Positions 1 through 54,421 of a DNA stretch of 54,421 bases are shown one piece after another. Made by a program: the position numbers and the translations under genes. The stretch covers positions 1 through 54,421 of the forward strand of contig JALCDF010000004.1 in NCBI GenBank assembly GCA_022641375.1, given 5' to 3'. Position 1 is the stretch's first letter. The number at the start of each line of letters is the position of its first letter. The notes beneath the pieces were generated by a model. It had not been told where the DNA came from. It saw only the letters and a list, made by a program, of their open reading frames with translations, and did not search any database. This DNA is from Megasphaera sp. (GTDB lineage Bacteria > Bacillota > Negativicutes > Veillonellales > Megasphaeraceae).

Positions 1-2
1 AA

Positions 3-836
3 CACATCCTCCTGGCTCGTCAGGTTGGTGTACCGGCTATTGTTGTATATCTCAACAAAGCAGACCAGGTTGATGATCCGGAATTGATTGAACTCGTTGA
101 AATGGAAGTCCGTGAACTCCTGAGCTCTTATGACTATCCTGGCGATGATGTACCTATCATCGTAGGTTCCGCTCTGAAAGCTCTCGAAGGCGATGCTGAA
201 GCAGAAAAATCCATCCTTGATTTGATGGATGCTGTTGACAGCTATATCCCGACACCGGACCGCCCGACAGATAAACCGTTCCTGATGCCTGTAGAAGACG
301 TATTCACCATTACCGGCCGTGGCACTGTAGCAACAGGCCGTGTAGAACGTGGTACGATCAAAGTAGGCGACGCAGTTGAAATCGTCGGCCTGGCAGAAAA
401 ACCGACCGATACCGTTGTTACGGGCGTTGAAATGTTCCGTAAGATTTTGGACCTTGCAGAAGCAGGCGACAATATCGGTGCATTGCTCCGTGGCGTTGAC
501 CGTAAAGATGTAGAACGCGGTCAGGTATTGGCAAAACCGGGTACGATTCATCCGCATACGAAATTCAAAGCACAGGTATATGTGTTGACAAAAGATGAAG
601 GCGGCCGTCATACACCGTTCTTCAACGGCTATCGTCCGCAGTTCTACTTCCGTACGACAGACGTAACCGGCGTAATCCAGTTACCGGAAGGCACTGAAAT
701 GTGCATGCCTGGCGATAACGTCAAGATGGACGTCGATTTGATTACACCAATCGCTATTGAAGCAGGTCTCCGTTTCGCTATTCGCGAAGGCGGCCGTACA
801 GTAGGCGCTGGTGTTGTATCTGAAATCGAAGGCTAA
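3..836 (+). CDS. tuf: Elongation factor Tu, 3' part (partial at window start)
   Basis: Carries aminoacyl-tRNA to the ribosome as a GTP-bound complex. The frame is open from base 3 and reads [21 protein letters not shown], so the NKAD guanine-specificity motif of the G domain is present while the P-loop lies upstream of the window. Domains 2 and 3 follow intact ([13 protein letters not shown], then [24 protein letters not shown]) and the protein ends normally at [15 protein letters not shown]. It is followed by a strong terminator, so it is probably the last gene of a str-type operon, although the upstream genes are not visible. An internal ATG at 84 is not the start. Confidence 0.98.
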
Positions 837-866
837 TACGATTATCGTATAACACAATAGACTATT

Positions 867-899
867 AAAAGCAGCTTGCAATGCAGGCTGCTTTTTTTA
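867..899 (+). terminator. Rho-independent terminator of tuf
   Basis: AGCAGCTTGC pairs with GCAGGCTGCT around a very short loop, followed by seven T. It lies 30 bp after the tuf stop codon. Confidence 0.9.
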
Positions 900-935
900 A
901 CGATACGGCATGATGATTTGTGTCCCACAATTGCT

Positions 936-963
936 TTTCAAGGGTGTTATTTAGTGATATAAT
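936..963 (+). promoter_or_regulatory. Extended -10 promoter of pyrF-pyrE
   Basis: TATAAT at 958-963 is preceded by TG at 955-956 (extended -10). A weak -35, TTTCAA at 936-941, lies 16 bp upstream. No PyrR loop is visible in the short leader, unlike at pyrB. Confidence 0.65.
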
Positions 964-1002
964 TACTTAGATATGCCTAATATATAGACAGGAGGGATAT
1001 AA

Positions 1003-1722
1003 ATGGCAGATGATCGCATTATTACGGCGTTAGACGTTCATTCCCTGGAAGATATGGAACATCTTGTCACTCTGTTGGGTGACAGCATTTCTTTTTATAA
1101 AGTTGGTATGGAACTATTTTATAGTGTCGGCCCTGATGCAGTACGATATTTAAAGAGTCAGGGGAAGCATGTGTTCCTTGATTTGAAACTTCATGATATT
1201 CCTAATACCGTCGGGCAAAGCTTGCGGGCATTGACCCGGCTGGGTGCCGATTTGATGACGATTCACAGTTGTGGCGGCCGGGATATGATGGCTGCTGCTG
1301 CGGCTGCTGTCGCAGATGAAGCGGCCAAACTCAATATAAAACGTCCCCGTTTGCTGGCAGTGACGATTTTGACCAGTATAGATGAAACGGCCTGGCAGGA
1401 AATCGGCGGCAAGTGCAATATTTCCGATACCGTCAGGGGACTGGCAAAAATGGCGAAGGAAGCCGGTATTGATGGCACCGTTTCTTCCCCGTATGAAGCC
1501 CGCGAAATCCGTGCGATGAACGGTTCGGATTTTCTTATTGTGACCCCGGGAATTCGTCCGTCTTTTGCCGTTGCCAATGACCAGAAACGGTTTACGACGC
1601 CGGCCCAGGCATTAACCGATGGAGCTTCTCATCTGGTTATCGGCAGGCCCATTACGCAGGCCGCTGATCCGGTGGAAGCAGTCAGAAAGATTACTGCGGA
1701 AATTCGTGATATACATTACTAA
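1003..1722 (+). CDS. pyrF: Orotidine 5'-phosphate decarboxylase
   Basis: Catalyses the last step of de novo UMP synthesis, OMP to UMP plus CO2, in the cytoplasm. At 239 aa it has the usual bacterial length. The catalytic Lys-Asp-Lys-Asp set is visible as K33 and D60-x-K62-x-x-D65 within FLDLKLHDIPNTV, and the phosphate-binding end reads VIGRPI near residue 205. The ATG at 1003 follows an AGGAGGG site. pyrE follows about 50 bp later, so the two are probably cotranscribed from the extended -10 promoter at 936-963. It is separated from the pyrBC-carAB operon by four other genes, unlike the contiguous Bacillus pyr operon. Confidence 0.97.
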   Translation: MADDRIITALDVHSLEDMEHLVTLLGDSISFYKVGMELFYSVGPDAVRYLKSQGKHVFLDLKLHDIPNTVGQSLRALTRLGADLMTIHSCGGRDMMAAAAAAVADEAAKLNIKRPRLLAVTILTSIDETAWQEIGGKCNISDTVRGLAKMAKEAGIDGTVSSPYEAREIRAMNGSDFLIVTPGIRPSFAVANDQKRFTTPAQALTDGASHLVIGRPITQAADPVEAVRKITAEIRDIHY

Positions 1723-1773
1723 TCGATAATAAAAAAACAGCCGCAAGCACGGCGGAATGGAGACAGAATTAGT

Positions 1774-2361
1774 ATGATGACAGAAGAACAGGTACGGCAA
1801 TTATTAGTAGAAACAAAGGCGGTACTGGAAGGTCATTTCCTCCTTACTTCGGGATTGCACAGCCCCTTGTATGTAGAAAAATTTAATGTCCTGCAGCATC
1901 CTGAATATACGGAAAAACTTTGTAAAGAATTAGCAGCACGATTCAAAGACCAAAAGGTACAAACCGTGCTGGGGCCGATGACCGGCGGTATCCTTTTGGC
2001 CCATGAAGTGGGCAAGGCGTTGGGAACGCGGGCTATTTTTACGGAACGCGAAAAAGGTGTCATGACGCTGCGGCGCGGTTTTCATATCGAACCGGGTGAA
2101 CGGGTCCTCATCGTAGAAGATATCGTGACTACCGGCGGTTCGGTACAGGAAGTTGTTGACGTTGTTAAAAAAGCCGGCGGCGTCATTGTCGGTGTCGGCC
2201 TTCTCGTTGACCGCAGCGGCGGCCATGCCGAATTCGGAGTGCCAAAAGAAGAAGTGCAGGCTCTCTTGCATTTGACGGTACCTACATACAAACCGGAAGA
2301 ATGTCTTCTTTGTAAACAAGGCATACCCATGACTGAACGTGGCAGCCATCATTTGAAATAA
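1774..2361 (+). CDS. pyrE: Orotate phosphoribosyltransferase
   Basis: Joins orotate to PRPP to give OMP, the step before PyrF. It is 195 aa. The PRPP-binding signature VLIVEDIVTTGGS is at residues 111-123, and the N-terminal GHFLLTSGLHSPLYVEK is typical of the long-chain Firmicutes PyrE. The C-terminus contains CLLC within ECLLCKQGIPM, as in several thermophile and Firmicutes homologues. Two ATG codons lie in tandem at 1774 and 1777; the ribosome site (TGGAGA at about 1758) suits either. It follows pyrF closely and is followed 20 bp later by a membrane protein gene, so all three probably share a transcript. Confidence 0.97.
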   Translation: MMTEEQVRQLLVETKAVLEGHFLLTSGLHSPLYVEKFNVLQHPEYTEKLCKELAARFKDQKVQTVLGPMTGGILLAHEVGKALGTRAIFTEREKGVMTLRRGFHIEPGERVLIVEDIVTTGGSVQEVVDVVKKAGGVIVGVGLLVDRSGGHAEFGVPKEEVQALLHLTVPTYKPEECLLCKQGIPMTERGSHHLK

Positions 2362-2381
2362 ATCGTTTAGGAGATGTACCT

Positions 2382-3323
2382 ATGGAAATGTTATGGGCGA
2401 TAACGCCTTTCTTTTTGGCCGGCTTCTTTGCTACGGTATATGCTCGTTTTACGGGTATCAATATCAGTATGTGTGTATTGTTTTCGTACTTGTATATGGG
2501 TGCAACGCCTGTAGAATGTATTGTCGGCATGTTGATGTTCAATGTCTTTACGTATTTTACGACCTATACGCAGATCCATCGGATGAATGTCAAGAGCATG
2601 GTGTTCTTCCCGGGGATTCGTATGGCCATCCCTGTGTTGCTTACCATTGCGATTGCGGCGCTTAACGCGTTTTTAGGGATTATTTTCTTTATTTTCTGTT
2701 TCCTCATGGAAATTTTCGCCAAATCATATAAAGAAATGACACCTAAAGTGAGGCCGGAAAAGCAGCAGCTGGTCAAATTGGCAATCATTGCCGGCGTCGT
2801 GATTTCCGTTGGCGTGGCTATTGTTCAATTTGTTCCGGAAAATTATTATTATATCCTCGCTGGCATAGCGGTCTTGCTGTATACAGCCCTTATGTGGTTC
2901 GCCGGTGATCGCCATAAATGGAGCGATGTCTGGGATAGATTTCTTTATGGGACCATCTTTGCTGCCGGACTGACCGGAATCGATGGTACCGATTGGTTGC
3001 AGTCGATGCAGCGCAGCAAGAGTGCATCCGTCTTGTCACGGTGCTACCCGATTGTCATCAATGGCGGCATGATTATCGCGCTTGTCGTGAGCTATCTGAT
3101 GTACCATTATTTTTCCCTCGGGGCGCTTTTTGCAACGATCGGTTCAGCCGTAGGCGTTCGCCTCTTCGGCCTTACGGAATACAGTACCAAGGGAAAATTT
3201 TCTTACGTAACCATGGGCCTCGCTGTATTGACGGCGCTTGTGTTCATGATTCTCCAACCGGTACCATCCGGCTTTCCGGTGATTCCTATGGCGGATGAGT
3301 CCATGGGATTCTTCCAATTTTAA
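2382..3323 (+). CDS. Polytopic membrane protein of unknown function
   Basis: A 313-aa protein that I do not recognise. It is very hydrophobic, with about eight predicted membrane segments. The N-terminal half (residues 1-110) contains GINISMCVLFSYLYMG and a second hydrophobic block before a short charged loop (KSYKEMTPKVRPEKQQ, about 115-130). Four or five more segments follow, and the protein ends in a polar FFQF tail. The overall look recalls TauE/SafE-type or other small transporters, but no diagnostic motif is seen. It has a good ribosome site (AGGAG) 20 bp after pyrE and is closed by a terminator, so it is the last gene of the pyrF-pyrE transcript. A role in pyrimidine or orotate transport is only a guess from position. 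Confidence 0.85.
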   Translation: MEMLWAITPFFLAGFFATVYARFTGINISMCVLFSYLYMGATPVECIVGMLMFNVFTYFTTYTQIHRMNVKSMVFFPGIRMAIPVLLTIAIAALNAFLGIIFFIFCFLMEIFAKSYKEMTPKVRPEKQQLVKLAIIAGVVISVGVAIVQFVPENYYYILAGIAVLLYTALMWFAGDRHKWSDVWDRFLYGTIFAAGLTGIDGTDWLQSMQRSKSASVLSRCYPIVINGGMIIALVVSYLMYHYFSLGALFATIGSAVGVRLFGLTEYSTKGKFSYVTMGLAVLTALVFMILQPVPSGFPVIPMADESMGFFQF

Positions 3324-3336
3324 CAGACAGGAAAAC

Positions 3337-3375
3337 AAACCCGCAGCAGAGTATCAATAGCTGCGGGTTTATATT
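3337..3375 (+). terminator. Terminator after the pyrF-pyrE-membrane protein unit
   Basis: AAACCCGCAGC and GCTGCGGGTTT form a perfect 11-bp stem with a 12-nt loop, followed by the T-rich ATATTTTT. Confidence 0.9.
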
Positions 3376-3383
3376 TTTACGGG

Positions 3384-3412
3384 TGGATACTCCGTTGTAA
3401 GTATGTTACAAT
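3384..3412 (+). promoter_or_regulatory. Promoter of the DMT-transporter pseudogene
   Basis: TACAAT at 3407-3412 has TG at 3404-3405 (extended -10), and TGGATA at 3384-3389 sits 17 bp upstream as a moderate -35. It lies directly after the preceding terminator. Confidence 0.55.
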
Positions 3413-3436
3413 AGCGGGATGAAAGGAGGCCGGGTC

Positions 3437-4374
3437 ATGGCGAAACAAAATTTGATGCGAGGTTATATCTGTGCCGGTGGCGGAGCTGTTATCTGGGGCA
3501 TTACCGGGACAGTAGGACAATATTTACTGACGCACTATCACATGGATGCCTATTGGATTACAAATATGCGCATGTTTTTTGGCGGAATGGTGTTACTGTT
3601 TTTATCCCTTCCCCATTGGAAATCGATGGTGGGGATGCTGAAAGACAAAAACGATTTTCTTCATCTGTTGGGTTATTCCCTGCCGGGACTGCTGATGAGC
3701 CAGCTTGCTTTTTATATCTGTATTTTTTATTCCAATTCCGGCACGGCAGCTATCCTTTGCTCTCTGAGCGTGGTGATGATGGCCGGTATTTCTTGTGTTG
3801 GCGGCCGGCGGCTGCCATCGTTGCAGGAAGGGCTTTCTCTGCTGCTGGCTGTGGTCGGGGTATTCCTGCTGGCTACGAACGGAGACTGGTCATCGATGGC
3901 CTTGTCACCGGCAGGCTTGTTTTGGGGACTGATTGCGGCTGTCGGCGTTGTCTTTTATTCGTATATGTCGCAGCAGTTGGTGTGGAAATGGGGCAGCGTT
4001 CCCGTCAATGCCGTCGGCATGTTCATGGGAGGCCTTTGTCTGACCGTCTTTCTCCAGCCATGGCATGAGATTCCTGCGTTAGATCCGTTTGGATTTCTCT
4101 TATTGGCAGCATTGGTCCTCATTGGTACGGATTTCTCTTATTGGCAGCATTGGTCCTCATTGGTACGGATTTGACATATATCTTATTCCTGCGCGGTGTA
4201 GGGGATATCGGGCCGATTAAGGCAACGTTGTTCAGTACGTTGGAGCCGGTATCGTCTGCGATGTGCTCGGCGTTTTTTCTCGGAACGATGTTCGATATAC
4301 CGGAATTGGTGGGATTTGTCTGCATCTTGATGACGGTGTTCCTGGTCATGGCCAAATTCAGGGTCGGAGGATAA
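3437..4374 (+). pseudogene. EamA/DMT-family transporter, frameshifted by a 38-bp tandem duplication
   Basis: A ten-helix drug/metabolite transporter of the EamA type: GGGAVIWGITGTVGQYLL at the N-terminus, and LFSTLEPVSSAMCSAFFLG in the second EamA repeat. The ATG at 3437 follows AGGAGG. After the codons for ALVLIGTD the frame is lost, because bases 4091-4128 are repeated exactly at 4129-4166; 38 bp is not a multiple of three. The upstream frame then reads DFSYWQHWSSLVRI and stops at 4174. The missing C-terminal part (LTYILFLRGVGDIGPIKATL onward) continues in another frame to 4374. Removing one copy restores a single frame of 299 aa. Everything else looks intact, so the damage is recent, or the locus is switchable. 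A sequencing or assembly artefact is not excluded. Confidence 0.9.
4091..4172 (+). repeat. 38-bp perfect tandem duplication bordered by GGATTT
   Basis: Two identical 38-bp units lie at 4091-4128 and 4129-4166. Each begins with GGATTT, and a third GGATTT follows at 4167-4172. The single-copy ancestor therefore had GGATTT direct repeats 38 bp apart, which is the expected substrate for slippage duplication and for precise reversion. Confidence 0.95.
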
Positions 4375-4376
4375 TC

Positions 4377-4892
4377 ATGGCAAGGATAAAAAAATGGGTA
4401 ATTGCAATCTGTTTTGTTATCATCATGGCGCCTGTCAGTATGGCATCAGCCTGTGCCACTGAAATTTCCGGACATATTATTTCAACTCAGCTATTGACGG
4501 CGCTGCCATCTTATCATATTATGATAAATAAGCAGGGGTTGAAGACCTGTTGTCTGACTGTACCGGCATATTGCTGCAATGGCGTTTTGATGTTGCCGCT
4601 GCGCCGGATCGCAGAACAACTCGGGTATGCAGTTACCTGGGATGAAGAAGAACAGGCAGCTCTTGTAGATATAGATATCGCTTTTATGTATTTTTATCCT
4701 CGGGAAGACCGATACTCCCGTATCGGTACTGTGAAGGGGGGACATCTGGATGCATCGTATCAATACGGTGCCGGTCCCATTATCATAGAAGGGAAAATGT
4801 ACGTGCCGGCCCGGGTGTTTGAAGCATTTTTTAACGATGTTACTGTTCAGGATAGGAATACATATATTACATCACAGCGGATTCCGTTATAG
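4377..4892 (+). CDS. Secreted protein with copper amine oxidase N-terminal-like domain
   Basis: A 171-aa protein with an N-terminal signal peptide (KKWVIAICFVIIMAPVSMASACA, cleavage near residue 25). A Cu_amine_oxidN1-type stalk domain follows: residues of the form GVLMLPLRRIAEQLGYAVTWDEEEQAALV, then a second half GKMYVPARVFEAF. This domain is a common envelope module in Firmicutes and Negativicutes and has no known enzymatic activity on its own. The start at ATG 4377 follows GGAGG and lies 2 bp after the stop codon of the transporter pseudogene, so the two are probably cotranscribed. An open frame continuing upstream to 4263 overlaps the transporter and is not used. Confidence 0.8.
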   Translation: MARIKKWVIAICFVIIMAPVSMASACATEISGHIISTQLLTALPSYHIMINKQGLKTCCLTVPAYCCNGVLMLPLRRIAEQLGYAVTWDEEEQAALVDIDIAFMYFYPREDRYSRIGTVKGGHLDASYQYGAGPIIIEGKMYVPARVFEAFFNDVTVQDRNTYITSQRIPL

Positions 4893-4904
4893 TAGGAGGA
4901 AACA

Positions 4905-5204
4905 ATGGATATTGAACAATATATTGTGAAAATTGATACCGATACAGTGGTTATGGCGATGCGCGATTATTTTGAAGCCCGTCGTAAAGGGTGCCATGAA
5001 GATATGGAACAGCATCTGGCTGTAGCCGAAGCCTGCATTAAAGAATTAAATGAAATGGCGGGCCCCATTGTTACGGAAGCTGATACAGAAAACACGGAGA
5101 TAGATCATCTGGATGCGTTGTCAGCAGATGATGACAGCGAGGAACTGGACATGGATGATATGGATACTCTCGAGTTATCGCCGGAACCGAAATGGTGCAG
5201 CTAA
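4905..5204 (+). CDS. Small acidic protein of unknown function
   Basis: A 99-aa protein that I do not recognise. The N-terminal half is predicted helical (YIVKIDTDTVVMAMRDYFEARRKGCHEDMEQHL, in two stretches). The C-terminal half is strongly acidic (DDDSEELDMDDMD) and ends in EPKWCS. There is no signal peptide or membrane segment. A good ribosome site (AGGAGG) lies 12 bp after the preceding gene, so it belongs to the same transcript. The strongly negative tail suggests a protein-binding or adaptor role at most; no function is proposed. Confidence 0.75.
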   Translation: MDIEQYIVKIDTDTVVMAMRDYFEARRKGCHEDMEQHLAVAEACIKELNEMAGPIVTEADTENTEIDHLDALSADDDSEELDMDDMDTLELSPEPKWCS

Positions 5205-5227
5205 CGATTGTTTTTTACAAAAAAATC

Positions 5228-5256
5228 TTGACTTTAGTCCCTCATATATATAAAAT
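5228..5256 (+). promoter_or_regulatory. Promoter of the pyrB-pyrC-carA-carB operon
   Basis: TTGACT at 5228-5233 and TAAAAT at 5251-5256 are separated by 17 bp. Transcription would start near 5263, leaving a leader of about 150 nt that holds the two PyrR-like hairpins and a terminator. Confidence 0.85.
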
Positions 5257-5274
5257 AGATAGAGAGTATAGAAG

Positions 5275-5292
5275 GCAGTCCTGTGAGACTGC
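5275..5292 (+). promoter_or_regulatory. First PyrR-like RNA hairpin at the extreme 5' end of the pyr leader
   Basis: GCAGTC-CTGTGA-GACTGC forms a perfect 6-bp stem whose AGTCCTGTGAGACT core fits the PyrR recognition loop (ARUCCNGNGAGGYU), with one G-to-A change that keeps pairing with U. It would lie about 12-30 nt into the transcript. Binding by PyrR is inferred. Confidence 0.6.
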
Positions 5293-5315
5293 GCTATTCC
5301 TGTTATCATGTTGTA

Positions 5316-5402
5316 CCTTTAATGTAGTCCGGAGAGGCTAAAAAGGGACGTATTTGCCATGCTTATAATATGACCTTTGCCTTTGGGCAGAGGTCTTTTT
5401 TA
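5316..5402 (+). promoter_or_regulatory. PyrR attenuator: binding hairpin and terminator before pyrB
   Basis: CCTTTAATGTAGTCCGGAGA followed by GGCTAAAAAGG is close to the known PyrR element, with the loop AGTCCGGAGAGGCT at 5325-5338. The terminator stem is GACCTTTGCC (5372-5381) with GGGCAGAGGTC (5385-5395), followed by six T. The AAAAAGGG after the loop can pair with CCTTT of the terminator's 5' arm as an antiterminator. Known mechanism: UMP-bound PyrR stabilises the hairpin and allows termination. The pyrR gene itself is not in this window. Confidence 0.9.
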
Positions 5403-5415
5403 CAAGGAGGATTCA

Positions 5416-6360
5416 ATGATTAGTTTACAGGGGAAAAGCCTGTTGGGACTCCAGGGAGTGCCCAGGGAAGAAATTGAACTGATCCTGCGCGTGGCGCGTA
5501 AGATGAAGAAAGTCATTGATAGCGGAGATAAAAAATTATCTCTCTTGAAGGGAAAATCAGTATGTAACATGTTCTGGGAACCCAGTACACGGACACGGGG
5601 TTCTTTTGAAATGGCTGCGAAATATTTGGGTGCCGATGTCATCAACTTTACACCGCGGGGCAGTTCTATCCAAAAAGGAGAAAGCTTTCGTGATACCCTC
5701 CTGACGGTCATGGCGATGGGGGTCGATGCTATCGTTATGCGTCATAAACAGGAAGGCTCGGCGGTGCTGGCTCACCAATGCGTATCACCGCTGATTATTA
5801 ATGCCGGCGACGGGGCCCATGAACATCCGACACAGGCACTGCTGGATTTATTTACGATGCAGGATGTAAAAGGCCATATAGACGGATTAAAAGTAGTGAT
5901 TGTCGGAGATATCGATCATGGTCGTGTAGCACGCTCCAATATTTACGGCCTGAAAACATTAGGAGCCGATGTGCATCTTGTCGGCCCGCGGACGCTGCTG
6001 CAGCCGGAACTCGAAGCGATGGGCGTCACCGTGCATTATAATCTGGATGAAGCTCTTGAAGGGGCCGATGTCATCAACGTACTGCGCATCCAGCGGGAAC
6101 GGCAGGGAATCGGTTTTTTCCCCAGTGCCGGCGAATATAATTCATTATTTGGGATTAATGCCCAACGAATCCAAAAAGCAAAAAAAGATGTGCTGATCCT
6201 TCATCCCGGTCCGATGAACCGCGGTATTGAAATCGGCACAGATGTATGCTACGGCGAACATTCCTCTATTCAGGAACAGGTCAAAAACGGTGTTTCTGTT
6301 CGCATGGCTATATTATATTTAACCATTATAGGAGGCGATGACGTTGACACTACTCGTTAA
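5416..6360 (+). CDS. pyrB: Aspartate carbamoyltransferase catalytic subunit
   Basis: Condenses carbamoyl phosphate with aspartate to N-carbamoyl-aspartate. It is 314 aa. The carbamoyl-phosphate site STRTR is at residues 57-61, the 80s loop contains SSIQKGES with K87, HPTQALLDLF lies near 135, and LHPGPMNRGIEI is near 270. No regulatory chain gene (pyrI) follows, so it should be the unregulated class seen in Bacillus. The start at ATG 5416 follows AAGGAGG at 5404-5410, just after the attenuator; an upstream in-frame ATG at 5377 lies inside the terminator and is rejected. The 3' end overlaps pyrC by 23 bp. Confidence 0.97.
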   Translation: MISLQGKSLLGLQGVPREEIELILRVARKMKKVIDSGDKKLSLLKGKSVCNMFWEPSTRTRGSFEMAAKYLGADVINFTPRGSSIQKGESFRDTLLTVMAMGVDAIVMRHKQEGSAVLAHQCVSPLIINAGDGAHEHPTQALLDLFTMQDVKGHIDGLKVVIVGDIDHGRVARSNIYGLKTLGADVHLVGPRTLLQPELEAMGVTVHYNLDEALEGADVINVLRIQRERQGIGFFPSAGEYNSLFGINAQRIQKAKKDVLILHPGPMNRGIEIGTDVCYGEHSSIQEQVKNGVSVRMAILYLTIIGGDDVDTTR

Positions 6361-7633
6361 AGGCGGCAGAGTAATCAATCCGGCAGCTCAGCAGGACGAA
6401 ATTTGTGATATCCTCGTGGAAGACGGAAAAATCAAAGCAGTAGGCAATCACCTGGATGAAACCGGTGCAGAAGTATTCGATGCTTCCGGACTGGTTGTGG
6501 CTCCGGGATTCATTGATATGCACGTGCATCTTCGTCAGCCCGGCCAATCGGCCAAGGAAACAGTGGCAACCGGTACGCGGGCTGCAGCGGCCGGGGGCAT
6601 TACCCGGGTAGCGACGATGCCGAATACTAATCCGGTCATTGATAAGTCGATCATCGTCGAAGGAATGAAATATAAGGCGGAACATGAAGGCGTCGTCAAA
6701 GTTGAAATCGTCGGCGCTATTTCCAAGGGACTCAAAGGACAGGAACTGGCGGCGATGGGAGCCATGGCCAAAGCCGGTGTGGCGGCATTTTCCGATGATG
6801 GCCGCTATGTAGAAGATTGTGATTTCATGCGCAAGGCTATGGAATATGCCAGTATGTTCCACAAGGTCATCATTGACCATTGTGAAGAACAAGCTCTTGT
6901 GGCCGGCGGCAATATGCATGAAGGAATTGTTTCCAATGAACTGGGACTGAAAGGGCGTCCGGCAGTAGCGGAAGATATTGCCGTAGCCAGGGATATCCTG
7001 TTGGCGGAAGCGACGCATACGCCGGTCCATATCGCCCATATCAGCACGAAAAATGCAGTCGATATGGTACGCCGGGCAAAGGCAAAGGGAATCAGGGTGA
7101 CGGCAGAAGCGACGCCGCAGCATATGATCCTGACCGATGAAGCGCTGCGGGGATATGATACACGATTCAAGGTCAATCCGCCGCTGCGTTCGGATGATCA
7201 CCGGCAGGCGGTTGTTGACGGGCTGAAGGACGGTACGATCGATGCGATCGTTACCGACCATGCGCCACATGAATGGGAAGAAAAAGATGAAGAATTCAAT
7301 GTAGCTCCCAGCGGATTTGTAGGGCTTGAAACGAGTATCGGAGCTGTCCTGACGTATTTATATCATACCGGGGTTGTCGATTTGATGACGATTATCCGGG
7401 CGTATACGACTGGGCCGGCAAAAATCCTCAACCTGCCCGCCGGAGTCATCGCACCCGGAAAGGATGCGGACCTGACGCTGATTGATTTAGATAAAGAATG
7501 GGTAGTTGATTCAGATGCGTTCTATTCAAAAGGCAAATCATCGCCTTTTGATGATATGATATTCAAAGGGAAACCAGCTGCTACTATAGTAGACGGTGTC
7601 GTTGTGATGAAAAACGGGGAGGTTTTACGATGA
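6338..7633 (+). CDS. pyrC: Dihydroorotase
   Basis: Cyclises carbamoyl-aspartate to dihydroorotate. It is 431 aa, of the class I bacterial type. The zinc ligands HVH are at residues 62 and 64 in DMHVHLRQPGQ, and the later metal and catalytic Asp is in TDHAPHEWEEKDEEF near 307. The C-terminal amidohydrolase strand AGVIAPGKDADLTLIDLD is present. Its start overlaps the end of pyrB by 23 bp, and its stop overlaps the carA start by four bases (ATGA), indicating translational coupling throughout the operon. Confidence 0.97.
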   Translation: MTLTLLVKGGRVINPAAQQDEICDILVEDGKIKAVGNHLDETGAEVFDASGLVVAPGFIDMHVHLRQPGQSAKETVATGTRAAAAGGITRVATMPNTNPVIDKSIIVEGMKYKAEHEGVVKVEIVGAISKGLKGQELAAMGAMAKAGVAAFSDDGRYVEDCDFMRKAMEYASMFHKVIIDHCEEQALVAGGNMHEGIVSNELGLKGRPAVAEDIAVARDILLAEATHTPVHIAHISTKNAVDMVRRAKAKGIRVTAEATPQHMILTDEALRGYDTRFKVNPPLRSDDHRQAVVDGLKDGTIDAIVTDHAPHEWEEKDEEFNVAPSGFVGLETSIGAVLTYLYHTGVVDLMTIIRAYTTGPAKILNLPAGVIAPGKDADLTLIDLDKEWVVDSDAFYSKGKSSPFDDMIFKGKPAATIVDGVVVMKNGEVLR

Positions 7634-8688
7634 AGGGAATTCTCATATTAGAGAATGGACAGAAATTTTATGGTACCATGCTCATGAATGAACCAGCTGT
7701 GGGCGAAGTCGTATTTAATACAGGCATGACAGGGTATCAGGAAACGTTTACAGATCCGTCGTATGCAGGACAGATTATTACCATGACCTACCCGCTTATC
7801 GGTAACTATGGCCTGTTTCATGAAATCGAACAGGCAGACCGCCCCTATGCGGCGGGATTCATTGTCAGCGAACTGTGCGAAGAACCGAGCAACTGGCAAA
7901 ACGAAGGAACCTTATCGACGTTCATCATGACCCATCATATTCCCTGCCTTTATGGGGTAGATACACGGGCGATTACCCGGGCTATCCGGAGCCAGGGCGT
8001 CATGAAAGGTGTTATCGTTCCGGAAACAATGGATGAAGACAGCATTCGTGAATTATTCGATACGCCATTGGAAACACAGCTTGTCCGCCAAGTGACGACA
8101 CGGGAAATCAAGCATATGGGCAATGGCAAATATCATGTTGCGGTCATGGACTATGGTGCCAAGAATAATATCCTTCGCGACCTCGTAAAAAATAACTGCC
8201 GGCTGACTGTTTTCCCTGCTGAAACCAAGGCGGAAGAAGTACTGGCGACGAATCCGGATGGTATATTCCTCAGCAATGGGCCGGGCGACCCGAAAGATGT
8301 GCCGTATATCGTTGACGAAGTAAAAAAAATGATAGGGAAGAAACCGATTTTCGGTATCTGCCTGGGATTGCAGATGCTGGGCCTGGCCTTAGGCGGCAAG
8401 AGCCGTAAGCTGACGTTTGGCCATCGCGGTGCCAACCATCCGGTGAAAGATGTCCGGACAGGACGGGTATATATCACGTCGCAGAACCACGGCTATGTCA
8501 TCGATGAAGAATCGCTGCCCAAAGATGTAATCGTTACCCATCGTAACCTTCATGATAATACGCTGGAAGGATTCGAATATCCGCAAAAACAGATTATGTG
8601 TGTTCAATATCACCCGGAAGCTTCACCGGGACCGACTGATAATTTGTATTTATTTGAACAATTTATCAAGATGATGGAGGAAAACTAA
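7630..8688 (+). CDS. carA: Carbamoyl-phosphate synthase small subunit (glutaminase)
   Basis: Hydrolyses glutamine and passes ammonia to CarB. It is 352 aa. The N-terminal CPSase_sm domain begins [13 protein letters not shown], and the class I glutamine amidotransferase domain has its nucleophile Cys at 244 ([11 protein letters not shown]) and the His/Glu pair in [11 protein letters not shown] near 329-331. Its ATG overlaps the pyrC stop. It is followed 1 bp later by carB. It sits within the PyrR-controlled operon; no second, arginine-linked copy is visible near the arg operon 3.5 kb downstream, so arginine synthesis may draw on the same enzyme. Confidence 0.97.
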
Positions 8689-8689
8689 T

Positions 8690-11600
8690 ATGGTAGAAGG
8701 TTTAAAGAAAGTACTCGTTATTGGTTCCGGTCCTATTATTATCGGCCAGGCCGCAGAATTTGACTACGCCGGCACGCAGGCTTGCCGGGCGTTGAAAGAA
8801 GAAGGATTGGAAGTTGTCCTGATCAATAGTAACCCGGCAACCATCATGACCGATGAAGACATTGCCGACCGGGTATATGTCGAACCCATCTCCGTAGAAT
8901 ACGTCACGGAAGTCATTGCCAAGGAACGTCCCGATGGCCTGCTGGCAACGTTAGGCGGCCAGGTCGGGCTGAATATGGCCGTCGAACTGGCTAAAGCCGG
9001 CGTCCTTGATAAATACCATGTCCGTTTGCTGGGTACGCGCCTGTCCTCTATTGAAGAAGCGGAAGACCGCGAACTCTTTAAAAAGGCGATGAATGATATC
9101 CAGCAGCCAGTGCCGGAAAGTGATATTTTTGAAGATGTCCAGTCGGCCATTGAATTTGCAGACCGCATCGGCTATCCTATCATCGTGCGTCCGGCGTATA
9201 CCCTGGGTGGTACCGGCGGCGGCATTGCCAAAGATGAAGACGAACTGTTCATGATCGCTACCCGCGGCATCAAACTCAGCCCTATCAACCAGATCCTCGT
9301 AGAACGGTCAGTAGCCGGCTGGAAAGAAATCGAATATGAAGTCATGCGCGATAAGGCAAACAACTGCATTATCGTTTGTAATATGGAAAATATCGACCCT
9401 GTCGGCATCCATACGGGGGATTCTATCGTCGTAGCACCGAGCCAGACGCTGAATGATTTGCAGTATCAGATGCTGCGTACGGCTTCGCTGGCGATTATCC
9501 GCCGGCTGAAAATTGAAGGTGGCTGCAACGTCCAGTATGCACTGGATCCCGATACGAATCAGTACTATGTCATCGAAGTCAATCCCCGGGTCAGCCGTTC
9601 ATCGGCCCTGGCTTCCAAAGCGACGGGTTATCCCATTGCCAAGGTAGCGGCCAAAGTTGCTACCGGACTGACGCTGGACCAGATTACGAATGCTGTTACG
9701 GGTAAGACGACAGCATGTTTTGAACCGACGCTGGATTATTGCGTCATCAAATTCCCACGCTGGCCTTTTGAAAAATTCGCCCTGGCCGACCGCACGCTGG
9801 GAACGCAGATGAAAGCCACCGGTGAAGTCATGTCCCTGGACCGTACCTTTGAAGGGGCTCTCCTCAAAGCAGTCCGGTCTCTTGAAATCGGCGTCAACTA
9901 TTTGTCCATGAAGAAACTGCAGAGCAAATCGCTGATCGATATCGTTGAATTATTGCAGAAACAGGATGATGAACGGCTGTTTGTCGTCACACAGGCCTTG
10001 CGGCTGGGAATCAGTGAAGAAAAAATCCACTACATTACCGGCTATGATATGTGGTTCCTGGGTAAGCTCAAAAAAATAGTCGATCTGGAAGAAGAGCTGC
10101 GTTGTAATAATCTGACCATTGAAAATGTCCGTCATGCCAAACGATACAGTGTTCCCGATGCGATTATTGCCGAACTGACCAGCAAAACGGAAGAACAGGT
10201 CCGGGAATTCCGCGTGCAGCACCATATTATGCCGACATTTAAAATGGTAGATACCTGTGCAGCTGAATTTGAAGCAGCTACGCCGTATTATTATTCATGC
10301 TATGCAGCGGAAGATGAAGTCAAGCCGCTGGGAAATAAGAGCGTTATTGTCCTCGGGTCCGGACCGATCCGTATCGGCCAGGGGATTGAATTCGATTACT
10401 GCTCCGTTCATTCCGCCTGGGCACTTCGTAAAGCCGGCATGAACAGCATTATCATCAATAATAATCCGGAAACCGTTTCTACTGACTTTGACACATCGGA
10501 CAGTCTGTATTTTGAACCGCTGACCGTGGAAGATGTCATGAATGTCGTCCAAAAAGAACAACCTGTCGGCGTTATTTGCCAGTTCGGCGGCCAGACGGCT
10601 ATCAATCTGGCAGCGCCCCTGGCCAAACGGGGAGTCACTGTCCTGGGTACATCCGTCGATGGCATGGACCGGGCGGAAGACCGGGAACGATTTGATGAAG
10701 TGTTGGCAAAATTGAATATTCCCCGTCCGGATGGACGTATCGCTACCAGCGATAAGGAAGCTATGAAAGTTTCCAAGGAACTGGTATTCCCGCTGATTGT
10801 CCGCCCGTCTTATGTCCTCGGCGGCCGGGCCATGGAAATCGTATACAATGAAAAAGAACTGGAACGGTATCTCCGGGAAGCGGTTATCGCCTCTCCGGAT
10901 CATCCCATCCTGATCGATGAATACATGGTAGGCCGTGAAGTTGAAGTAGATGCCGTTGCCGATGGTACGGACGTATTTATTCCGGGCATCATGGAACAGG
11001 TAGAACGGGCCGGCGTCCATTCCGGTGACTCCATTGCCGTATATCCGCCGCAGCATCTGGATTCGGAAATGATCCAACAGATTGTGGATTATACGACACG
11101 GATTTCCTTGGAATTGCAGGTCGAAGGGGCTGTCAATATCCAGTTCGTCGTATCGAGAGGCAAACTGTATATCATCGAAGTCAATCCCCGGTCCAGTCGT
11201 ACGGTACCGTTCCTGAGCAAGGTAACACATGTGCCGATCATTGAAATCGCTACGCGTATCGCCTTGGGCGAATCCTTGAAAGATCAGGGCTATCACAGCG
11301 GCCTGATGCCGGCCAAACCGCATGTAGCGGCAAAGGCACCGGTATTCTCCTTCAGTAAGATTGGGCTGGCAGAAATTGCCCTGGGACCGGAAATGAAATC
11401 GACCGGCGAAGTCATGGGTATTGGCCGGACCTATTCAGAAGCGTTATACAAAGCTGTCAATGCAGCTAAAATGAAGATCCCCGCCGGCGGGACTATCCTG
11501 GTGACGGTAGCCGATCGTGATAAAGCCGAAGCCTTGCAGCTGGCCAACGGGTTTAAAGACCTGGGATATCACATCATTACGACCGAAGGAACAGGCAAGT

Positions 11601-11896
11601 ATTTTAATGAACATGGTATGTCGGTAGAAGTGGTCCGCAAGATTCATGAAGGCGGCCAGAATATTGCTACGTTGATCCGTAACGGCAAGATCGATTTGGT
11701 CCTGAATACGCTGACCTATGGCAAACATCCTGAACGGGATGGATTTAACCTGCGCCGTATGGCGGTTGAATTGGCAGTACCCTGCCTGACCTCGCTGGAT
11801 ACGGCCCGGGAAGTATTGCGCGTCTTTGCCAATAAAGGCAAGGGAGACGGCTATCATACCGTAGCTGCCCTGCAGGATTATGATACGGATAAATAG
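8690..11896 (+). CDS. carB: Carbamoyl-phosphate synthase large subunit
   Basis: Makes carbamoyl phosphate from bicarbonate, ammonia and two ATP. It is 1068 aa, which is full length. Two ATP-grasp halves are evident. The first has [20 protein letters not shown] near residue 11 and [11 protein letters not shown]. The second begins [20 protein letters not shown] near 555 and has [12 protein letters not shown]-terminal MGS-like allosteric domain (about 935-1068) contains [10 protein letters not shown] and the nucleotide-effector region [18 protein letters not shown]. It is the last gene of the pyr operon. Confidence 0.98.
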
Positions 11897-11941
11897 ACGG
11901 GAATGACTGCCTGCAGGTGATCATACAGGCATGGTATAAAC

Positions 11942-11993
11942 AGCACCCCATTTTGACCGCCGGTTAATAAACCGCGGCGTAAAATGGGGTGCT
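11942..11993 (+). terminator. Large inverted repeat after carB (probable operon end)
   Basis: AGCACCCCATTTT (11942-11954) and AAAATGGGGTGCT (11981-11993) form a perfect 13-bp stem. A GC-rich inner inverted repeat (CCGCCGG/CCGCGG) lies in the loop. No long T run follows, so it may act as a transcript-end or processing hairpin rather than a classic terminator. Confidence 0.6.
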
Positions 11994-12025
11994 TATCCAT
12001 TGCGTAAACAGGGGATGGATATTAA

Positions 12026-12052
12026 AAAATATGTAAAAAAAGTGCATATTTT
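12026..12052 (+). promoter_or_regulatory. AT-rich palindrome upstream of the argC promoter
   Basis: AAAATATG (12026-12033) and CATATTTT (12045-12052) are perfect inverted repeats 11 bp apart, ending next to the -35 box. It could be a distal ArgR contact site; it fits the ARG-box consensus poorly, so the assignment is open. Confidence 0.4.
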
Positions 12053-12053
12053 C

Positions 12054-12082
12054 TTGACAAAATATTAAAATACATATATAAT
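12054..12082 (+). promoter_or_regulatory. Consensus promoter of the argCJBD operon
   Basis: TTGACA at 12054-12059 and TATAAT at 12077-12082 are separated by 17 bp: both hexamers and the spacing are perfect. The ARG box overlaps the -10 and the start site, so repression would block initiation. Confidence 0.93.
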
Positions 12083-12097
12083 GAATAAAAATTCAAT
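12080..12097 (+). promoter_or_regulatory. ArgR/AhrC operator (ARG box)
   Basis: AATGAATAAAAATTCAAT matches the Bacillus ARG box CATGAATAAAAATKCAAK at 17 of 18 positions. It begins within the -10 box. A weaker AT-rich half-match (TTGAATAGAATTTATA) lies near 12116-12131. The regulator gene is not in this window. Confidence 0.85.
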
Positions 12098-12161
12098 AAG
12101 AAAAGAAATAACGTATTGAATAGAATTTATATAATGAATTTATGTATAGAGGAGCCATTGC

Positions 12162-13106
12162 ATGAAAACGAAAGTATTTATAGATGGTCACGCCGGGACG
12201 ACGGGGCTGCGGATCCACGAACGCCTTGCGGACCGCAGTGATATAGAATTGATTACGATCGATGAAGAACATCGTAAGGATGAAGCATCGATCCGGCAAT
12301 GTATGAAAGCCGCTGATATTACATTCCTCTGCCTGCCGGATGCGGCAGCCGTAGAAGCGGTGAAGCTGGCCGAAGGGTGCAATGTCCGTATTATCGATAC
12401 ATCGACGGCCCATCGCACGATGCCGGGCTGGACGTATGGTTTTCCGGAATTATCGGCACAACAGCCTGCGGCCATTGCCCAAAGCGACAGAGTTGGCAAT
12501 CCGGGCTGTCATGCCAGTGGCATGATTGCCGCAATCCAGCCGTTGATCAAGGCGGGACTGATGCCGGCAACATATCCAGTTACGGCCTTTTCCCTTACCG
12601 GATACAGCGGCGGCGGCAAAAAGATGATTAGTCAATACAAGGATCAGAAGGCCGATGAGCTGTATGCACCTCGTCAATACGGACTGGTGCAGCAGCATAA
12701 GCATTTGAAAGAAGTCATTGCTGTCTGCGGACTTACGGCGACGCCGATATTTACACCTATCGTCGATGATTATTACAGCGGTATGGAAGTCATGGTTCCA
12801 CTGTTTACGGATATGATGCAGGGGAAGCCCGCAAAGAAAGATATCTGGCAAGCCTTGGCAGCTCATTATGAAGGCAGCTCTTTTGTGCATGTGCTGTCGT
12901 TAGGAGAAGATAAAGGCGGCTACATTGCGGCCAATGCATTGAGCGGGTACGATGACATGGAAATCATCGTTACCGGCAATGATGACCGTGTCGTCGTCAC
13001 GACGTTGTTCGATAACCTCGGCAAGGGTGCTTCCGGGGCAGCCATACAAAATATGAATATTATGTTAGGATTGGATCCGAAAACAGGATTGAATCTGTTA
13101 CGATAA
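12162..13106 (+). CDS. argC: N-acetyl-gamma-glutamyl-phosphate reductase (short type)
   Basis: Reduces N-acetylglutamyl phosphate to the semialdehyde with NADPH. At 314 aa it belongs to the short, second ArgC type, which starts VFIDGHAGTTGLRIHERL. The nucleophilic Cys is in VGNPGCHASGM near residue 118, and FSLTGYSGGGKKMI follows. The ATG at 12162 follows a GAGG site. It is the first gene of the arg operon, directly downstream of a consensus promoter with an ARG box. The argJ-like gene follows after 23 bp. Confidence 0.95.
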   Translation: MKTKVFIDGHAGTTGLRIHERLADRSDIELITIDEEHRKDEASIRQCMKAADITFLCLPDAAAVEAVKLAEGCNVRIIDTSTAHRTMPGWTYGFPELSAQQPAAIAQSDRVGNPGCHASGMIAAIQPLIKAGLMPATYPVTAFSLTGYSGGGKKMISQYKDQKADELYAPRQYGLVQQHKHLKEVIAVCGLTATPIFTPIVDDYYSGMEVMVPLFTDMMQGKPAKKDIWQALAAHYEGSSFVHVLSLGEDKGGYIAANALSGYDDMEIIVTGNDDRVVVTTLFDNLGKGASGAAIQNMNIMLGLDPKTGLNLLR

Positions 13107-13129
13107 CCAGACAGGAAGGTGGAGTAGTT

Positions 13130-13846
13130 ATGAAACAGGAATATGATGATATTTGCATTCCCAAGGGATTTAGTGCGGCCGGTACCTATAGCGGTCTTTG
13201 CAAAAAGCGCGTAAAATTAGATTTAGCGATGATCGTCAGCCAGAATGACTGCTCTATTGTGACTGCCTGTGAGGGTACTACGACTTGTACCATCGGCAAG
13301 ACCTTGGTTTTGCATAATGGTACAGCCCTTCCTGAAGGTGAACGGGGCAAAGAAGTTCAAAAAGAAGTATGCCGGGCCGTATCGAAACGGCTGGGGATAC
13401 CGTCATATGATATTACCGTAGGTGCGTACGGAGATGCTCGTCAGTATTTCAAACCGTCGCTGCTCATCAACAGCCTGTCTACCCTGACGGCCGGCTTATC
13501 GTCGGCTCATGGCGGCCAGGTAGGTATGGTCATAGATAATAACGGCGATATCAGCGGCAGTACGGTTCCGTTTTGCGGTGATTGTCATATGAGTGGGATT
13601 GCCGCTGACGGCATGGAAGGACAGGCCGGATTGTGCATCATAACGACTGATGTGGCTACGAGCCCGCAACAGATTGAAAAGGCGCTGACGTTGTGCCATC
13701 AGATGATGGATTTGGAAGAGTTTAGAATTATTGTCATGTCTAATGGTGCGGCAACTCATTCGGCGAATGCGGCTGAACTGGCGCAGGCCATGCAGCAGCT
13801 TTTTAAAGAATTAGGGTTCCAGGATGCACTGCAGGCTTGTTCGTAA
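13130..13846 (+). CDS. Short ArgJ-like protein lacking the catalytic Thr
   Basis: A 238-aa protein in the position of argJ between argC and argB. The N-terminus CIPKGFSAAGTYSGLCKKRVK matches the ArgJ opening (GFxAAGxxxGIKKxxxxDLA). The middle GLCIITTDVATSPQQIEKAL aligns with the ArgJ region MLAFITTDA. Real ArgJ is about 400 aa and cleaves itself at Ala-Thr-Met-Leu; here the aligned segment reads GQAGLC, so the nucleophile Thr is replaced by Ala, and the protein ends about 60 residues later, so most of the beta chain is missing. Reading frame, ribosome site (AAGGTGGAG) and codon use look healthy, which argues against fresh decay. Normal ornithine acetyltransferase activity is unlikely by this reading; a regulatory or altered role is possible. 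Confidence 0.7.
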   Translation: MKQEYDDICIPKGFSAAGTYSGLCKKRVKLDLAMIVSQNDCSIVTACEGTTTCTIGKTLVLHNGTALPEGERGKEVQKEVCRAVSKRLGIPSYDITVGAYGDARQYFKPSLLINSLSTLTAGLSSAHGGQVGMVIDNNGDISGSTVPFCGDCHMSGIAADGMEGQAGLCIITTDVATSPQQIEKALTLCHQMMDLEEFRIIVMSNGAATHSANAAELAQAMQQLFKELGFQDALQACS

Positions 13847-13888
13847 TATTCGTGATGTAATGAATCACATATATGGGGGAATACAGGG

Positions 13889-14794
13889 ATGGTTGAATTG
13901 AAACACTTTAATGATATCAGTGCTGTCACAAATGCGCAGAAGGCGCAGATACTGATGGATGCATTACCGAATATCAAGAAATATAATGGAAAAATCGTGG
14001 TCATCAAATATGGTGGCAATGCCATGATAAACGAGGATTTACGTCAGTCCGTCATGGCGGATATCGTTCTTCTGAACCTGATTGGTGTAAAGGTCGTCCT
14101 GGTCCATGGCGGCGGCCCGCATATCAAAGAAATGCTCAATAAGATAGGGTTGGAATCTAAATTCCTGAATGGCCTCCGCGTTACCGATGCAGCTACCATG
14201 AAGATTGTCCAGATGGTACTGGCCGGCCAGGTCAACAAAGACCTGGTCAATCTCATCGGGTCCCTCGGCGGGGATGCCATCGGTCTTTGTGGTCTGGACG
14301 ATCAGATGATCAAAGTACGCAAACAGGATGATGCGTTAGGCTATGTCGGCAAGATCGTCGATGTCGATGTCGAAATCATCCGGGACAATCTGGATAAAGG
14401 GTATATTCCCGTCATTTCCACAATCGGGACCGATACACAGGGACAATCGTATAATATTAACGCCGATACGGCGGCAGCGGTCATTGCCGGCGCGTTGAAT
14501 GCGGAATGTATGCTGAATATGACGGACATCGATGGGGTGCTGGAAGATAAAGAAAAACCGGACACATTGATCCGGACGATGACGCTGACCCAGGCGGAAG
14601 AATTGAAAAAGCGGGGTATCATTGCCGGCGGCATGCTTCCCAAGGTGCAGTGTTGTACGGATGCGATCCAGGCCGGTGTCAAACGGGTCTTCATCATCAA
14701 TGGTACCGTACCGCATGCGATTCTCATCGAGCTCCTGACAGAAGAAGGTCTGGGGACGATGTTTATCGGACACTATTCTGTAGTGGGCCATTAG
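13889..14794 (+). CDS. argB: Acetylglutamate kinase
   Basis: Phosphorylates N-acetylglutamate, the second step of arginine synthesis. It is 301 aa. The nucleotide-binding Lys is in VVIKYGGNAM near residue 35, LVHGGGPHIKEML follows, and the acetylglutamate site is in NINADTAAAVIAGAL and IAGGMLPKVQ. The N-terminal extension before the kinase core (MVELKHFNDISAVTNAQKAQ) is of the type found in arginine-inhibited hexameric enzymes, so feedback inhibition is likely but not proven. The ATG at 13889 is preceded by a GGGGGAATACAGGG stretch. It lies 42 bp after the argJ-like gene. Confidence 0.96.
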   Translation: MVELKHFNDISAVTNAQKAQILMDALPNIKKYNGKIVVIKYGGNAMINEDLRQSVMADIVLLNLIGVKVVLVHGGGPHIKEMLNKIGLESKFLNGLRVTDAATMKIVQMVLAGQVNKDLVNLIGSLGGDAIGLCGLDDQMIKVRKQDDALGYVGKIVDVDVEIIRDNLDKGYIPVISTIGTDTQGQSYNINADTAAAVIAGALNAECMLNMTDIDGVLEDKEKPDTLIRTMTLTQAEELKKRGIIAGGMLPKVQCCTDAIQAGVKRVFIINGTVPHAILIELLTEEGLGTMFIGHYSVVGH

Positions 14795-14836
14795 CGTTTA
14801 TATATTCGAGGGAAATACAGGGAGGAATTACATCAC

Positions 14837-16006
14837 ATGCCACAAAATTTCGAAACGATGGATAAAGAATATATCGTCAATGTATATAACCGGCTGGATG
14901 CCGTCATTGATCACGGCAAGGGCTCCGTTTTATATGATGTCAACGGCAAGGAATATATTGACCTCAGTGCCGGCATAGCCGTCAATATTTTTGGTGCCTG
15001 TGATGACGAATGGAAAAATGCCGTCATTGCACAGCTCAATAAATTAAGCCATATTTCTAATGTTTTTTATACGGAACCGCAGATTATCCTGGCCAAGAAG
15101 CTTTGCGAAAAAACGGGGATGAAGAAAGTATTTTTTTCCAATTCCGGCGCGGAAACGAATGAATGTGCGATAAAAACAGCCCGTAAATATTCTCATGATA
15201 AATACGGCGACGGCCGGTTTACCATCATTACGTTGAAAAACAGCTTCCATGGCCGTACGCTGGCAACATTGGCTGCCTGCGGGCAGGATGACCTGCATGA
15301 AGATTTCGGCCCCTTCCCGGCGGGATTCGTCTATGCCGATCCGGATGATTTTGAATCCGTAAAAAAATTGGCCGAAGAAAATAATGTGTGTGCCATCATG
15401 ATGGAAATGGTCCAGGGTGAAGGCGGCGTCCATCCGTTGGATAAAGAGTTTGTTCAACAGGTTGCGGCGTATGCCCACAGTCATGATATCCTTGTCATCG
15501 TCGATGAAGTACAGACCGGCAATGGCCGTACAGGAGCTTTATATGCGTATATGAATTATGGTATCCAGCCGGATATCGTTACGACGGCCAAAGCTATCGG
15601 CGGCGGCCTTCCCTTTGCGGCAACGATGTTTGCTGATTCCTGTCAGCATACGCTGACCAGTCATACCCATGGATCTACCTTTGGCGGCAATCCTATTTGT
15701 GCTGCCGGGGCGATTTCCATCATAGACCGCATTGATGATGCGCTGTTGAAAGACGTACGGGAAAAAGGCGCGTATATCAAACAGGAACTGGAAAGCTGTC
15801 AAAATGTTGAAGGCGTATCCGGTATGGGTCTGATGATCGGGGTTACGTTGAAAAAAGATTTGAATACCGTTGTCAATGAATGCATCGATGCCGGTGTCCT
15901 GGTCCTTACGGCCAATGGATTATTGCGGCTCCTGCCGCCGCTCAATATTCCCTGGGATGTCCTGAAAAAGGGGATTACTGTCATTAAGAGCATTATTGAT
16001 GCCTGA
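14837..16006 (+). CDS. argD: Acetylornithine aminotransferase
   Basis: PLP-dependent conversion of N-acetylglutamate semialdehyde to N-acetylornithine; many homologues also serve in lysine synthesis. It is 389 aa. FSNSGAETNECAIKTAR and NSFHGRTLATLAACGQ are class III aminotransferase motifs, VIVDEVQTGNGRTG contains the cofactor Asp, and the PLP Lys is in TTAKAIGGGLPFAA. The ATG at 14837 follows GGGAGGA. It is the last arg gene; no argF, argG or argH follows, so citrulline and arginine formation must be encoded elsewhere. Confidence 0.96.
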   Translation: MPQNFETMDKEYIVNVYNRLDAVIDHGKGSVLYDVNGKEYIDLSAGIAVNIFGACDDEWKNAVIAQLNKLSHISNVFYTEPQIILAKKLCEKTGMKKVFFSNSGAETNECAIKTARKYSHDKYGDGRFTIITLKNSFHGRTLATLAACGQDDLHEDFGPFPAGFVYADPDDFESVKKLAEENNVCAIMMEMVQGEGGVHPLDKEFVQQVAAYAHSHDILVIVDEVQTGNGRTGALYAYMNYGIQPDIVTTAKAIGGGLPFAATMFADSCQHTLTSHTHGSTFGGNPICAAGAISIIDRIDDALLKDVREKGAYIKQELESCQNVEGVSGMGLMIGVTLKKDLNTVVNECIDAGVLVLTANGLLRLLPPLNIPWDVLKKGITVIKSIIDA

Positions 16007-16091
16007 ATTGTGCTGAAATTGTAACGCGTTTATCGTTTCGTTGTCACAGCCTCCTTGTATACTTAATCGTAATGAAGGAGGAATGACTGCT

Positions 16092-16256
16092 ATGAAGAAT
16101 TTAAAATACAAAGCGATAGCGTTGGGTATGGCAATCGTGTTAAGCGTTGCTGTCTACAGTTCGGATACGCTGATGAATGAAGAAGCAGGTCATACCATTG
16201 TGGCAGCCGTCATGCATCAGTCTGCCGCCATACACAGACTGCCGTTTTTACGATAA
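16092..16256 (+). CDS. Small single-pass membrane peptide
   Basis: A 54-aa protein with a basic N-terminus (MKNLKYK), one hydrophobic helix (AIALGMAIVLSVAVY) and a short exported or periplasmic tail ending RLPFLR. The start chosen is ATG 16092, 10 bp after AAGGAGG; an earlier in-frame ATG at 16083 is too close to that site. No family is recognised. A strong terminator follows, so it forms its own short unit, or the end of the arg transcript, and is separate from speF. Confidence 0.6.
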   Translation: MKNLKYKAIALGMAIVLSVAVYSSDTLMNEEAGHTIVAAVMHQSAAIHRLPFLR

Positions 16257-16285
16257 ATTAAGATAGAAACCATAGATTTTCACAA

Positions 16286-16340
16286 ATATATACTGCCGGA
16301 ATCGGAGCCACCGATTTTTCTGCAGTATATATTTTTTTTA
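16286..16340 (+). terminator. Terminator between the small peptide and speF
   Basis: ATATACTGC pairs with GCAGTATAT, an inner AATCGG/CCGATT extends the stem, and a run of T follows. Confidence 0.9.
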
Positions 16341-16341
16341 C

Positions 16342-16370
16342 TTGCTATTCATCCATATTTTGCTTACAAT
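16342..16370 (+). promoter_or_regulatory. Promoter of speF
   Basis: TTGCTA at 16342-16347 and TACAAT at 16365-16370 are separated by 17 bp, directly after the upstream terminator. The leader to the speF ATG is about 45 nt. Confidence 0.75.
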
Positions 16371-16419
16371 TGAGTAAGAAAAAAATACAAAAGCAAAGGA
16401 AGAGGATAAGGAGAATAAC

Positions 16420-18576
16420 ATGAAACATTTAAAGATAGCATACAGTTTTGACGTACAATATTATTTTGTAGACAGTGATCGCGATATCGTTCCGGTGGAG
16501 CAGACCGATTTTACGGATGTTGCTGTAGCCGTTTTGTCAGATCAGGATTTTTCGTATATCGATAAAATAGATGCCACGGGATTTGGCATTCCCATCATGG
16601 TCATCATGCCGGGCGGAGAAAAGATGCCGGTCCACTATGCTGATAAAGTAGATGCTGTCATTACGGAAGAAATGGTCAATAAAAGCCGCTGTATCGTTAC
16701 GGCCGAACGCCTGGCCAGCCGGTATGAACAATCCGTACTGCCGCCGTTTTTTGCCGATTTGGTGGATTATGTCAGCGAAAAGAATAACCCATTCGACTGT
16801 CCCGGCCATCAGGATGGTGCTTTTTTTAAGAAGCATCCGGCCGGCCGCTATCTTTATGATTTCTATGGACCTCATATTTTCCAGTCGGATATTTGCAATG
16901 CCGATGTTACCCTCGGGGACTTGCTTATTCATGAAGGTCCGGCGTTGGAAGCGCAGGATTTTGCAGCCGAAGTGTTCCATGCCGATAAGACGTATTTCGT
17001 TTTAGGCGGATCGTCCGCGTCTAATAAAATCGTGACGACGGCATTGCTTACGCCGGGGGACCTCGTCCTGTATGACCGCAATAACCATAAATCCGTGGCT
17101 ATCGGGGCCCTGATTGAAGCCGGCGCAGCTCCGGTATATTTGGAAACGGCCCGTAATCCCTACGGCTTTATCGGCGGTATCGATGCCCATTGTTTCAATG
17201 AAGACTATCTGCGCCGTCTGGCGGCTGAACGGGACCCGGAAAAGGCAAAGGCAAAGCGTCCGTTCCGACTGGCGGTAATTCAGCTGGGGACATACGACGG
17301 CACATTATATAATGCCCGTTATGTTGTCGATAAAATCGGTCATCTCTGTGATTATATCCTGTTTGATTCAGCCTGGGTCGGGTATGAACAATTTATTCCT
17401 ATGCTGCGTGACAGCAGCCCGCTGCTGCTGCATATGCATCCCGATGATCCGGGTATCATGGTCGTCCAGTCGGTCCACAAACAGCAGGCCGGTTTTTCCC
17501 AGACTTCACAGATTCATAAAAAAGACAGCCATATCCATGACCAGCAGCGATATTGTAATCATAAGACATTCAACAATGTCTTTATGGCCAATTCTTCGAC
17601 CAGTCCGTTTTACCCCATGTTTGCTACGATTGCGGTCAATGCGAAAATCCATGCCGGCGCGGCCGGGCGCAAGATGTGGCGCGATTGCGTGAAGATGGGG
17701 ATTGATGCCCGTAAGAGTATCCTGAACCGTTGCCATTATGTACGGCCCTTTGTAGCGCCGACAGTACATGGCAAGTCCTGGCAGGACGGCGATACGGATG
17801 CGATGGCGGATGATATCGCGTATTTCACCTTTGAACCGGGTGCGAAATGGCATGCGTTTGAAGGGTATGGGCCGGATCAGTACCGCGTGGATCCGTGCAA
17901 GCTCTTGCTGACGACACCGGGAATCAATACGGAAACCGGGGAATACGAGGATTTCGGTATCCATGCCAATATATTGGCGACATATTTACGGGGTAACGGC
18001 GTTATTCCGGAAAAATGCGATCTCAACTCCATTTTATTTCTCCTGACACCGGCGGAAAACAAGAATAAACTTCGTTTCCTTACGTCTCAGCTGGTGCGGT
18101 TTGAACGATTCGTCGATATCGATGTGCCGATGCAGGAAGTGCTCCTGGGAGTCTATAATTCCCATCCGGCACGGTATGAAGGATATACGATTCGGCAGCT
18201 TTGTCAGGAAATGCATGATTTCTATAAAGTACGCAATGTCAAAGAACTGCAGAAAAAATTGTTCCGCCGCGAGTATTTCCCGGAATATGTCATGAGTCCG
18301 CAGGATGCGCATCATGCCTTTATCAGAGGGCAGCGGGAACTGGTTCCACTGGATGAAATCGAGGGCCGCATCGCGCTGGAAGGGGCATTGCCTTATCCGC
18401 CGGGTGTCCTCTGCGTCGTACCGGGCGAACGGTGGTCGCCTACGGCAGTGAAGTATTTCCAGGCACTGGAAGAAGGACTGAATGAATTGCCCGGTTTTTC
18501 TTCGGAAATACAAGGTGTTTATCTGGAACATGAAGACGGCCGCATCAAGGCGTATGGATATGTATTAAAAGAATAA
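16420..18576 (+). CDS. speF: Ornithine decarboxylase, SpeF/SpeC type
   Basis: PLP enzyme that decarboxylates ornithine to putrescine. The 718-aa length and the long stretches shared with E. coli SpeF (FDCPGHQ, FNP-type YLETARNPYGFIGGIDAH, QLGTYDGTLYNAR) identify the large fold-I decarboxylase with an N-terminal wing domain, a central PLP domain and a C-terminal domain. The PLP Lys is K354 in SVHKQQAGFSQTSQ. The substrate-site region ALPYPPGVLCVVPGE lies near residue 650. The ATG at 16420 follows AAGGAG. It is monocistronic with its own promoter and a terminator. No potE-type ornithine-putrescine antiporter is adjacent. The similarity to enterobacterial proteins is striking for a Firmicutes lineage and may reflect transfer. 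Confidence 0.94.
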   Translation: MKHLKIAYSFDVQYYFVDSDRDIVPVEQTDFTDVAVAVLSDQDFSYIDKIDATGFGIPIMVIMPGGEKMPVHYADKVDAVITEEMVNKSRCIVTAERLASRYEQSVLPPFFADLVDYVSEKNNPFDCPGHQDGAFFKKHPAGRYLYDFYGPHIFQSDICNADVTLGDLLIHEGPALEAQDFAAEVFHADKTYFVLGGSSASNKIVTTALLTPGDLVLYDRNNHKSVAIGALIEAGAAPVYLETARNPYGFIGGIDAHCFNEDYLRRLAAERDPEKAKAKRPFRLAVIQLGTYDGTLYNARYVVDKIGHLCDYILFDSAWVGYEQFIPMLRDSSPLLLHMHPDDPGIMVVQSVHKQQAGFSQTSQIHKKDSHIHDQQRYCNHKTFNNVFMANSSTSPFYPMFATIAVNAKIHAGAAGRKMWRDCVKMGIDARKSILNRCHYVRPFVAPTVHGKSWQDGDTDAMADDIAYFTFEPGAKWHAFEGYGPDQYRVDPCKLLLTTPGINTETGEYEDFGIHANILATYLRGNGVIPEKCDLNSILFLLTPAENKNKLRFLTSQLVRFERFVDIDVPMQEVLLGVYNSHPARYEGYTIRQLCQEMHDFYKVRNVKELQKKLFRREYFPEYVMSPQDAHHAFIRGQRELVPLDEIEGRIALEGALPYPPGVLCVVPGERWSPTAVKYFQALEEGLNELPGFSSEIQGVYLEHEDGRIKAYGYVLKE

Positions 18577-18584
18577 GATATACG

Positions 18585-18622
18585 AAAAAGGATTCCTGCA
18601 TGATTTGCGGGAATCCTTTTTT
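18585..18622. terminator. Shared terminator between convergent speF and metF
   Basis: AAAAAGGATTCCTGCA and TGCGGGAATCCTTTTTT form a stem with A and T runs on both sides, so it can act in both directions. Confidence 0.9.
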
Positions 18623-18642
18623 GATAGATACAGCATAGCGGG

Positions 18643-19500
18643 TTAGAGCAGCGGTTTGATGGCTTCGGTAATCCGTTTGGCGATATAGGGACTGTTCATG
18701 GTATAGACATGGATACCATCTACACCGTTGGCCAGGAGGTCTACGATTTGATCGATGGCGTAGGCAATACCGGCTTCACGGAGCGTTTTGGAATCAGAAC
18801 CATATTTAGCGATGATACGCTGGAATTTAATCGGCAGGGTAGCGCCGCATAAGGTGACCATCCGTTCGATTTGTTTCTGATTGGTGACAGGCATGATGCC
18901 GGCTTCAATCGGTACGTGGATGCCGGCTATTTGTGTCCGTTCGAGGAAACGATAGAACATTTCGTTATCGAAAAATAGTTGGGAAATCAGTTCGCTGACA
19001 CCGGCATCTACTTTTTTCTTCAGGTTCTGGATATCAGCGGCCATCGTTTTGGATTCCAGATGGCTTTCGGGGTAACAGGCACCGGAAATATTGAATTGGG
19101 GGGCCTGTTCCTTGATGAATGCGACGAGGTCGCTGGCATGGTGAAATCTGCCTACCGGTATTTCTCCGGCAGTTTCATCCCCCCGCAGGGCCAGGATGTT
19201 TTCTACGCCGATTTCTTTCAATTCCTGCAAAGTACGCAGGGCTTCGTCTTCGGTCAGATACAGGCAGGGCATATGGGCTACAGTTTCGCAGTGGTACGTA
19301 TTTTTGATGAGGGAAGCCACTTCCGCAGTACGATTACTTCCCTGTCCGTTGGCCCCGCAGGTGACACTGATGAAGTCCGGCTGGAGCTGACTCAGAGCTG
19401 CCAATGTATCATACATGGAACTGATAGGCATATCCCGTTTGGGTGGAAAAACTTCGAAGGAAAAGACGGTTTTTTTAGCAAATAAGTCACTTGTTTTCAT
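18643..19500 (-). CDS. metF: 5,10-methylenetetrahydrofolate reductase
   Basis: Reduces methylene-THF to methyl-THF for methionine synthesis. It is a 285-aa, single-domain bacterial MetF, an FAD-binding TIM barrel. SFEVFPPKRD at the N-terminus carries the catalytic Glu, VTCGANGQGSNRTAEVA and VENILALRGDE are typical, and SQLFFDNEMFYRFLE and VPIEAGIMPVTN lie in the C-terminal half. The ATG follows AGGAGG. metQ lies upstream on the same strand with a terminator between, so SAM-riboswitch control may reach it only by read-through. Confidence 0.96.
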   Translation of the reverse strand: MKTSDLFAKKTVFSFEVFPPKRDMPISSMYDTLAALSQLQPDFISVTCGANGQGSNRTAEVASLIKNTYHCETVAHMPCLYLTEDEALRTLQELKEIGVENILALRGDETAGEIPVGRFHHASDLVAFIKEQAPQFNISGACYPESHLESKTMAADIQNLKKKVDAGVSELISQLFFDNEMFYRFLERTQIAGIHVPIEAGIMPVTNQKQIERMVTLCGATLPIKFQRIIAKYGSDSKTLREAGIAYAIDQIVDLLANGVDGIHVYTMNSPYIAKRITEAIKPLL

Positions 19501-19518
19501 AGGACCTCCTGACTTTCA

Positions 19519-19565
19519 CAAAAAATAAGGGCCGATGCACCGTATCGTATGCGTCGTGCCCTTAT
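19519..19565 (-). terminator. Terminator between metQ and metF (minus strand)
   Basis: On the minus strand ATAAGGGC and GCCCTTAT close a hairpin with inner pairing and are followed by T6. It lies just upstream of the metF ribosome site, so read-through may set metF expression. Confidence 0.8.
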
Positions 19566-19588
19566 GTCATAGGAATAGATAGGAAAAG

Positions 19589-20428
19589 TTAGAATGCCGG
19601 AACGATAGCGCCCTGGTATTTATCTTCAATGAATTTCTTTACTTCGGGAGAATTCAAAGCTTTGATGAGTTTCTGGATTTCCGGACGGTTTTCATCACCG
19701 GTGCGGACAGCCAGGACATTGGCATACGGCGAATCTTTATCTTCGATGAAGATAGCATCTTTCATCGGGTTGAGGCCGGCTTCGAGAGCAAAATTCGTAT
19801 TGATGAGGGCGATGTCTACATCATTCAGGGAGCGGGGAATCTGCGGACCATCCAATTCGGAAATCTTGATATTCTTCGGGTTGCTGACGATATCTTGTAC
19901 CGTAGAAGCGATGCTGCCGCCGTCTTTCAATTCAATCAGGCCGGCTTTCTGGAGCAGGAGCAAGGCCCGGCCGCCGTTGGTCGGATCATTTGGGATGGCG
20001 ACTTTGGCGCCGTCGGATAATTCATCCACTTTCTTGACCTTAGAGGAATAGATGCCCATGGGTTCAATGTGGACTTTGACGACAGCGGAAAGTTTTGTGC
20101 CTCGTTCTTCGTTGAATTTATCAAGATACGGGACGTGCTGCGTGAAATCAGCGTCCAGTTCTTTATCGTTCAAGGACAGATTCGGTGTAACATAATCCGT
20201 GAATTCTACGACCTGCAGATCTACGCCTTCTTTGGCGAGCAGGGGTTTGATTTCATTCAGGATTTCCGCATGAGGCACGGGCGAAGCACCGACTTTCAGG
20301 GTGACAGCCTTGTCGCTGCCGGCACTTTTCTGATCAGAAGAAGTCGTGCCGCCGCAGCCTGATGCGAGCAAGGCCAGGGATAGAAGTGCCGATGTGGCGA
20401 AGACAGTAAGCTTTTTAAGATTTTTCAT
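19589..20428 (-). CDS. metQ: D-methionine-binding lipoprotein of the MetQ/NlpA family
   Basis: Solute-binding protein of the methionine ABC importer MetNIQ, anchored by lipid. It is 279 aa. The signal peptide ends in the lipobox LLASGC (Cys25), followed by a Gly/Ser-rich linker. The family opening KVGASPVPHAEILNEIKP is at about 45-62, then VEFTDYVTPNLSLNDKELDADFTQHVPYLD and ALINTNFALEAGL. The ATG follows GGAGGAAT. It is controlled by the SAM-I riboswitch at 20483-20617, so methionine or a related compound is the likely ligand. No metN or metI is next to it, so it must use a permease encoded elsewhere. Confidence 0.94.
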   Translation of the reverse strand: MKNLKKLTVFATSALLSLALLASGCGGTTSSDQKSAGSDKAVTLKVGASPVPHAEILNEIKPLLAKEGVDLQVVEFTDYVTPNLSLNDKELDADFTQHVPYLDKFNEERGTKLSAVVKVHIEPMGIYSSKVKKVDELSDGAKVAIPNDPTNGGRALLLLQKAGLIELKDGGSIASTVQDIVSNPKNIKISELDGPQIPRSLNDVDIALINTNFALEAGLNPMKDAIFIEDKDSPYANVLAVRTGDENRPEIQKLIKALNSPEVKKFIEDKYQGAIVPAF

Positions 20429-20482
20429 GTATGATTCCTCCTAAAATAATAATGAAGACGGCTGTCTTATATCCAGAAAATG

Positions 20483-20617
20483 AAAAAGCCTCTTTCCAAA
20501 AGAGAAAGAGGCATATATATTTCTTTATCTCTCGGAATTTCTCCCGCAGGAATTGGCACCGTCATTATCGGTTGCCGGGCTTCATAGGGCCAGTCCCTCC
20601 ACCTCTCTGGATAAAAG
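20483..20617 (-). promoter_or_regulatory. SAM-I (S-box) riboswitch with terminator, upstream of metQ
   Basis: On the minus strand the aptamer at 20523-20617 contains GAGGGACTGGCCC, ATGAAGCCCGGCAACC and a GGTGCCAATTCC core, closed by CTTTTATC/GATAAAG as P1. An expression-platform terminator (GCCTCTTTC/GAAAGAGGC at 20488-20512, then T5) follows. Known mechanism: SAM binding favours the terminator, so metQ is expressed when SAM is low. Confidence 0.96.
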
Positions 20618-20639
20618 CGTATAAAATTGTCTTGAAAAT

Positions 20640-20667
20640 AGTTTACCATAAAAATGACATTTGTCAA
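20640..20667 (-). promoter_or_regulatory. Promoter of the SAM riboswitch-metQ transcript
   Basis: On the minus strand TTGACA (20662-20667) and TAAACT (20640-20645) are 16 bp apart, and the start would fall just before the riboswitch. Confidence 0.75.
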
Positions 20668-20721
20668 ATACGAATGAGTGATTTTAACGTATTTCTGATA
20701 AAAATCATACCGGTGCGGTTA

Positions 20722-20749
20722 TTCAAAAGAATTTTGTATATGGTATAAT
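20722..20749 (+). promoter_or_regulatory. Extended -10 promoter of the C_GCAxxG_C_C gene
   Basis: TATAAT at 20744-20749 has TG at 20741-20742. A weak TTCAAA at 20722-20727 is the -35 with 16-bp spacing. Confidence 0.65.
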
Positions 20750-20792
20750 GAATATATTATCAAGATTTATATATTATCAGGAGGATTATACT

Positions 20793-21206
20793 ATGGAAGC
20801 AGTAAAAGACATTGCCATAAGTTATTTTAATGACGGCAATAATTGCGTGGAAACGGTCATGAAAACCTGCAGTGATGTATTGGATCTGCATTTACCGGAA
20901 GAATCATACCGGATGGCATCTATCTTAGGCGGCGGTATCGGTGGTTCAGGGTGTGCCTGCGGCGCGCTGACTGGGGCCAGTCTGGTATTGGGAGCCTTAG
21001 TGGGCCGCACGAACCCTCAGGAAAAGACCAAACAGGAAATGAATGCACCGGTTCATGAATTCTATACGATTTGGATGAAGCATTTTGGTGTTTCCTGCTG
21101 CCGCGTCCTCAAAAGTCCGGCCCATGGAGTGGTTCCCTGTCCGGAGCTGATGTCGGTTACGGCAGAAATGCTGGTGCGTTTTATCAAAGATAGGGGAATC
21201 AAATAA
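20793..21206 (+). CDS. C_GCAxxG_C_C family redox-type protein
   Basis: A 137-aa protein of the small C_GCAxxG_C_C family. The signature is visible as GGGIGGSGCACGALTGASLVLG near residues 48-70, with partner cysteines at NNCVETV (near 17), SCCRVL (near 106) and VPCPEL (near 117). The conserved cysteines suggest a metal or redox centre; the biochemical role of the family is unknown. The start at ATG 20793 follows AGGAGG; an upstream in-frame ATG at 20748 overlaps the -10 box and is rejected. It stands alone before the Trp T-box. Confidence 0.88.
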   Translation: MEAVKDIAISYFNDGNNCVETVMKTCSDVLDLHLPEESYRMASILGGGIGGSGCACGALTGASLVLGALVGRTNPQEKTKQEMNAPVHEFYTIWMKHFGVSCCRVLKSPAHGVVPCPELMSVTAEMLVRFIKDRGIK

Positions 21207-21223
21207 TTTAAGCCTGTCGATTC

Positions 21224-21251
21224 TTGACAAGCCGCTAAAATACTGTATACT
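21224..21251 (+). promoter_or_regulatory. Promoter of the T-box/ECF transporter operon
   Basis: TTGACA at 21224-21229 and TATACT at 21246-21251 are separated by 16 bp. Confidence 0.8.
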
Positions 21252-21265
21252 TGTAAGTAATTTAA

Positions 21266-21546
21266 CAACAATCGATGAACGAAACGAGTACATATTGCAG
21301 CGACAGTAGCAGCGAGCCGATGACAGTGGGAGTTCGGTATAGGTCAGCAAATGGAATGGATTCGGGAGATGCCGCCTGAACGGAGACCAGTAGGGTGTGA
21401 CGGTGTATTTCCACCGCTATCAAAGAGACGTGTATCGCTTCGGCCGTACATGTAGGAGCAGGACTTACTGAGTCAATCTGGGTGGTACCGCGGAAGAATA
21501 CTAAAACCTTTCGTCCCTTGTAATTACAAGAGACGAAAGGTTTTTT
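21266..21546 (+). promoter_or_regulatory. T-box riboswitch with apparent UGG (Trp) specifier
   Basis: Stem I starts near CGAAACGAGTACAT. Its specifier loop has AGTA on the 5' side and GAA-TGG-A on the 3' side, placing the specifier codon UGG at 21357-21359. The T-box GGGTGGTACCGCGGAAG lies at 21479-21495, followed by a terminator (AAAACCTTTCGTC/GACGAAAGGTTTT, T6) at 21503-21546. Uncharged tRNA-Trp should therefore turn on the transporter operon. A shifted reading would give AUG (Met), but the GAA-codon-A spacing and the TrpP-like protein downstream favour Trp. Confidence 0.9.
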
Positions 21547-21570
21547 GTGTTTGAATGGAGGAATAAAGAT

Positions 21571-22386
21571 ATGTTGGAAATGAACGATGTGACATTCAAC
21601 TATGGCAATGGCGTGCCCGTACTGGAGCATGTCAACGTAAAAATCAATGCAGGGGAATTCATTGGTCTCGGCGGCCGTAACGGCTGTGGCAAGACGACTG
21701 TGACCCGCCTGCTCATGGGGCTGGAAAAGCCGTTATCCGGGGCTATCCTGCATGATGGTCAGGATATTACCCGGCAGGACGCAGCGATGCGCAGTCGTTT
21801 TATCGGATATGTATTCCAGCGGCCGGAACGGCAGATGTTCCGGGCTACCGTAAAGGAAGAAGTGGCATACGGGCCGCAGCAGCTGGGTATGTCTCCTGAA
21901 GAAATCCAGACTGCCGTCCGCGATGCCCTGGAAGCCACCGGGCTGACGAAGGCAGCAGATGCCTATCCGCCCAATCTGAACCGTGGCGAAAAACAGCGGG
22001 TAGCCATTGCATCGGCGATTGCCATGCATACGAAATGCATTATCCTCGACGAACCGACGAGTGGTCAGGATAGTGCTGATAAAGACCGGCTCATGGCCCT
22101 GCTCACCGCATTGAATGCCGAAGGCATGACAATCCTGCTCATCACTCATGATATGGATATTTTGGCGGCGTATTGCCGGCGAGTCCTGGTCATCGGCCAT
22201 CATACCAAAGCCTTTGATGGCACACCGCAGGAACTATTTACGCAGCGGGCCGACCTTTACGAACTGGGGCTGAGCCGGCCGGAAGCTGTTTCGTTATCCA
22301 TGGCGGTTCCGGATATGCCTTATTGTAAATCTATTACAGAATTCACGGCAGCGATGCTGGAACGGTTGGGAGGAACGAGAAAATGA
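21571..22386 (+). CDS. ECF transporter ATPase (EcfA-like)
   Basis: ATP-hydrolysing subunit of an energy-coupling factor importer. It is 271 aa. Walker A GRNGCGKTT is at residues 35-43, a Q-loop region FQRPERQMFRATV follows, Walker B is CIILDEPTSGQD, and the switch His is in LLITHDMD. The signature motif is NRGEKQ (137-142) in place of LSGGQ, a departure that also occurs in some other ECF ATPases. The start at ATG 21571 follows GGAGG; a GTG at 21547 lies in the terminator and is rejected. It is the first gene after the Trp T-box, and its stop overlaps the next start (ATGA). Confidence 0.92.
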   Translation: MLEMNDVTFNYGNGVPVLEHVNVKINAGEFIGLGGRNGCGKTTVTRLLMGLEKPLSGAILHDGQDITRQDAAMRSRFIGYVFQRPERQMFRATVKEEVAYGPQQLGMSPEEIQTAVRDALEATGLTKAADAYPPNLNRGEKQRVAIASAIAMHTKCIILDEPTSGQDSADKDRLMALLTALNAEGMTILLITHDMDILAAYCRRVLVIGHHTKAFDGTPQELFTQRADLYELGLSRPEAVSLSMAVPDMPYCKSITEFTAAMLERLGGTRK

Positions 22387-23069
22387 TGAAACGATTTGTA
22401 CCGGTTACGAAACTGCTGGGCACATTTGCCTTTTCTTTCTGGGCGCTGGTCCTGCATACGACCCTGCCTCTCATTGTACTGGTCTGCATTGAACTGCTGA
22501 TCCTTGCCGCATGCGGTAGTATCAGCCGTAATAGCAAAGCCGTATTCAGCCTGTGTATCTTTGCGGCGTTTCTGGCACTGGTCCAGCTGCTGGGCGGCGG
22601 TTCTCTCGAATCGGCGTATGTTACAGGACTGCGCATGCTGGCAATGACGGTAGTCTTTATTATTCTGCTGACGACGACCCGGCTGCAGGATTTGACGGCT
22701 GCCTTAGTAAAGCAGATTAAAATCCCCTATGAATATGCGTTTATGTTTACAGCGGCACTGCGGTTCGTACCGGATTTCATTTCCGAAAGCCATACCGTCC
22801 AGGAAGCTCAGGCTTGCCGTGGTCTCTCGACACAGGGGAATGTTTTCAAAAAGCTGATCAATTATATGAGTGTCATCCAGCCGCTGATGCTGAAATCGCT
22901 GGGCCGTTCGGAAACGATGGCCCTGAGCTTGGAATTGCGGGGATTTGGCAGTAATGAACACAGCTTCATGAGCAACGTTCATCCCCGCAGTATGGATTAC
23001 CTGGTGATGGCGGCATTGCTTATCGTAAGTGCGGGCGTCGTATATATGCGGTTGACAGGGATTGTCTAG
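22383..23069 (+). CDS. ECF transporter transmembrane component (EcfT-like)
   Basis: Membrane scaffold that couples the ATPases to the substrate-binding S component. It is 228 aa with about five membrane segments. The two coupling-helix motifs with Ala-Arg-Gly character are seen as ACRGLST (near residue 143) and LELRGFG (near 184), which contact the ATPase dimer in known ECF structures. The start overlaps the previous stop by four bases, and the next gene follows after 10 bp, so the three products should be made together. Confidence 0.9.
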   Translation: MMKRFVPVTKLLGTFAFSFWALVLHTTLPLIVLVCIELLILAACGSISRNSKAVFSLCIFAAFLALVQLLGGGSLESAYVTGLRMLAMTVVFIILLTTTRLQDLTAALVKQIKIPYEYAFMFTAALRFVPDFISESHTVQEAQACRGLSTQGNVFKKLINYMSVIQPLMLKSLGRSETMALSLELRGFGSNEHSFMSNVHPRSMDYLVMAALLIVSAGVVYMRLTGIV

Positions 23070-23079
23070 GAGGCACATC

Positions 23080-24549
23080 ATGAAAACGATTACGGATATT
23101 TCTAAATTAGAATTTCATCATCGTCAGGGCGGCCAATTCCGCTGGATTACGATTACGACGCTTTTGCTGGCAATCGGCTGCATCCTTCATCTGGTATCCC
23201 CCAGTGTTGCCGGGGTGACGCCGAACTGGACGATAGCGACATACTGCGTGGCTATTTGCCTTACCAAGCCATCGTATAAACAGGCCCTGGGTATCGGCCT
23301 TGTAGCAGCATTGATCAATGTGCTGACTTCCAAATCCGGATTTCCCTATGGCAATATTATCAGTGAACCGATCGGGGCACTGACCTGTGCATTCATCGTC
23401 AAGAATTTTTCTTCCCTGCGCATCAAGGGTCATTCCTGCCTGCCTGTGCTGACTGGGTTCTTTGCGACCTGCCTCAGCGGCGGTTCTTTTGTCACCATAT
23501 TGAAATTTGTCATGAATCTTCCCCTGCCGGTATATTTGTACGGTATGCTCCCCTTTGTTGTCATCGTAGGGGCTCTCAACGCAGTTGTTACGCCGGTCAT
23601 GTATTTCCCGGCGCTGCGTCTCTTTGTTTCCCGCGGACTGATCGATTCCCTGGAAGAACAGGAAGTGACATCGGACCATTCCATGTATGATTTGAAACCG
23701 TCCAATGACAGCCTCATTTCAATGGAACACCTGAGTTATATCTATAACAAACAGAAGGAGCCCGTCCTGGATGATGTCAACCTCGTTGTCAATAAAGGCG
23801 ATTTTCTCGTCATTACCGGGGAAAGCGGCAGCGGGAAGAGTTCCCTGTGCATGGCTATGACCGGGGCTATCCCGCATTATTTTGGCGGCGTCATGAAAGG
23901 CATGGTGTATGTAGAAGGCCAGGCAACGACGCAGACGACCATATCGCAGCTGGCCAATCGTGTCGGCGCCATGCTGGATGATTATGACAGCCAGCTCGTG
24001 GCGATGACCGTAGAAGAAGAAATTGCCTTCAGCTTGGAAAATCTCGGGATTGCTCCCGATAAAATCGAAGCAGCTATTACGGAATCATTGGAAAAAGTCA
24101 ATCTGACGCCCTATCGGACCCGGCTGTTGAGCAAACTTTCCGGCGGCCAGCGGCAGCGTCTGGTCATTGCCGGTGTCCTGGCTACGAATCCGGATATCCT
24201 TGTCTTTGATGAACCGACATCTGCGCTGGATCCGGAAGGAACTCATTCTTTCTACGAACTGGTCCATGAATTGAATGTGAAGTACGGGCATACTATCGTC
24301 GTTATCGAACATACACTGGAAGCGGTCCTGCCCTATGCTAACCGCCTGATTCTCCTGCATAATGGTCATATCCTCAGCGATGGGGATGTTGAAACAACGC
24401 TTCGTTATATGTATAATAAAGATGTATATAAAACAGCTATCCCGCAAGTCTTTGCCTGTCAGATGGATTTGGAAAAAGCAGGCTATGACATGGGCGCAGC
24501 ATGGCTTTCGACAGATAAAGCCGTTGCTGCTTTAAAGAGGTGCTGCTGA
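23080..24549 (+). CDS. Fused TrpP-like S component and ECF ATPase
   Basis: A 489-aa fusion. Residues about 20-190 form five or six membrane segments that resemble the tryptophan transporter TrpP: LLLAIGCILHLVSPSVAG, LTS..FPYGN-type NIISEPIGAL and VVIVGALNAVVTPV correspond to TrpP AxIGxxLHxxxPxxxG and NIIDKPISA. Residues about 210-450 are an ABC ATPase with Walker A GESGSGKSS (247-255), LSGGQ (353-357) and Walker B VFDEPTSALD. The ATG at 23080 follows GGAGG. With the separate ATPase and EcfT this gives a complete importer. Tryptophan specificity is inferred from both the fold resemblance and the UGG T-box. Confidence 0.9.
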   Translation: MKTITDISKLEFHHRQGGQFRWITITTLLLAIGCILHLVSPSVAGVTPNWTIATYCVAICLTKPSYKQALGIGLVAALINVLTSKSGFPYGNIISEPIGALTCAFIVKNFSSLRIKGHSCLPVLTGFFATCLSGGSFVTILKFVMNLPLPVYLYGMLPFVVIVGALNAVVTPVMYFPALRLFVSRGLIDSLEEQEVTSDHSMYDLKPSNDSLISMEHLSYIYNKQKEPVLDDVNLVVNKGDFLVITGESGSGKSSLCMAMTGAIPHYFGGVMKGMVYVEGQATTQTTISQLANRVGAMLDDYDSQLVAMTVEEEIAFSLENLGIAPDKIEAAITESLEKVNLTPYRTRLLSKLSGGQRQRLVIAGVLATNPDILVFDEPTSALDPEGTHSFYELVHELNVKYGHTIVVIEHTLEAVLPYANRLILLHNGHILSDGDVETTLRYMYNKDVYKTAIPQVFACQMDLEKAGYDMGAAWLSTDKAVAALKRCC

Positions 24550-24655
24550 TTGACGTATCGTGCGCATGGCCGTGATTGCAAGAATATAGCAGTTTTGTGA
24601 TGGGATGCTGGAGCAGTCCGGAATGTTTGCGACGATAGAGGAAGAGGTGGGGGAA

Positions 24656-25246
24656 ATGAAATTACTTTGTGTTGGGGACAGTTTGACGTATGGCTATGAT
24701 GTTCCTGTTGATGAATCCTGGATTGGGCGCATCAGCAGGCAGACGGATATTCACATCCATAATGGGGGCATCTGCGGCGATACGACGGAAGGTATGCTGT
24801 ACCGGCTGCAACATTTTCCCTATGATTCATATGATGCCTTTTTCCTGATGGGGGGAACAAATGATATCCTTCTCGATATATCGCTGGCCAGGATAGAACA
24901 AAATATGGCAGCCATGATGGATATGCTGATTCGTTTCAAGCGGCCGGTGATTATCGGATTACCGCTGCTGACCCGGCCGGAAAGTGCGTCCTATGGCTGG
25001 CAGGTCGCTGCGGACGTAGAAAAACATAATCAGTCTATAACCAAATTTCGTCAGTGGTTGAAAAAAGAAGCTGGCGTACGGAAATACAGTGTCGTTGATT
25101 TTTATCAGGCGATTCAACATGGCGAAAAAGACCGGGGATTCTCGCTTTATGCGGATGGTGTCCATCCGACGGCTGCCGGATATGGCGTTATTGCTGACGC
25201 TGTCCTTCCGGTGGTGAAGAAAATCATTGCCGCCATAGGTGTATAG
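24656..25246 (+). CDS. SGNH/GDSL-type hydrolase
   Basis: A 196-aa cytoplasmic esterase or lipase-like protein (no signal peptide). The catalytic Ser is in VGDSLTYG (Ser9), block II Gly is in NGGICGDTT, block III is GGTNDIL, and the Asp-His pair is in DGVHPT near residue 173. The substrate is unknown; relatives act as acyl-CoA thioesterase/lysophospholipase or carbohydrate esterases. The start at ATG 24656 follows GGTGGGGG; an upstream TTG-like opening is not favoured. It is 106 bp after the transporter and 40 bp before the next gene, so it may be on the same transcript. Confidence 0.88.
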   Translation: MKLLCVGDSLTYGYDVPVDESWIGRISRQTDIHIHNGGICGDTTEGMLYRLQHFPYDSYDAFFLMGGTNDILLDISLARIEQNMAAMMDMLIRFKRPVIIGLPLLTRPESASYGWQVAADVEKHNQSITKFRQWLKKEAGVRKYSVVDFYQAIQHGEKDRGFSLYADGVHPTAAGYGVIADAVLPVVKKIIAAIGV

Positions 25247-25286
25247 GCGGAGCAGCGAATTGGTGATTATAAAAGGAGAATGAATC

Positions 25287-26090
25287 ATGGCGTATACGGA
25301 TATGTTTTCTCTGCAAGGTAAAGTAGCCTTAGTGACCGGCGGTTCTTATGGCATCGGCTTCACGATTGCCGCAGCCTATGCTAAAGCCGGGGCAGCGATT
25401 GCGTTTAATTGCCGCAGTCAGGCTCATTTGGAAGAAGCACTGGCGGTGTACCGGCAACAGGGAATCGATGCGCATGGATACATCTGTGATGTGACCGATG
25501 AAACAGCTGTCAGAGCCATGGTGGCAGATATAACCGCAACACTGGGCTCGGTGGATATACTGGTCAATAATGCCGGCATTATCAAGCGGATCCCGATGTG
25601 TGACATGGAAGCGGATGCGTTCCGGCAGGTTGTCGATATTGATTTGGTGGCACCATTTATCGTATCAAAGGCAGTTATTCCGGCAATGATCAAAAAAGGC
25701 CACGGCAAAATCATCAATATCTGCTCCATGATGAGTGAAGTGGGGCGTGAAACGGTATCGGCCTATGCGGCGGCCAAGGGGGGGGTGAAGATGCTGACCC
25801 GGAATATTTGCTCGGAATACGGCAGTGCCAATATTCAATGTAATGGCATCGGACCGGGATATATCGCGACGCCGCAGACAGCCCCGTTGCGGCAGCGTCA
25901 GCCGGATGGTTCGCGCCATCTCTTTGATCGGTTTATCATATCCAAGACGCCGGCCGGCCGTTGGGGTGAAACACAGGATTTGGAAGGACCGGCTGTTTTT
26001 CTGGCATCCGCTGCTTCTGATTTTGTAAACGGCCAGATACTTTATGTGGACGGCGGCATCCTGGCGTATTTGGGAAAACAGCCGGAATAG
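25287..26090 (+). CDS. Short-chain dehydrogenase, gluconate 5-dehydrogenase-like
   Basis: NAD(P)-dependent oxidoreductase, 267 aa. The cofactor loop TGGSYGIG is at 17-24, NNAG is near 94, the catalytic Ser is in NICSMMSEVGRETV and the Tyr-Lys pair is in SAYAAAKGG. Long runs (ICSMMSEVGRETVSAYAAAK, ASDFVNGQILYVDGG) are close to E. coli IdnO, 5-keto-D-gluconate reductase, so a gluconate/5-ketogluconate or similar sugar-acid substrate is the best guess. No other sugar-acid genes are nearby. The ribosome site is AAAGGAG. Confidence 0.87.
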   Translation: MAYTDMFSLQGKVALVTGGSYGIGFTIAAAYAKAGAAIAFNCRSQAHLEEALAVYRQQGIDAHGYICDVTDETAVRAMVADITATLGSVDILVNNAGIIKRIPMCDMEADAFRQVVDIDLVAPFIVSKAVIPAMIKKGHGKIINICSMMSEVGRETVSAYAAAKGGVKMLTRNICSEYGSANIQCNGIGPGYIATPQTAPLRQRQPDGSRHLFDRFIISKTPAGRWGETQDLEGPAVFLASAASDFVNGQILYVDGGILAYLGKQPE

Positions 26091-26104
26091 GATCAGGTGA
26101 CAAT

Positions 26105-26722
26105 ATGACGGAAAGTATATATGGTGCATATGCAGAAACGTTGCAACAGGTGATGAATCGGCTGGTGGATTCCATCAAAGCGTATAATACGTCGCGTAAA
26201 GAAAAAAACGGCGAAGGTGCATATGAACATTTAATTTATCGAATAAAATCCAATGACAGCATGATGGAAAAGTGTACCCGGAAAGGGCTGCCGCAAACAG
26301 CTCATTCAGCTCTTTGGGATATTCATGATGCCATCGGTTTGCGCATCGTGTGCTGTTTCCTCGATGATATTTATGTCAATATCGACAATATCAAAGCGAT
26401 TCCGGGATGCCGGGTCGTAGAGGAAAAGGACTATATTAAAAATGTCAAACCGAATGGCTATCGCAGCTATCATATGATTATCGAGCTGGAGGTCCCGTAT
26501 GAAGATGCGAACGGGGATACTCCGGGTCATTATTTTGCGGAAATCCAGCTTCGAACCATTGCGATGGATTCATGGGCAAGTTTGGAACATCAGATGAAAT
26601 ACAAACATAATATCAAGAATCCGGAGCTGATTGTGCGGGAGCTGAAGCGTTGTGCTGATGAATTGGCCTCTTGTGACGTATCCATGCAGACAATCCGCAA
26701 TCTTATCCATACCGATCAATAG
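26105..26722 (+). CDS. Small alarmone synthetase (RelA/SpoT synthetase domain)
   Basis: Transfers pyrophosphate from ATP to GDP or GTP to make (p)ppGpp. It is 205 aa with only a synthetase domain, as in the YjbM/RelQ family: no HD hydrolase, TGS or ACT domain. Motifs seen are YRIKSNDSMMEKC (near residue 40), DIHDAIGLRIVCCFLDDIY, KDYIKNVKPNGYRSYH and EIQLRTIAMDSWASLEHQMKYK. The start at ATG 26105 follows CAGGTGA. It lies 14 bp after the SDR gene and 14 bp before a response regulator, an unusual setting for this family. A hydrolase must exist elsewhere. Confidence 0.93.
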   Translation: MTESIYGAYAETLQQVMNRLVDSIKAYNTSRKEKNGEGAYEHLIYRIKSNDSMMEKCTRKGLPQTAHSALWDIHDAIGLRIVCCFLDDIYVNIDNIKAIPGCRVVEEKDYIKNVKPNGYRSYHMIIELEVPYEDANGDTPGHYFAEIQLRTIAMDSWASLEHQMKYKHNIKNPELIVRELKRCADELASCDVSMQTIRNLIHTDQ

Positions 26723-26736
26723 AAAGGAACAAGGGA

Positions 26737-27426
26737 ATGATAAAAATATTGCTTGCAGAAGATGAACGGGATATGTCGGCCGCCCTGGTGGCGGTTTTAC
26801 AGCATTCCGGCTATCATGTCGATCCCGTATATGACGGAGCGGCAGCGCTTCAAAAGGGGACAGACAATACCTATGATTGCATGGTATTCGATATCATGAT
26901 GCCCAAGATGGATGGACTGGAAGTCGTCAAACATCTCCGTGACAGCGGCGATGTGACGCCGGTCATCATGCTGACCGCTAAAGCGGAAGTCGATGACCGG
27001 ATTACCGGTCTGGATGCCGGGGCAGATGATTATTTGACCAAACCGTTTGCGATGGGGGAACTGTTGGCCCGTATCCGTTCTATGACACGGCGCAACAATA
27101 CCTTTACGCCGTCCAAGCTGTCGGCAGGACACGTAGAACTCGATGTGGAAGAACAATCCTTATCCTGTAAGAATTCCATCCGTCTGGCGAATAAAGAAAC
27201 GAAACTCATGAAATTCTTTATGCTCAATAGTGGTAAAGCGTTGTCGACCGATGCGATTTTTTCGTATGTCTGGCAGGATGAAGACGATGTGGATAACGGT
27301 ATCGTCTGGATTTACGTTTCGTATTTGCGGGAAAAACTGGAAGCAATCAATGCCGATGTTGAAATTGACGGGGACAAGGGGGAAGATTTTATCCTGGTTA
27401 CTAAAGAAACGGCGGATCCGGTATGA
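26737..27426 (+). CDS. OmpR/PhoB-type response regulator
   Basis: A 229-aa transcription factor. The receiver domain has its phosphoacceptor at Asp52 (MVFDIMMPKMDG), the acidic pair at 8-9 (LLAEDERD), and Lys in DYLTKPF near 102. The winged-helix DNA-binding domain covers about 128-225. Its final wing is IDGDKGEDFILVTKET rather than the usual RGVGYR, a departure that may alter minor-groove contact. The ribosome site AAAGGAAC lies 12 bp after the alarmone synthetase. Its stop overlaps the kinase start (ATGA), so the pair is translationally coupled. Confidence 0.95.
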   Translation: MIKILLAEDERDMSAALVAVLQHSGYHVDPVYDGAAALQKGTDNTYDCMVFDIMMPKMDGLEVVKHLRDSGDVTPVIMLTAKAEVDDRITGLDAGADDYLTKPFAMGELLARIRSMTRRNNTFTPSKLSAGHVELDVEEQSLSCKNSIRLANKETKLMKFFMLNSGKALSTDAIFSYVWQDEDDVDNGIVWIYVSYLREKLEAINADVEIDGDKGEDFILVTKETADPV

Positions 27427-28685
27427 ATATCATAAAAAGACTGCGCCGTAAGTTTATTATCCTGGCTACGGCTGCCGTCGTCATCATCGTCGTCGGGGCC
27501 TTAGGCCTCATCAATGCCATCAGCTATGTCCGCATGGAATCACAGTGCATGAACGTATTGTCTTACATCTCCGAAAACGGCGGCAATATACCGACGCACG
27601 CGACACCTCCCAATACTAGCTGGCTCGGTAATGGCAGCTGGTCCGATGACACACCGGAATTTTCCTATCAGATCCGGTATTTCAGTGTACTAGTCAATTC
27701 GGAAGGATATGCAAAACAAATCAATATCAAGAATATCGCCGCTTTTTCCGAACAGGAAGCAATCCAATATGCCCGCACGACCGTTACGGAAGGGAAGCCC
27801 CAGGGATTTTTTAAGAAGAATAAAGCCAGCTATGGTTATATGATTACTAAAAATGACGACGGGACGTATCTTATCGTCATCATGGACTGTACCCGCGATG
27901 TCGCCGCTATTACGGATTTCATGCGCGATTCGGCGTGGTTCGGCCTGATTTGTATCATCTTGTATATCCTGATACTGGCCGCGTTATGTAATATAGCGAT
28001 TAAACCGTTCATTCATAATATGGAAAATCAGAAGCGCTTCATTACGAATGCCGGACACGAGTTGAAGACGCCGATTGCCATCATTTCCGCCAATGCCGAA
28101 ACCATCGAGATGATCAACGGCAAAAGCCAATGGACAGAGAGTATATTGAAACAGGTACGCCGTCTCAATAACCTCATCATGGATTTGATTACCCTGTCGA
28201 AGATGGGAGAACGGACGCAGGCTGATTTAAATATGGTGCAGGTAGATGTTTCCGGGACAGTTCAGGCCGTCGTCGATTCCTTCCAGCCCATGGTCAAGGA
28301 CGAAAGCAAAACATTGACGAGCCAGGTCCAGACGGGAATCCACTGGCTGTCTGATTCTAAATGCCTGTATGAATTAGTGAATATTTTAGTTGATAATGCT
28401 GTAAAATATTGCGATGATGCCGGAACTATCGCGGTAACGCTGAAAGCCGGCAAGAAAAATAAGGGCGCCGTCATTACGGTAGCCAACAACTATGCCGATG
28501 GGAAAAATGTGGATTACAGCCGCTTTTTCGAACGATTTTATCGTGGTGATGAATCGCATAACAGCCAGAAATCCGGGTATGGGATAGGCTTGTCGATGGC
28601 AGAAGAACTGACACAGTTATTGAAGGGAAAAATCTCTGTGAATTTTAAAGACGGCATTATTACCTTCATGATAAAATTGAGTTAA
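27423..28685 (+). CDS. Sensor histidine kinase
   Basis: A 420-aa membrane kinase, cognate to the preceding regulator. One membrane helix is at about 12-34, an extracytoplasmic sensor of about 140 aa follows, and a second helix lies at about 173-196. The HisKA phosphoacceptor is His212 in NAGHELKTPIA. The ATPase domain has an N box (NILVDNAVKY), FFERFYRGD and a G box SGYGIGLSMAEEL. The sensor carries no motif that I recognise, so the stimulus is unknown. No HAMP domain is obvious between helix 2 and HisKA. It is the end of a closely spaced gene group. Confidence 0.94.
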   Translation: MNIIKRLRRKFIILATAAVVIIVVGALGLINAISYVRMESQCMNVLSYISENGGNIPTHATPPNTSWLGNGSWSDDTPEFSYQIRYFSVLVNSEGYAKQINIKNIAAFSEQEAIQYARTTVTEGKPQGFFKKNKASYGYMITKNDDGTYLIVIMDCTRDVAAITDFMRDSAWFGLICIILYILILAALCNIAIKPFIHNMENQKRFITNAGHELKTPIAIISANAETIEMINGKSQWTESILKQVRRLNNLIMDLITLSKMGERTQADLNMVQVDVSGTVQAVVDSFQPMVKDESKTLTSQVQTGIHWLSDSKCLYELVNILVDNAVKYCDDAGTIAVTLKAGKKNKGAVITVANNYADGKNVDYSRFFERFYRGDESHNSQKSGYGIGLSMAEELTQLLKGKISVNFKDGIITFMIKLS

Positions 28686-28726
28686 TTGGCCTGAACATGC
28701 AGAAAATGATTTTGCCGGGGTTTGAA

Positions 28727-28740
28727 CAGCAGATCTGCTG
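28727..28740. promoter_or_regulatory. 14-bp palindrome upstream of the DAHP synthase gene
   Basis: CAGCAGATCTGCTG is a perfect 14-bp palindrome 34 bp before the start codon. It may be an operator or a small RNA hairpin; no known site is recognised. Confidence 0.35.
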
Positions 28741-28773
28741 AAACTATATGAAAAATATAATGGGGGAACGTAA

Positions 28774-29808
28774 ATGGAAATGCAAATGCAGTTTATTCGT
28801 AAGTTGCCTTCACCGCAAGAACTGATGGAAGAATTTCCGATTGATGCGGCGACGAAGGAAATCAAGAGGAAGCATGACGAAGAAATCAAGAATATACTTA
28901 CTGGCAAAGATGACCGCTTTTTACTTATCATCGGGCCCTGCTCAGCAGATAACGAAGATGCTGTCGTCGATTATACGCATCGGCTGGTCAAGGTACAGGA
29001 ACAGGTTGCCGATAAGATCCTGATCATTCCGCGCCTGTATACCATGAAACCCCGTACAATCGGGGTGGGGTACAAGGGGATGCTGCATCAGCCGGATCCG
29101 GAAGGCAAAGAAGATATGCTGGCGGGAATCATCGCTATCCGCGAAATGAATGCCCGTGTAGCCAGGGAAACCGGGTTTACTTGTGCTGAAGAAATCCTCT
29201 ATCCGGAAATCTACCGGTATTTATCGGACATATTATCCTATGCTGCCGTCGGTGCCCGCTCTGTTGAAGATCAGCTGCATCGGATGGTTGCCAGTGGTGC
29301 CGGTATTCCCGTCGGGATGAAGAATCCGACGTCCGGCGATATTTCGGTCATGCTCAACTCTATTGCGGCGGCACAGCATACGCAGGAATTCCTGTTCCGC
29401 GGCTGGGAAGTGCGCACGACCGGCAACCCGTTGACCCATGCCATCTTGCGCGGCTATGTCGACAGCTTTGGTAACAGCCTGCCGAACTATCATTATGAAA
29501 ACCTGCGCAGTCTCGTAGAAGCCTATGGTGAACGGAATTTGGAAAATCCGGCGGTGATTGTGGACTGCAATCATGCCAATTCGGGTAAAAAATATTTGGA
29601 ACAGATCCGGATTTCCAAAGATGTCCTTACGAGTTGCCGGATGTCTTCCGATATCAACACCCTGGTCAAAGGGTTGATGATTGAAAGCTATATTGAAGAC
29701 GGTAATCAAAAAATTAGTGAAGGGACATACGGAAAATCCATTACCGACCCATGCCTGGGTTGGGATAAAACAGAAAAATTAATTTTGGAACTGGCTGACC
29801 AGATATAA
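28774..29808 (+). CDS. 3-deoxy-7-phosphoheptulonate (DAHP) synthase, AroG/AroF class
   Basis: First step of the shikimate pathway: PEP plus erythrose 4-phosphate gives DAHP. It is 344 aa, class I-alpha. LLIIGPCSADNEDAVVDY, IPRLYTMKPRTIGVGYKG (compare KPRTxxGWKG), VGMKNPTSGDISVMLNSI and VDCNHANSGKK are diagnostic. In the family the metal ligands include the Cys in GPCS and the His in DCNH. The start at ATG 28774 follows GGGGGA. No T-box or attenuator is seen, so control may be by feedback only. It stands alone between the two-component system and the convergent tehA. Confidence 0.95.
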   Translation: MEMQMQFIRKLPSPQELMEEFPIDAATKEIKRKHDEEIKNILTGKDDRFLLIIGPCSADNEDAVVDYTHRLVKVQEQVADKILIIPRLYTMKPRTIGVGYKGMLHQPDPEGKEDMLAGIIAIREMNARVARETGFTCAEEILYPEIYRYLSDILSYAAVGARSVEDQLHRMVASGAGIPVGMKNPTSGDISVMLNSIAAAQHTQEFLFRGWEVRTTGNPLTHAILRGYVDSFGNSLPNYHYENLRSLVEAYGERNLENPAVIVDCNHANSGKKYLEQIRISKDVLTSCRMSSDINTLVKGLMIESYIEDGNQKISEGTYGKSITDPCLGWDKTEKLILELADQI

Positions 29809-29850
29809 CAGGGAAGCTTTCCAGAAAAGATAATATCTTACATGGTATAA

Positions 29851-29898
29851 AAAAGAGAACCACGTCCGTTTCGTGATGAAGCGGTGTGGTTCTCTTTT
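29851..29898. terminator. Bidirectional terminator between DAHP synthase and tehA
   Basis: AAAAGAGAACCAC and GTGGTTCTCTTTT form a 13-bp stem, with T-rich ends on both strands and a short inner pairing. Confidence 0.88.
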
Positions 29899-29947
29899 GA
29901 TATAACATGAGTATCAGGGCTGCCGTAAAAGAAGAATATCGAAATGG

Positions 29948-30904
29948 TTATTTGATAAGGAAGCGGCCTCGCAGAATCGTATGGATGGTACCCAGTGCCA
30001 GCAATGCGATGAGTGCTGTTCCAATCCAGAATAAAGGCAGGCCTAATATGCCGATGGAAGTTTCGCCGGTAGCAGCATATAACTTGATACCGATCGTTGC
30101 CATGGAGCCCAGTCCGAAAGAAAAGGCCCATAAGGACACGAAGAACCCTTTTTCTGTAATCCAGGGCAGCAGACGGGACAGGAATATAAAATTCAGCAGG
30201 CCATAGCCAGTCAGCAGCATGACGAGCCAGTCTATATTTCTGCCATTGACAGACAGGTATGCCGCACAACCGACGAAAGGAGGCGCCAGCTGTATGCCCA
30301 TGACAGGGCGCAGCGGTGCTGGTAGTGCCGGCGCATTGCGCAGACGTTGTAAGATAGAAGATTCCAATCCCAGCCAGGAGAAGAGGCCGGCACCGAAGAA
30401 AAGCATGCCCCAGTCCGTCAGTCCGATGGTACCCAGCGCAATCGCACTGGCGTAACTGGCGGCGACAGTCGGTAAATATACGACCGGGGTGGTTGCTTCG
30501 AATGTGTGTGTCCCACGCCATAATCCGGCTGACCGGTAGGCGGCGAACAGCAGGCAGCCGGCGATACCGACGGCAATAAATCCCAGCGCAGCTGAACGGG
30601 AATATGGTAATATTCCCAGTCCCATGAGGATGGTCGTAATAGGGACCAGGCTGATAAAGCAACATTGGATTAAATCCTGTAATTCCGTATAGGCGGCATC
30701 AGAACGCCGCAGCCATTTATATAGATATACGCCGATAAAAAATATCCATGTCAGGCTTCCCAGCAAGATGATGATTTCACCAAACGGAGCCGGCATGCCT
30801 ATACGTACAGCAGCAGTTCGCCAGGCTAGCCCGAGGCTCAACAGCCCCAGACTGATACTGAAATAACTGACAGGAATAGGAAATGGTTTTTGTTGTTGTG
30901 TCAT
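29948..30904 (-). CDS. tehA: TehA/SLAC1-family anion or dicarboxylate transporter
   Basis: A 318-aa membrane protein with about ten helices. PFPIPVSYFSISLGLLSLGLAW at the N-terminus and GIQLAPPFVGCAAYLSVNG in the centre match the E. coli TehA pattern, and the conserved gating Phe of SLAC1-type channels falls in the later helices (WAFSFGLGSM). Known members pass anions or confer tellurite resistance when overexpressed. The start chosen is ATG at 30904, after AAAGGAGA; a longer in-frame opening to 30985 lacks a ribosome site. It is followed by the terminator shared with DAHP synthase. Confidence 0.9.
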   Translation of the reverse strand: MTQQQKPFPIPVSYFSISLGLLSLGLAWRTAAVRIGMPAPFGEIIILLGSLTWIFFIGVYLYKWLRRSDAAYTELQDLIQCCFISLVPITTILMGLGILPYSRSAALGFIAVGIAGCLLFAAYRSAGLWRGTHTFEATTPVVYLPTVAASYASAIALGTIGLTDWGMLFFGAGLFSWLGLESSILQRLRNAPALPAPLRPVMGIQLAPPFVGCAAYLSVNGRNIDWLVMLLTGYGLLNFIFLSRLLPWITEKGFFVSLWAFSFGLGSMATIGIKLYAATGETSIGILGLPLFWIGTALIALLALGTIHTILRGRFLIK

Positions 30905-30987
30905 GGTTGTCTCCTTTATATGATTCCGAGAAAAGAGGATGTCTGCATCATTCATGTTACTGTTATTGTACCACAAATACAACATGA

Positions 30988-31021
30988 GAACCCCCGTGAG
31001 AACGCTGTCTCACGGGGGTTC
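30988..31021 (-). terminator. Perfect hairpin after aqpZ
   Basis: GAACCCCCGTGAGA and TCTCACGGGGGTTC form a 14-bp perfect stem with a 6-nt loop. It lacks a T run on either strand, so it may stabilise or end the aqpZ message with help from other factors. It also lies in the region upstream of tehA. Confidence 0.6.
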
Positions 31022-31041
31022 GTGTTCCATATCAGTTGCAA

Positions 31042-31749
31042 TTATGCATTTTCAGGAGCAGCCATAGACGAATGAAGCCCCTTCCAGACCAGTGCTTCCA
31101 GGATACCACCAACAAGAGGAGCCGCAATAAACAGCCAGACTTGTGAGATTGCTAAATCATTCGTACCCATGAGAACGATAGCCGGGCCCAGGCTGCGGGC
31201 CGGATTGACTGATGTTCCCGTTAAAGGGATACCCATGATATGCACAAAAGTCAATGTTAAACCAATGACAATACCGGCAAGATGACTTGTCTTGTCACTT
31301 GAAGTTACCCCTAAAACCGTTATAACAAAAGCAAACGTCAAAATGACTTCTACAAGAAAAGCGCCGCCGCAGGAAAGACCGACAGAGGATGCTGCTTCAT
31401 AGCCATTTGCTCCCAGACCGGTTTTAGCAATTCCACCAAGGGTACCACAGGCATTGATGATGAATGCTAATACGCCGGCAGCTAATAGCCCACCGATGCA
31501 TTGTGAAACGACATACCCAATAAAATCTTTGACAGACATACGTTTTGCCACTAACATGCCGATGGAAACAGCCGGATTGATATGGCAGCCGCTGATGTCA
31601 CCAATAGCATACGCCATACAAATAATGGATAAACCAAAGGCAAAAGCAATCCCTAAGGTCCCCAGATACTGCCCGGCAATAGCCGCACTTCCACAGCCAA
31701 ACAACGTCAAAACAAATGTACCGATTAATTCAGACGCATACTTATTCAT
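31042..31749 (-). CDS. aqpZ: Aquaporin Z-type water channel
   Basis: A 235-aa major intrinsic protein with six helices. The two NPA boxes are HINPAV (58-60) and VNPARS (near 182), and GTSVNPARSLGP carries the selectivity-filter Arg. The narrow-pore residues and short length favour the water-selective AqpZ class over glycerol facilitators. Composition is more AT-rich than the flanking core genes. The start ATG at 31749 follows GAAAGG. It has its own promoter and a hairpin downstream, so it is monocistronic. Confidence 0.93.
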   Translation of the reverse strand: MNKYASELIGTFVLTLFGCGSAAIAGQYLGTLGIAFAFGLSIICMAYAIGDISGCHINPAVSIGMLVAKRMSVKDFIGYVVSQCIGGLLAAGVLAFIINACGTLGGIAKTGLGANGYEAASSVGLSCGGAFLVEVILTFAFVITVLGVTSSDKTSHLAGIVIGLTLTFVHIMGIPLTGTSVNPARSLGPAIVLMGTNDLAISQVWLFIAAPLVGGILEALVWKGLHSSMAAPENA

Positions 31750-31795
31750 GATAACACGACCTTTCGATATACTTCAATATAATAGTCCTAAAAAA

Positions 31796-31825
31796 AGTAT
31801 AATGCATATTTAAATAATTTGTCAA
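31796..31825 (-). promoter_or_regulatory. Promoter of aqpZ
   Basis: On the minus strand TTGACA (31820-31825) and TATACT (31796-31801) are separated by 18 bp. Confidence 0.8.
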
Positions 31826-31883
31826 TCAATTCAATCAGCATCTTTCGCTAAGTTATCTACATTTTTTGGCTTTATGTGCATAA

Positions 31884-31905
31884 TTTCAGCTCATTCAAGC
31901 TGAAA
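31884..31905. repeat. 8-bp inverted repeat between aqpZ and the restriction-modification gene
   Basis: TTTCAGCT and AGCTGAAA flank a 6-nt loop. There is no T run on either strand. Nothing else is recognised in 31826-31987, which is AT-rich. Confidence 0.4.
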
Positions 31906-31987
31906 ACGGTTAATGCTGCCATGAATCCGGTTATGTAAATCATGAAGAGGGTATAGCTTTGGATGGTGTGGTATTCCATAATGTCTT

Positions 31988-34447
31988 TTATGGTTTCTTA
32001 TATTTCTTTTGTTTTTCTGCGACTTGCCCTAACTGTTGCGGAGCTTCTTTTTCATGTACCAGCTGCTGATACAACTTCATCAGTTCGGCAACACAGTCCG
32101 ATTCCGTCATATGCCGCCAGTCCCAGCCGTATGCTTCCATGACGGCTTTGTCATTATCCTGATGGGCTTTGCGCAGTTCCGGAGGCATGGTAAGTTCATC
32201 ATAAAGATCAGCTAAGCTACTGTCGGGATATAACGCACGGGCATCAAGGATGGCTTGAGCCGTCTGTTCGATTTTGCCTTTTTGTTTATCTGTGGAATCA
32301 GGCCAAGGAAAATTATTGTATACAATATCTTTAGAATATCGATAATCACTTTTTAGTCGACCTGCAACAGTGCGCATCCAAGCCATATGAACATTAGATA
32401 TTAAAATGCCGAATTCATAAAATCCAGCATTTTCTATGATGGTTGCAGAATCCGTAGGAATCGTTTTATCATCTAAAAAACCAATGGGTATATAGCGTCT
32501 GTTTTCTGAAGATACACGGGGAATAATAACATAATGTTCTGGATTCATTGTTTCTCTGAATAAAGTCGGCGTATCCGCTAATTTTTGTCTGTCAGGAGCC
32601 CCGTTTAATCGATCATTACGGCAAGCTTCTACACGTTTCATAACTTCCGGCATTTTACGTAATTCAGAAGGAGTGATATGAACCAGCCATAAACAATATC
32701 TTTCTTTATTATTTATAAATTCAGCAGCTCCGGTTAGTTTTTTTATATATTTTTTTGCGGGGGGTTCATTTGCTATGAATTCGTTATAGTCTTTTGCTTC
32801 TATTATTAGATTCCCTCCATCAGCAGGCCGGTTTCCTGTACTCATGGGTAATACATTACATAATGGTTTATTTCTGCTTTGGATGAATACGGTTGGAGAA
32901 TCCATGAGGTATGGGCTGATATTTTTAATTTTCCTTATCAGATTTTTATCATAGAGATAGTTATTTTTGGTGCTTTGAACTGTACTGAAACCAACAATGA
33001 TACAATGAACCGCAGCCTGCGTACTGGATTCACTATTCCATTTGAAGGTCCGCCAGGCGAAGTCAATCTTCACATGAAACTGGTCATATAAAGGTTTCCA
33101 TACACCGGCTACTTGTTCCCCTTGCGTAATGCTGTTTGTTGATACAAAAGCTGTACGGACAAAGGTATTTTGCATATATGCAGCAGCTTTGAAATACCAG
33201 CCGGCAACGTAATCTATCTTTCCGGCTCCTTTATAAGGGTTATTGTGTTCGTCTACATAAATTGACCGTATATCTGTTTTTTGTTCTTTGTTTTGTAAAC
33301 CATATCCTACAAATGGTGGATTTCCCATAATATAATTTAATTCATTTTTTGAAACAATATCTTCCCAATTCATACGCAACGCATTGCCTTCGTGAATATT
33401 CGTATACGTCTTGAGGGGAAGAAAATCGAGATTCATGTGGACTATATTCTCTGTTTCCTGTATCATCTGGCTTTCGGCAATCCACAAAGCCGTCTTGGCA
33501 ACGGTGACGGCAAAGTCATTGATTTCAATGCCATAGAACTGCCGGATGGATACTTTGATAGGGTTGGCCAGTTCACCTAAAATCATCTGACCGCCCGTCA
33601 GTTCAAACAGTACTTCATTTTCCAGTTTCCGCAGGGATAGATACGTTTCGGTGAGAAAATTGCCGCTGCCGCAAGCCGGATCGAGGAAGGTCAGTGATGC
33701 CAGTTTATCCTGAAAGGCCTTTAGCTTTTGGTTCCGTGTGCGTTTGACTTTGGTTGCCTTGATATCCTGTAATTCTTCTTTCAAATTATCTAAAAAGAGG
33801 GGATCGATGACTTTATGGATATTTTCGATGGACGTGTAGTGCATACCACCGCTGCGCCGTGTTTCCGGATTCAACGTCGATTCGAAGACGGCGCCGAAAA
33901 TAGTCGGGCTGATTTCGCTCCAGTCGAATTGTTCACTGCAATCCTGTAACAATAAGTATACAATGTTTTCATCAATGAAGGGAATGATGATGGATTCATT
34001 GGCAAAAAGACCGCCGTTGACATAGGGAAAAGCCGCCAATTCTTCATCCATATACGGATCTCTGTTTTCCGGTTTCGTATCCAATACTTTGAATAAATTG
34101 ATGATTCCCTGGCGGACGTTCTTTTTACGAAAGCTTGTCAAATAGTCGTGGAACATGGAATGACCACCGAAGATGCCGGCATCTTCAGCATACAGGCAGA
34201 AGACGAAACGGACACAGAGGACATTCAGGCTTTTCAGCGTCGCTTCGGTTTCCGGATCCTTGTATTGTTTTAGCAGTGCATCATAAAGCTTGCCTACGAG
34301 TTCGCCAGCCTTGATGGATACTTCCAGTTCTTTTTTCAGATGGGTATTGCCCGTATCGACTAAGAAGTTGAGGCGGTAATATTCTTTCGGTAAGTTTTCC
34401 AATACGATTTCAAACGGTTCGTTTTGGGGATTTTCCATATCATACAC
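31988..34447 (-). CDS. Long downstream frame: possible stand-alone DNA adenine methyltransferase
   Basis: The 819-aa open frame after the amber codon, if translation restarts at GTG 34447 or ATG 34438 (MENPQNEPF). It keeps the linker, motif I DPACGSGNF at 256-264, motif IV NPPF at 376-379 and the full specificity region (FPWPDSTDKQ near the end), but not the nuclease motif. No convincing ribosome site is seen before either start. If made, it would be a methylase without cutting activity. The alternative is that it is a dead fragment. Confidence 0.6.
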   Translation of the reverse strand: MYDMENPQNEPFEIVLENLPKEYYRLNFLVDTGNTHLKKELEVSIKAGELVGKLYDALLKQYKDPETEATLKSLNVLCVRFVFCLYAEDAGIFGGHSMFHDYLTSFRKKNVRQGIINLFKVLDTKPENRDPYMDEELAAFPYVNGGLFANESIIIPFIDENIVYLLLQDCSEQFDWSEISPTIFGAVFESTLNPETRRSGGMHYTSIENIHKVIDPLFLDNLKEELQDIKATKVKRTRNQKLKAFQDKLASLTFLDPACGSGNFLTETYLSLRKLENEVLFELTGGQMILGELANPIKVSIRQFYGIEINDFAVTVAKTALWIAESQMIQETENIVHMNLDFLPLKTYTNIHEGNALRMNWEDIVSKNELNYIMGNPPFVGYGLQNKEQKTDIRSIYVDEHNNPYKGAGKIDYVAGWYFKAAAYMQNTFVRTAFVSTNSITQGEQVAGVWKPLYDQFHVKIDFAWRTFKWNSESSTQAAVHCIIVGFSTVQSTKNNYLYDKNLIRKIKNISPYLMDSPTVFIQSRNKPLCNVLPMSTGNRPADGGNLIIEAKDYNEFIANEPPAKKYIKKLTGAAEFINNKERYCLWLVHITPSELRKMPEVMKRVEACRNDRLNGAPDRQKLADTPTLFRETMNPEHYVIIPRVSSENRRYIPIGFLDDKTIPTDSATIIENAGFYEFGILISNVHMAWMRTVAGRLKSDYRYSKDIVYNNFPWPDSTDKQKGKIEQTAQAILDARALYPDSSLADLYDELTMPPELRKAHQDNDKAVMEAYGWDWRHMTESDCVAELMKLYQQLVHEKEAPQQLGQVAEKQKKYKKP

Positions 34448-34519
34448 GAGGAAACTTTTAAAATTACAGGTTATGATATAACGGGGCCGTTGGGAATAGG
34501 GCAGCTGTGCCGAATACCG

Positions 34520-34822
34520 CTAAGCTTGCTGATACGGATTGAGCAGGCTGCCGTCAGATTGTTTAATAGCTTTGCGCAAATCCTTGTTAGAACCTTTTTG
34601 TTCAATCATGACATGTGTTGCCGGAATCATCCCGTCGATGAAACTGGTATGGTCTAATTGTACCTGGTCTTTAAATTCAATATATTGTTCCGGGTGGTCG
34701 ACTCCCAGTACATCCCGTAATAGAGACAGCCAAAAAGGCTGGCTTTCTCCTTTTTCGTAACCTTTTCCCTGCCATTGTTTTACGAACGCAATGGCAGCCT
34801 GTCGTTGTTCTTCATTTGTCAT
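34520..34822 (-). CDS. N-terminal nuclease fragment of the MmeI-like enzyme
   Basis: 100 aa from ATG 34822 (MTNEEQ) to the amber codon. It contains the D63/E74/K76 nuclease triad but lacks the linker, methylase and recognition domains. Upstream a TTG at 34837 is also in frame; the ATG is preferred. A lone fragment of this kind is unlikely to be active. Confidence 0.7.
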   Translation of the reverse strand: MTNEEQRQAAIAFVKQWQGKGYEKGESQPFWLSLLRDVLGVDHPEQYIEFKDQVQLDHTSFIDGMIPATHVMIEQKGSNKDLRKAIKQSDGSLLNPYQQA

Positions 34823-34878
34823 ATATGTCACCGCCAATACTATTTATAGTAGTTATTGCTCTTATTGTATCATAAAAA

Positions 34879-34908
34879 TAACCACGCGGCGTATACACCG
34901 CGTGGTTA
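34879..34908 (-). terminator. Terminator of the tRNA-Ala transcript
   Basis: On the minus strand TAACCACGCGG and CCGCGTGGTTA pair and are followed by T5. It lies just after the tRNA 3' end and before the restriction-modification gene. Confidence 0.85.
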
Positions 34909-34920
34909 CTGTATTTCGTA

Positions 34921-34996
<76 letters not shown>

Positions 34997-35015
34997 ATGA
35001 TAACTGATGTAATTA

Positions 35016-35043
35016 ATTATATCATGAATTTATAAAAAGGCAA
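35016..35043 (-). promoter_or_regulatory. Promoter of tRNA-Ala
   Basis: On the minus strand TTGCCT (35038-35043) and TATAAT (35016-35021) are 16 bp apart, with TGA before the -10 (extended). Confidence 0.75.
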
Positions 35044-35090
35044 TAGAAATAGATATTTTTTTTAAAATATAAGAAATGATGGAAAATACG

Positions 35091-35120
35091 ATGACAGAGC
35101 CTTACTATTTATGCTAAAAT
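35091..35120 (+). promoter_or_regulatory. Promoter of the ACT-domain gene
   Basis: TAAAAT at 35115-35120 has TG at 35112-35113 (extended -10). ATGACA at 35091-35096 is a fair -35 with 18-bp spacing. Confidence 0.55.
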
Positions 35121-35165
35121 ACAAGACAAGACCATAGTTTTTTAAGAGTATAGGGGGAAGGTCAT

Positions 35166-35576
35166 ATGCTAAATCAAGTTTCTGTATTTACGGAAAACAC
35201 AAAGGGTGCGTTGCGCAAGATGACATCCGTGCTGGCTGATGCGGATATCAATATTTACACGATGCTGGCGAATGACAGCGCGGAATTCGGTATTATCCGT
35301 CTCATTACGACGGATCCGGAAAAAGCGACCAAGACATTACAGGATGCGGGATATCAATGCCGGATGGATAAAGTCATTGCCATTGACATGGCCGATACGC
35401 CGGGGAGTCTGGATGCAATTCTCAATAATTTGCTGGAAGCCAATATCGGGATTGATTATTTGTACATTTCTTATAACCGGGAAACGTCTACACCTGTAGC
35501 GGTGTTTAAGACAAGCGAACCGGAAACGGAAACATTCCTTCATGGGAAAGGGTACATATTATTAAATAAGATTTAA
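35166..35576 (+). CDS. Tandem ACT-domain protein
   Basis: A 136-aa protein made of two ACT folds and nothing else. The first (residues 1-65) begins QVSVFTENTKGALRKMTSVLADADINI, and the second (about 68-136) begins AIDMADTPGSLDAILNNLLEANIGIDY. The Gly-Ala/Gly-Ser turn before the helix in each repeat is where amino acids bind in regulatory ACT domains. Likely an amino-acid sensor, but no partner enzyme is adjacent. The start at ATG 35166 follows GGGGGAAGG. It is monocistronic. Confidence 0.9.
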   Translation: MLNQVSVFTENTKGALRKMTSVLADADINIYTMLANDSAEFGIIRLITTDPEKATKTLQDAGYQCRMDKVIAIDMADTPGSLDAILNNLLEANIGIDYLYISYNRETSTPVAVFKTSEPETETFLHGKGYILLNKI

Positions 35577-35580
35577 AAGA

Positions 35581-35632
35581 AAGCACCAAATTCATTCGTG
35601 ATACCACAGCGGAATGAATTTGGTGCTTTTTT
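35581..35632. terminator. Bidirectional terminator between the ACT gene and the CDCPAC gene
   Basis: AAGCACCAAATTCATTC and GAATGAATTTGGTGCTTTTTT form a long perfect stem with a T run on the plus strand and A-rich flank upstream. Confidence 0.9.
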
Positions 35633-35652
35633 ATTTCGGTAAAACGGATTAT

Positions 35653-36006
35653 TTAATGTTGTTGCAATTTTTCAACAATAGCTACAGCGGCTGCACAAGC
35701 CGGGCAATCGCAGTATTTAGCGCCGGCAGCTTTGATTTCTTTGGCATGGGCGGCCATTTTTTTGGCGCCTTCCTTGCCCAGGATTTGTAGGCCGTGAGGG
35801 GATTCGGTAAAGGCGATCAAGCCGTCGATAGACGTAATACATTCTTTTAAATCCGCAATGTATTTCTTTGTAGCTTCATCTTCTTTTGCTGTATTTACAG
35901 CGGCAAGCCAGGCTTGTGCCGTTTCCTTCAGGCCTGCATAGACTGAAGGGGCAGCTATCAAATTTTTTGTTTTAGCAATGACAACATCTACGGTTTCTTT
36001 GTTCAT
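35653..36006 (-). CDS. Small helical protein with CDCPAC motif
   Basis: A 117-aa protein that I cannot assign. It is almost wholly predicted alpha-helical and Ala/Lys-rich, with CDCPAC near residues 98-103 (AAGAKYCDCPACAAAVAIVEKL) and one more Cys in DLKECITS. The CxCxxC arrangement may bind a metal or be redox active. Similar short proteins in related genomes may carry a doubtful Hsp90 label; nothing here supports a chaperone role. The ribosome site is AAGGGAG. It has its own promoter and shares a terminator with the ACT gene. Confidence 0.8.
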   Translation of the reverse strand: MNKETVDVVIAKTKNLIAAPSVYAGLKETAQAWLAAVNTAKEDEATKKYIADLKECITSIDGLIAFTESPHGLQILGKEGAKKMAAHAKEIKAAGAKYCDCPACAAAVAIVEKLQQH

Positions 36007-36037
36007 AGTTACATCTCCCTTTCATGAGTATATTTCA

Positions 36038-36066
36038 ATTATACTATACCAATACGGAAAATCAAA
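36038..36066 (-). promoter_or_regulatory. Promoter of the CDCPAC gene
   Basis: On the minus strand TTTGAT (36061-36066) and TATAAT (36038-36043) are separated by 17 bp. Confidence 0.7.
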
Positions 36067-36160
36067 GGGAGATAATCAGGTGAGGAAACAGGGAATGCCG
36101 GAGAAGCAGTATCATTTTCAAGAAATACGTTACAATAAAAAGGAAAATAATACGATACCT

Positions 36161-36195
36161 AAAAAAATGCTGCCACAGAGTCGTGGCAGCATTTT
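36161..36195 (-). terminator. Terminator of the Na+/H+ antiporter gene
   Basis: On the minus strand AAAATGCTGCCAC and GTGGCAGCATTTT pair with a 6-nt loop and run into T7. Confidence 0.92.
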
Positions 36196-36211
36196 AACTT
36201 TAATTTTACTT

Positions 36212-37657
36212 TTACCAGAAAAAGATAATCATATTGATGAGGAACGTCGGGATGAGGATGGCACAGGACCAGCCCATATATCCAAAGAAACTGGGCATTT
36301 TGATGCCGCTTTGTTCCGCAATGGATTTTACCATGAAGTTCGGGGCATTACCGATATAGGTATTGGCGCCCATGAATACAGCACCGGCAGAAATCGCTTC
36401 GAGCATGATCTGTGATACGGTACCGACGGAGGTGGCGATACCTGATGTAGCGCCGAGAGCTCCGGCAGTCTGGAGAAATACCAGGTATGTTGGCGTGTTA
36501 TCCAGGAAGGAGGACAGCGCACCGGTAGCCCAGAACATTTCCCACGGCTGGGACAAGCCTAATTGTGCGCCGTGCGTTTTCAATAGAATCAATGCCGGAA
36601 TCATGGTGATGAAGATGCCGATGAATAGTTTGGCAACTTCGGCGATGGGGGCAAAGGTGAATTCATTGAGTGTCCGGGTTGATTTTTTGGTTGTTTTCAT
36701 GGACAGCCAGGCGGCGAACAGGATGATGACGACTTCGACCAGCGTAGCATATGGGAAAACAACTTCCTGATAGATGGGAATGCCGGCCCCGTCAGCGAAG
36801 AACGGGAACATTTTTGGCAGGAGACCATTCGATACGACACCGAGGATAATCAGGGCGATGAACAACAGATTGTGTGCACCTTCGACGCGGAGCGGTTCTT
36901 TTTCCGCTTCTTCTTCTTCGGCTAAGGGACTGCGGCCTTCAGCAATTTCCTTTTTATAGAAATAGTGATCCAGCAGGATAAATACCGTAAATAAAATAAC
37001 CAGGTTCAATACGAGGATAGGCAGCAGGTGGAATGTCCAGGTAAAAGGAACACCACGCTGGACGCCCATGAACAGCGGTGGATCCCCTAATGGAGTCAGG
37101 CAGCCGCCGATATTGGCAATGAGGAAAATGAAAAAGACGATGATATGGACTTTTCGTTTACGCCATTCATTGGCCCGGATAACGGGACGGATCATGAGCA
37201 TGGCTGCACCGGTAGTACCAATCCAGCTGGCCAGGACGGTACCGATGAAAAGCAGGAGCGCATTGATCTTGGTCGTACCGGCCAGGGTCCCTTTGATGAC
37301 GATGCCGCCGGCAACGACGAATAATCCCAGGAGCAGGACGATGAAAGGAACATAGTCGAGTAGTACCGATTCGAGGAGACGGAACCATGCTTCGCCAATA
37401 CCATATGCATAAGCGAACGGGATAAAGAAGACTAATGACCAGCCCATGGCAGCATGAAGCATGTATTTCTCCCATAACTCCGGTTTGATGAGCGGAACGA
37501 TAGCGATAGACAAGAGCATGCCGACAAATGGAATGATACTCCAGGCGGGCAAGGTCGCACCGACCAGCTGATGAGTTGCTTCATCGGCAAAGACGGCCGG
37601 CAGCCCCATGGAGAGAAATGTCATGACGCACAGGAAAAGCCTGAAAAATTTTTTCAT
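36212..37657 (-). CDS. Sodium:proton antiporter of the NhaD/NhaE-like ion transporter superfamily
   Basis: A 481-aa membrane protein with an apparent cleavable signal (LFLCVMTFLSMGLPAVFADE) and about twelve helices. Family-type motifs are IGTTGAAMLMIRPVIRANEWR, IANIGGCLTPLGDPPLFMG and SSFLDNTPTYLVFLQTAG; the paired NxGG and DNTPTY re-entrant segments are typical of NhaD-type Na+/H+ antiporters in the IT superfamily. A central cytoplasmic loop is acidic (EEEEAEKEP). The start chosen is ATG 37657 after AAGGTGG; the frame is open to 37678. The gene is divergent from uspA. Confidence 0.88.
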   Translation of the reverse strand: MKKFFRLFLCVMTFLSMGLPAVFADEATHQLVGATLPAWSIIPFVGMLLSIAIVPLIKPELWEKYMLHAAMGWSLVFFIPFAYAYGIGEAWFRLLESVLLDYVPFIVLLLGLFVVAGGIVIKGTLAGTTKINALLLFIGTVLASWIGTTGAAMLMIRPVIRANEWRKRKVHIIVFFIFLIANIGGCLTPLGDPPLFMGVQRGVPFTWTFHLLPILVLNLVILFTVFILLDHYFYKKEIAEGRSPLAEEEEAEKEPLRVEGAHNLLFIALIILGVVSNGLLPKMFPFFADGAGIPIYQEVVFPYATLVEVVIILFAAWLSMKTTKKSTRTLNEFTFAPIAEVAKLFIGIFITMIPALILLKTHGAQLGLSQPWEMFWATGALSSFLDNTPTYLVFLQTAGALGATSGIATSVGTVSQIMLEAISAGAVFMGANTYIGNAPNFMVKSIAEQSGIKMPSFFGYMGWSCAILIPTFLINMIIFFW

Positions 37658-37702
37658 AAATACCACCTTTCTTTTCATTCATACATTTTATGAAATATCT
37701 AC

Positions 37703-37711
37703 ATTATAGCA
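37703..37711 (-). promoter_or_regulatory. Extended -10 element of the antiporter promoter
   Basis: On the minus strand TGCTATAAT forms an extended -10; the -35 region (GGTAAA-like) is poor. Confidence 0.55.
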
Positions 37712-37778
37712 TAAGTTGTAACGTTTACCTATTCATTTATGATATAATAGGAAGAAAATACTATGTTATTTTTACAAA

Positions 37779-37808
37779 TGGGTATGTTATATAAAAAGTG
37801 GGTATGTT
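37779..37808. repeat. 20-bp-period direct repeat between divergent antiporter and uspA genes
   Basis: TGGGTATGTT occurs at 37779-37788 and 37799-37808, with similar AT-rich flanks (ATATAAAAA, GTACAAAAA). The spacing is about two helical turns, as for a tandem operator. Confidence 0.7.
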
Positions 37809-37810
37809 GT

Positions 37811-37834
37811 ACAAAAATAGGATACTATTTTTGT
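37811..37834. promoter_or_regulatory. Perfect palindrome upstream of uspA
   Basis: ACAAAAATAG and CTATTTTTGT are perfect 10-bp inverted repeats with a 4-bp GATA centre. It is AT-rich and far from any gene end, so it is more likely an operator than a terminator. The rest of the 335-bp region holds a TATAAT at 37924-37929, probably the uspA -10. Confidence 0.6.
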
Positions 37835-37992
37835 GATCCGATTATTTTTTAAATTTCATCCCCATAAAAATTCACAGAATTATATGAATAAAAAGAAGGA
37901 TTTCAGGATAATTTCAAGAATAATATAATTAAGTAGATTAGGTGCCGATTAGGAGGGTGCGTATCTTCGGAAACACGATTGGAGGGAGTTAT

Positions 37993-38439
37993 ATGAAAAA
38001 ATACAATAATATCATCGTACCAATTGATGGGTCAGTCAATTCGAAACGGGCATTGGAACATGCAGTTGTGATTGCCTCGTCTTTTGGAGCTACCATTACG
38101 TTGGCGTATGTTGCGAATATCGTTTCTGTCATTTCTAATTTTGATCAGATCCCGAATGCCAGCGGGTACGTAACGGAACAGGTTGCGTTGGATATGGAAG
38201 AAGAAGGGAAAAGCGTTCTTGATGAATTCACCAAAGCTATCCCGCAGAACATTGAAGTTAAAAGTGTCTTTGAAGTAGGTTCGCCGGGACCGGCAGTGTT
38301 GTCCATTGCTAAAAAATGCAATGCCGATCTCATCATCATGGGCAGCCGTGGCCTGGGACCATTAAAAGGATTATTCATGGGTTCCGTCAGCAGCTATGTT
38401 GTTACTCATGCCGTATGCCCTGTATTAATTGTAAAATAG
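37993..38439 (+). CDS. Universal stress protein (UspA family)
   Basis: A 148-aa single-domain USP. The fold opens NNIIVPIDGSVNSKRALEHAV, and the ATP-binding motif G-x2-G-x9-GS-x3 is seen in GSRGLGPLKGLFMGSVSSYVV near residues 117-137, so it should bind ATP. The start at ATG 37993 follows GGAGGGAG; the frame is open upstream to 37942 without support. Divergent from the antiporter, with a shared regulatory-looking intergenic region. Confidence 0.92.
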   Translation: MKKYNNIIVPIDGSVNSKRALEHAVVIASSFGATITLAYVANIVSVISNFDQIPNASGYVTEQVALDMEEEGKSVLDEFTKAIPQNIEVKSVFEVGSPGPAVLSIAKKCNADLIIMGSRGLGPLKGLFMGSVSSYVVTHAVCPVLIVK

Positions 38440-38450
38440 CAGAAGCGGAA

Positions 38451-38487
38451 AGGCTTTGTTCTTGAAATAAGGGCAAAGTCTTTTTTT
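38451..38487 (+). terminator. Terminator of uspA
   Basis: AGGCTTTGTTCTT pairs with AAGGGCAAAGTCT (several G-U pairs), followed by T7. Confidence 0.8.
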
Positions 38488-38612
38488 ATATATGGGAAAA
38501 GGGCATTTTGTGATATACTAACTCATATAACTTATATCATTAATTATGGGCAGTGCGTAGTTGTCTTTGCCGATTGAGGTATATGGAACGATACGCCGGG
38601 AGGCAGTGTAAG

Positions 38613-40334
38613 ATGATAAAAAATAAGAACAAGTGGCTGGAGAAATCAGGGAAAAACGGTATGGTACTGCCTGTTTATTGTTTGATAGCCATTATAGGGA
38701 TTTCAATAGTATGTACTGGCGTCGTATGGTTTATGGCACATACGTGGTACCATTTTACCGTTGCTGGCAGAATGGCTGTAGCGGTAGTCTTATTGCTTGT
38801 GTCACAAATCGGGGTAGCAGCGGCCATGTTTCAGGAAAAACAGGGGTCTCTGATCGGAGAAGGATTAGGGGCGGCCCACTGTCTGATCGTTTTTGTCGTC
38901 ATGGCGATGGCCGAACAGACCTTCTATATCGGCTGGGATATCCCTTCGTATCTGGCGGTTAGTGCCATCCTGTGTCTGCCGGCAGTATATTTATTGCGTT
39001 CTGCTGCCAGTGCTGTTATTTATAGCACGGCCGTTTTGTTGTGGGCAGCTTTGGGCGGTCCCGTCAATGCTGTTGGCGGCAGCGGGTTCATGTGGCTCTT
39101 GTTGTTGCTCATCGTGCCGTTTTACAATGTTCTTGTACAGCATGGTGATGAAGTTCGCTTGTCCATTTTTTCATGGGTCGTGACGATTACTGTATTTGCG
39201 GCATTCGGTCTGGCTGCCAGGACAGAAGAATATATCCCCTTCCTCATGTTATCGGCGTTATCGGTGACGATTATGCTGGCTGGGTATTCGATTGACGTGC
39301 ATAAGGCGTGGGGCGTACCGTTCCGGTGGTTCGGCCGGTTTGCGACGGCAGGTGCATTGCTTATTTCCTGTATTCCTTCTTCATGGGACGGGATTGCCCG
39401 GATACAAGGCTTCCATTGGGGTGCGGCAATCGTAACGGTTATCCTGTTTATAGCCATGGCAGCGTTATTAGTCAAAGGCGTGAAAAAACGTCTTTGGGGT
39501 CCCGTCATCTATGCGTTTGTTCCGGTCCTGTTAGCATTTGAAACGATACTGGTACGGAGTGCGTTGTATTCATCGGTACCCCTGGTAGTCTCATCGATGT
39601 ATTTACTGGGACTGGGATTTTATGAAACAGCGCAGGGATTCCGTCCTGGCCATAGTATGCATATGAAATTGGGTATATTGATTTTAGCCGGTTTGGTGAT
39701 TGCATTTGTAATCGGAGCCAGTGCATCTGTATTGGTGCCATTGGTGGCTATTATTATCCTGGCCCTGGTGTTTGTCCAGTTCCGCCGCAGCCGTATTACT
39801 CGTCAGGCTGCATCCCGGCGGTCTGTACGGCGCACCAAGATCAAACATCATGGGACGACGATTCATGGAGGACATAAACGCAAGGTGAGTGCGAAAAAAC
39901 GTACTGCCCATGTTCCCAAACAGCAGGAACCGCTTGAAGCGAAAGACGTGCAACAGGATGCGGAAACACTGGATGACTGGATGAAAAGCGTCCACATACC
40001 GGACTCTTTTAAGAAACCGGCGGTGGAAGAAACGGAAACAGAAGACTCCGTTGTTGCTGAAATGATGGAAACTGCTGAACCGCATTTACAACAGGGGGCG
40101 GCTCAAACGGTAATTCCCAAACAGGAACCGGATTCCCTTTTTGTAGCACCGGTATTCCATAATCCGGATGCTATACCGGTAACTCCGGAAGAGGATGTCC
40201 TGTCTCCGAAGAATGAGGCACCGCAGCCGGAACGGCAGGGTTCCTCGCCGTGGCAGGAAGTAAAGCCGCCGCAACGGAAAAAGCATTTTACCCGCTCACC
40301 CTGGGCGCAGGAAGGAGAGAATAAAAATGATTAA
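38613..40334 (+). CDS. DUF2157-like multi-helix membrane protein with long charged tail
   Basis: A 573-aa protein. Residues about 20-390 form twelve or so membrane helices with the look of DUF2157/DUF4401 proteins (SIVCTGVVWFMAHTWYHFTV, IGEGLGAAHCLIVFVVMAMAEQTFYIG). From about 395 there is a basic stretch (RRSRITRQAASRRSVRRTK), then a 150-residue acidic, Pro/Gln-rich, probably disordered tail ending SPWAQEGENKND. The start at ATG 38613 follows GGGAGG; upstream in-frame codons to 38553 lack a ribosome site. Its end overlaps the next gene by 8 bp. DUF2157 followed by a GDYXXLXY protein is a recurrent pairing; the function is unknown. Confidence 0.8.
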   Translation: MIKNKNKWLEKSGKNGMVLPVYCLIAIIGISIVCTGVVWFMAHTWYHFTVAGRMAVAVVLLLVSQIGVAAAMFQEKQGSLIGEGLGAAHCLIVFVVMAMAEQTFYIGWDIPSYLAVSAILCLPAVYLLRSAASAVIYSTAVLLWAALGGPVNAVGGSGFMWLLLLLIVPFYNVLVQHGDEVRLSIFSWVVTITVFAAFGLAARTEEYIPFLMLSALSVTIMLAGYSIDVHKAWGVPFRWFGRFATAGALLISCIPSSWDGIARIQGFHWGAAIVTVILFIAMAALLVKGVKKRLWGPVIYAFVPVLLAFETILVRSALYSSVPLVVSSMYLLGLGFYETAQGFRPGHSMHMKLGILILAGLVIAFVIGASASVLVPLVAIIILALVFVQFRRSRITRQAASRRSVRRTKIKHHGTTIHGGHKRKVSAKKRTAHVPKQQEPLEAKDVQQDAETLDDWMKSVHIPDSFKKPAVEETETEDSVVAEMMETAEPHLQQGAAQTVIPKQEPDSLFVAPVFHNPDAIPVTPEEDVLSPKNEAPQPERQGSSPWQEVKPPQRKKHFTRSPWAQEGENKND

Positions 40335-40995
40335 ACAAGCATTAAAGTACTCTCCTGCGGGAAATCATAAATGGATTATTTTTTTGATCGTCGTATTGAT
40401 ACAGTTTATCGTCCTGGGATTTATTGGCTGGCGCTGGCATAATATCAGCGTCGACGGCATACCGTATCAGTGGAAATGTGTTCCCCGGCTGGAAGTATCT
40501 TCTTTCGGTACCGATTATATCCGGGTCGTTTTCCCAGAAGATACGGCAGAATGGCTGGATAGTACGGTTCCCGAACCGGGGCAGATAGTATATATACAGA
40601 TTTCCCGTGATGAACAGGGAATGTTGCAGATCAATGGGGCGTCAGCGGATAAACCGGGGGTCGGCAGTGATTATATGAAAGGGCAAGTCGTTTCCTATTA
40701 TGATGGTACGGTCCAATTTCAGATTGGGTTCGACCGGTACCGTATCGCACCGGAACAATCGGATGGTATTTATGATATCAATGGCAGTGATAATGTCATT
40801 GCCAGCATTCGCATGAAAAAGGGCGATGGGATTATCGAAGGAATTTTTGTCAATGGGATACCTTTGGAGTCGTCCAGCAATGGAGCTGCTATCAAAGCAG
40901 CTAAAGAAGCAGAAGAAAAGTTGCAGGGCAGTTCTTCTAAATCCGATAAACTTCGTATCACCGAATCGGGAATGGTGCCGCCAAAAGAAGAATAA
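40327..40995 (+). CDS. GDYXXLXY-type membrane-anchored protein
   Basis: A 222-aa protein with one N-terminal helix (KWIIFLIVVLIQFIVLGFIGW, residues about 16-36) and an outside beta-rich domain. The sequence after the helix (GTDYIRVVFPEDTAEWLD) sits where GDYxxLxY occurs in the family, here degenerate as GTDYIRVVF. VYIQISRDEQGMLQINGAS and later NVIASIRMKKGDGIIEGIFVNGIPLE are typical of the C-terminal half. It overlaps the preceding DUF2157-like gene by 8 bp, as expected for the pair. The ribosome site is GAAGGAGAG. Confidence 0.75.
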   Translation: MIKQALKYSPAGNHKWIIFLIVVLIQFIVLGFIGWRWHNISVDGIPYQWKCVPRLEVSSFGTDYIRVVFPEDTAEWLDSTVPEPGQIVYIQISRDEQGMLQINGASADKPGVGSDYMKGQVVSYYDGTVQFQIGFDRYRIAPEQSDGIYDINGSDNVIASIRMKKGDGIIEGIFVNGIPLESSSNGAAIKAAKEAEEKLQGSSSKSDKLRITESGMVPPKEE

Positions 40996-41019
40996 TTGTT
41001 TGGACAGAAAGGGGATACC

Positions 41020-42297
41020 ATGAAAACATATATAAAAATTGGCCTGACGGTTATGTTGATGGCAGCGTTTTTTCTGTTATCAGGGTTTCGGGCACAGACA
41101 ATTATCCATGATGACGGCAGCGAAACACAAGATGTCCTGAAAGTATCCGAAACGACAGCGGGACAAAAAAAATTACGCAGTGATGCCGATGAATTCCAAA
41201 AGCGGAATTATACTATCATGGATTATAGTAATGGAAATGGGGAAGGCTTCCGGGCGATGAAGACCATTACCAAAGAAGGGGCGAATAAGAGCTCTGTTGA
41301 CCGCATCGTCCATAAGACCCATGACGGGCTCATTTGTTCCACCTATTATATTGATTATAAATATGATGCAGACAGCCTGCAGTCTTTGCGCCTGGGGATG
41401 TCGATGGATGAAAATGATGCCGACCTGGAATATATCATATCGTTTCCGTCGGGGACGCGCGTCGTCAGTAATAGCACGAAGGCCGATAATCAGGGCAGCA
41501 CATACATGTGGAGCCTGCAGAATTCCAATCCGACGACAATTAAATTACAGGCCACGGTATGGCATAAATTATTCATTTATATTGCGTTGTTCCTTATTGT
41601 TGCCATTGTCTTTTTAATATTGATCATGGAACACCGCCGCAAGAATGTCATCAGCTGGAAACAGGCTGCGCATATGCGTAAAGTGGAAATGATGTTGTTG
41701 TGTATCCCTGTTGTTATCTTAGGATATATGGGATATGAATACTATGTCGGGACACATGTAACGGCGGATACGCTGGCCAAGGTATCGCAGCAGCAGCAGG
41801 AAGAATTGCTGGAAAGCCGCGAAGAAGATCAGCGGCTGAATAATGCCGATGCTCAGAAGCAGCGTGTCGGTGAAAAGGCAGCGTCTATGATTCGCAGTAA
41901 GACTGCGGAAATTTCCAGTTCACTGCGGGAATTGAACCGTAATTATCAGTCCGGTTCGATCAGTCAGAGTTCGGCTCGTTCGGAAGCGCGTTCACTGGCT
42001 TCCCAGGCCCGGAATTTATTAGACAGCAGTAAGGATTTATCGGAAGCGGACCGGGATGTATTGCAGCAATTGGTAGACCGCCTCGTAGATGAAGCCGAAT
42101 CAATCGGCAGCGGACCGTCGCCGGCAGCGGAACGACGGACACCGACGGTAACGGAAGAGCCGCAGCGGTCGGAACGGGTGACGGAAACTCCAAAATCAAC
42201 GCAAAGTGATACTACCAGTACGGATTCTTCTTCAGCCAAGACAAGCGATAGCGGCAAGACGGATTCATCTGCTAAAAATACGGATAAGACGAGGTAA
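41020..42297 (+). CDS. LppM-like exported protein with Ser/Thr-rich C-terminal tail
   Basis: A 425-aa envelope protein. The signal peptide is MKTYIKIGLTVMLMAAFFLL then SGFRA, with no lipobox Cys. The exported domain (about 25-180) resembles LppM/DUF3153 proteins: an opening with HDDGSETQDVLKVSE and later YIISFPSGTRVVSNSTKAD. Two membrane helices (about 185-205 and 225-245) follow, then a coiled-coil region rich in Gln, Glu and Ser (KVSQQQQEELLESREEDQ), and a low-complexity Thr/Ser/Asp/Lys tail. The start at ATG 41020 follows AAAGGGG. It lies 24 bp after the GDYXXLXY gene and is the last gene of the three-gene unit. Confidence 0.75.
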   Translation: MKTYIKIGLTVMLMAAFFLLSGFRAQTIIHDDGSETQDVLKVSETTAGQKKLRSDADEFQKRNYTIMDYSNGNGEGFRAMKTITKEGANKSSVDRIVHKTHDGLICSTYYIDYKYDADSLQSLRLGMSMDENDADLEYIISFPSGTRVVSNSTKADNQGSTYMWSLQNSNPTTIKLQATVWHKLFIYIALFLIVAIVFLILIMEHRRKNVISWKQAAHMRKVEMMLLCIPVVILGYMGYEYYVGTHVTADTLAKVSQQQQEELLESREEDQRLNNADAQKQRVGEKAASMIRSKTAEISSSLRELNRNYQSGSISQSSARSEARSLASQARNLLDSSKDLSEADRDVLQQLVDRLVDEAESIGSGPSPAAERRTPTVTEEPQRSERVTETPKSTQSDTTSTDSSSAKTSDSGKTDSSAKNTDKTR

Positions 42298-42320
42298 TGG
42301 ATAATTTTTATCAAATATAT

Positions 42321-42348
42321 TTGCGATTGTGAAAAAACATGGTATGAT
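42321..42348 (+). promoter_or_regulatory. Promoter of the flavodiiron protein gene
   Basis: TTGCGA at 42321-42326 and TATGAT at 42343-42348 are 16 bp apart, with TG before the -10 (extended). Confidence 0.75.
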
Positions 42349-42416
42349 AGTAGTGAAGAACGACCTAAATGGTTATGTTTGTACCCCGTTGTTTTTAGAT
42401 AGGAGGTTGTAATATT

Positions 42417-43652
42417 ATGTATTGTGTAGAAGAAATTAGAAATGGCGTGTATTGGATGGGTTGTAATGATTTCCGTACAGAATTGTTTGAACGCATTTTT
42501 CCGATTCCGGAAGGTGTTTCATACAATACGTATTTCATTGATGATGAAAAAACCTGTGTTATCGATGCGATGGATAAATCATGCCGGGATGAATATTTGG
42601 AAGATGTAGAACATCTCCTGCAGGGACGTAAATTGGATTATTTCGTATTGCAGCATATGGAACCGGATCATGCCAGCTCGGCGTTGGCGTTGCTGCAGAA
42701 ATATCCGGAAGCTAAGATTATCGGACAGCCGCAGACGTTCAAACTTTTTGAACAATTCTTCCGTCATCCGTTGAAAGACCGCTATGTTCCTGTCAAAGAA
42801 GGGGATCAGTTGAAATTAGGCAAGCATACCTTGCAGTTTATCAAAGCTCCCATGGTTCATTGGCCGGAAGTCATCATGTCGTATGACATTACGGATAAGA
42901 TTTTGTTCAGTGCCGATGCGTTTGGTTCTTTCGGTACATGCGGCAATGTGTTTGCCGACCAGGTGGATTACGAAGAAAACTATTTGGAAGCTGCCCGCCG
43001 CTACTATGTCAACATCGTTGGCAAGTATGGCCCGCAGGTTGTCAACGTACTGAAAAAGGCATCGGGTGTTCCTATCGAAATTATTTGCCCGCTCCACGGT
43101 CTCGTATTCCGTACACCGGAAACCGTACAGTATATTATTGAAAAGACACTGCATTGGGCAAAATACGTACCGGAAAAAAATGGTGTTGTCATCGCATTTG
43201 CGTCTATTTACGGGAATACCGAACGGGCCGCCTGCGTACTGGCTCATAAATTAAGTGAACTCGGCGTCAAAGATGTTCAGCTTTTTGACGTAGCCAAGAA
43301 CAATTCTTCCTATGGTACGGCGAAGGCTTGGGAATACAGCCATCTGATTTTGGCAGCTCCGACATATAACCTGAATCTGTTCCTGCCGATGGAAGCATTC
43401 CTCCATGATTTGAAGACATTGACATTCCAGAAACGTAAGATTGCCGTTATTGCCTGCCACAGCTGGGCTTCTGCGGCATATAAGACCATGACTGACTATG
43501 TAGAAAATCAATTCAAGAATTGCGAACTTCTTGAACCGAGCCTGGACATGAAGTCTTCGTTGCAGGATGATCAGGAAAGTATCATTAATGAAATCGCCAA
43601 GGTGGTAGCTGATGATATTAAAGATTCTCCGAATCCGCAGACCTTGATTTAA
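42417..43652 (+). CDS. fprA: Flavodiiron protein (A-type flavoprotein)
   Basis: Reduces O2 to water or NO to N2O in the cytoplasm of anaerobes. It is 411 aa. The N-terminal metallo-beta-lactamase-like domain has the diiron ligands H80-x-E82-x-D84-H85 (QHMEPDHASS), a His in PMVHWPE, an Asp in FSADAFG and a His in CPLHGLV. The C-terminal flavodoxin domain has the FMN loop SIYGNTERAA and a second site APTYNLNLF. No rubredoxin is adjacent, so the electron donor is encoded elsewhere. The ATG at 42417 follows TAGGAGG. It is monocistronic, ended by a strong terminator, and is followed by a redox-stress operon. Confidence 0.96.
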   Translation: MYCVEEIRNGVYWMGCNDFRTELFERIFPIPEGVSYNTYFIDDEKTCVIDAMDKSCRDEYLEDVEHLLQGRKLDYFVLQHMEPDHASSALALLQKYPEAKIIGQPQTFKLFEQFFRHPLKDRYVPVKEGDQLKLGKHTLQFIKAPMVHWPEVIMSYDITDKILFSADAFGSFGTCGNVFADQVDYEENYLEAARRYYVNIVGKYGPQVVNVLKKASGVPIEIICPLHGLVFRTPETVQYIIEKTLHWAKYVPEKNGVVIAFASIYGNTERAACVLAHKLSELGVKDVQLFDVAKNNSSYGTAKAWEYSHLILAAPTYNLNLFLPMEAFLHDLKTLTFQKRKIAVIACHSWASAAYKTMTDYVENQFKNCELLEPSLDMKSSLQDDQESIINEIAKVVADDIKDSPNPQTLI

Positions 43653-43695
43653 TGTATCAGAGCATTATGTAAAGAATATTGATGTAAAGTCATAT

Positions 43696-43743
43696 AATAC
43701 CCCTGTACAGGATATGGTATCACATCCTGTACAGGGGTATTTC
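43696..43743 (+). terminator. Terminator of fprA
   Basis: AATACCCCTGTACAGGAT and ATCCTGTACAGGGGTATTT form a stem of about 17 bp with a short loop and T tail. Confidence 0.92.
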
Positions 43744-43789
43744 TATGTAACAATCAATGAAAGCTGACGAATTTAATACGAAAAAGATA

Positions 43790-43818
43790 TTGACAACTTT
43801 ATCTGTAACTATTATAAT
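43790..43818 (+). promoter_or_regulatory. Consensus promoter of the rhodanese-Rrf2-RclA operon
   Basis: TTGACA at 43790-43795 and TATAAT at 43813-43818 are separated by 17 bp: a full consensus promoter, with a palindrome across its -10. Confidence 0.93.
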
Positions 43819-43824
43819 TACAGT
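43804..43824 (+). promoter_or_regulatory. Candidate Rrf2 operator across the -10 box
   Basis: Positions 43805-43823 read TGTAACTATTATAATTACA, a 19-bp palindrome with one mismatched pair (extended to TGTAA/TTACA with flanking C/G). It covers the spacer and -10, so binding would block RNA polymerase. The second gene of the operon encodes an Rrf2 regulator, which is the obvious candidate. Confidence 0.65.
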
Positions 43825-43843
43825 TAAAGGAGGAGATGAAGCA

Positions 43844-44272
43844 ATGAGGAGAATATTGATAGCAATGATGGCGGTGATGATGACGATGATATTGGCCGGT
43901 TGTGCCGGGGCGGCAAAAACCGATTCCATGGAGTCGGGCCGGAACGGGGCATATCATAAAATCAGCCAGGAAGAAGCGAAGAAAATGATGACCGAAAATC
44001 CGGATATCATCATCCTGGATGTCCGTACTGCTGACGAGTATGCGGAAAAGCATATTCCCCATGCGCGTCTGGTTCCGAATGAAGAAATCGGTGATACGAT
44101 GATAGAAGGATTAAATAAAGATGATGTTATTCTGGTGTATTGCCGCAGCGGCCGCCGCAGCAAAGCGGCTTCGGATAAATTGGTAAAAATGGGATATACC
44201 GCAATTTATGATTTTGGCGGTATTACAACGTGGCCGTATGAAACAGAAGCAGGGCCATATCAGGGAATATGA
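43844..44272 (+). CDS. Rhodanese-domain lipoprotein
   Basis: A 142-aa exported sulfurtransferase-like protein. The signal peptide ends in the lipobox MILAGC (Cys20), so it is anchored outside the inner membrane. The rhodanese domain covers about 38-140: the CH2A-like IILDVRTADEYAEKHIPHA and the active-site loop VYCRSGRRSKAA with Cys100. The start at ATG 43844 follows AAAGGAGG; the frame is open upstream to 43757 across the promoter. It is first in an operon with an Rrf2 regulator (18 bp downstream) and an RclA-like reductase. Confidence 0.92.
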   Translation: MRRILIAMMAVMMTMILAGCAGAAKTDSMESGRNGAYHKISQEEAKKMMTENPDIIILDVRTADEYAEKHIPHARLVPNEEIGDTMIEGLNKDDVILVYCRSGRRSKAASDKLVKMGYTAIYDFGGITTWPYETEAGPYQGI

Positions 44273-44290
44273 TACTAGAGGCGAAACAAT

Positions 44291-44710
44291 ATGACAAGTG
44301 AATTTGCGATTGCTGTGCATGCGATTACCTATCTGAATCATAAACAAGAAAGTCTGTCCAGTGAACAAATTGCGGAAAACGTTTGCGTTCATCCGGTTCG
44401 GATCCGGAAAATACTTGCTCGTTTAAAAAAGGCGGGCTTGATCGTCACCAAGGAAGGCACTCATGGCGGTTATCATTTTGAACAGGATCCGGCAGCGGTT
44501 GATTTGTATACGATTTGCCAGGCAGTAGGCGAACAACCTGTCGAAGTGAAAGCGAGTACGGGTGATATCAATATGGAATGCCATATTGCATCCGGTATGG
44601 CGGGTATCATGGATCAGGTGTATGACAGGATGAATCAGGCTTGCTACTCGCAGTTAAAGCAGATTACGATAGCGGATATAGATAAAAAAATTTTTCAACG
44701 AGGTGAATAG
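44291..44710 (+). CDS. Rrf2-family transcriptional regulator
   Basis: A 139-aa winged-helix regulator. EFAIAVHAITYLNHKQESLSSEQIAENVCVHPVRIRKILARLKKAG contains the DNA-binding helix-turn-helix (split here only for reading: residues 3-25 and 26-48), and THGGYHF is the wing. Cys at 28, about 75, 97 and 118 are present but not in the C-x8-C-x5-C cluster pattern of IscR/NsrR, so sensing through thiols is more likely than through an iron-sulfur cluster. It lies between the rhodanese and RclA genes, and probably acts on the palindrome at 43804-43824. Confidence 0.9.
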   Translation: MTSEFAIAVHAITYLNHKQESLSSEQIAENVCVHPVRIRKILARLKKAGLIVTKEGTHGGYHFEQDPAAVDLYTICQAVGEQPVEVKASTGDINMECHIASGMAGIMDQVYDRMNQACYSQLKQITIADIDKKIFQRGE

Positions 44711-44711
44711 G

Positions 44712-46082
44712 ATGAATAAAAAATATGATGCGATTATTTTAGGATTTGGCAAAGGCGGCAAGACGTTGGCTAACTATTTAGCCAATCAGGGAAAATCGGT
44801 GGCATTGGTGGAACGGTCCGATAAGATGTATGGCGGCACCTGCATCAATATCGGCTGCATCCCGACGAAATCATTGGTTGATGGAGCCCATCGGTCCGTC
44901 ATTAAGGAACTGAAAAGTTTTGAAGAAAAGGCAGCGTATTATAAGGAAGCCATCGCACAAAAACAAAAGGTCGTCAGCATGCTGCGCAATAAAAATTTCC
45001 ATATGCTGGCTGACCGTCCTGAAATCACGATATACCATGGCTTTGGTACATTTATAGATGCGTATACGATTCAGGTCGAATCGCAGCAGAAAAAAGAAGT
45101 CCTGCAGGCAGATCGGATATTTATTAATACGGGAGCCAGCCCGGTGGTATTACCCATCGAAGGGGCAAAAGATAACAAGCATGTATTTGTCAGTGAAGAG
45201 ATACTGGAATTGACGGAACTTCCTAAAGAATTGGTCATCATCGGCGGCGGTTATATCGGTCTTGAGTTTGCGGCCATGTATAATGCCTATGGTTCCCATG
45301 TTACGGTATTGCAGAATCTGCCTATTTTGGTACCTCGTGAAGACAGGGATATTGCTGCGGCGTTACAAGCTGAAATGGAACGGCAGGGCATTCAATTTGT
45401 GTTCAGTGCTCAGGTGAAACAAATAGTTGATGAAAACGGTCAAACATATGTAAGATATGATGTGGAAGATACCCATTATAACGTACCGGCCGATGCTGTC
45501 CTCATGGCAACCGGACGCAAACCGAATACGGCAGGCCTTCATGTGGAAGCGGCCGGATTGAAAGTACAGCCGAATGGGGGCATCGTAACCGATAATCAGC
45601 GGCGTGCTTCCGACCACATCTGGGTGATGGGAGATGCAGCCGGCGGTTTGATGTTTACGTACGTATCCCTTGATGATTTCCGTATCGTCCGCTCGTCGTT
45701 AGAAGGCGGCAGTTACACAACGGACAACCGCAATATCCCGTACAGCGTCTTTGTCGAACCGACCCTTTCCGTCGTCGGGCTGACCGAAACCGCTGCTGTT
45801 GCACAGGGGTACGATATCGCCGTGGCGACTCTTCAGGCAGCGGCGATTCCCAAGGCTCACGTTTTGCAAAAACCATATGGAATGCTTAAAGCCATCGTGG
45901 ATAAAAAGACGCAACTGATTTTGGGAGCAGCGCTGTTTTGCGAAGATTCCCATGAATTGATTAATCTTATTACATTAGCCATGGATGCCCATGTGCCATA
46001 TACAGTCCTTCGTGATCAGATTTTTACGCATCCGACGATGATAGAATCGCTGAATGATCTTTTTGGCAAGATTAAGATGTAA
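44712..46082 (+). CDS. rclA: RclA-like pyridine nucleotide-disulfide oxidoreductase
   Basis: FAD-dependent reductase, 456 aa. The FAD loop is GFGKGGKTLA (11-20), and the redox Cys pair is C44/C49 in YGGTCINIGCIPTK. ILGGGYIG-type VIIGGGYIGLEFAAMYNAYGS binds NAD(P)H near 180, and the dimerisation domain ends FTHPTMIESLNDLF. The long matches to E. coli RclA (LRNKNFHMLAD, LQFTYISLDD-like LMFTYVSLDDFRIVR, LRDQIFTHPT) identify that subgroup, which reduces Cu(II) and protects against hypochlorous acid. The start at ATG 44712 follows AGGTG and lies 1 bp after the Rrf2 stop. Confidence 0.93.
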   Translation: MNKKYDAIILGFGKGGKTLANYLANQGKSVALVERSDKMYGGTCINIGCIPTKSLVDGAHRSVIKELKSFEEKAAYYKEAIAQKQKVVSMLRNKNFHMLADRPEITIYHGFGTFIDAYTIQVESQQKKEVLQADRIFINTGASPVVLPIEGAKDNKHVFVSEEILELTELPKELVIIGGGYIGLEFAAMYNAYGSHVTVLQNLPILVPREDRDIAAALQAEMERQGIQFVFSAQVKQIVDENGQTYVRYDVEDTHYNVPADAVLMATGRKPNTAGLHVEAAGLKVQPNGGIVTDNQRRASDHIWVMGDAAGGLMFTYVSLDDFRIVRSSLEGGSYTTDNRNIPYSVFVEPTLSVVGLTETAAVAQGYDIAVATLQAAAIPKAHVLQKPYGMLKAIVDKKTQLILGAALFCEDSHELINLITLAMDAHVPYTVLRDQIFTHPTMIESLNDLFGKIKM

Positions 46083-46099
46083 ACGGTATGATACACACC

Positions 46100-46147
46100 A
46101 TCCCCGCTCCGTACATGGATATCCCAATCAGTGTACGGAGCGGGGAT
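46100..46147 (+). terminator. Terminator of the RclA operon
   Basis: ATCCCCGCTCCGTACA and TGTACGGAGCGGGGAT form a perfect 16-bp stem; the T tail is short (TTT). Confidence 0.85.
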
Positions 46148-46204
46148 TTGTGCGCAGGGAAAACGGGGCAGTGATATTCCTCCTATGGACAGGGCAGGGT
46201 TTTT

Positions 46205-46241
46205 ATTGATACAATTAAACTATAAGATATACAGTATCAAT
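46205..46241 (+). promoter_or_regulatory. Interrupted palindrome upstream of the molybdenum hydroxylase operon
   Basis: ATTGATAC (46205-46212) and GTATCAAT (46234-46241) are perfect inverted repeats 21 bp apart, just before the first start codon at 46270. It is a candidate operator; the promoter itself is unclear. Confidence 0.55.
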
Positions 46242-46269
46242 CTACAGGTACAAAAGGAGAGGTGATATC

Positions 46270-47055
46270 ATGCAGATTGCACAATATATAAGACCCCAAA
46301 GCCTGGAAGAAGCTTGGGAGCTGAATCAGAAAAAATCAGCCGTAATATTAGGGGGATGCTGTTGGCTGCGGTTGTCTCCGCGGCGGCGTATCCAGCAGGC
46401 CATTGATATATCGGGACTGGGATTACATACGATAGAAGAAACGGATGATGGATTTCGCATCGGAGCGATGGTATCATTGCGGCAACTGGAACGATGCACG
46501 CCGTTGCAGACATATACAAATGGGGCTGTGAAGGAGGCGCTGCGTCATATCGTCGGCGTCCAGTTTCGCAATCTGGCTACCGTAGGCGGAAGCGTATGCG
46601 GACGGTTCGGATTTTCGGACGTATGGACAATCCTGATGGCGTTAGATGCCCGCGTAGAACTCTATAAGGGTGGCTCGATGACGCTGGGCGAGTTTGCTGC
46701 AGCCGGCCCTGGAAATGATATCGTGACGCACATTGTGATTCCCCGTTGTCCCCGGCATACGGCATATGCGTCCCTGCGGCTCAATACTACCGATTTCCCA
46801 GTGATTGCTTGTGCCGTTTCGGCGACGGAAAATCAGGTATACGTATCTATCGGAGCCCGGCCGCAGCGGGCGGAACTGCAGATTTTGCCTAAAGCGGATA
46901 TTGGTCATGAAGGATTGGCAGCGACGGCGCAGCGGCTTGCGGACGGAGTGACGTATGGAACGAATATGCGCGGCTCGGCAGCGTACCGGCATGACATGGC
47001 AGTCGTATTGTGCCGGCGTCTGCTGATGCAGATTGGGAAGGAGGAAGAAGCATGA
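46270..47055 (+). CDS. Molybdenum hydroxylase, FAD-binding subunit
   Basis: FAD subunit of a xanthine dehydrogenase-type enzyme, 261 aa. AVILGGCCWLRLSPRRR corresponds to the FAD pyrophosphate loop, degenerate compared with AGGTDL. ATVGGSVCGRFGFSD (near 106-120) matches the second FAD motif (TxGGNxxxxxxxSD). The C-terminal CO_deh_flav_C domain covers about 160-255. The ribosome site is AAAGGAGAGG. Its stop overlaps the iron-sulfur subunit start (ATGA). The substrate is not evident: purine and other N-heterocycle hydroxylases share this plan. Confidence 0.9.
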   Translation: MQIAQYIRPQSLEEAWELNQKKSAVILGGCCWLRLSPRRRIQQAIDISGLGLHTIEETDDGFRIGAMVSLRQLERCTPLQTYTNGAVKEALRHIVGVQFRNLATVGGSVCGRFGFSDVWTILMALDARVELYKGGSMTLGEFAAAGPGNDIVTHIVIPRCPRHTAYASLRLNTTDFPVIACAVSATENQVYVSIGARPQRAELQILPKADIGHEGLAATAQRLADGVTYGTNMRGSAAYRHDMAVVLCRRLLMQIGKEEEA

Positions 47056-47522
47056 AAATAGGATACTGTTTGAACGGACGTAATGAAAGTGATGAGATAG
47101 ATCCGAATGTAACGCTGCTTAAATTTCTCCGGTCCAAAGGCTGTTACAGTGTAAAATGTGGTTGTGAAACGACAAATTGCGGACTTTGTACAGTATGGCT
47201 GGATGATACGCCGGTTTTATCCTGTGCGGTACTAGCAGTGCGTATTGATGGCCATCAGGTTACGACGCTGGAAGGATTACGGCAGGAAGCGCTGGAATTT
47301 GCCCGTTACATGGGACGTGAAGGGGCTGACCAATGCGGTTTCTGCAACCCCGGATTTGTCATGAATGTGTTGGCCATGGTACGTGACTTGAGTGATCATC
47401 CGACAGAGGATGAAGTAAAAGAATATTTGGCAGGCAACCTGTGCCGTTGTACCGGATATGTCAGTCACATGCGGGCGTTGCGGGCGTATTTGGCAGATAA
47501 AGGAAAGGCGGTGCAGCCATGA
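47052..47522 (+). CDS. Molybdenum hydroxylase, [2Fe-2S] subunit
   Basis: A 156-aa electron-transfer subunit. The plant-type cluster ligands are C38, C43, C46 and C58 in CGCETTNCGLC and VLSCAV. The second cluster is bound by CGFC and CRC within DQCGFCNPGFVMN and NLCRCTGYVSHMRA. The start at ATG 47052 follows GGAAGGAGG, overlapping the FAD-subunit stop by four bases. Its stop overlaps the next start in the same way. Confidence 0.95.
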   Translation: MKIGYCLNGRNESDEIDPNVTLLKFLRSKGCYSVKCGCETTNCGLCTVWLDDTPVLSCAVLAVRIDGHQVTTLEGLRQEALEFARYMGREGADQCGFCNPGFVMNVLAMVRDLSDHPTEDEVKEYLAGNLCRCTGYVSHMRALRAYLADKGKAVQP

Positions 47523-49810
47523 CGCAGTGGAAGAAAATCAATCATCCTCTCATGAAAAAAGATGCCGTCAGCCTGCTGACGGGGAAGCCGGTATATACAC
47601 AAGATCTGGCACCGGCAGACTGCCTTATCGTCAAGGCACTGCGCAGCCCGTATGCGCATGCGATAGTCAAAGCAGTGAATACGGCGGCTGCTGCAAAAGT
47701 ACCGGGAATCGAATGCATCGTCACGGCAGACGATGTACCGCAAAAAAGATTTACCATCGCCGGCCAGACGTATCCGGAACTGAGCCCGTATGACCGGTAT
47801 ATCCTGGATAAACGTATCCGGTATGTGGGGGACCCGGTTGCCTTAGTAGCAGGAAAGACAGAAGAAGCCGTTGATAAGGCATTGCAGATCATCCGCGTTG
47901 AATATGATGTATTAAAGCCGCTGCTGGATTTCACCAAGGCCATTGATAATCCGGTAGTGGTCCATCCCGAAGCGGATTGGACACCGAAAGTCGATGTCGG
48001 CGGCGATAATACGCGTAATCTGATTGCCAGCGGTACGGATGAATGGGGCGATGTGGATGCAGTCCTTGCCGCTTCAGAAGTCGTCGTGGATTCGACCTAC
48101 CATACGAAACAGGTACAGCAATGCATGATGGAAACATTCCGAGCTTTTTCGTATCTGGATATGCATGGCCGGATGACCATTGTCTGCTCTACGCAGGTGC
48201 CGTTTCACATCCGGCGCATCGTCGCCAACGCACTGGATATTCCCAAGTCACAGATACGGGTCATCAAACCCCGCATAGGAGGAGGCTTCGGAGCTAAACA
48301 GACAGCGGTAGTAGAAGTATACCCGGCCTATATTACCCATATTACGGGAAAACCGGCACTGATGGTGTACAGCCGGGAAGAAGCGATGACCGTATCGGCA
48401 CCGCGCCATGAAGCACAGATCCATGTGCGTCTCGGGGCTTCAAAGGACGGTATCATCCACGGCATATCCCTTCATTCCTTGTGGAATGGCGGGGCATATG
48501 GCGAACATAGTCCTACAACGGTCACATTGTCCGGACATAAATCCATTCCGTTGTATAATAAATTTGCTGCCTATCGCTTTCGGTATGAATCGGTGTATAC
48601 GAATACGATTTCTGCCGGAGCCTATCGCGGGTATGGTGCGACCCAGGGGATTTTTGCCCTCGAATCGGCAGTCAATGAACTGGCCGTCAAATTGCATATG
48701 GATCCGACCGCATTGCGGCTGAAAAATATTGTCCATGAAGGGGAAGTCATGCCGGCATATTTCAATGATGTGTCGACGAGCTGCACACTGGATGCCTGTA
48801 TAGAGCGGGTAAAGGAAATGATCCATTGGAAGGATGCCTATCCCCGGACGGTGCTTCCTGACGGACACATCCGCGGTGTCGGTATGTCCTTGTCCATGCA
48901 GGGCTCCAGCATTGCTCATGTCGATGTGGCTTCAGCTACCATCAAGGTCAATGATGACGGCTTCTATACGCTGGCCATCGGGGCGACCGATATGGGTACC
49001 GGCTGCGATACGATTTTAGCCCAGATTGCCGCCGAATGTCTTCAATGTCCGGTCGACCATATCATACCCCGCGGCGTCGATACGGACACATCCCCGTATG
49101 ACAGTGGTTCCTATGCATCGTCGACGACATACCTTACGGGCAAAGCCGTTGAACTGACCTGTGCCAGCCTTATCAAACGGATGAAAACACGGGCGGCAGC
49201 TGTTTTGGATTGTAAGCAGGCGGAACACCTGGTCTTTACAGGAACGTCTATCGATGATCCCGATACAGGGAAATCCATTACCATCAAAGAGCTGGGAAAC
49301 GGCGCCATGTGTGGTAATGACATCGCTCTGGAAGCGACGGAGTCCCATCATTCACCGACCTCACCGCCGCCGTATATGGCTAGTGCAGCCGCAGTGGATA
49401 TCGACCCGGAAACAGGCCATATCGATGTGGTTGATTTCGCATCCGTGGTAGATTGCGGTACGGTCATCAATCCGGCGCTGGCCAAAGTCCAGGTCGAAGG
49501 GGGAATCGTCCAGGGAATCGGCATGGCACTGACGGAAAACATCCAAATGGATAAGCGGGGACGTATCCAGAATAATTCCTTTATGCAGTACCGCATGCCG
49601 ACGCGGCAGGATATAGGCAGCGTCCGCGTCGAATTTGCTCCCAGCTATGAACCGCAGGGGCCCTTTGGTGCTAAATCCATTGGTGAAATCGTCATCAACT
49701 CGTCAGCTCCGGCGATTGCCGATGCCGTATATAATGCTGTAGGCATCCGGTTCCGCGAGCTGCCGATTACGGCCGAACGGGTATACCTGGCCCTGAAAAA
49801 TAAAGACTGA
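47519..49810 (+). CDS. Molybdenum hydroxylase, molybdopterin-binding subunit
   Basis: Catalytic subunit, 763 aa. The N-terminal Ald_Xan_dh domain covers about 15-125 (LTGKPVYTQDLAP; VGDPVALVAGKTEEAVDKAL). MoCo contacts include QVPFHIRRIVANAL, IGGGFGAKQ near 257, and GAYRGYGATQG. The catalytic Glu is E723 in FGAKSIGEIVINSSAPAIADA. No maturation factor (XdhC/MocA) or molybdate transporter is adjacent. The Mo enzyme is complete with the two preceding subunits, all translationally coupled. The GAKSIGE form is common in clostridial, sometimes selenium-dependent, enzymes. Confidence 0.93.
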   Translation: MTQWKKINHPLMKKDAVSLLTGKPVYTQDLAPADCLIVKALRSPYAHAIVKAVNTAAAAKVPGIECIVTADDVPQKRFTIAGQTYPELSPYDRYILDKRIRYVGDPVALVAGKTEEAVDKALQIIRVEYDVLKPLLDFTKAIDNPVVVHPEADWTPKVDVGGDNTRNLIASGTDEWGDVDAVLAASEVVVDSTYHTKQVQQCMMETFRAFSYLDMHGRMTIVCSTQVPFHIRRIVANALDIPKSQIRVIKPRIGGGFGAKQTAVVEVYPAYITHITGKPALMVYSREEAMTVSAPRHEAQIHVRLGASKDGIIHGISLHSLWNGGAYGEHSPTTVTLSGHKSIPLYNKFAAYRFRYESVYTNTISAGAYRGYGATQGIFALESAVNELAVKLHMDPTALRLKNIVHEGEVMPAYFNDVSTSCTLDACIERVKEMIHWKDAYPRTVLPDGHIRGVGMSLSMQGSSIAHVDVASATIKVNDDGFYTLAIGATDMGTGCDTILAQIAAECLQCPVDHIIPRGVDTDTSPYDSGSYASSTTYLTGKAVELTCASLIKRMKTRAAAVLDCKQAEHLVFTGTSIDDPDTGKSITIKELGNGAMCGNDIALEATESHHSPTSPPPYMASAAAVDIDPETGHIDVVDFASVVDCGTVINPALAKVQVEGGIVQGIGMALTENIQMDKRGRIQNNSFMQYRMPTRQDIGSVRVEFAPSYEPQGPFGAKSIGEIVINSSAPAIADAVYNAVGIRFRELPITAERVYLALKNKD

Positions 49811-49838
49811 TGAAAACGTAAAATCGCGATATTTTTAT

Positions 49839-49867
49839 TTGACAAATGCCCAGAATATTGCTAGAAT
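49839..49867 (+). promoter_or_regulatory. Promoter of the valS T-box transcript
   Basis: TTGACA at 49839-49844 and TAGAAT at 49862-49867 are separated by 17 bp, with TG before the -10. Confidence 0.88.
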
Positions 49868-49879
49868 ATGTATCAACAC

Positions 49880-50125
49880 AAAGGCGTTGAGCGGAAAAAG
49901 TTGTGCTGCTTTATGACAGAGAGGTATCTGATCGGTGCGAAGATACTGATAAGGCGACAGCAAGTCACCCGTGAGCCGGCAGGAGGAAAGGCCTGCCCGG
50001 GGCAGGACCGTTATTCCTTTGAATAAGTGGCCGCAGCTGTTGCGGCAAATTAGGTGGTACCGCGGAAGATATAGCGTTCTTTCGTCCTAAGGAGATAACC
50101 CTTGGGATGAGGGGACGCTTTTTTT
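49880..50125 (+). promoter_or_regulatory. T-box riboswitch of valS (GUC specifier)
   Basis: In stem I, CAGC-AA-GTC-A places a Val codon GUC at 49964-49966 opposite AGTT. The T-box AGGTGGTACCGCGGAAG lies at 50052-50068, followed by a terminator at 50074-50120 (GCGTTCTTTCGTCCTAAG pairing with CTTGGGATGAGGGGACGC) and T7. Uncharged tRNA-Val should allow transcription into valS. Confidence 0.93.
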
Positions 50126-50144
50126 ATGGCAGGAGGGATTGCAC

Positions 50145-52811
50145 ATGAAATGGAATAAGGAAAAACTGCAAGGCTATGCGCCAAATGATATTGAAATGCA
50201 ATGGTATGATTTTTGGGAAAAGAAAGGGTATTTCCATCAGGATCCGGATCCTTCCAAAAAGCCGTTTAGTATCGTCATGCCGCCACCGAATGTTACGGGC
50301 CAGCTCCATATGGGGCATGCGCTCGATAATACGCTTCAGGATATACTCATCCGTTTCAAACGGATGGAAGGATATAATGTGGCCTGGATTCCCGGCACGG
50401 ACCATGCCGGTATCGCTACGCAGGTCAAGGTAGAACAGCAGCTGGCTAAAGAAGAAGGAAAAAGCCGCTATGATATCGGGCGGGAAGAATTTTTAAAACG
50501 CGTCTGGAAATGGAAGGAACAGTATGGCAGCCGGATTGAAAAACAGGTCCGCCGTCTGGGTTCATCCTGTGACTGGAGCCGCAAACGCTTTACGATGGAC
50601 GATGTCTGTGCCCGTGCCGTTCGCGAAGTTTTTGTCGATTTGTATAATGAAGGCCTTATTTATCAGGGCCAGCGCATTACGAACTGGTGCCCCCATTGCC
50701 ATACGGCACTGAGTGATATTGAAGTAGACCATTCCGATGTGCAGGGTCATTTATGGTATGTAAAATATCCGATTGTCGGTGAAGATGCCTACATCATGAT
50801 TGCTACGACACGGCCGGAAACGATTATGGGTGATACGGCAGTAGCTGTTAATCCCAAAGATAAACGCTTTGCCAAATATGTCGGTAAAAAGTGTGTCATT
50901 CCTCTCGTAGACCGGGAAGTTGAAATCATTGCCGATGATTATGTCGATTTGGAATTTGGTACCGGGGCGGTTAAGATTACGCCGGCACATGATCCCAATG
51001 ACTTTGAAATGGGACAGCGCCATCATCTGGAATCCATCATGATCATGAATCTCGATGGCACGATGAATGCCAAAGCCGGTGCTAAATATGATGGCATGAG
51101 CCGCGAAGAATGCCGTAAAGCCGTCGTTGCTGATTTACAGGAATTAGGTTTGCTGGATCATATTGAAGAACTGACGCATGCCGTCGGCCATTGCTCTCGC
51201 TGCAAGACCGTAGTGGAACCGTTCACGACGAAACAATGGTTCGTCAAGATGGCGCCTCTGACAGAAGATGCGATCAAGGCCGTTGCCGATCATCAGACTA
51301 AATTCGTTCCGGACCGCTTTGCCAAGACGTATAACCATTGGATGGAAAATGTCCATGACTGGTGTATTTCCCGGCAGCTCTGGTGGGGTCATCAGATTCC
51401 GGTCTGGTATTGCGATGACTGCGGTGCCGTATCGGCCAGCAAGACCGATCTGACGGAATGCCCGCACTGCCACAGCAAGCATATCCATCAGGATCCCGAT
51501 GTATTGGATACCTGGTTCAGTTCGGCTCTCTGGCCGTTCTCGACCATGGGTTGGCCGGATAAGACAGCGGATATTCAGCAGTTCTTCCCGACGAGTGTCA
51601 TGGTTACGGGCTATGATATCATTTTCTTCTGGGTAGCGCGGATGATGTTTATGACCTGTAAATTCATGAAAGACATTCCTTTTGAACATGTCTTTATCCA
51701 TGGGCTCGTCCGTGACAGCCAGGGACGGAAGATGAGTAAATCTCTGGGGAACGGTATTGATCCGTTGGGCGTCTGTGAAGAATATGGCGCGGATGCATTG
51801 CGGTTCACGCTGGTAACGGGGAATACGCCGGGGAATGATATGCGTTTCTACATGGAAAAAGTAGAAGCAAACCGGAATTTCGCCAATAAGATTTGGAATG
51901 CTTCCAAATTTGTCATCATGAATCTCAGTGATTATGATGAATCATTTGTACCGGAAGAAAAAGACCTGACCTTAGCGGATCGCTGGATACTGTCGACTTT
52001 CAACGATACGATTGCCAATGTTACGGCTAATCTGGACGCATTCGAATTAGGGGATGCCGCAGATGAAGTATATGATTTTATTTGGAACTCCTATTGCGAC
52101 TGGTACATTGAACTGGCTAAAAAGCGTATTTACCAGTCCGATGACGAACAGAGCAAGAAGACGGTCCAGTACATCCTGGTCTATGTCCTGACGCATACAC
52201 TGGAAATGCTCCATCCGTTCATGCCGTTTGTAACGGAACATTTGTGGCAGCATTTGCCGCATGAAGGGGAATCCATCATCGTTGCTCCCTGGCCTAAACC
52301 GCAGCCGCAATTGGATTTCAAAGAAGAAGCGGCGACAATGAATACGATCATGGAAGCTATCAAGGGTATCCGTAATATGCGTGCTGAATCCAATGTACCG
52401 ATGGGTAAAAAAGCTCCGGTCATCATGACGCCGGCAGATGAAGCAATGGCGAAGACGTTGCGGACCTATGAATCTTATTTCCATACGCTGGCTTTTGCCG
52501 ACAAGGTAACCTTGCTGGCACCGACGGATGCCAAACCGGAAAATGCCGTCGTTACGGTAGTACCGGGAATCGAAGTATACTTGCAGCTCAAAGACCTCAT
52601 TGATGTCGAAAAGGAAACGGCCCGTGTCCAAAAGGAACAGGATAAACTGACGAAAGAAATCGAACGATTGAACAAAAAATTGTCTAATCAGGGATTCCTG
52701 GCCAAGGCACCGGATGCAGTCATTAATAAAGAAAAAGGGAAATTAGCGGATTATACTGAAAAAATGAATTCGTTGACCAAACGCATGGCAGACTTAAAAC
52801 AATTATCTTAA
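50145..52811 (+). CDS. valS: Valyl-tRNA synthetase
   Basis: Class Ia synthetase, 888 aa. HIGH is H55-M-G-H58 in PPNVTGQLHMGHALDN, and KMSKS is at 529-533 (GRKMSKSLGNGIDP). The editing domain between them contains TTRPETIMGDTAVAV. Zinc-knuckle Cys occur at SRCKTV and ECPHCHSKH. The C-terminal coiled-coil arm (VEKETARVQKEQDKLTKEIE) is present. The start at ATG 50145 follows AGGAGGG; a TTG two codons upstream is unlikely. Controlled by the T-box upstream. Full length and intact. Confidence 0.97.
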   Translation: MKWNKEKLQGYAPNDIEMQWYDFWEKKGYFHQDPDPSKKPFSIVMPPPNVTGQLHMGHALDNTLQDILIRFKRMEGYNVAWIPGTDHAGIATQVKVEQQLAKEEGKSRYDIGREEFLKRVWKWKEQYGSRIEKQVRRLGSSCDWSRKRFTMDDVCARAVREVFVDLYNEGLIYQGQRITNWCPHCHTALSDIEVDHSDVQGHLWYVKYPIVGEDAYIMIATTRPETIMGDTAVAVNPKDKRFAKYVGKKCVIPLVDREVEIIADDYVDLEFGTGAVKITPAHDPNDFEMGQRHHLESIMIMNLDGTMNAKAGAKYDGMSREECRKAVVADLQELGLLDHIEELTHAVGHCSRCKTVVEPFTTKQWFVKMAPLTEDAIKAVADHQTKFVPDRFAKTYNHWMENVHDWCISRQLWWGHQIPVWYCDDCGAVSASKTDLTECPHCHSKHIHQDPDVLDTWFSSALWPFSTMGWPDKTADIQQFFPTSVMVTGYDIIFFWVARMMFMTCKFMKDIPFEHVFIHGLVRDSQGRKMSKSLGNGIDPLGVCEEYGADALRFTLVTGNTPGNDMRFYMEKVEANRNFANKIWNASKFVIMNLSDYDESFVPEEKDLTLADRWILSTFNDTIANVTANLDAFELGDAADEVYDFIWNSYCDWYIELAKKRIYQSDDEQSKKTVQYILVYVLTHTLEMLHPFMPFVTEHLWQHLPHEGESIIVAPWPKPQPQLDFKEEAATMNTIMEAIKGIRNMRAESNVPMGKKAPVIMTPADEAMAKTLRTYESYFHTLAFADKVTLLAPTDAKPENAVVTVVPGIEVYLQLKDLIDVEKETARVQKEQDKLTKEIERLNKKLSNQGFLAKAPDAVINKEKGKLADYTEKMNSLTKRMADLKQLS

Positions 52812-52813
52812 GA

Positions 52814-52853
52814 CTGCCTGACAAAGGCGGCCGCAAGGCCGCCTTTTGCAGTT
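52814..52853 (+). terminator. Terminator of valS
   Basis: AAAGGCGGCC-GCAA-GGCCGCCTTT is a perfect 10-bp stem with a tetraloop, extended by ACTGC/GCAGT outside it. Confidence 0.88.
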
Positions 52854-52932
52854 TGACAGGAATGGTTTTATGAGACAGGATACGAGTGTTTTCTCAGCGA
52901 TAGAAGGAGAAAAGGAGACGCGGAATAGTATT

Positions 52933-54243
52933 ATGACATATACGGAATCAGTAGCATATTTGGAACACGCCAGTTCGTTTGGTATTCAGCTGGGCCTGGG
53001 ACGTATCGAAGAATTGTTGTCCCGTTTGGGGAATCCGGAAAAAAAGTATAAGACGATCCATGTGACGGGAACGAACGGCAAGGGATCGGTTACGGCCATG
53101 ATTGCATCAGCCCTTACCGAAGGGGGTATAAAGACAGGGAGATATACGTCGCCTCATTTGGAAGAATATACAGAACGCATCAATATTGACGGCAAGGATA
53201 TCAGCCAGACCGATTTTGCCGCCGCGGTACAGGTCGTTTCCCCGCTAGTGGAAGATATGGCAGCGGCAGGAAAGGAACGGCCTACGGAATTTGAAATGCT
53301 GACGGCAGCGGCGTTTTGGTATTTTGCGCAGCAGCAGGTAGAGTATGCCGTCATCGAAGTGGGACTGGGCGGACTCCTGGACTCGACCAATGTCATCGTG
53401 CCGCAGGTAGCGGTGATTACGAATGTGGCCATGGATCATATGAAATATTGCGGCAATACGATTGAAGAAATCGCCGCCGTCAAGGCGGGTATCATCAAGG
53501 AAGGTGTTCCCGTCGTCACGACGGCAGAAGAACCGGCCCTGTCCGTTATTGCCAGAGCTGCGTATCAAAAACACAGTCATCTGTATGCGTTGGATCACAG
53601 TTTTGAGATTGTCGGCAATGCCGGCCCTGAAGATCCGGCAGCCGGACAAATGATTACGGTACGGGAAAAAAGCCGCTATGCGATTACGACGACGCTTCCC
53701 TTATTGGGAAAACATCAGCGGACCAATGCCGGCGCAGCAATCATGGCACTCCTGCTCGTGGCACGTCATGAAAAACGATTGACCCGGACGGCTATCGAAA
53801 ATGGGATAGCCCACGTGAAATGGCCCGGCCGTTTCCAGGTTTTGCGGGCCGGCGATATGGATATCGTTATTGACGGTGCGCATAATCCCGCTGGTATCGA
53901 TACGTTTTGCAAGACCTATGAAGAGGTTTTCGGCAGCCGGAAACGGGTATTCCTTTTTTCGGTGTTAGCAGACAAGGATTATACGCAGATGGTACAGGAA
54001 CTGTTCCATAAAGATGATTATGTTGTCTGTGCGCCGGCTCCGACGCCGCGTACATCCGATCCGAAGAAAATGGCAGCCATCCTGCCCTGCCGGGCCGATG
54101 CGGCGGATACGCTGGCTGCCGGATTGGATAAGGCGGTTGCCGCAGTTACGGAAGGCCAGGTACTGGCCATTGTGGGATCGTTGTATATCCAGGGAGAAGT
54201 AAGAGCGTATTTGCGGCAGCATTTTTCCCTGACCAACATATAA
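52933..54243 (+). CDS. folC: Folylpolyglutamate/dihydrofolate synthase
   Basis: Adds glutamate to folates (and often to dihydropteroate). It is 436 aa from ATG 52933. The P-loop VTGTNGKGS is at 44-52, the omega loop with the catalytic Lys region follows (TSPHLEEYTERI), and VIVDGAHNP-type VIDGAHNPAG is near 316. GLGGLLDSTNV is also typical. The start follows conservation (MTYTESVAYLE). The nearest AGGAG (about 52911) is rather far, and in-frame starts at 52846 and 52870 exist but overlap the valS terminator region. Confidence 0.93.
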   Translation: MTYTESVAYLEHASSFGIQLGLGRIEELLSRLGNPEKKYKTIHVTGTNGKGSVTAMIASALTEGGIKTGRYTSPHLEEYTERINIDGKDISQTDFAAAVQVVSPLVEDMAAAGKERPTEFEMLTAAAFWYFAQQQVEYAVIEVGLGGLLDSTNVIVPQVAVITNVAMDHMKYCGNTIEEIAAVKAGIIKEGVPVVTTAEEPALSVIARAAYQKHSHLYALDHSFEIVGNAGPEDPAAGQMITVREKSRYAITTTLPLLGKHQRTNAGAAIMALLLVARHEKRLTRTAIENGIAHVKWPGRFQVLRAGDMDIVIDGAHNPAGIDTFCKTYEEVFGSRKRVFLFSVLADKDYTQMVQELFHKDDYVVCAPAPTPRTSDPKKMAAILPCRADAADTLAAGLDKAVAAVTEGQVLAIVGSLYIQGEVRAYLRQHFSLTNI

Positions 54244-54284
54244 AAGACAGGCTCCTTTGTTTGTGTATTCATACATGTGGCTGG

Positions 54285-54421
54285 TGTATGCAACGTTAGT
54301 GTAAAATAATTGTGGGTAAACTTTAGTAAAATAAAAACGAGAAGGAACTTCTTTGGTATAATGAAATCGACAGAACCTCATTCCAAAGGAGACCTTCTCA
54401 TGAATATTTTACAACAAATCA
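54285..54421 (+). mobile_element. Probable left end of an insertion sequence (truncated by the window)
   Basis: After folC the sequence becomes AT-rich with GTAAAATAA repeated about 27 bp apart (near 54301 and 54327). An extended -10 promoter (TGGTATAAT, 54354-54362), AAAGGAG and an ATG follow. TAGTGTAAAATAATTGTG recalls IS256-family ends, but no transposase motif is inside the window, so both the type and the exact boundary are unproven. Confidence 0.4.
54400..54421 (+). CDS. Start of a gene cut by the window end, possibly a transposase
   Basis: Only MNILQQI is visible, from ATG 54400, preceded by AAAGGAG at 54386-54392 and an extended -10 promoter. Identity cannot be read from seven residues; the promoter-proximal setting and flanking repeat suggest an IS transposase. 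Confidence 0.4.

Follow-up and report, generated by a model that had tools for sequence, protein, structure and literature searches.

The arginine operon of Megasphaera sp. on contig JALCDF010000004.1, which we analysed over a stretch of 54,421 nucleotides (hereafter the window), raises the question of what occupies the position of argJ. Between argC and argB lies a gene, here called X, whose 238-aa product was claimed in a preliminary description to be a homologue of the ornithine acetyltransferase ArgJ that has lost its nucleophilic Thr. We asked whether X is indeed related to ArgJ, what it has lost, whether it is maintained by selection and which role it could play. A literature search for the X protein found nothing.

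The argC-X-argB-argD operon

The four genes follow one another with gaps of 23, 42 and 42 bp (Table 1), and X is preceded by a plausible ribosome-binding site, AGGAAGGTGGAG. The ARG box upstream of argC is the sole match in the window and has no mismatches, with 0.12 matches expected at up to one mismatch. All 10 genomes checked have a TTGACA-17/18-TATAAT promoter upstream of argC, and in nine of these, including genome G001 that has no X (see below), an ARG box with at most one mismatch adjoins the -10 region; the remaining genome, G014, has the promoter and no clear ARG box. Given the shared promoter and ARG box, X is probably transcribed together with the arginine-repressed biosynthetic genes. 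The ornithine decarboxylase gene downstream of argD suggests that the ornithine made by the operon also feeds putrescine. Such a gene was also seen close downstream of the operon in the relatives read (L023, L024, L026, L027, L029 and L044).

Table 1. Features of the arginine operon region in the window.
Feature	Coordinates	Strand	Length	Model match or remark
Sigma-70 promoter of the arg operon, TTGACA-17-TATAAT	12054..12082	+		consensus match 12/12
ARG box AATGAATAAAAATTCAAT, likely ArgR/AhrC operator	12080..12097	+		overlaps the -10 region
argC, short type-2 N-acetyl-gamma-glutamyl-phosphate reductase (argC2)	12162..13106	+	314 aa	TIGR01851, 377 bits (cut-off 230)
X, shortened ArgJ-fold protein without nucleophile Thr	13130..13846	+	238 aa
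argB, acetylglutamate kinase	13889..14794	+	301 aa	TIGR00761, 252 bits (cut-off 151)
argD, acetylornithine aminotransferase	14837..16006	+	389 aa	TIGR00707, 417 bits (cut-off 410)
Ornithine decarboxylase	16420..18576			NF010092, 1204 bits (cut-off 794); downstream of argD

Relationship of X to ArgJ

The likeness of X to ArgJ is weak when judged from the single sequence but decisive when judged from profile and fold. ArgJ corresponds to the families PF01960 and TIGR00120 and to the structures 1vz6-1vz8, 2vzk, 3it4 and 1vra. As a single sequence, X scored 16.7 bits against Pfam ArgJ (PF01960, cut-off 32) and 20 bits against NCBIfam PRK05388 (cut-off 351), and by curated sequence cut-offs it falls outside the ArgJ family. 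When a profile of 12 X orthologues was aligned with 13 ArgJs using hhalign, the probability of homology was 99.1% (E 1e-18). The AlphaFold model of X, built on 12 sequences (pLDDT of 52-79 in five models; best model, pLDDT 79 and pTM 0.80), superimposed on the Streptomyces ornithine acetyltransferase 1vz8 with a Z score of 19.4 and an rmsd of 3.3 over 219 residues, the match extending from residue 10 to residue 238 of X and from residue 8 to residue 272 of the 1vz8 chain. Foldseek matched the same model to OAT2 with an E-value of 4e-13. The predicted structure thus shows X to have the ArgJ fold over the length of the alpha chain and the beginning of the beta chain.

Loss of the catalytic apparatus

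X is shorter than ArgJ by about 165-170 aa, of which about 120 correspond to the absent C-terminal domain and the remainder to internal deletions of 13, 4 and 10 residues in the regions of GTFTQN.V.AAP, MATM and FN..SVDGD, respectively. In the sequence alignment, the GQAGLC segment of X is placed opposite the MATMLC of ArgJ and MATM is deleted in all 12 X proteins, whereas in the profile alignment the residue of the X orthologues that faces the ArgJ Thr is A, S, H, P, D or K; neither places a Thr there. In the ArgJ of Mycobacterium tuberculosis, cleavage occurs between Ala199 and Thr200 and the Thr is catalytic (PMC5887547). The C-terminal beta-chain domain with its ADGEGATK and GxDxNWGR motifs is missing from 12 of the 12 X proteins. 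The STG motif has also been altered: its Gly is retained (G101), but Ala has replaced the Ser and the Thr position is taken by Y, N, S or T. We take the Thr-Gly pair of this motif to form the oxyanion hole of ArgJ. Within the span aligned to X, 113 columns are invariant among 13 ArgJs; X keeps only eight of these, and all X proteins have lost 38 by deletion.

With the nucleophile gone, along with further segments of the active site and the C-terminal domain, the alignments and the structural model support the view that X cannot be an ordinary ornithine acetyltransferase. The preliminary description had reached this view from the window alone, and in this as well as in its recognition of a Thr-less ArgJ homologue within the arg operon and its placement of GQAGLC opposite MATML it agrees with the open reading frame, the profile and structure comparisons and the gene neighbourhood. 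Its statement that X ends about 160 residues short gave nearly the right size for the loss, but placed at the C-terminus what is partly internal.

It could be argued that X is an ordinary argJ that was frameshifted or made chimaeric in assembly, and the window genome, in 73 contigs and 79% complete, would be a fitting source of such an artefact. However, the same structure, at a like length, is found in 11 other genomes, including the single-contig genomes G006 and G007, which rules out a frameshift, and the 42 bp separating X from argB could not hold the missing 120 codons. We therefore give assembly error practically no chance. A separate gene encoding the missing C-terminal half was likewise rejected: the family genomes contain no second PF01960 match and there is no room for one before argB.

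Distribution and selection

X is present in 12 of the 17 genomes of the family, which belong to Megasphaera and one sister genus. Its length is about 230-242 aa (238-242 aa except for one shorter member) and its identity to the window copy is 45-79%, with an outlier in genome G002 (29-30%). The order argC2-X-argB-argD is found in every X-containing genome whose contig covers the operon; in G003 the contig begins shortly before X and argC lies on another contig. In the genomes searched (380 from the class, 398 from the phylum), short X proteins were found in this family only, and all other matches to X fell in longer frames (320-595 aa, nearly all of them about 400 aa or more). A DNA-pattern scan of a contig collection, of a kind that reaches close relatives only, returned one Megasphaera record.

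Purifying selection maintains X in most species. Pairwise dN/dS ratios, for pairs with measurable dS, are in the range of 0.06-0.17, and those of argB and argD in the range of 0.01-0.07; X evolves several times faster than these neighbours, and its synonymous divergence is near saturation in the wider pairs. Among the X proteins 37 columns are invariant, and 16 of these hold residues absent from the aligned ArgJs, including T19, S21, R27, H62, L67, P68, R72, C81, F107, P109 and S110. Judging from the secondary structure of the X model, these X-specific residues appear to surround the former active-site cleft, at the ends of strands and the beginnings of helices, where ArgJ has its NSGNAN and STG motifs. 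Most members also share a new C-terminus, LGFQxALxACS. X is thus shown to be a catalytically dismantled, conserved and selected derivative of ArgJ.

The preliminary description held that its reading would be refuted by loss of X from close relatives without other change, and such loss was seen in part. In G001 and G014, two Megasphaera genomes, argC2 is followed directly by argB, the argB-argD pair is kept and no match to X exists anywhere in the genome (the G001 assembly consists of two contigs and is 100% complete). Thus, the operon can persist without X, and X is not indispensable. In a tree of argC and argB, G001, G014 and G002 group together with weak support (28 and 58%), and it looks as if X was eroded and lost in this one lineage and retained elsewhere.

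These observations bear on the possibility that X is a decaying relic, i.e. that ArgJ became redundant, shed its domains and is now being lost. Its fast evolution relative to its neighbours, its strong divergence in G002 and its absence from G001 and G014, together with the grouping of these three genomes, are what this scenario would predict. However, the frame has stayed open and nearly constant in length in 12 species despite the near-saturated synonymous divergence of the wider pairs, the dN/dS values are far below 1, and X has acquired a conserved C-terminus and invariant residues of its own. Decay is therefore an unlikely explanation of X.

Origin of X

A candidate for the ancestral arrangement is found in genus g30, from another family of the class, whose operon has the order argC2-argJ-argB-argD with an intact ArgJ (L110, L111, L112 and L114-L116). 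The g30 argC is of the same short type (TIGR01851) as that of Megasphaera, and when full-length proteins are matched to the X profile, the g30 ArgJ ranks among the best (E 6e-16). Elsewhere in the order, the families that were read have argJ together with a long argC, and the Megasphaera argB genes are placed nearer to g30 than to the order's other families in the argB tree. With such an operon at hand in g30, X is probably the remodelled ArgJ of a similar argC2-argJ-argB-argD operon.

The rest of the arginine pathway

None of the 17 family genomes encodes a real ArgJ scoring above the cut-off. In a prefiltered genome search, the ArgA model TIGR01890 matched only argB and weak GNAT proteins, no PRK07922-type amino-acid N-acetyltransferase exceeded its cut-off, and none of the many M20 proteins exceeded the ArgE cut-off (TIGR01892). 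Nine GNAT proteins were scanned; none passes a NAGS model and one is RimI. Since the search was prefiltered and missed the otherwise recurrent RimI in G007, it does not prove the absence of ArgA, ArgE or another acetyltransferase.

The later pathway is better represented: argH scores above the cut-off in 15 of the 17 genomes, and a divergent carbamoyltransferase is present in all genomes with the arg operon and absent from three genomes without it, which fits the later steps of arginine synthesis. This carbamoyltransferase scored 272 and 216 bits against ornithine carbamoyltransferase models vs 97 bits against that of N-acetylornithine carbamoyltransferase, all under the cut-offs. A shift to N-acetylornithine carbamoyltransferase, which we considered, is thus unproven, the gene being more like the ornithine carbamoyltransferase models. 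It is the sole ornithine carbamoyltransferase candidate in the Megasphaera genomes (G000:C1:72658-73575, L141; also L139-L150) and has HDMP for HCLP, DTWVDME for the SMG loop and SNRTY for STRTR. In G014 and G015 it is split into two frames (G014:C28:49643-50559, L160; G015:C55:88874-89792), through either sequencing error or gene decay. In the X-free G001, a carbamoylase/allantoate-amidohydrolase-type M20 gene directly follows argD (L044, 4837-6075) and is a possible candidate for the pathway deacetylase.

The Megasphaera arginine pathway thus shows a gap, with no recognized acetylglutamate synthase, ArgJ or ArgE found, and to annotate X as ArgJ, or to predict arginine prototrophy from its presence, would be wrong. 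This gap is also a point in favour of a reshaped enzyme, in which X would catalyse N-acetylglutamate synthesis or acetyl removal with new catalytic residues: ArgJ and, above the cut-offs, ArgA, PRK07922-type enzymes and ArgE were not found in genomes that have argB, argC, argD, argH and a carbamoyltransferase, and the 16 X-invariant residues absent from ArgJ include H62, R72 and C81. Against such an enzyme stand the loss of the C-terminal domain and of the nucleophile along with other active-site segments, the retention of the remaining operon in G001 and G014, and the M20 hydrolases and GNAT proteins of these genomes, which could supply both missing steps. We consider catalysis by X doubtful, if worth keeping in mind.

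Possible role of X

As the catalytic centre has been lost and X has nevertheless been kept by selection, X is probably a non-catalytic helper or sensor. We give a probability of roughly one half to its being a non-catalytic accessory protein (a sensor, scaffold or partner) of the synthesis of N-acetylated arginine and ornithine precursors, which is the reading we favour. A full-length ArgJ of an argC2-argJ-argB-argD operon would have been reduced to X, which would have stopped transferring acetyl groups and been retained as an accessory protein. Its remodelled former active-site cleft may bind a pathway metabolite, X may bind a partner enzyme (candidates being ArgB, ArgC or another acetyltransferase), or both, and N-acetylglutamate synthesis and acetyl removal would be performed by other enzymes. 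The fast evolution of X, its divergence in G002 and its loss from G001 and G014 count against an accessory role; as the latter two genomes keep argC, argB and argD, any role of X is not essential to the pathway.

In a more specific proposal, an N-acetylglutamate synthase or acetyl-cycle enzyme would consist of two proteins, one of them X, whose cleft would bind glutamate or acetylglutamate and present it to a GNAT or M20 partner or regulate that partner. Short N-acetylglutamate synthases have been speculated to require a partner that supplies the glutamate site (PMC3827942). If this were true, the arginine pathway of the clade would run without ArgA, ArgJ or a recognized ArgE; we consider it quite improbable. 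Of the roles offered in the preliminary description, the relic is disfavoured by dN/dS, length and the new invariant residues, and the regulatory subunit (or partner) and the reshaped enzyme remain. Its further statement, that the cycle requires another acetyltransferase or deacetylase for its completion, follows from the biochemistry, but no such enzyme scored above the ArgE, ArgA or PRK07922 cut-offs in our non-exhaustive search. X clearly illustrates how an enzyme can lose its chemistry and yet keep its operon slot and stay under selection.

Comparison with known systems

Among characterized proteins, X is closest to ArgJ, the ornithine acetyltransferase and bifunctional N-acetylglutamate synthase, with which it shares the fold of the alpha chain and early beta chain, the slot in the arginine operon and scattered residues (GF, D..A.I, the G of STG, TTD and the ANG region). 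It differs from ArgJ, a protein of about 400 aa, in lacking the Thr nucleophile and cleavage site, GTFTQN, FN..SVDGD and the C-terminal domain, in having invariant residues of its own and in scoring below the family cut-offs. The operon of g30 resembles that of X in gene order and in its short argC, but its ArgJ is full length, has MATML and scores 479 bits against TIGR00120. More distantly, Foldseek and VIA-align match X to the DmpA/NylC/ThnT/BapA fold group (Z scores of 10-13); these are nucleophile hydrolases of 300-370 aa with about 10% identity to X, and have only the general fold in common with it.
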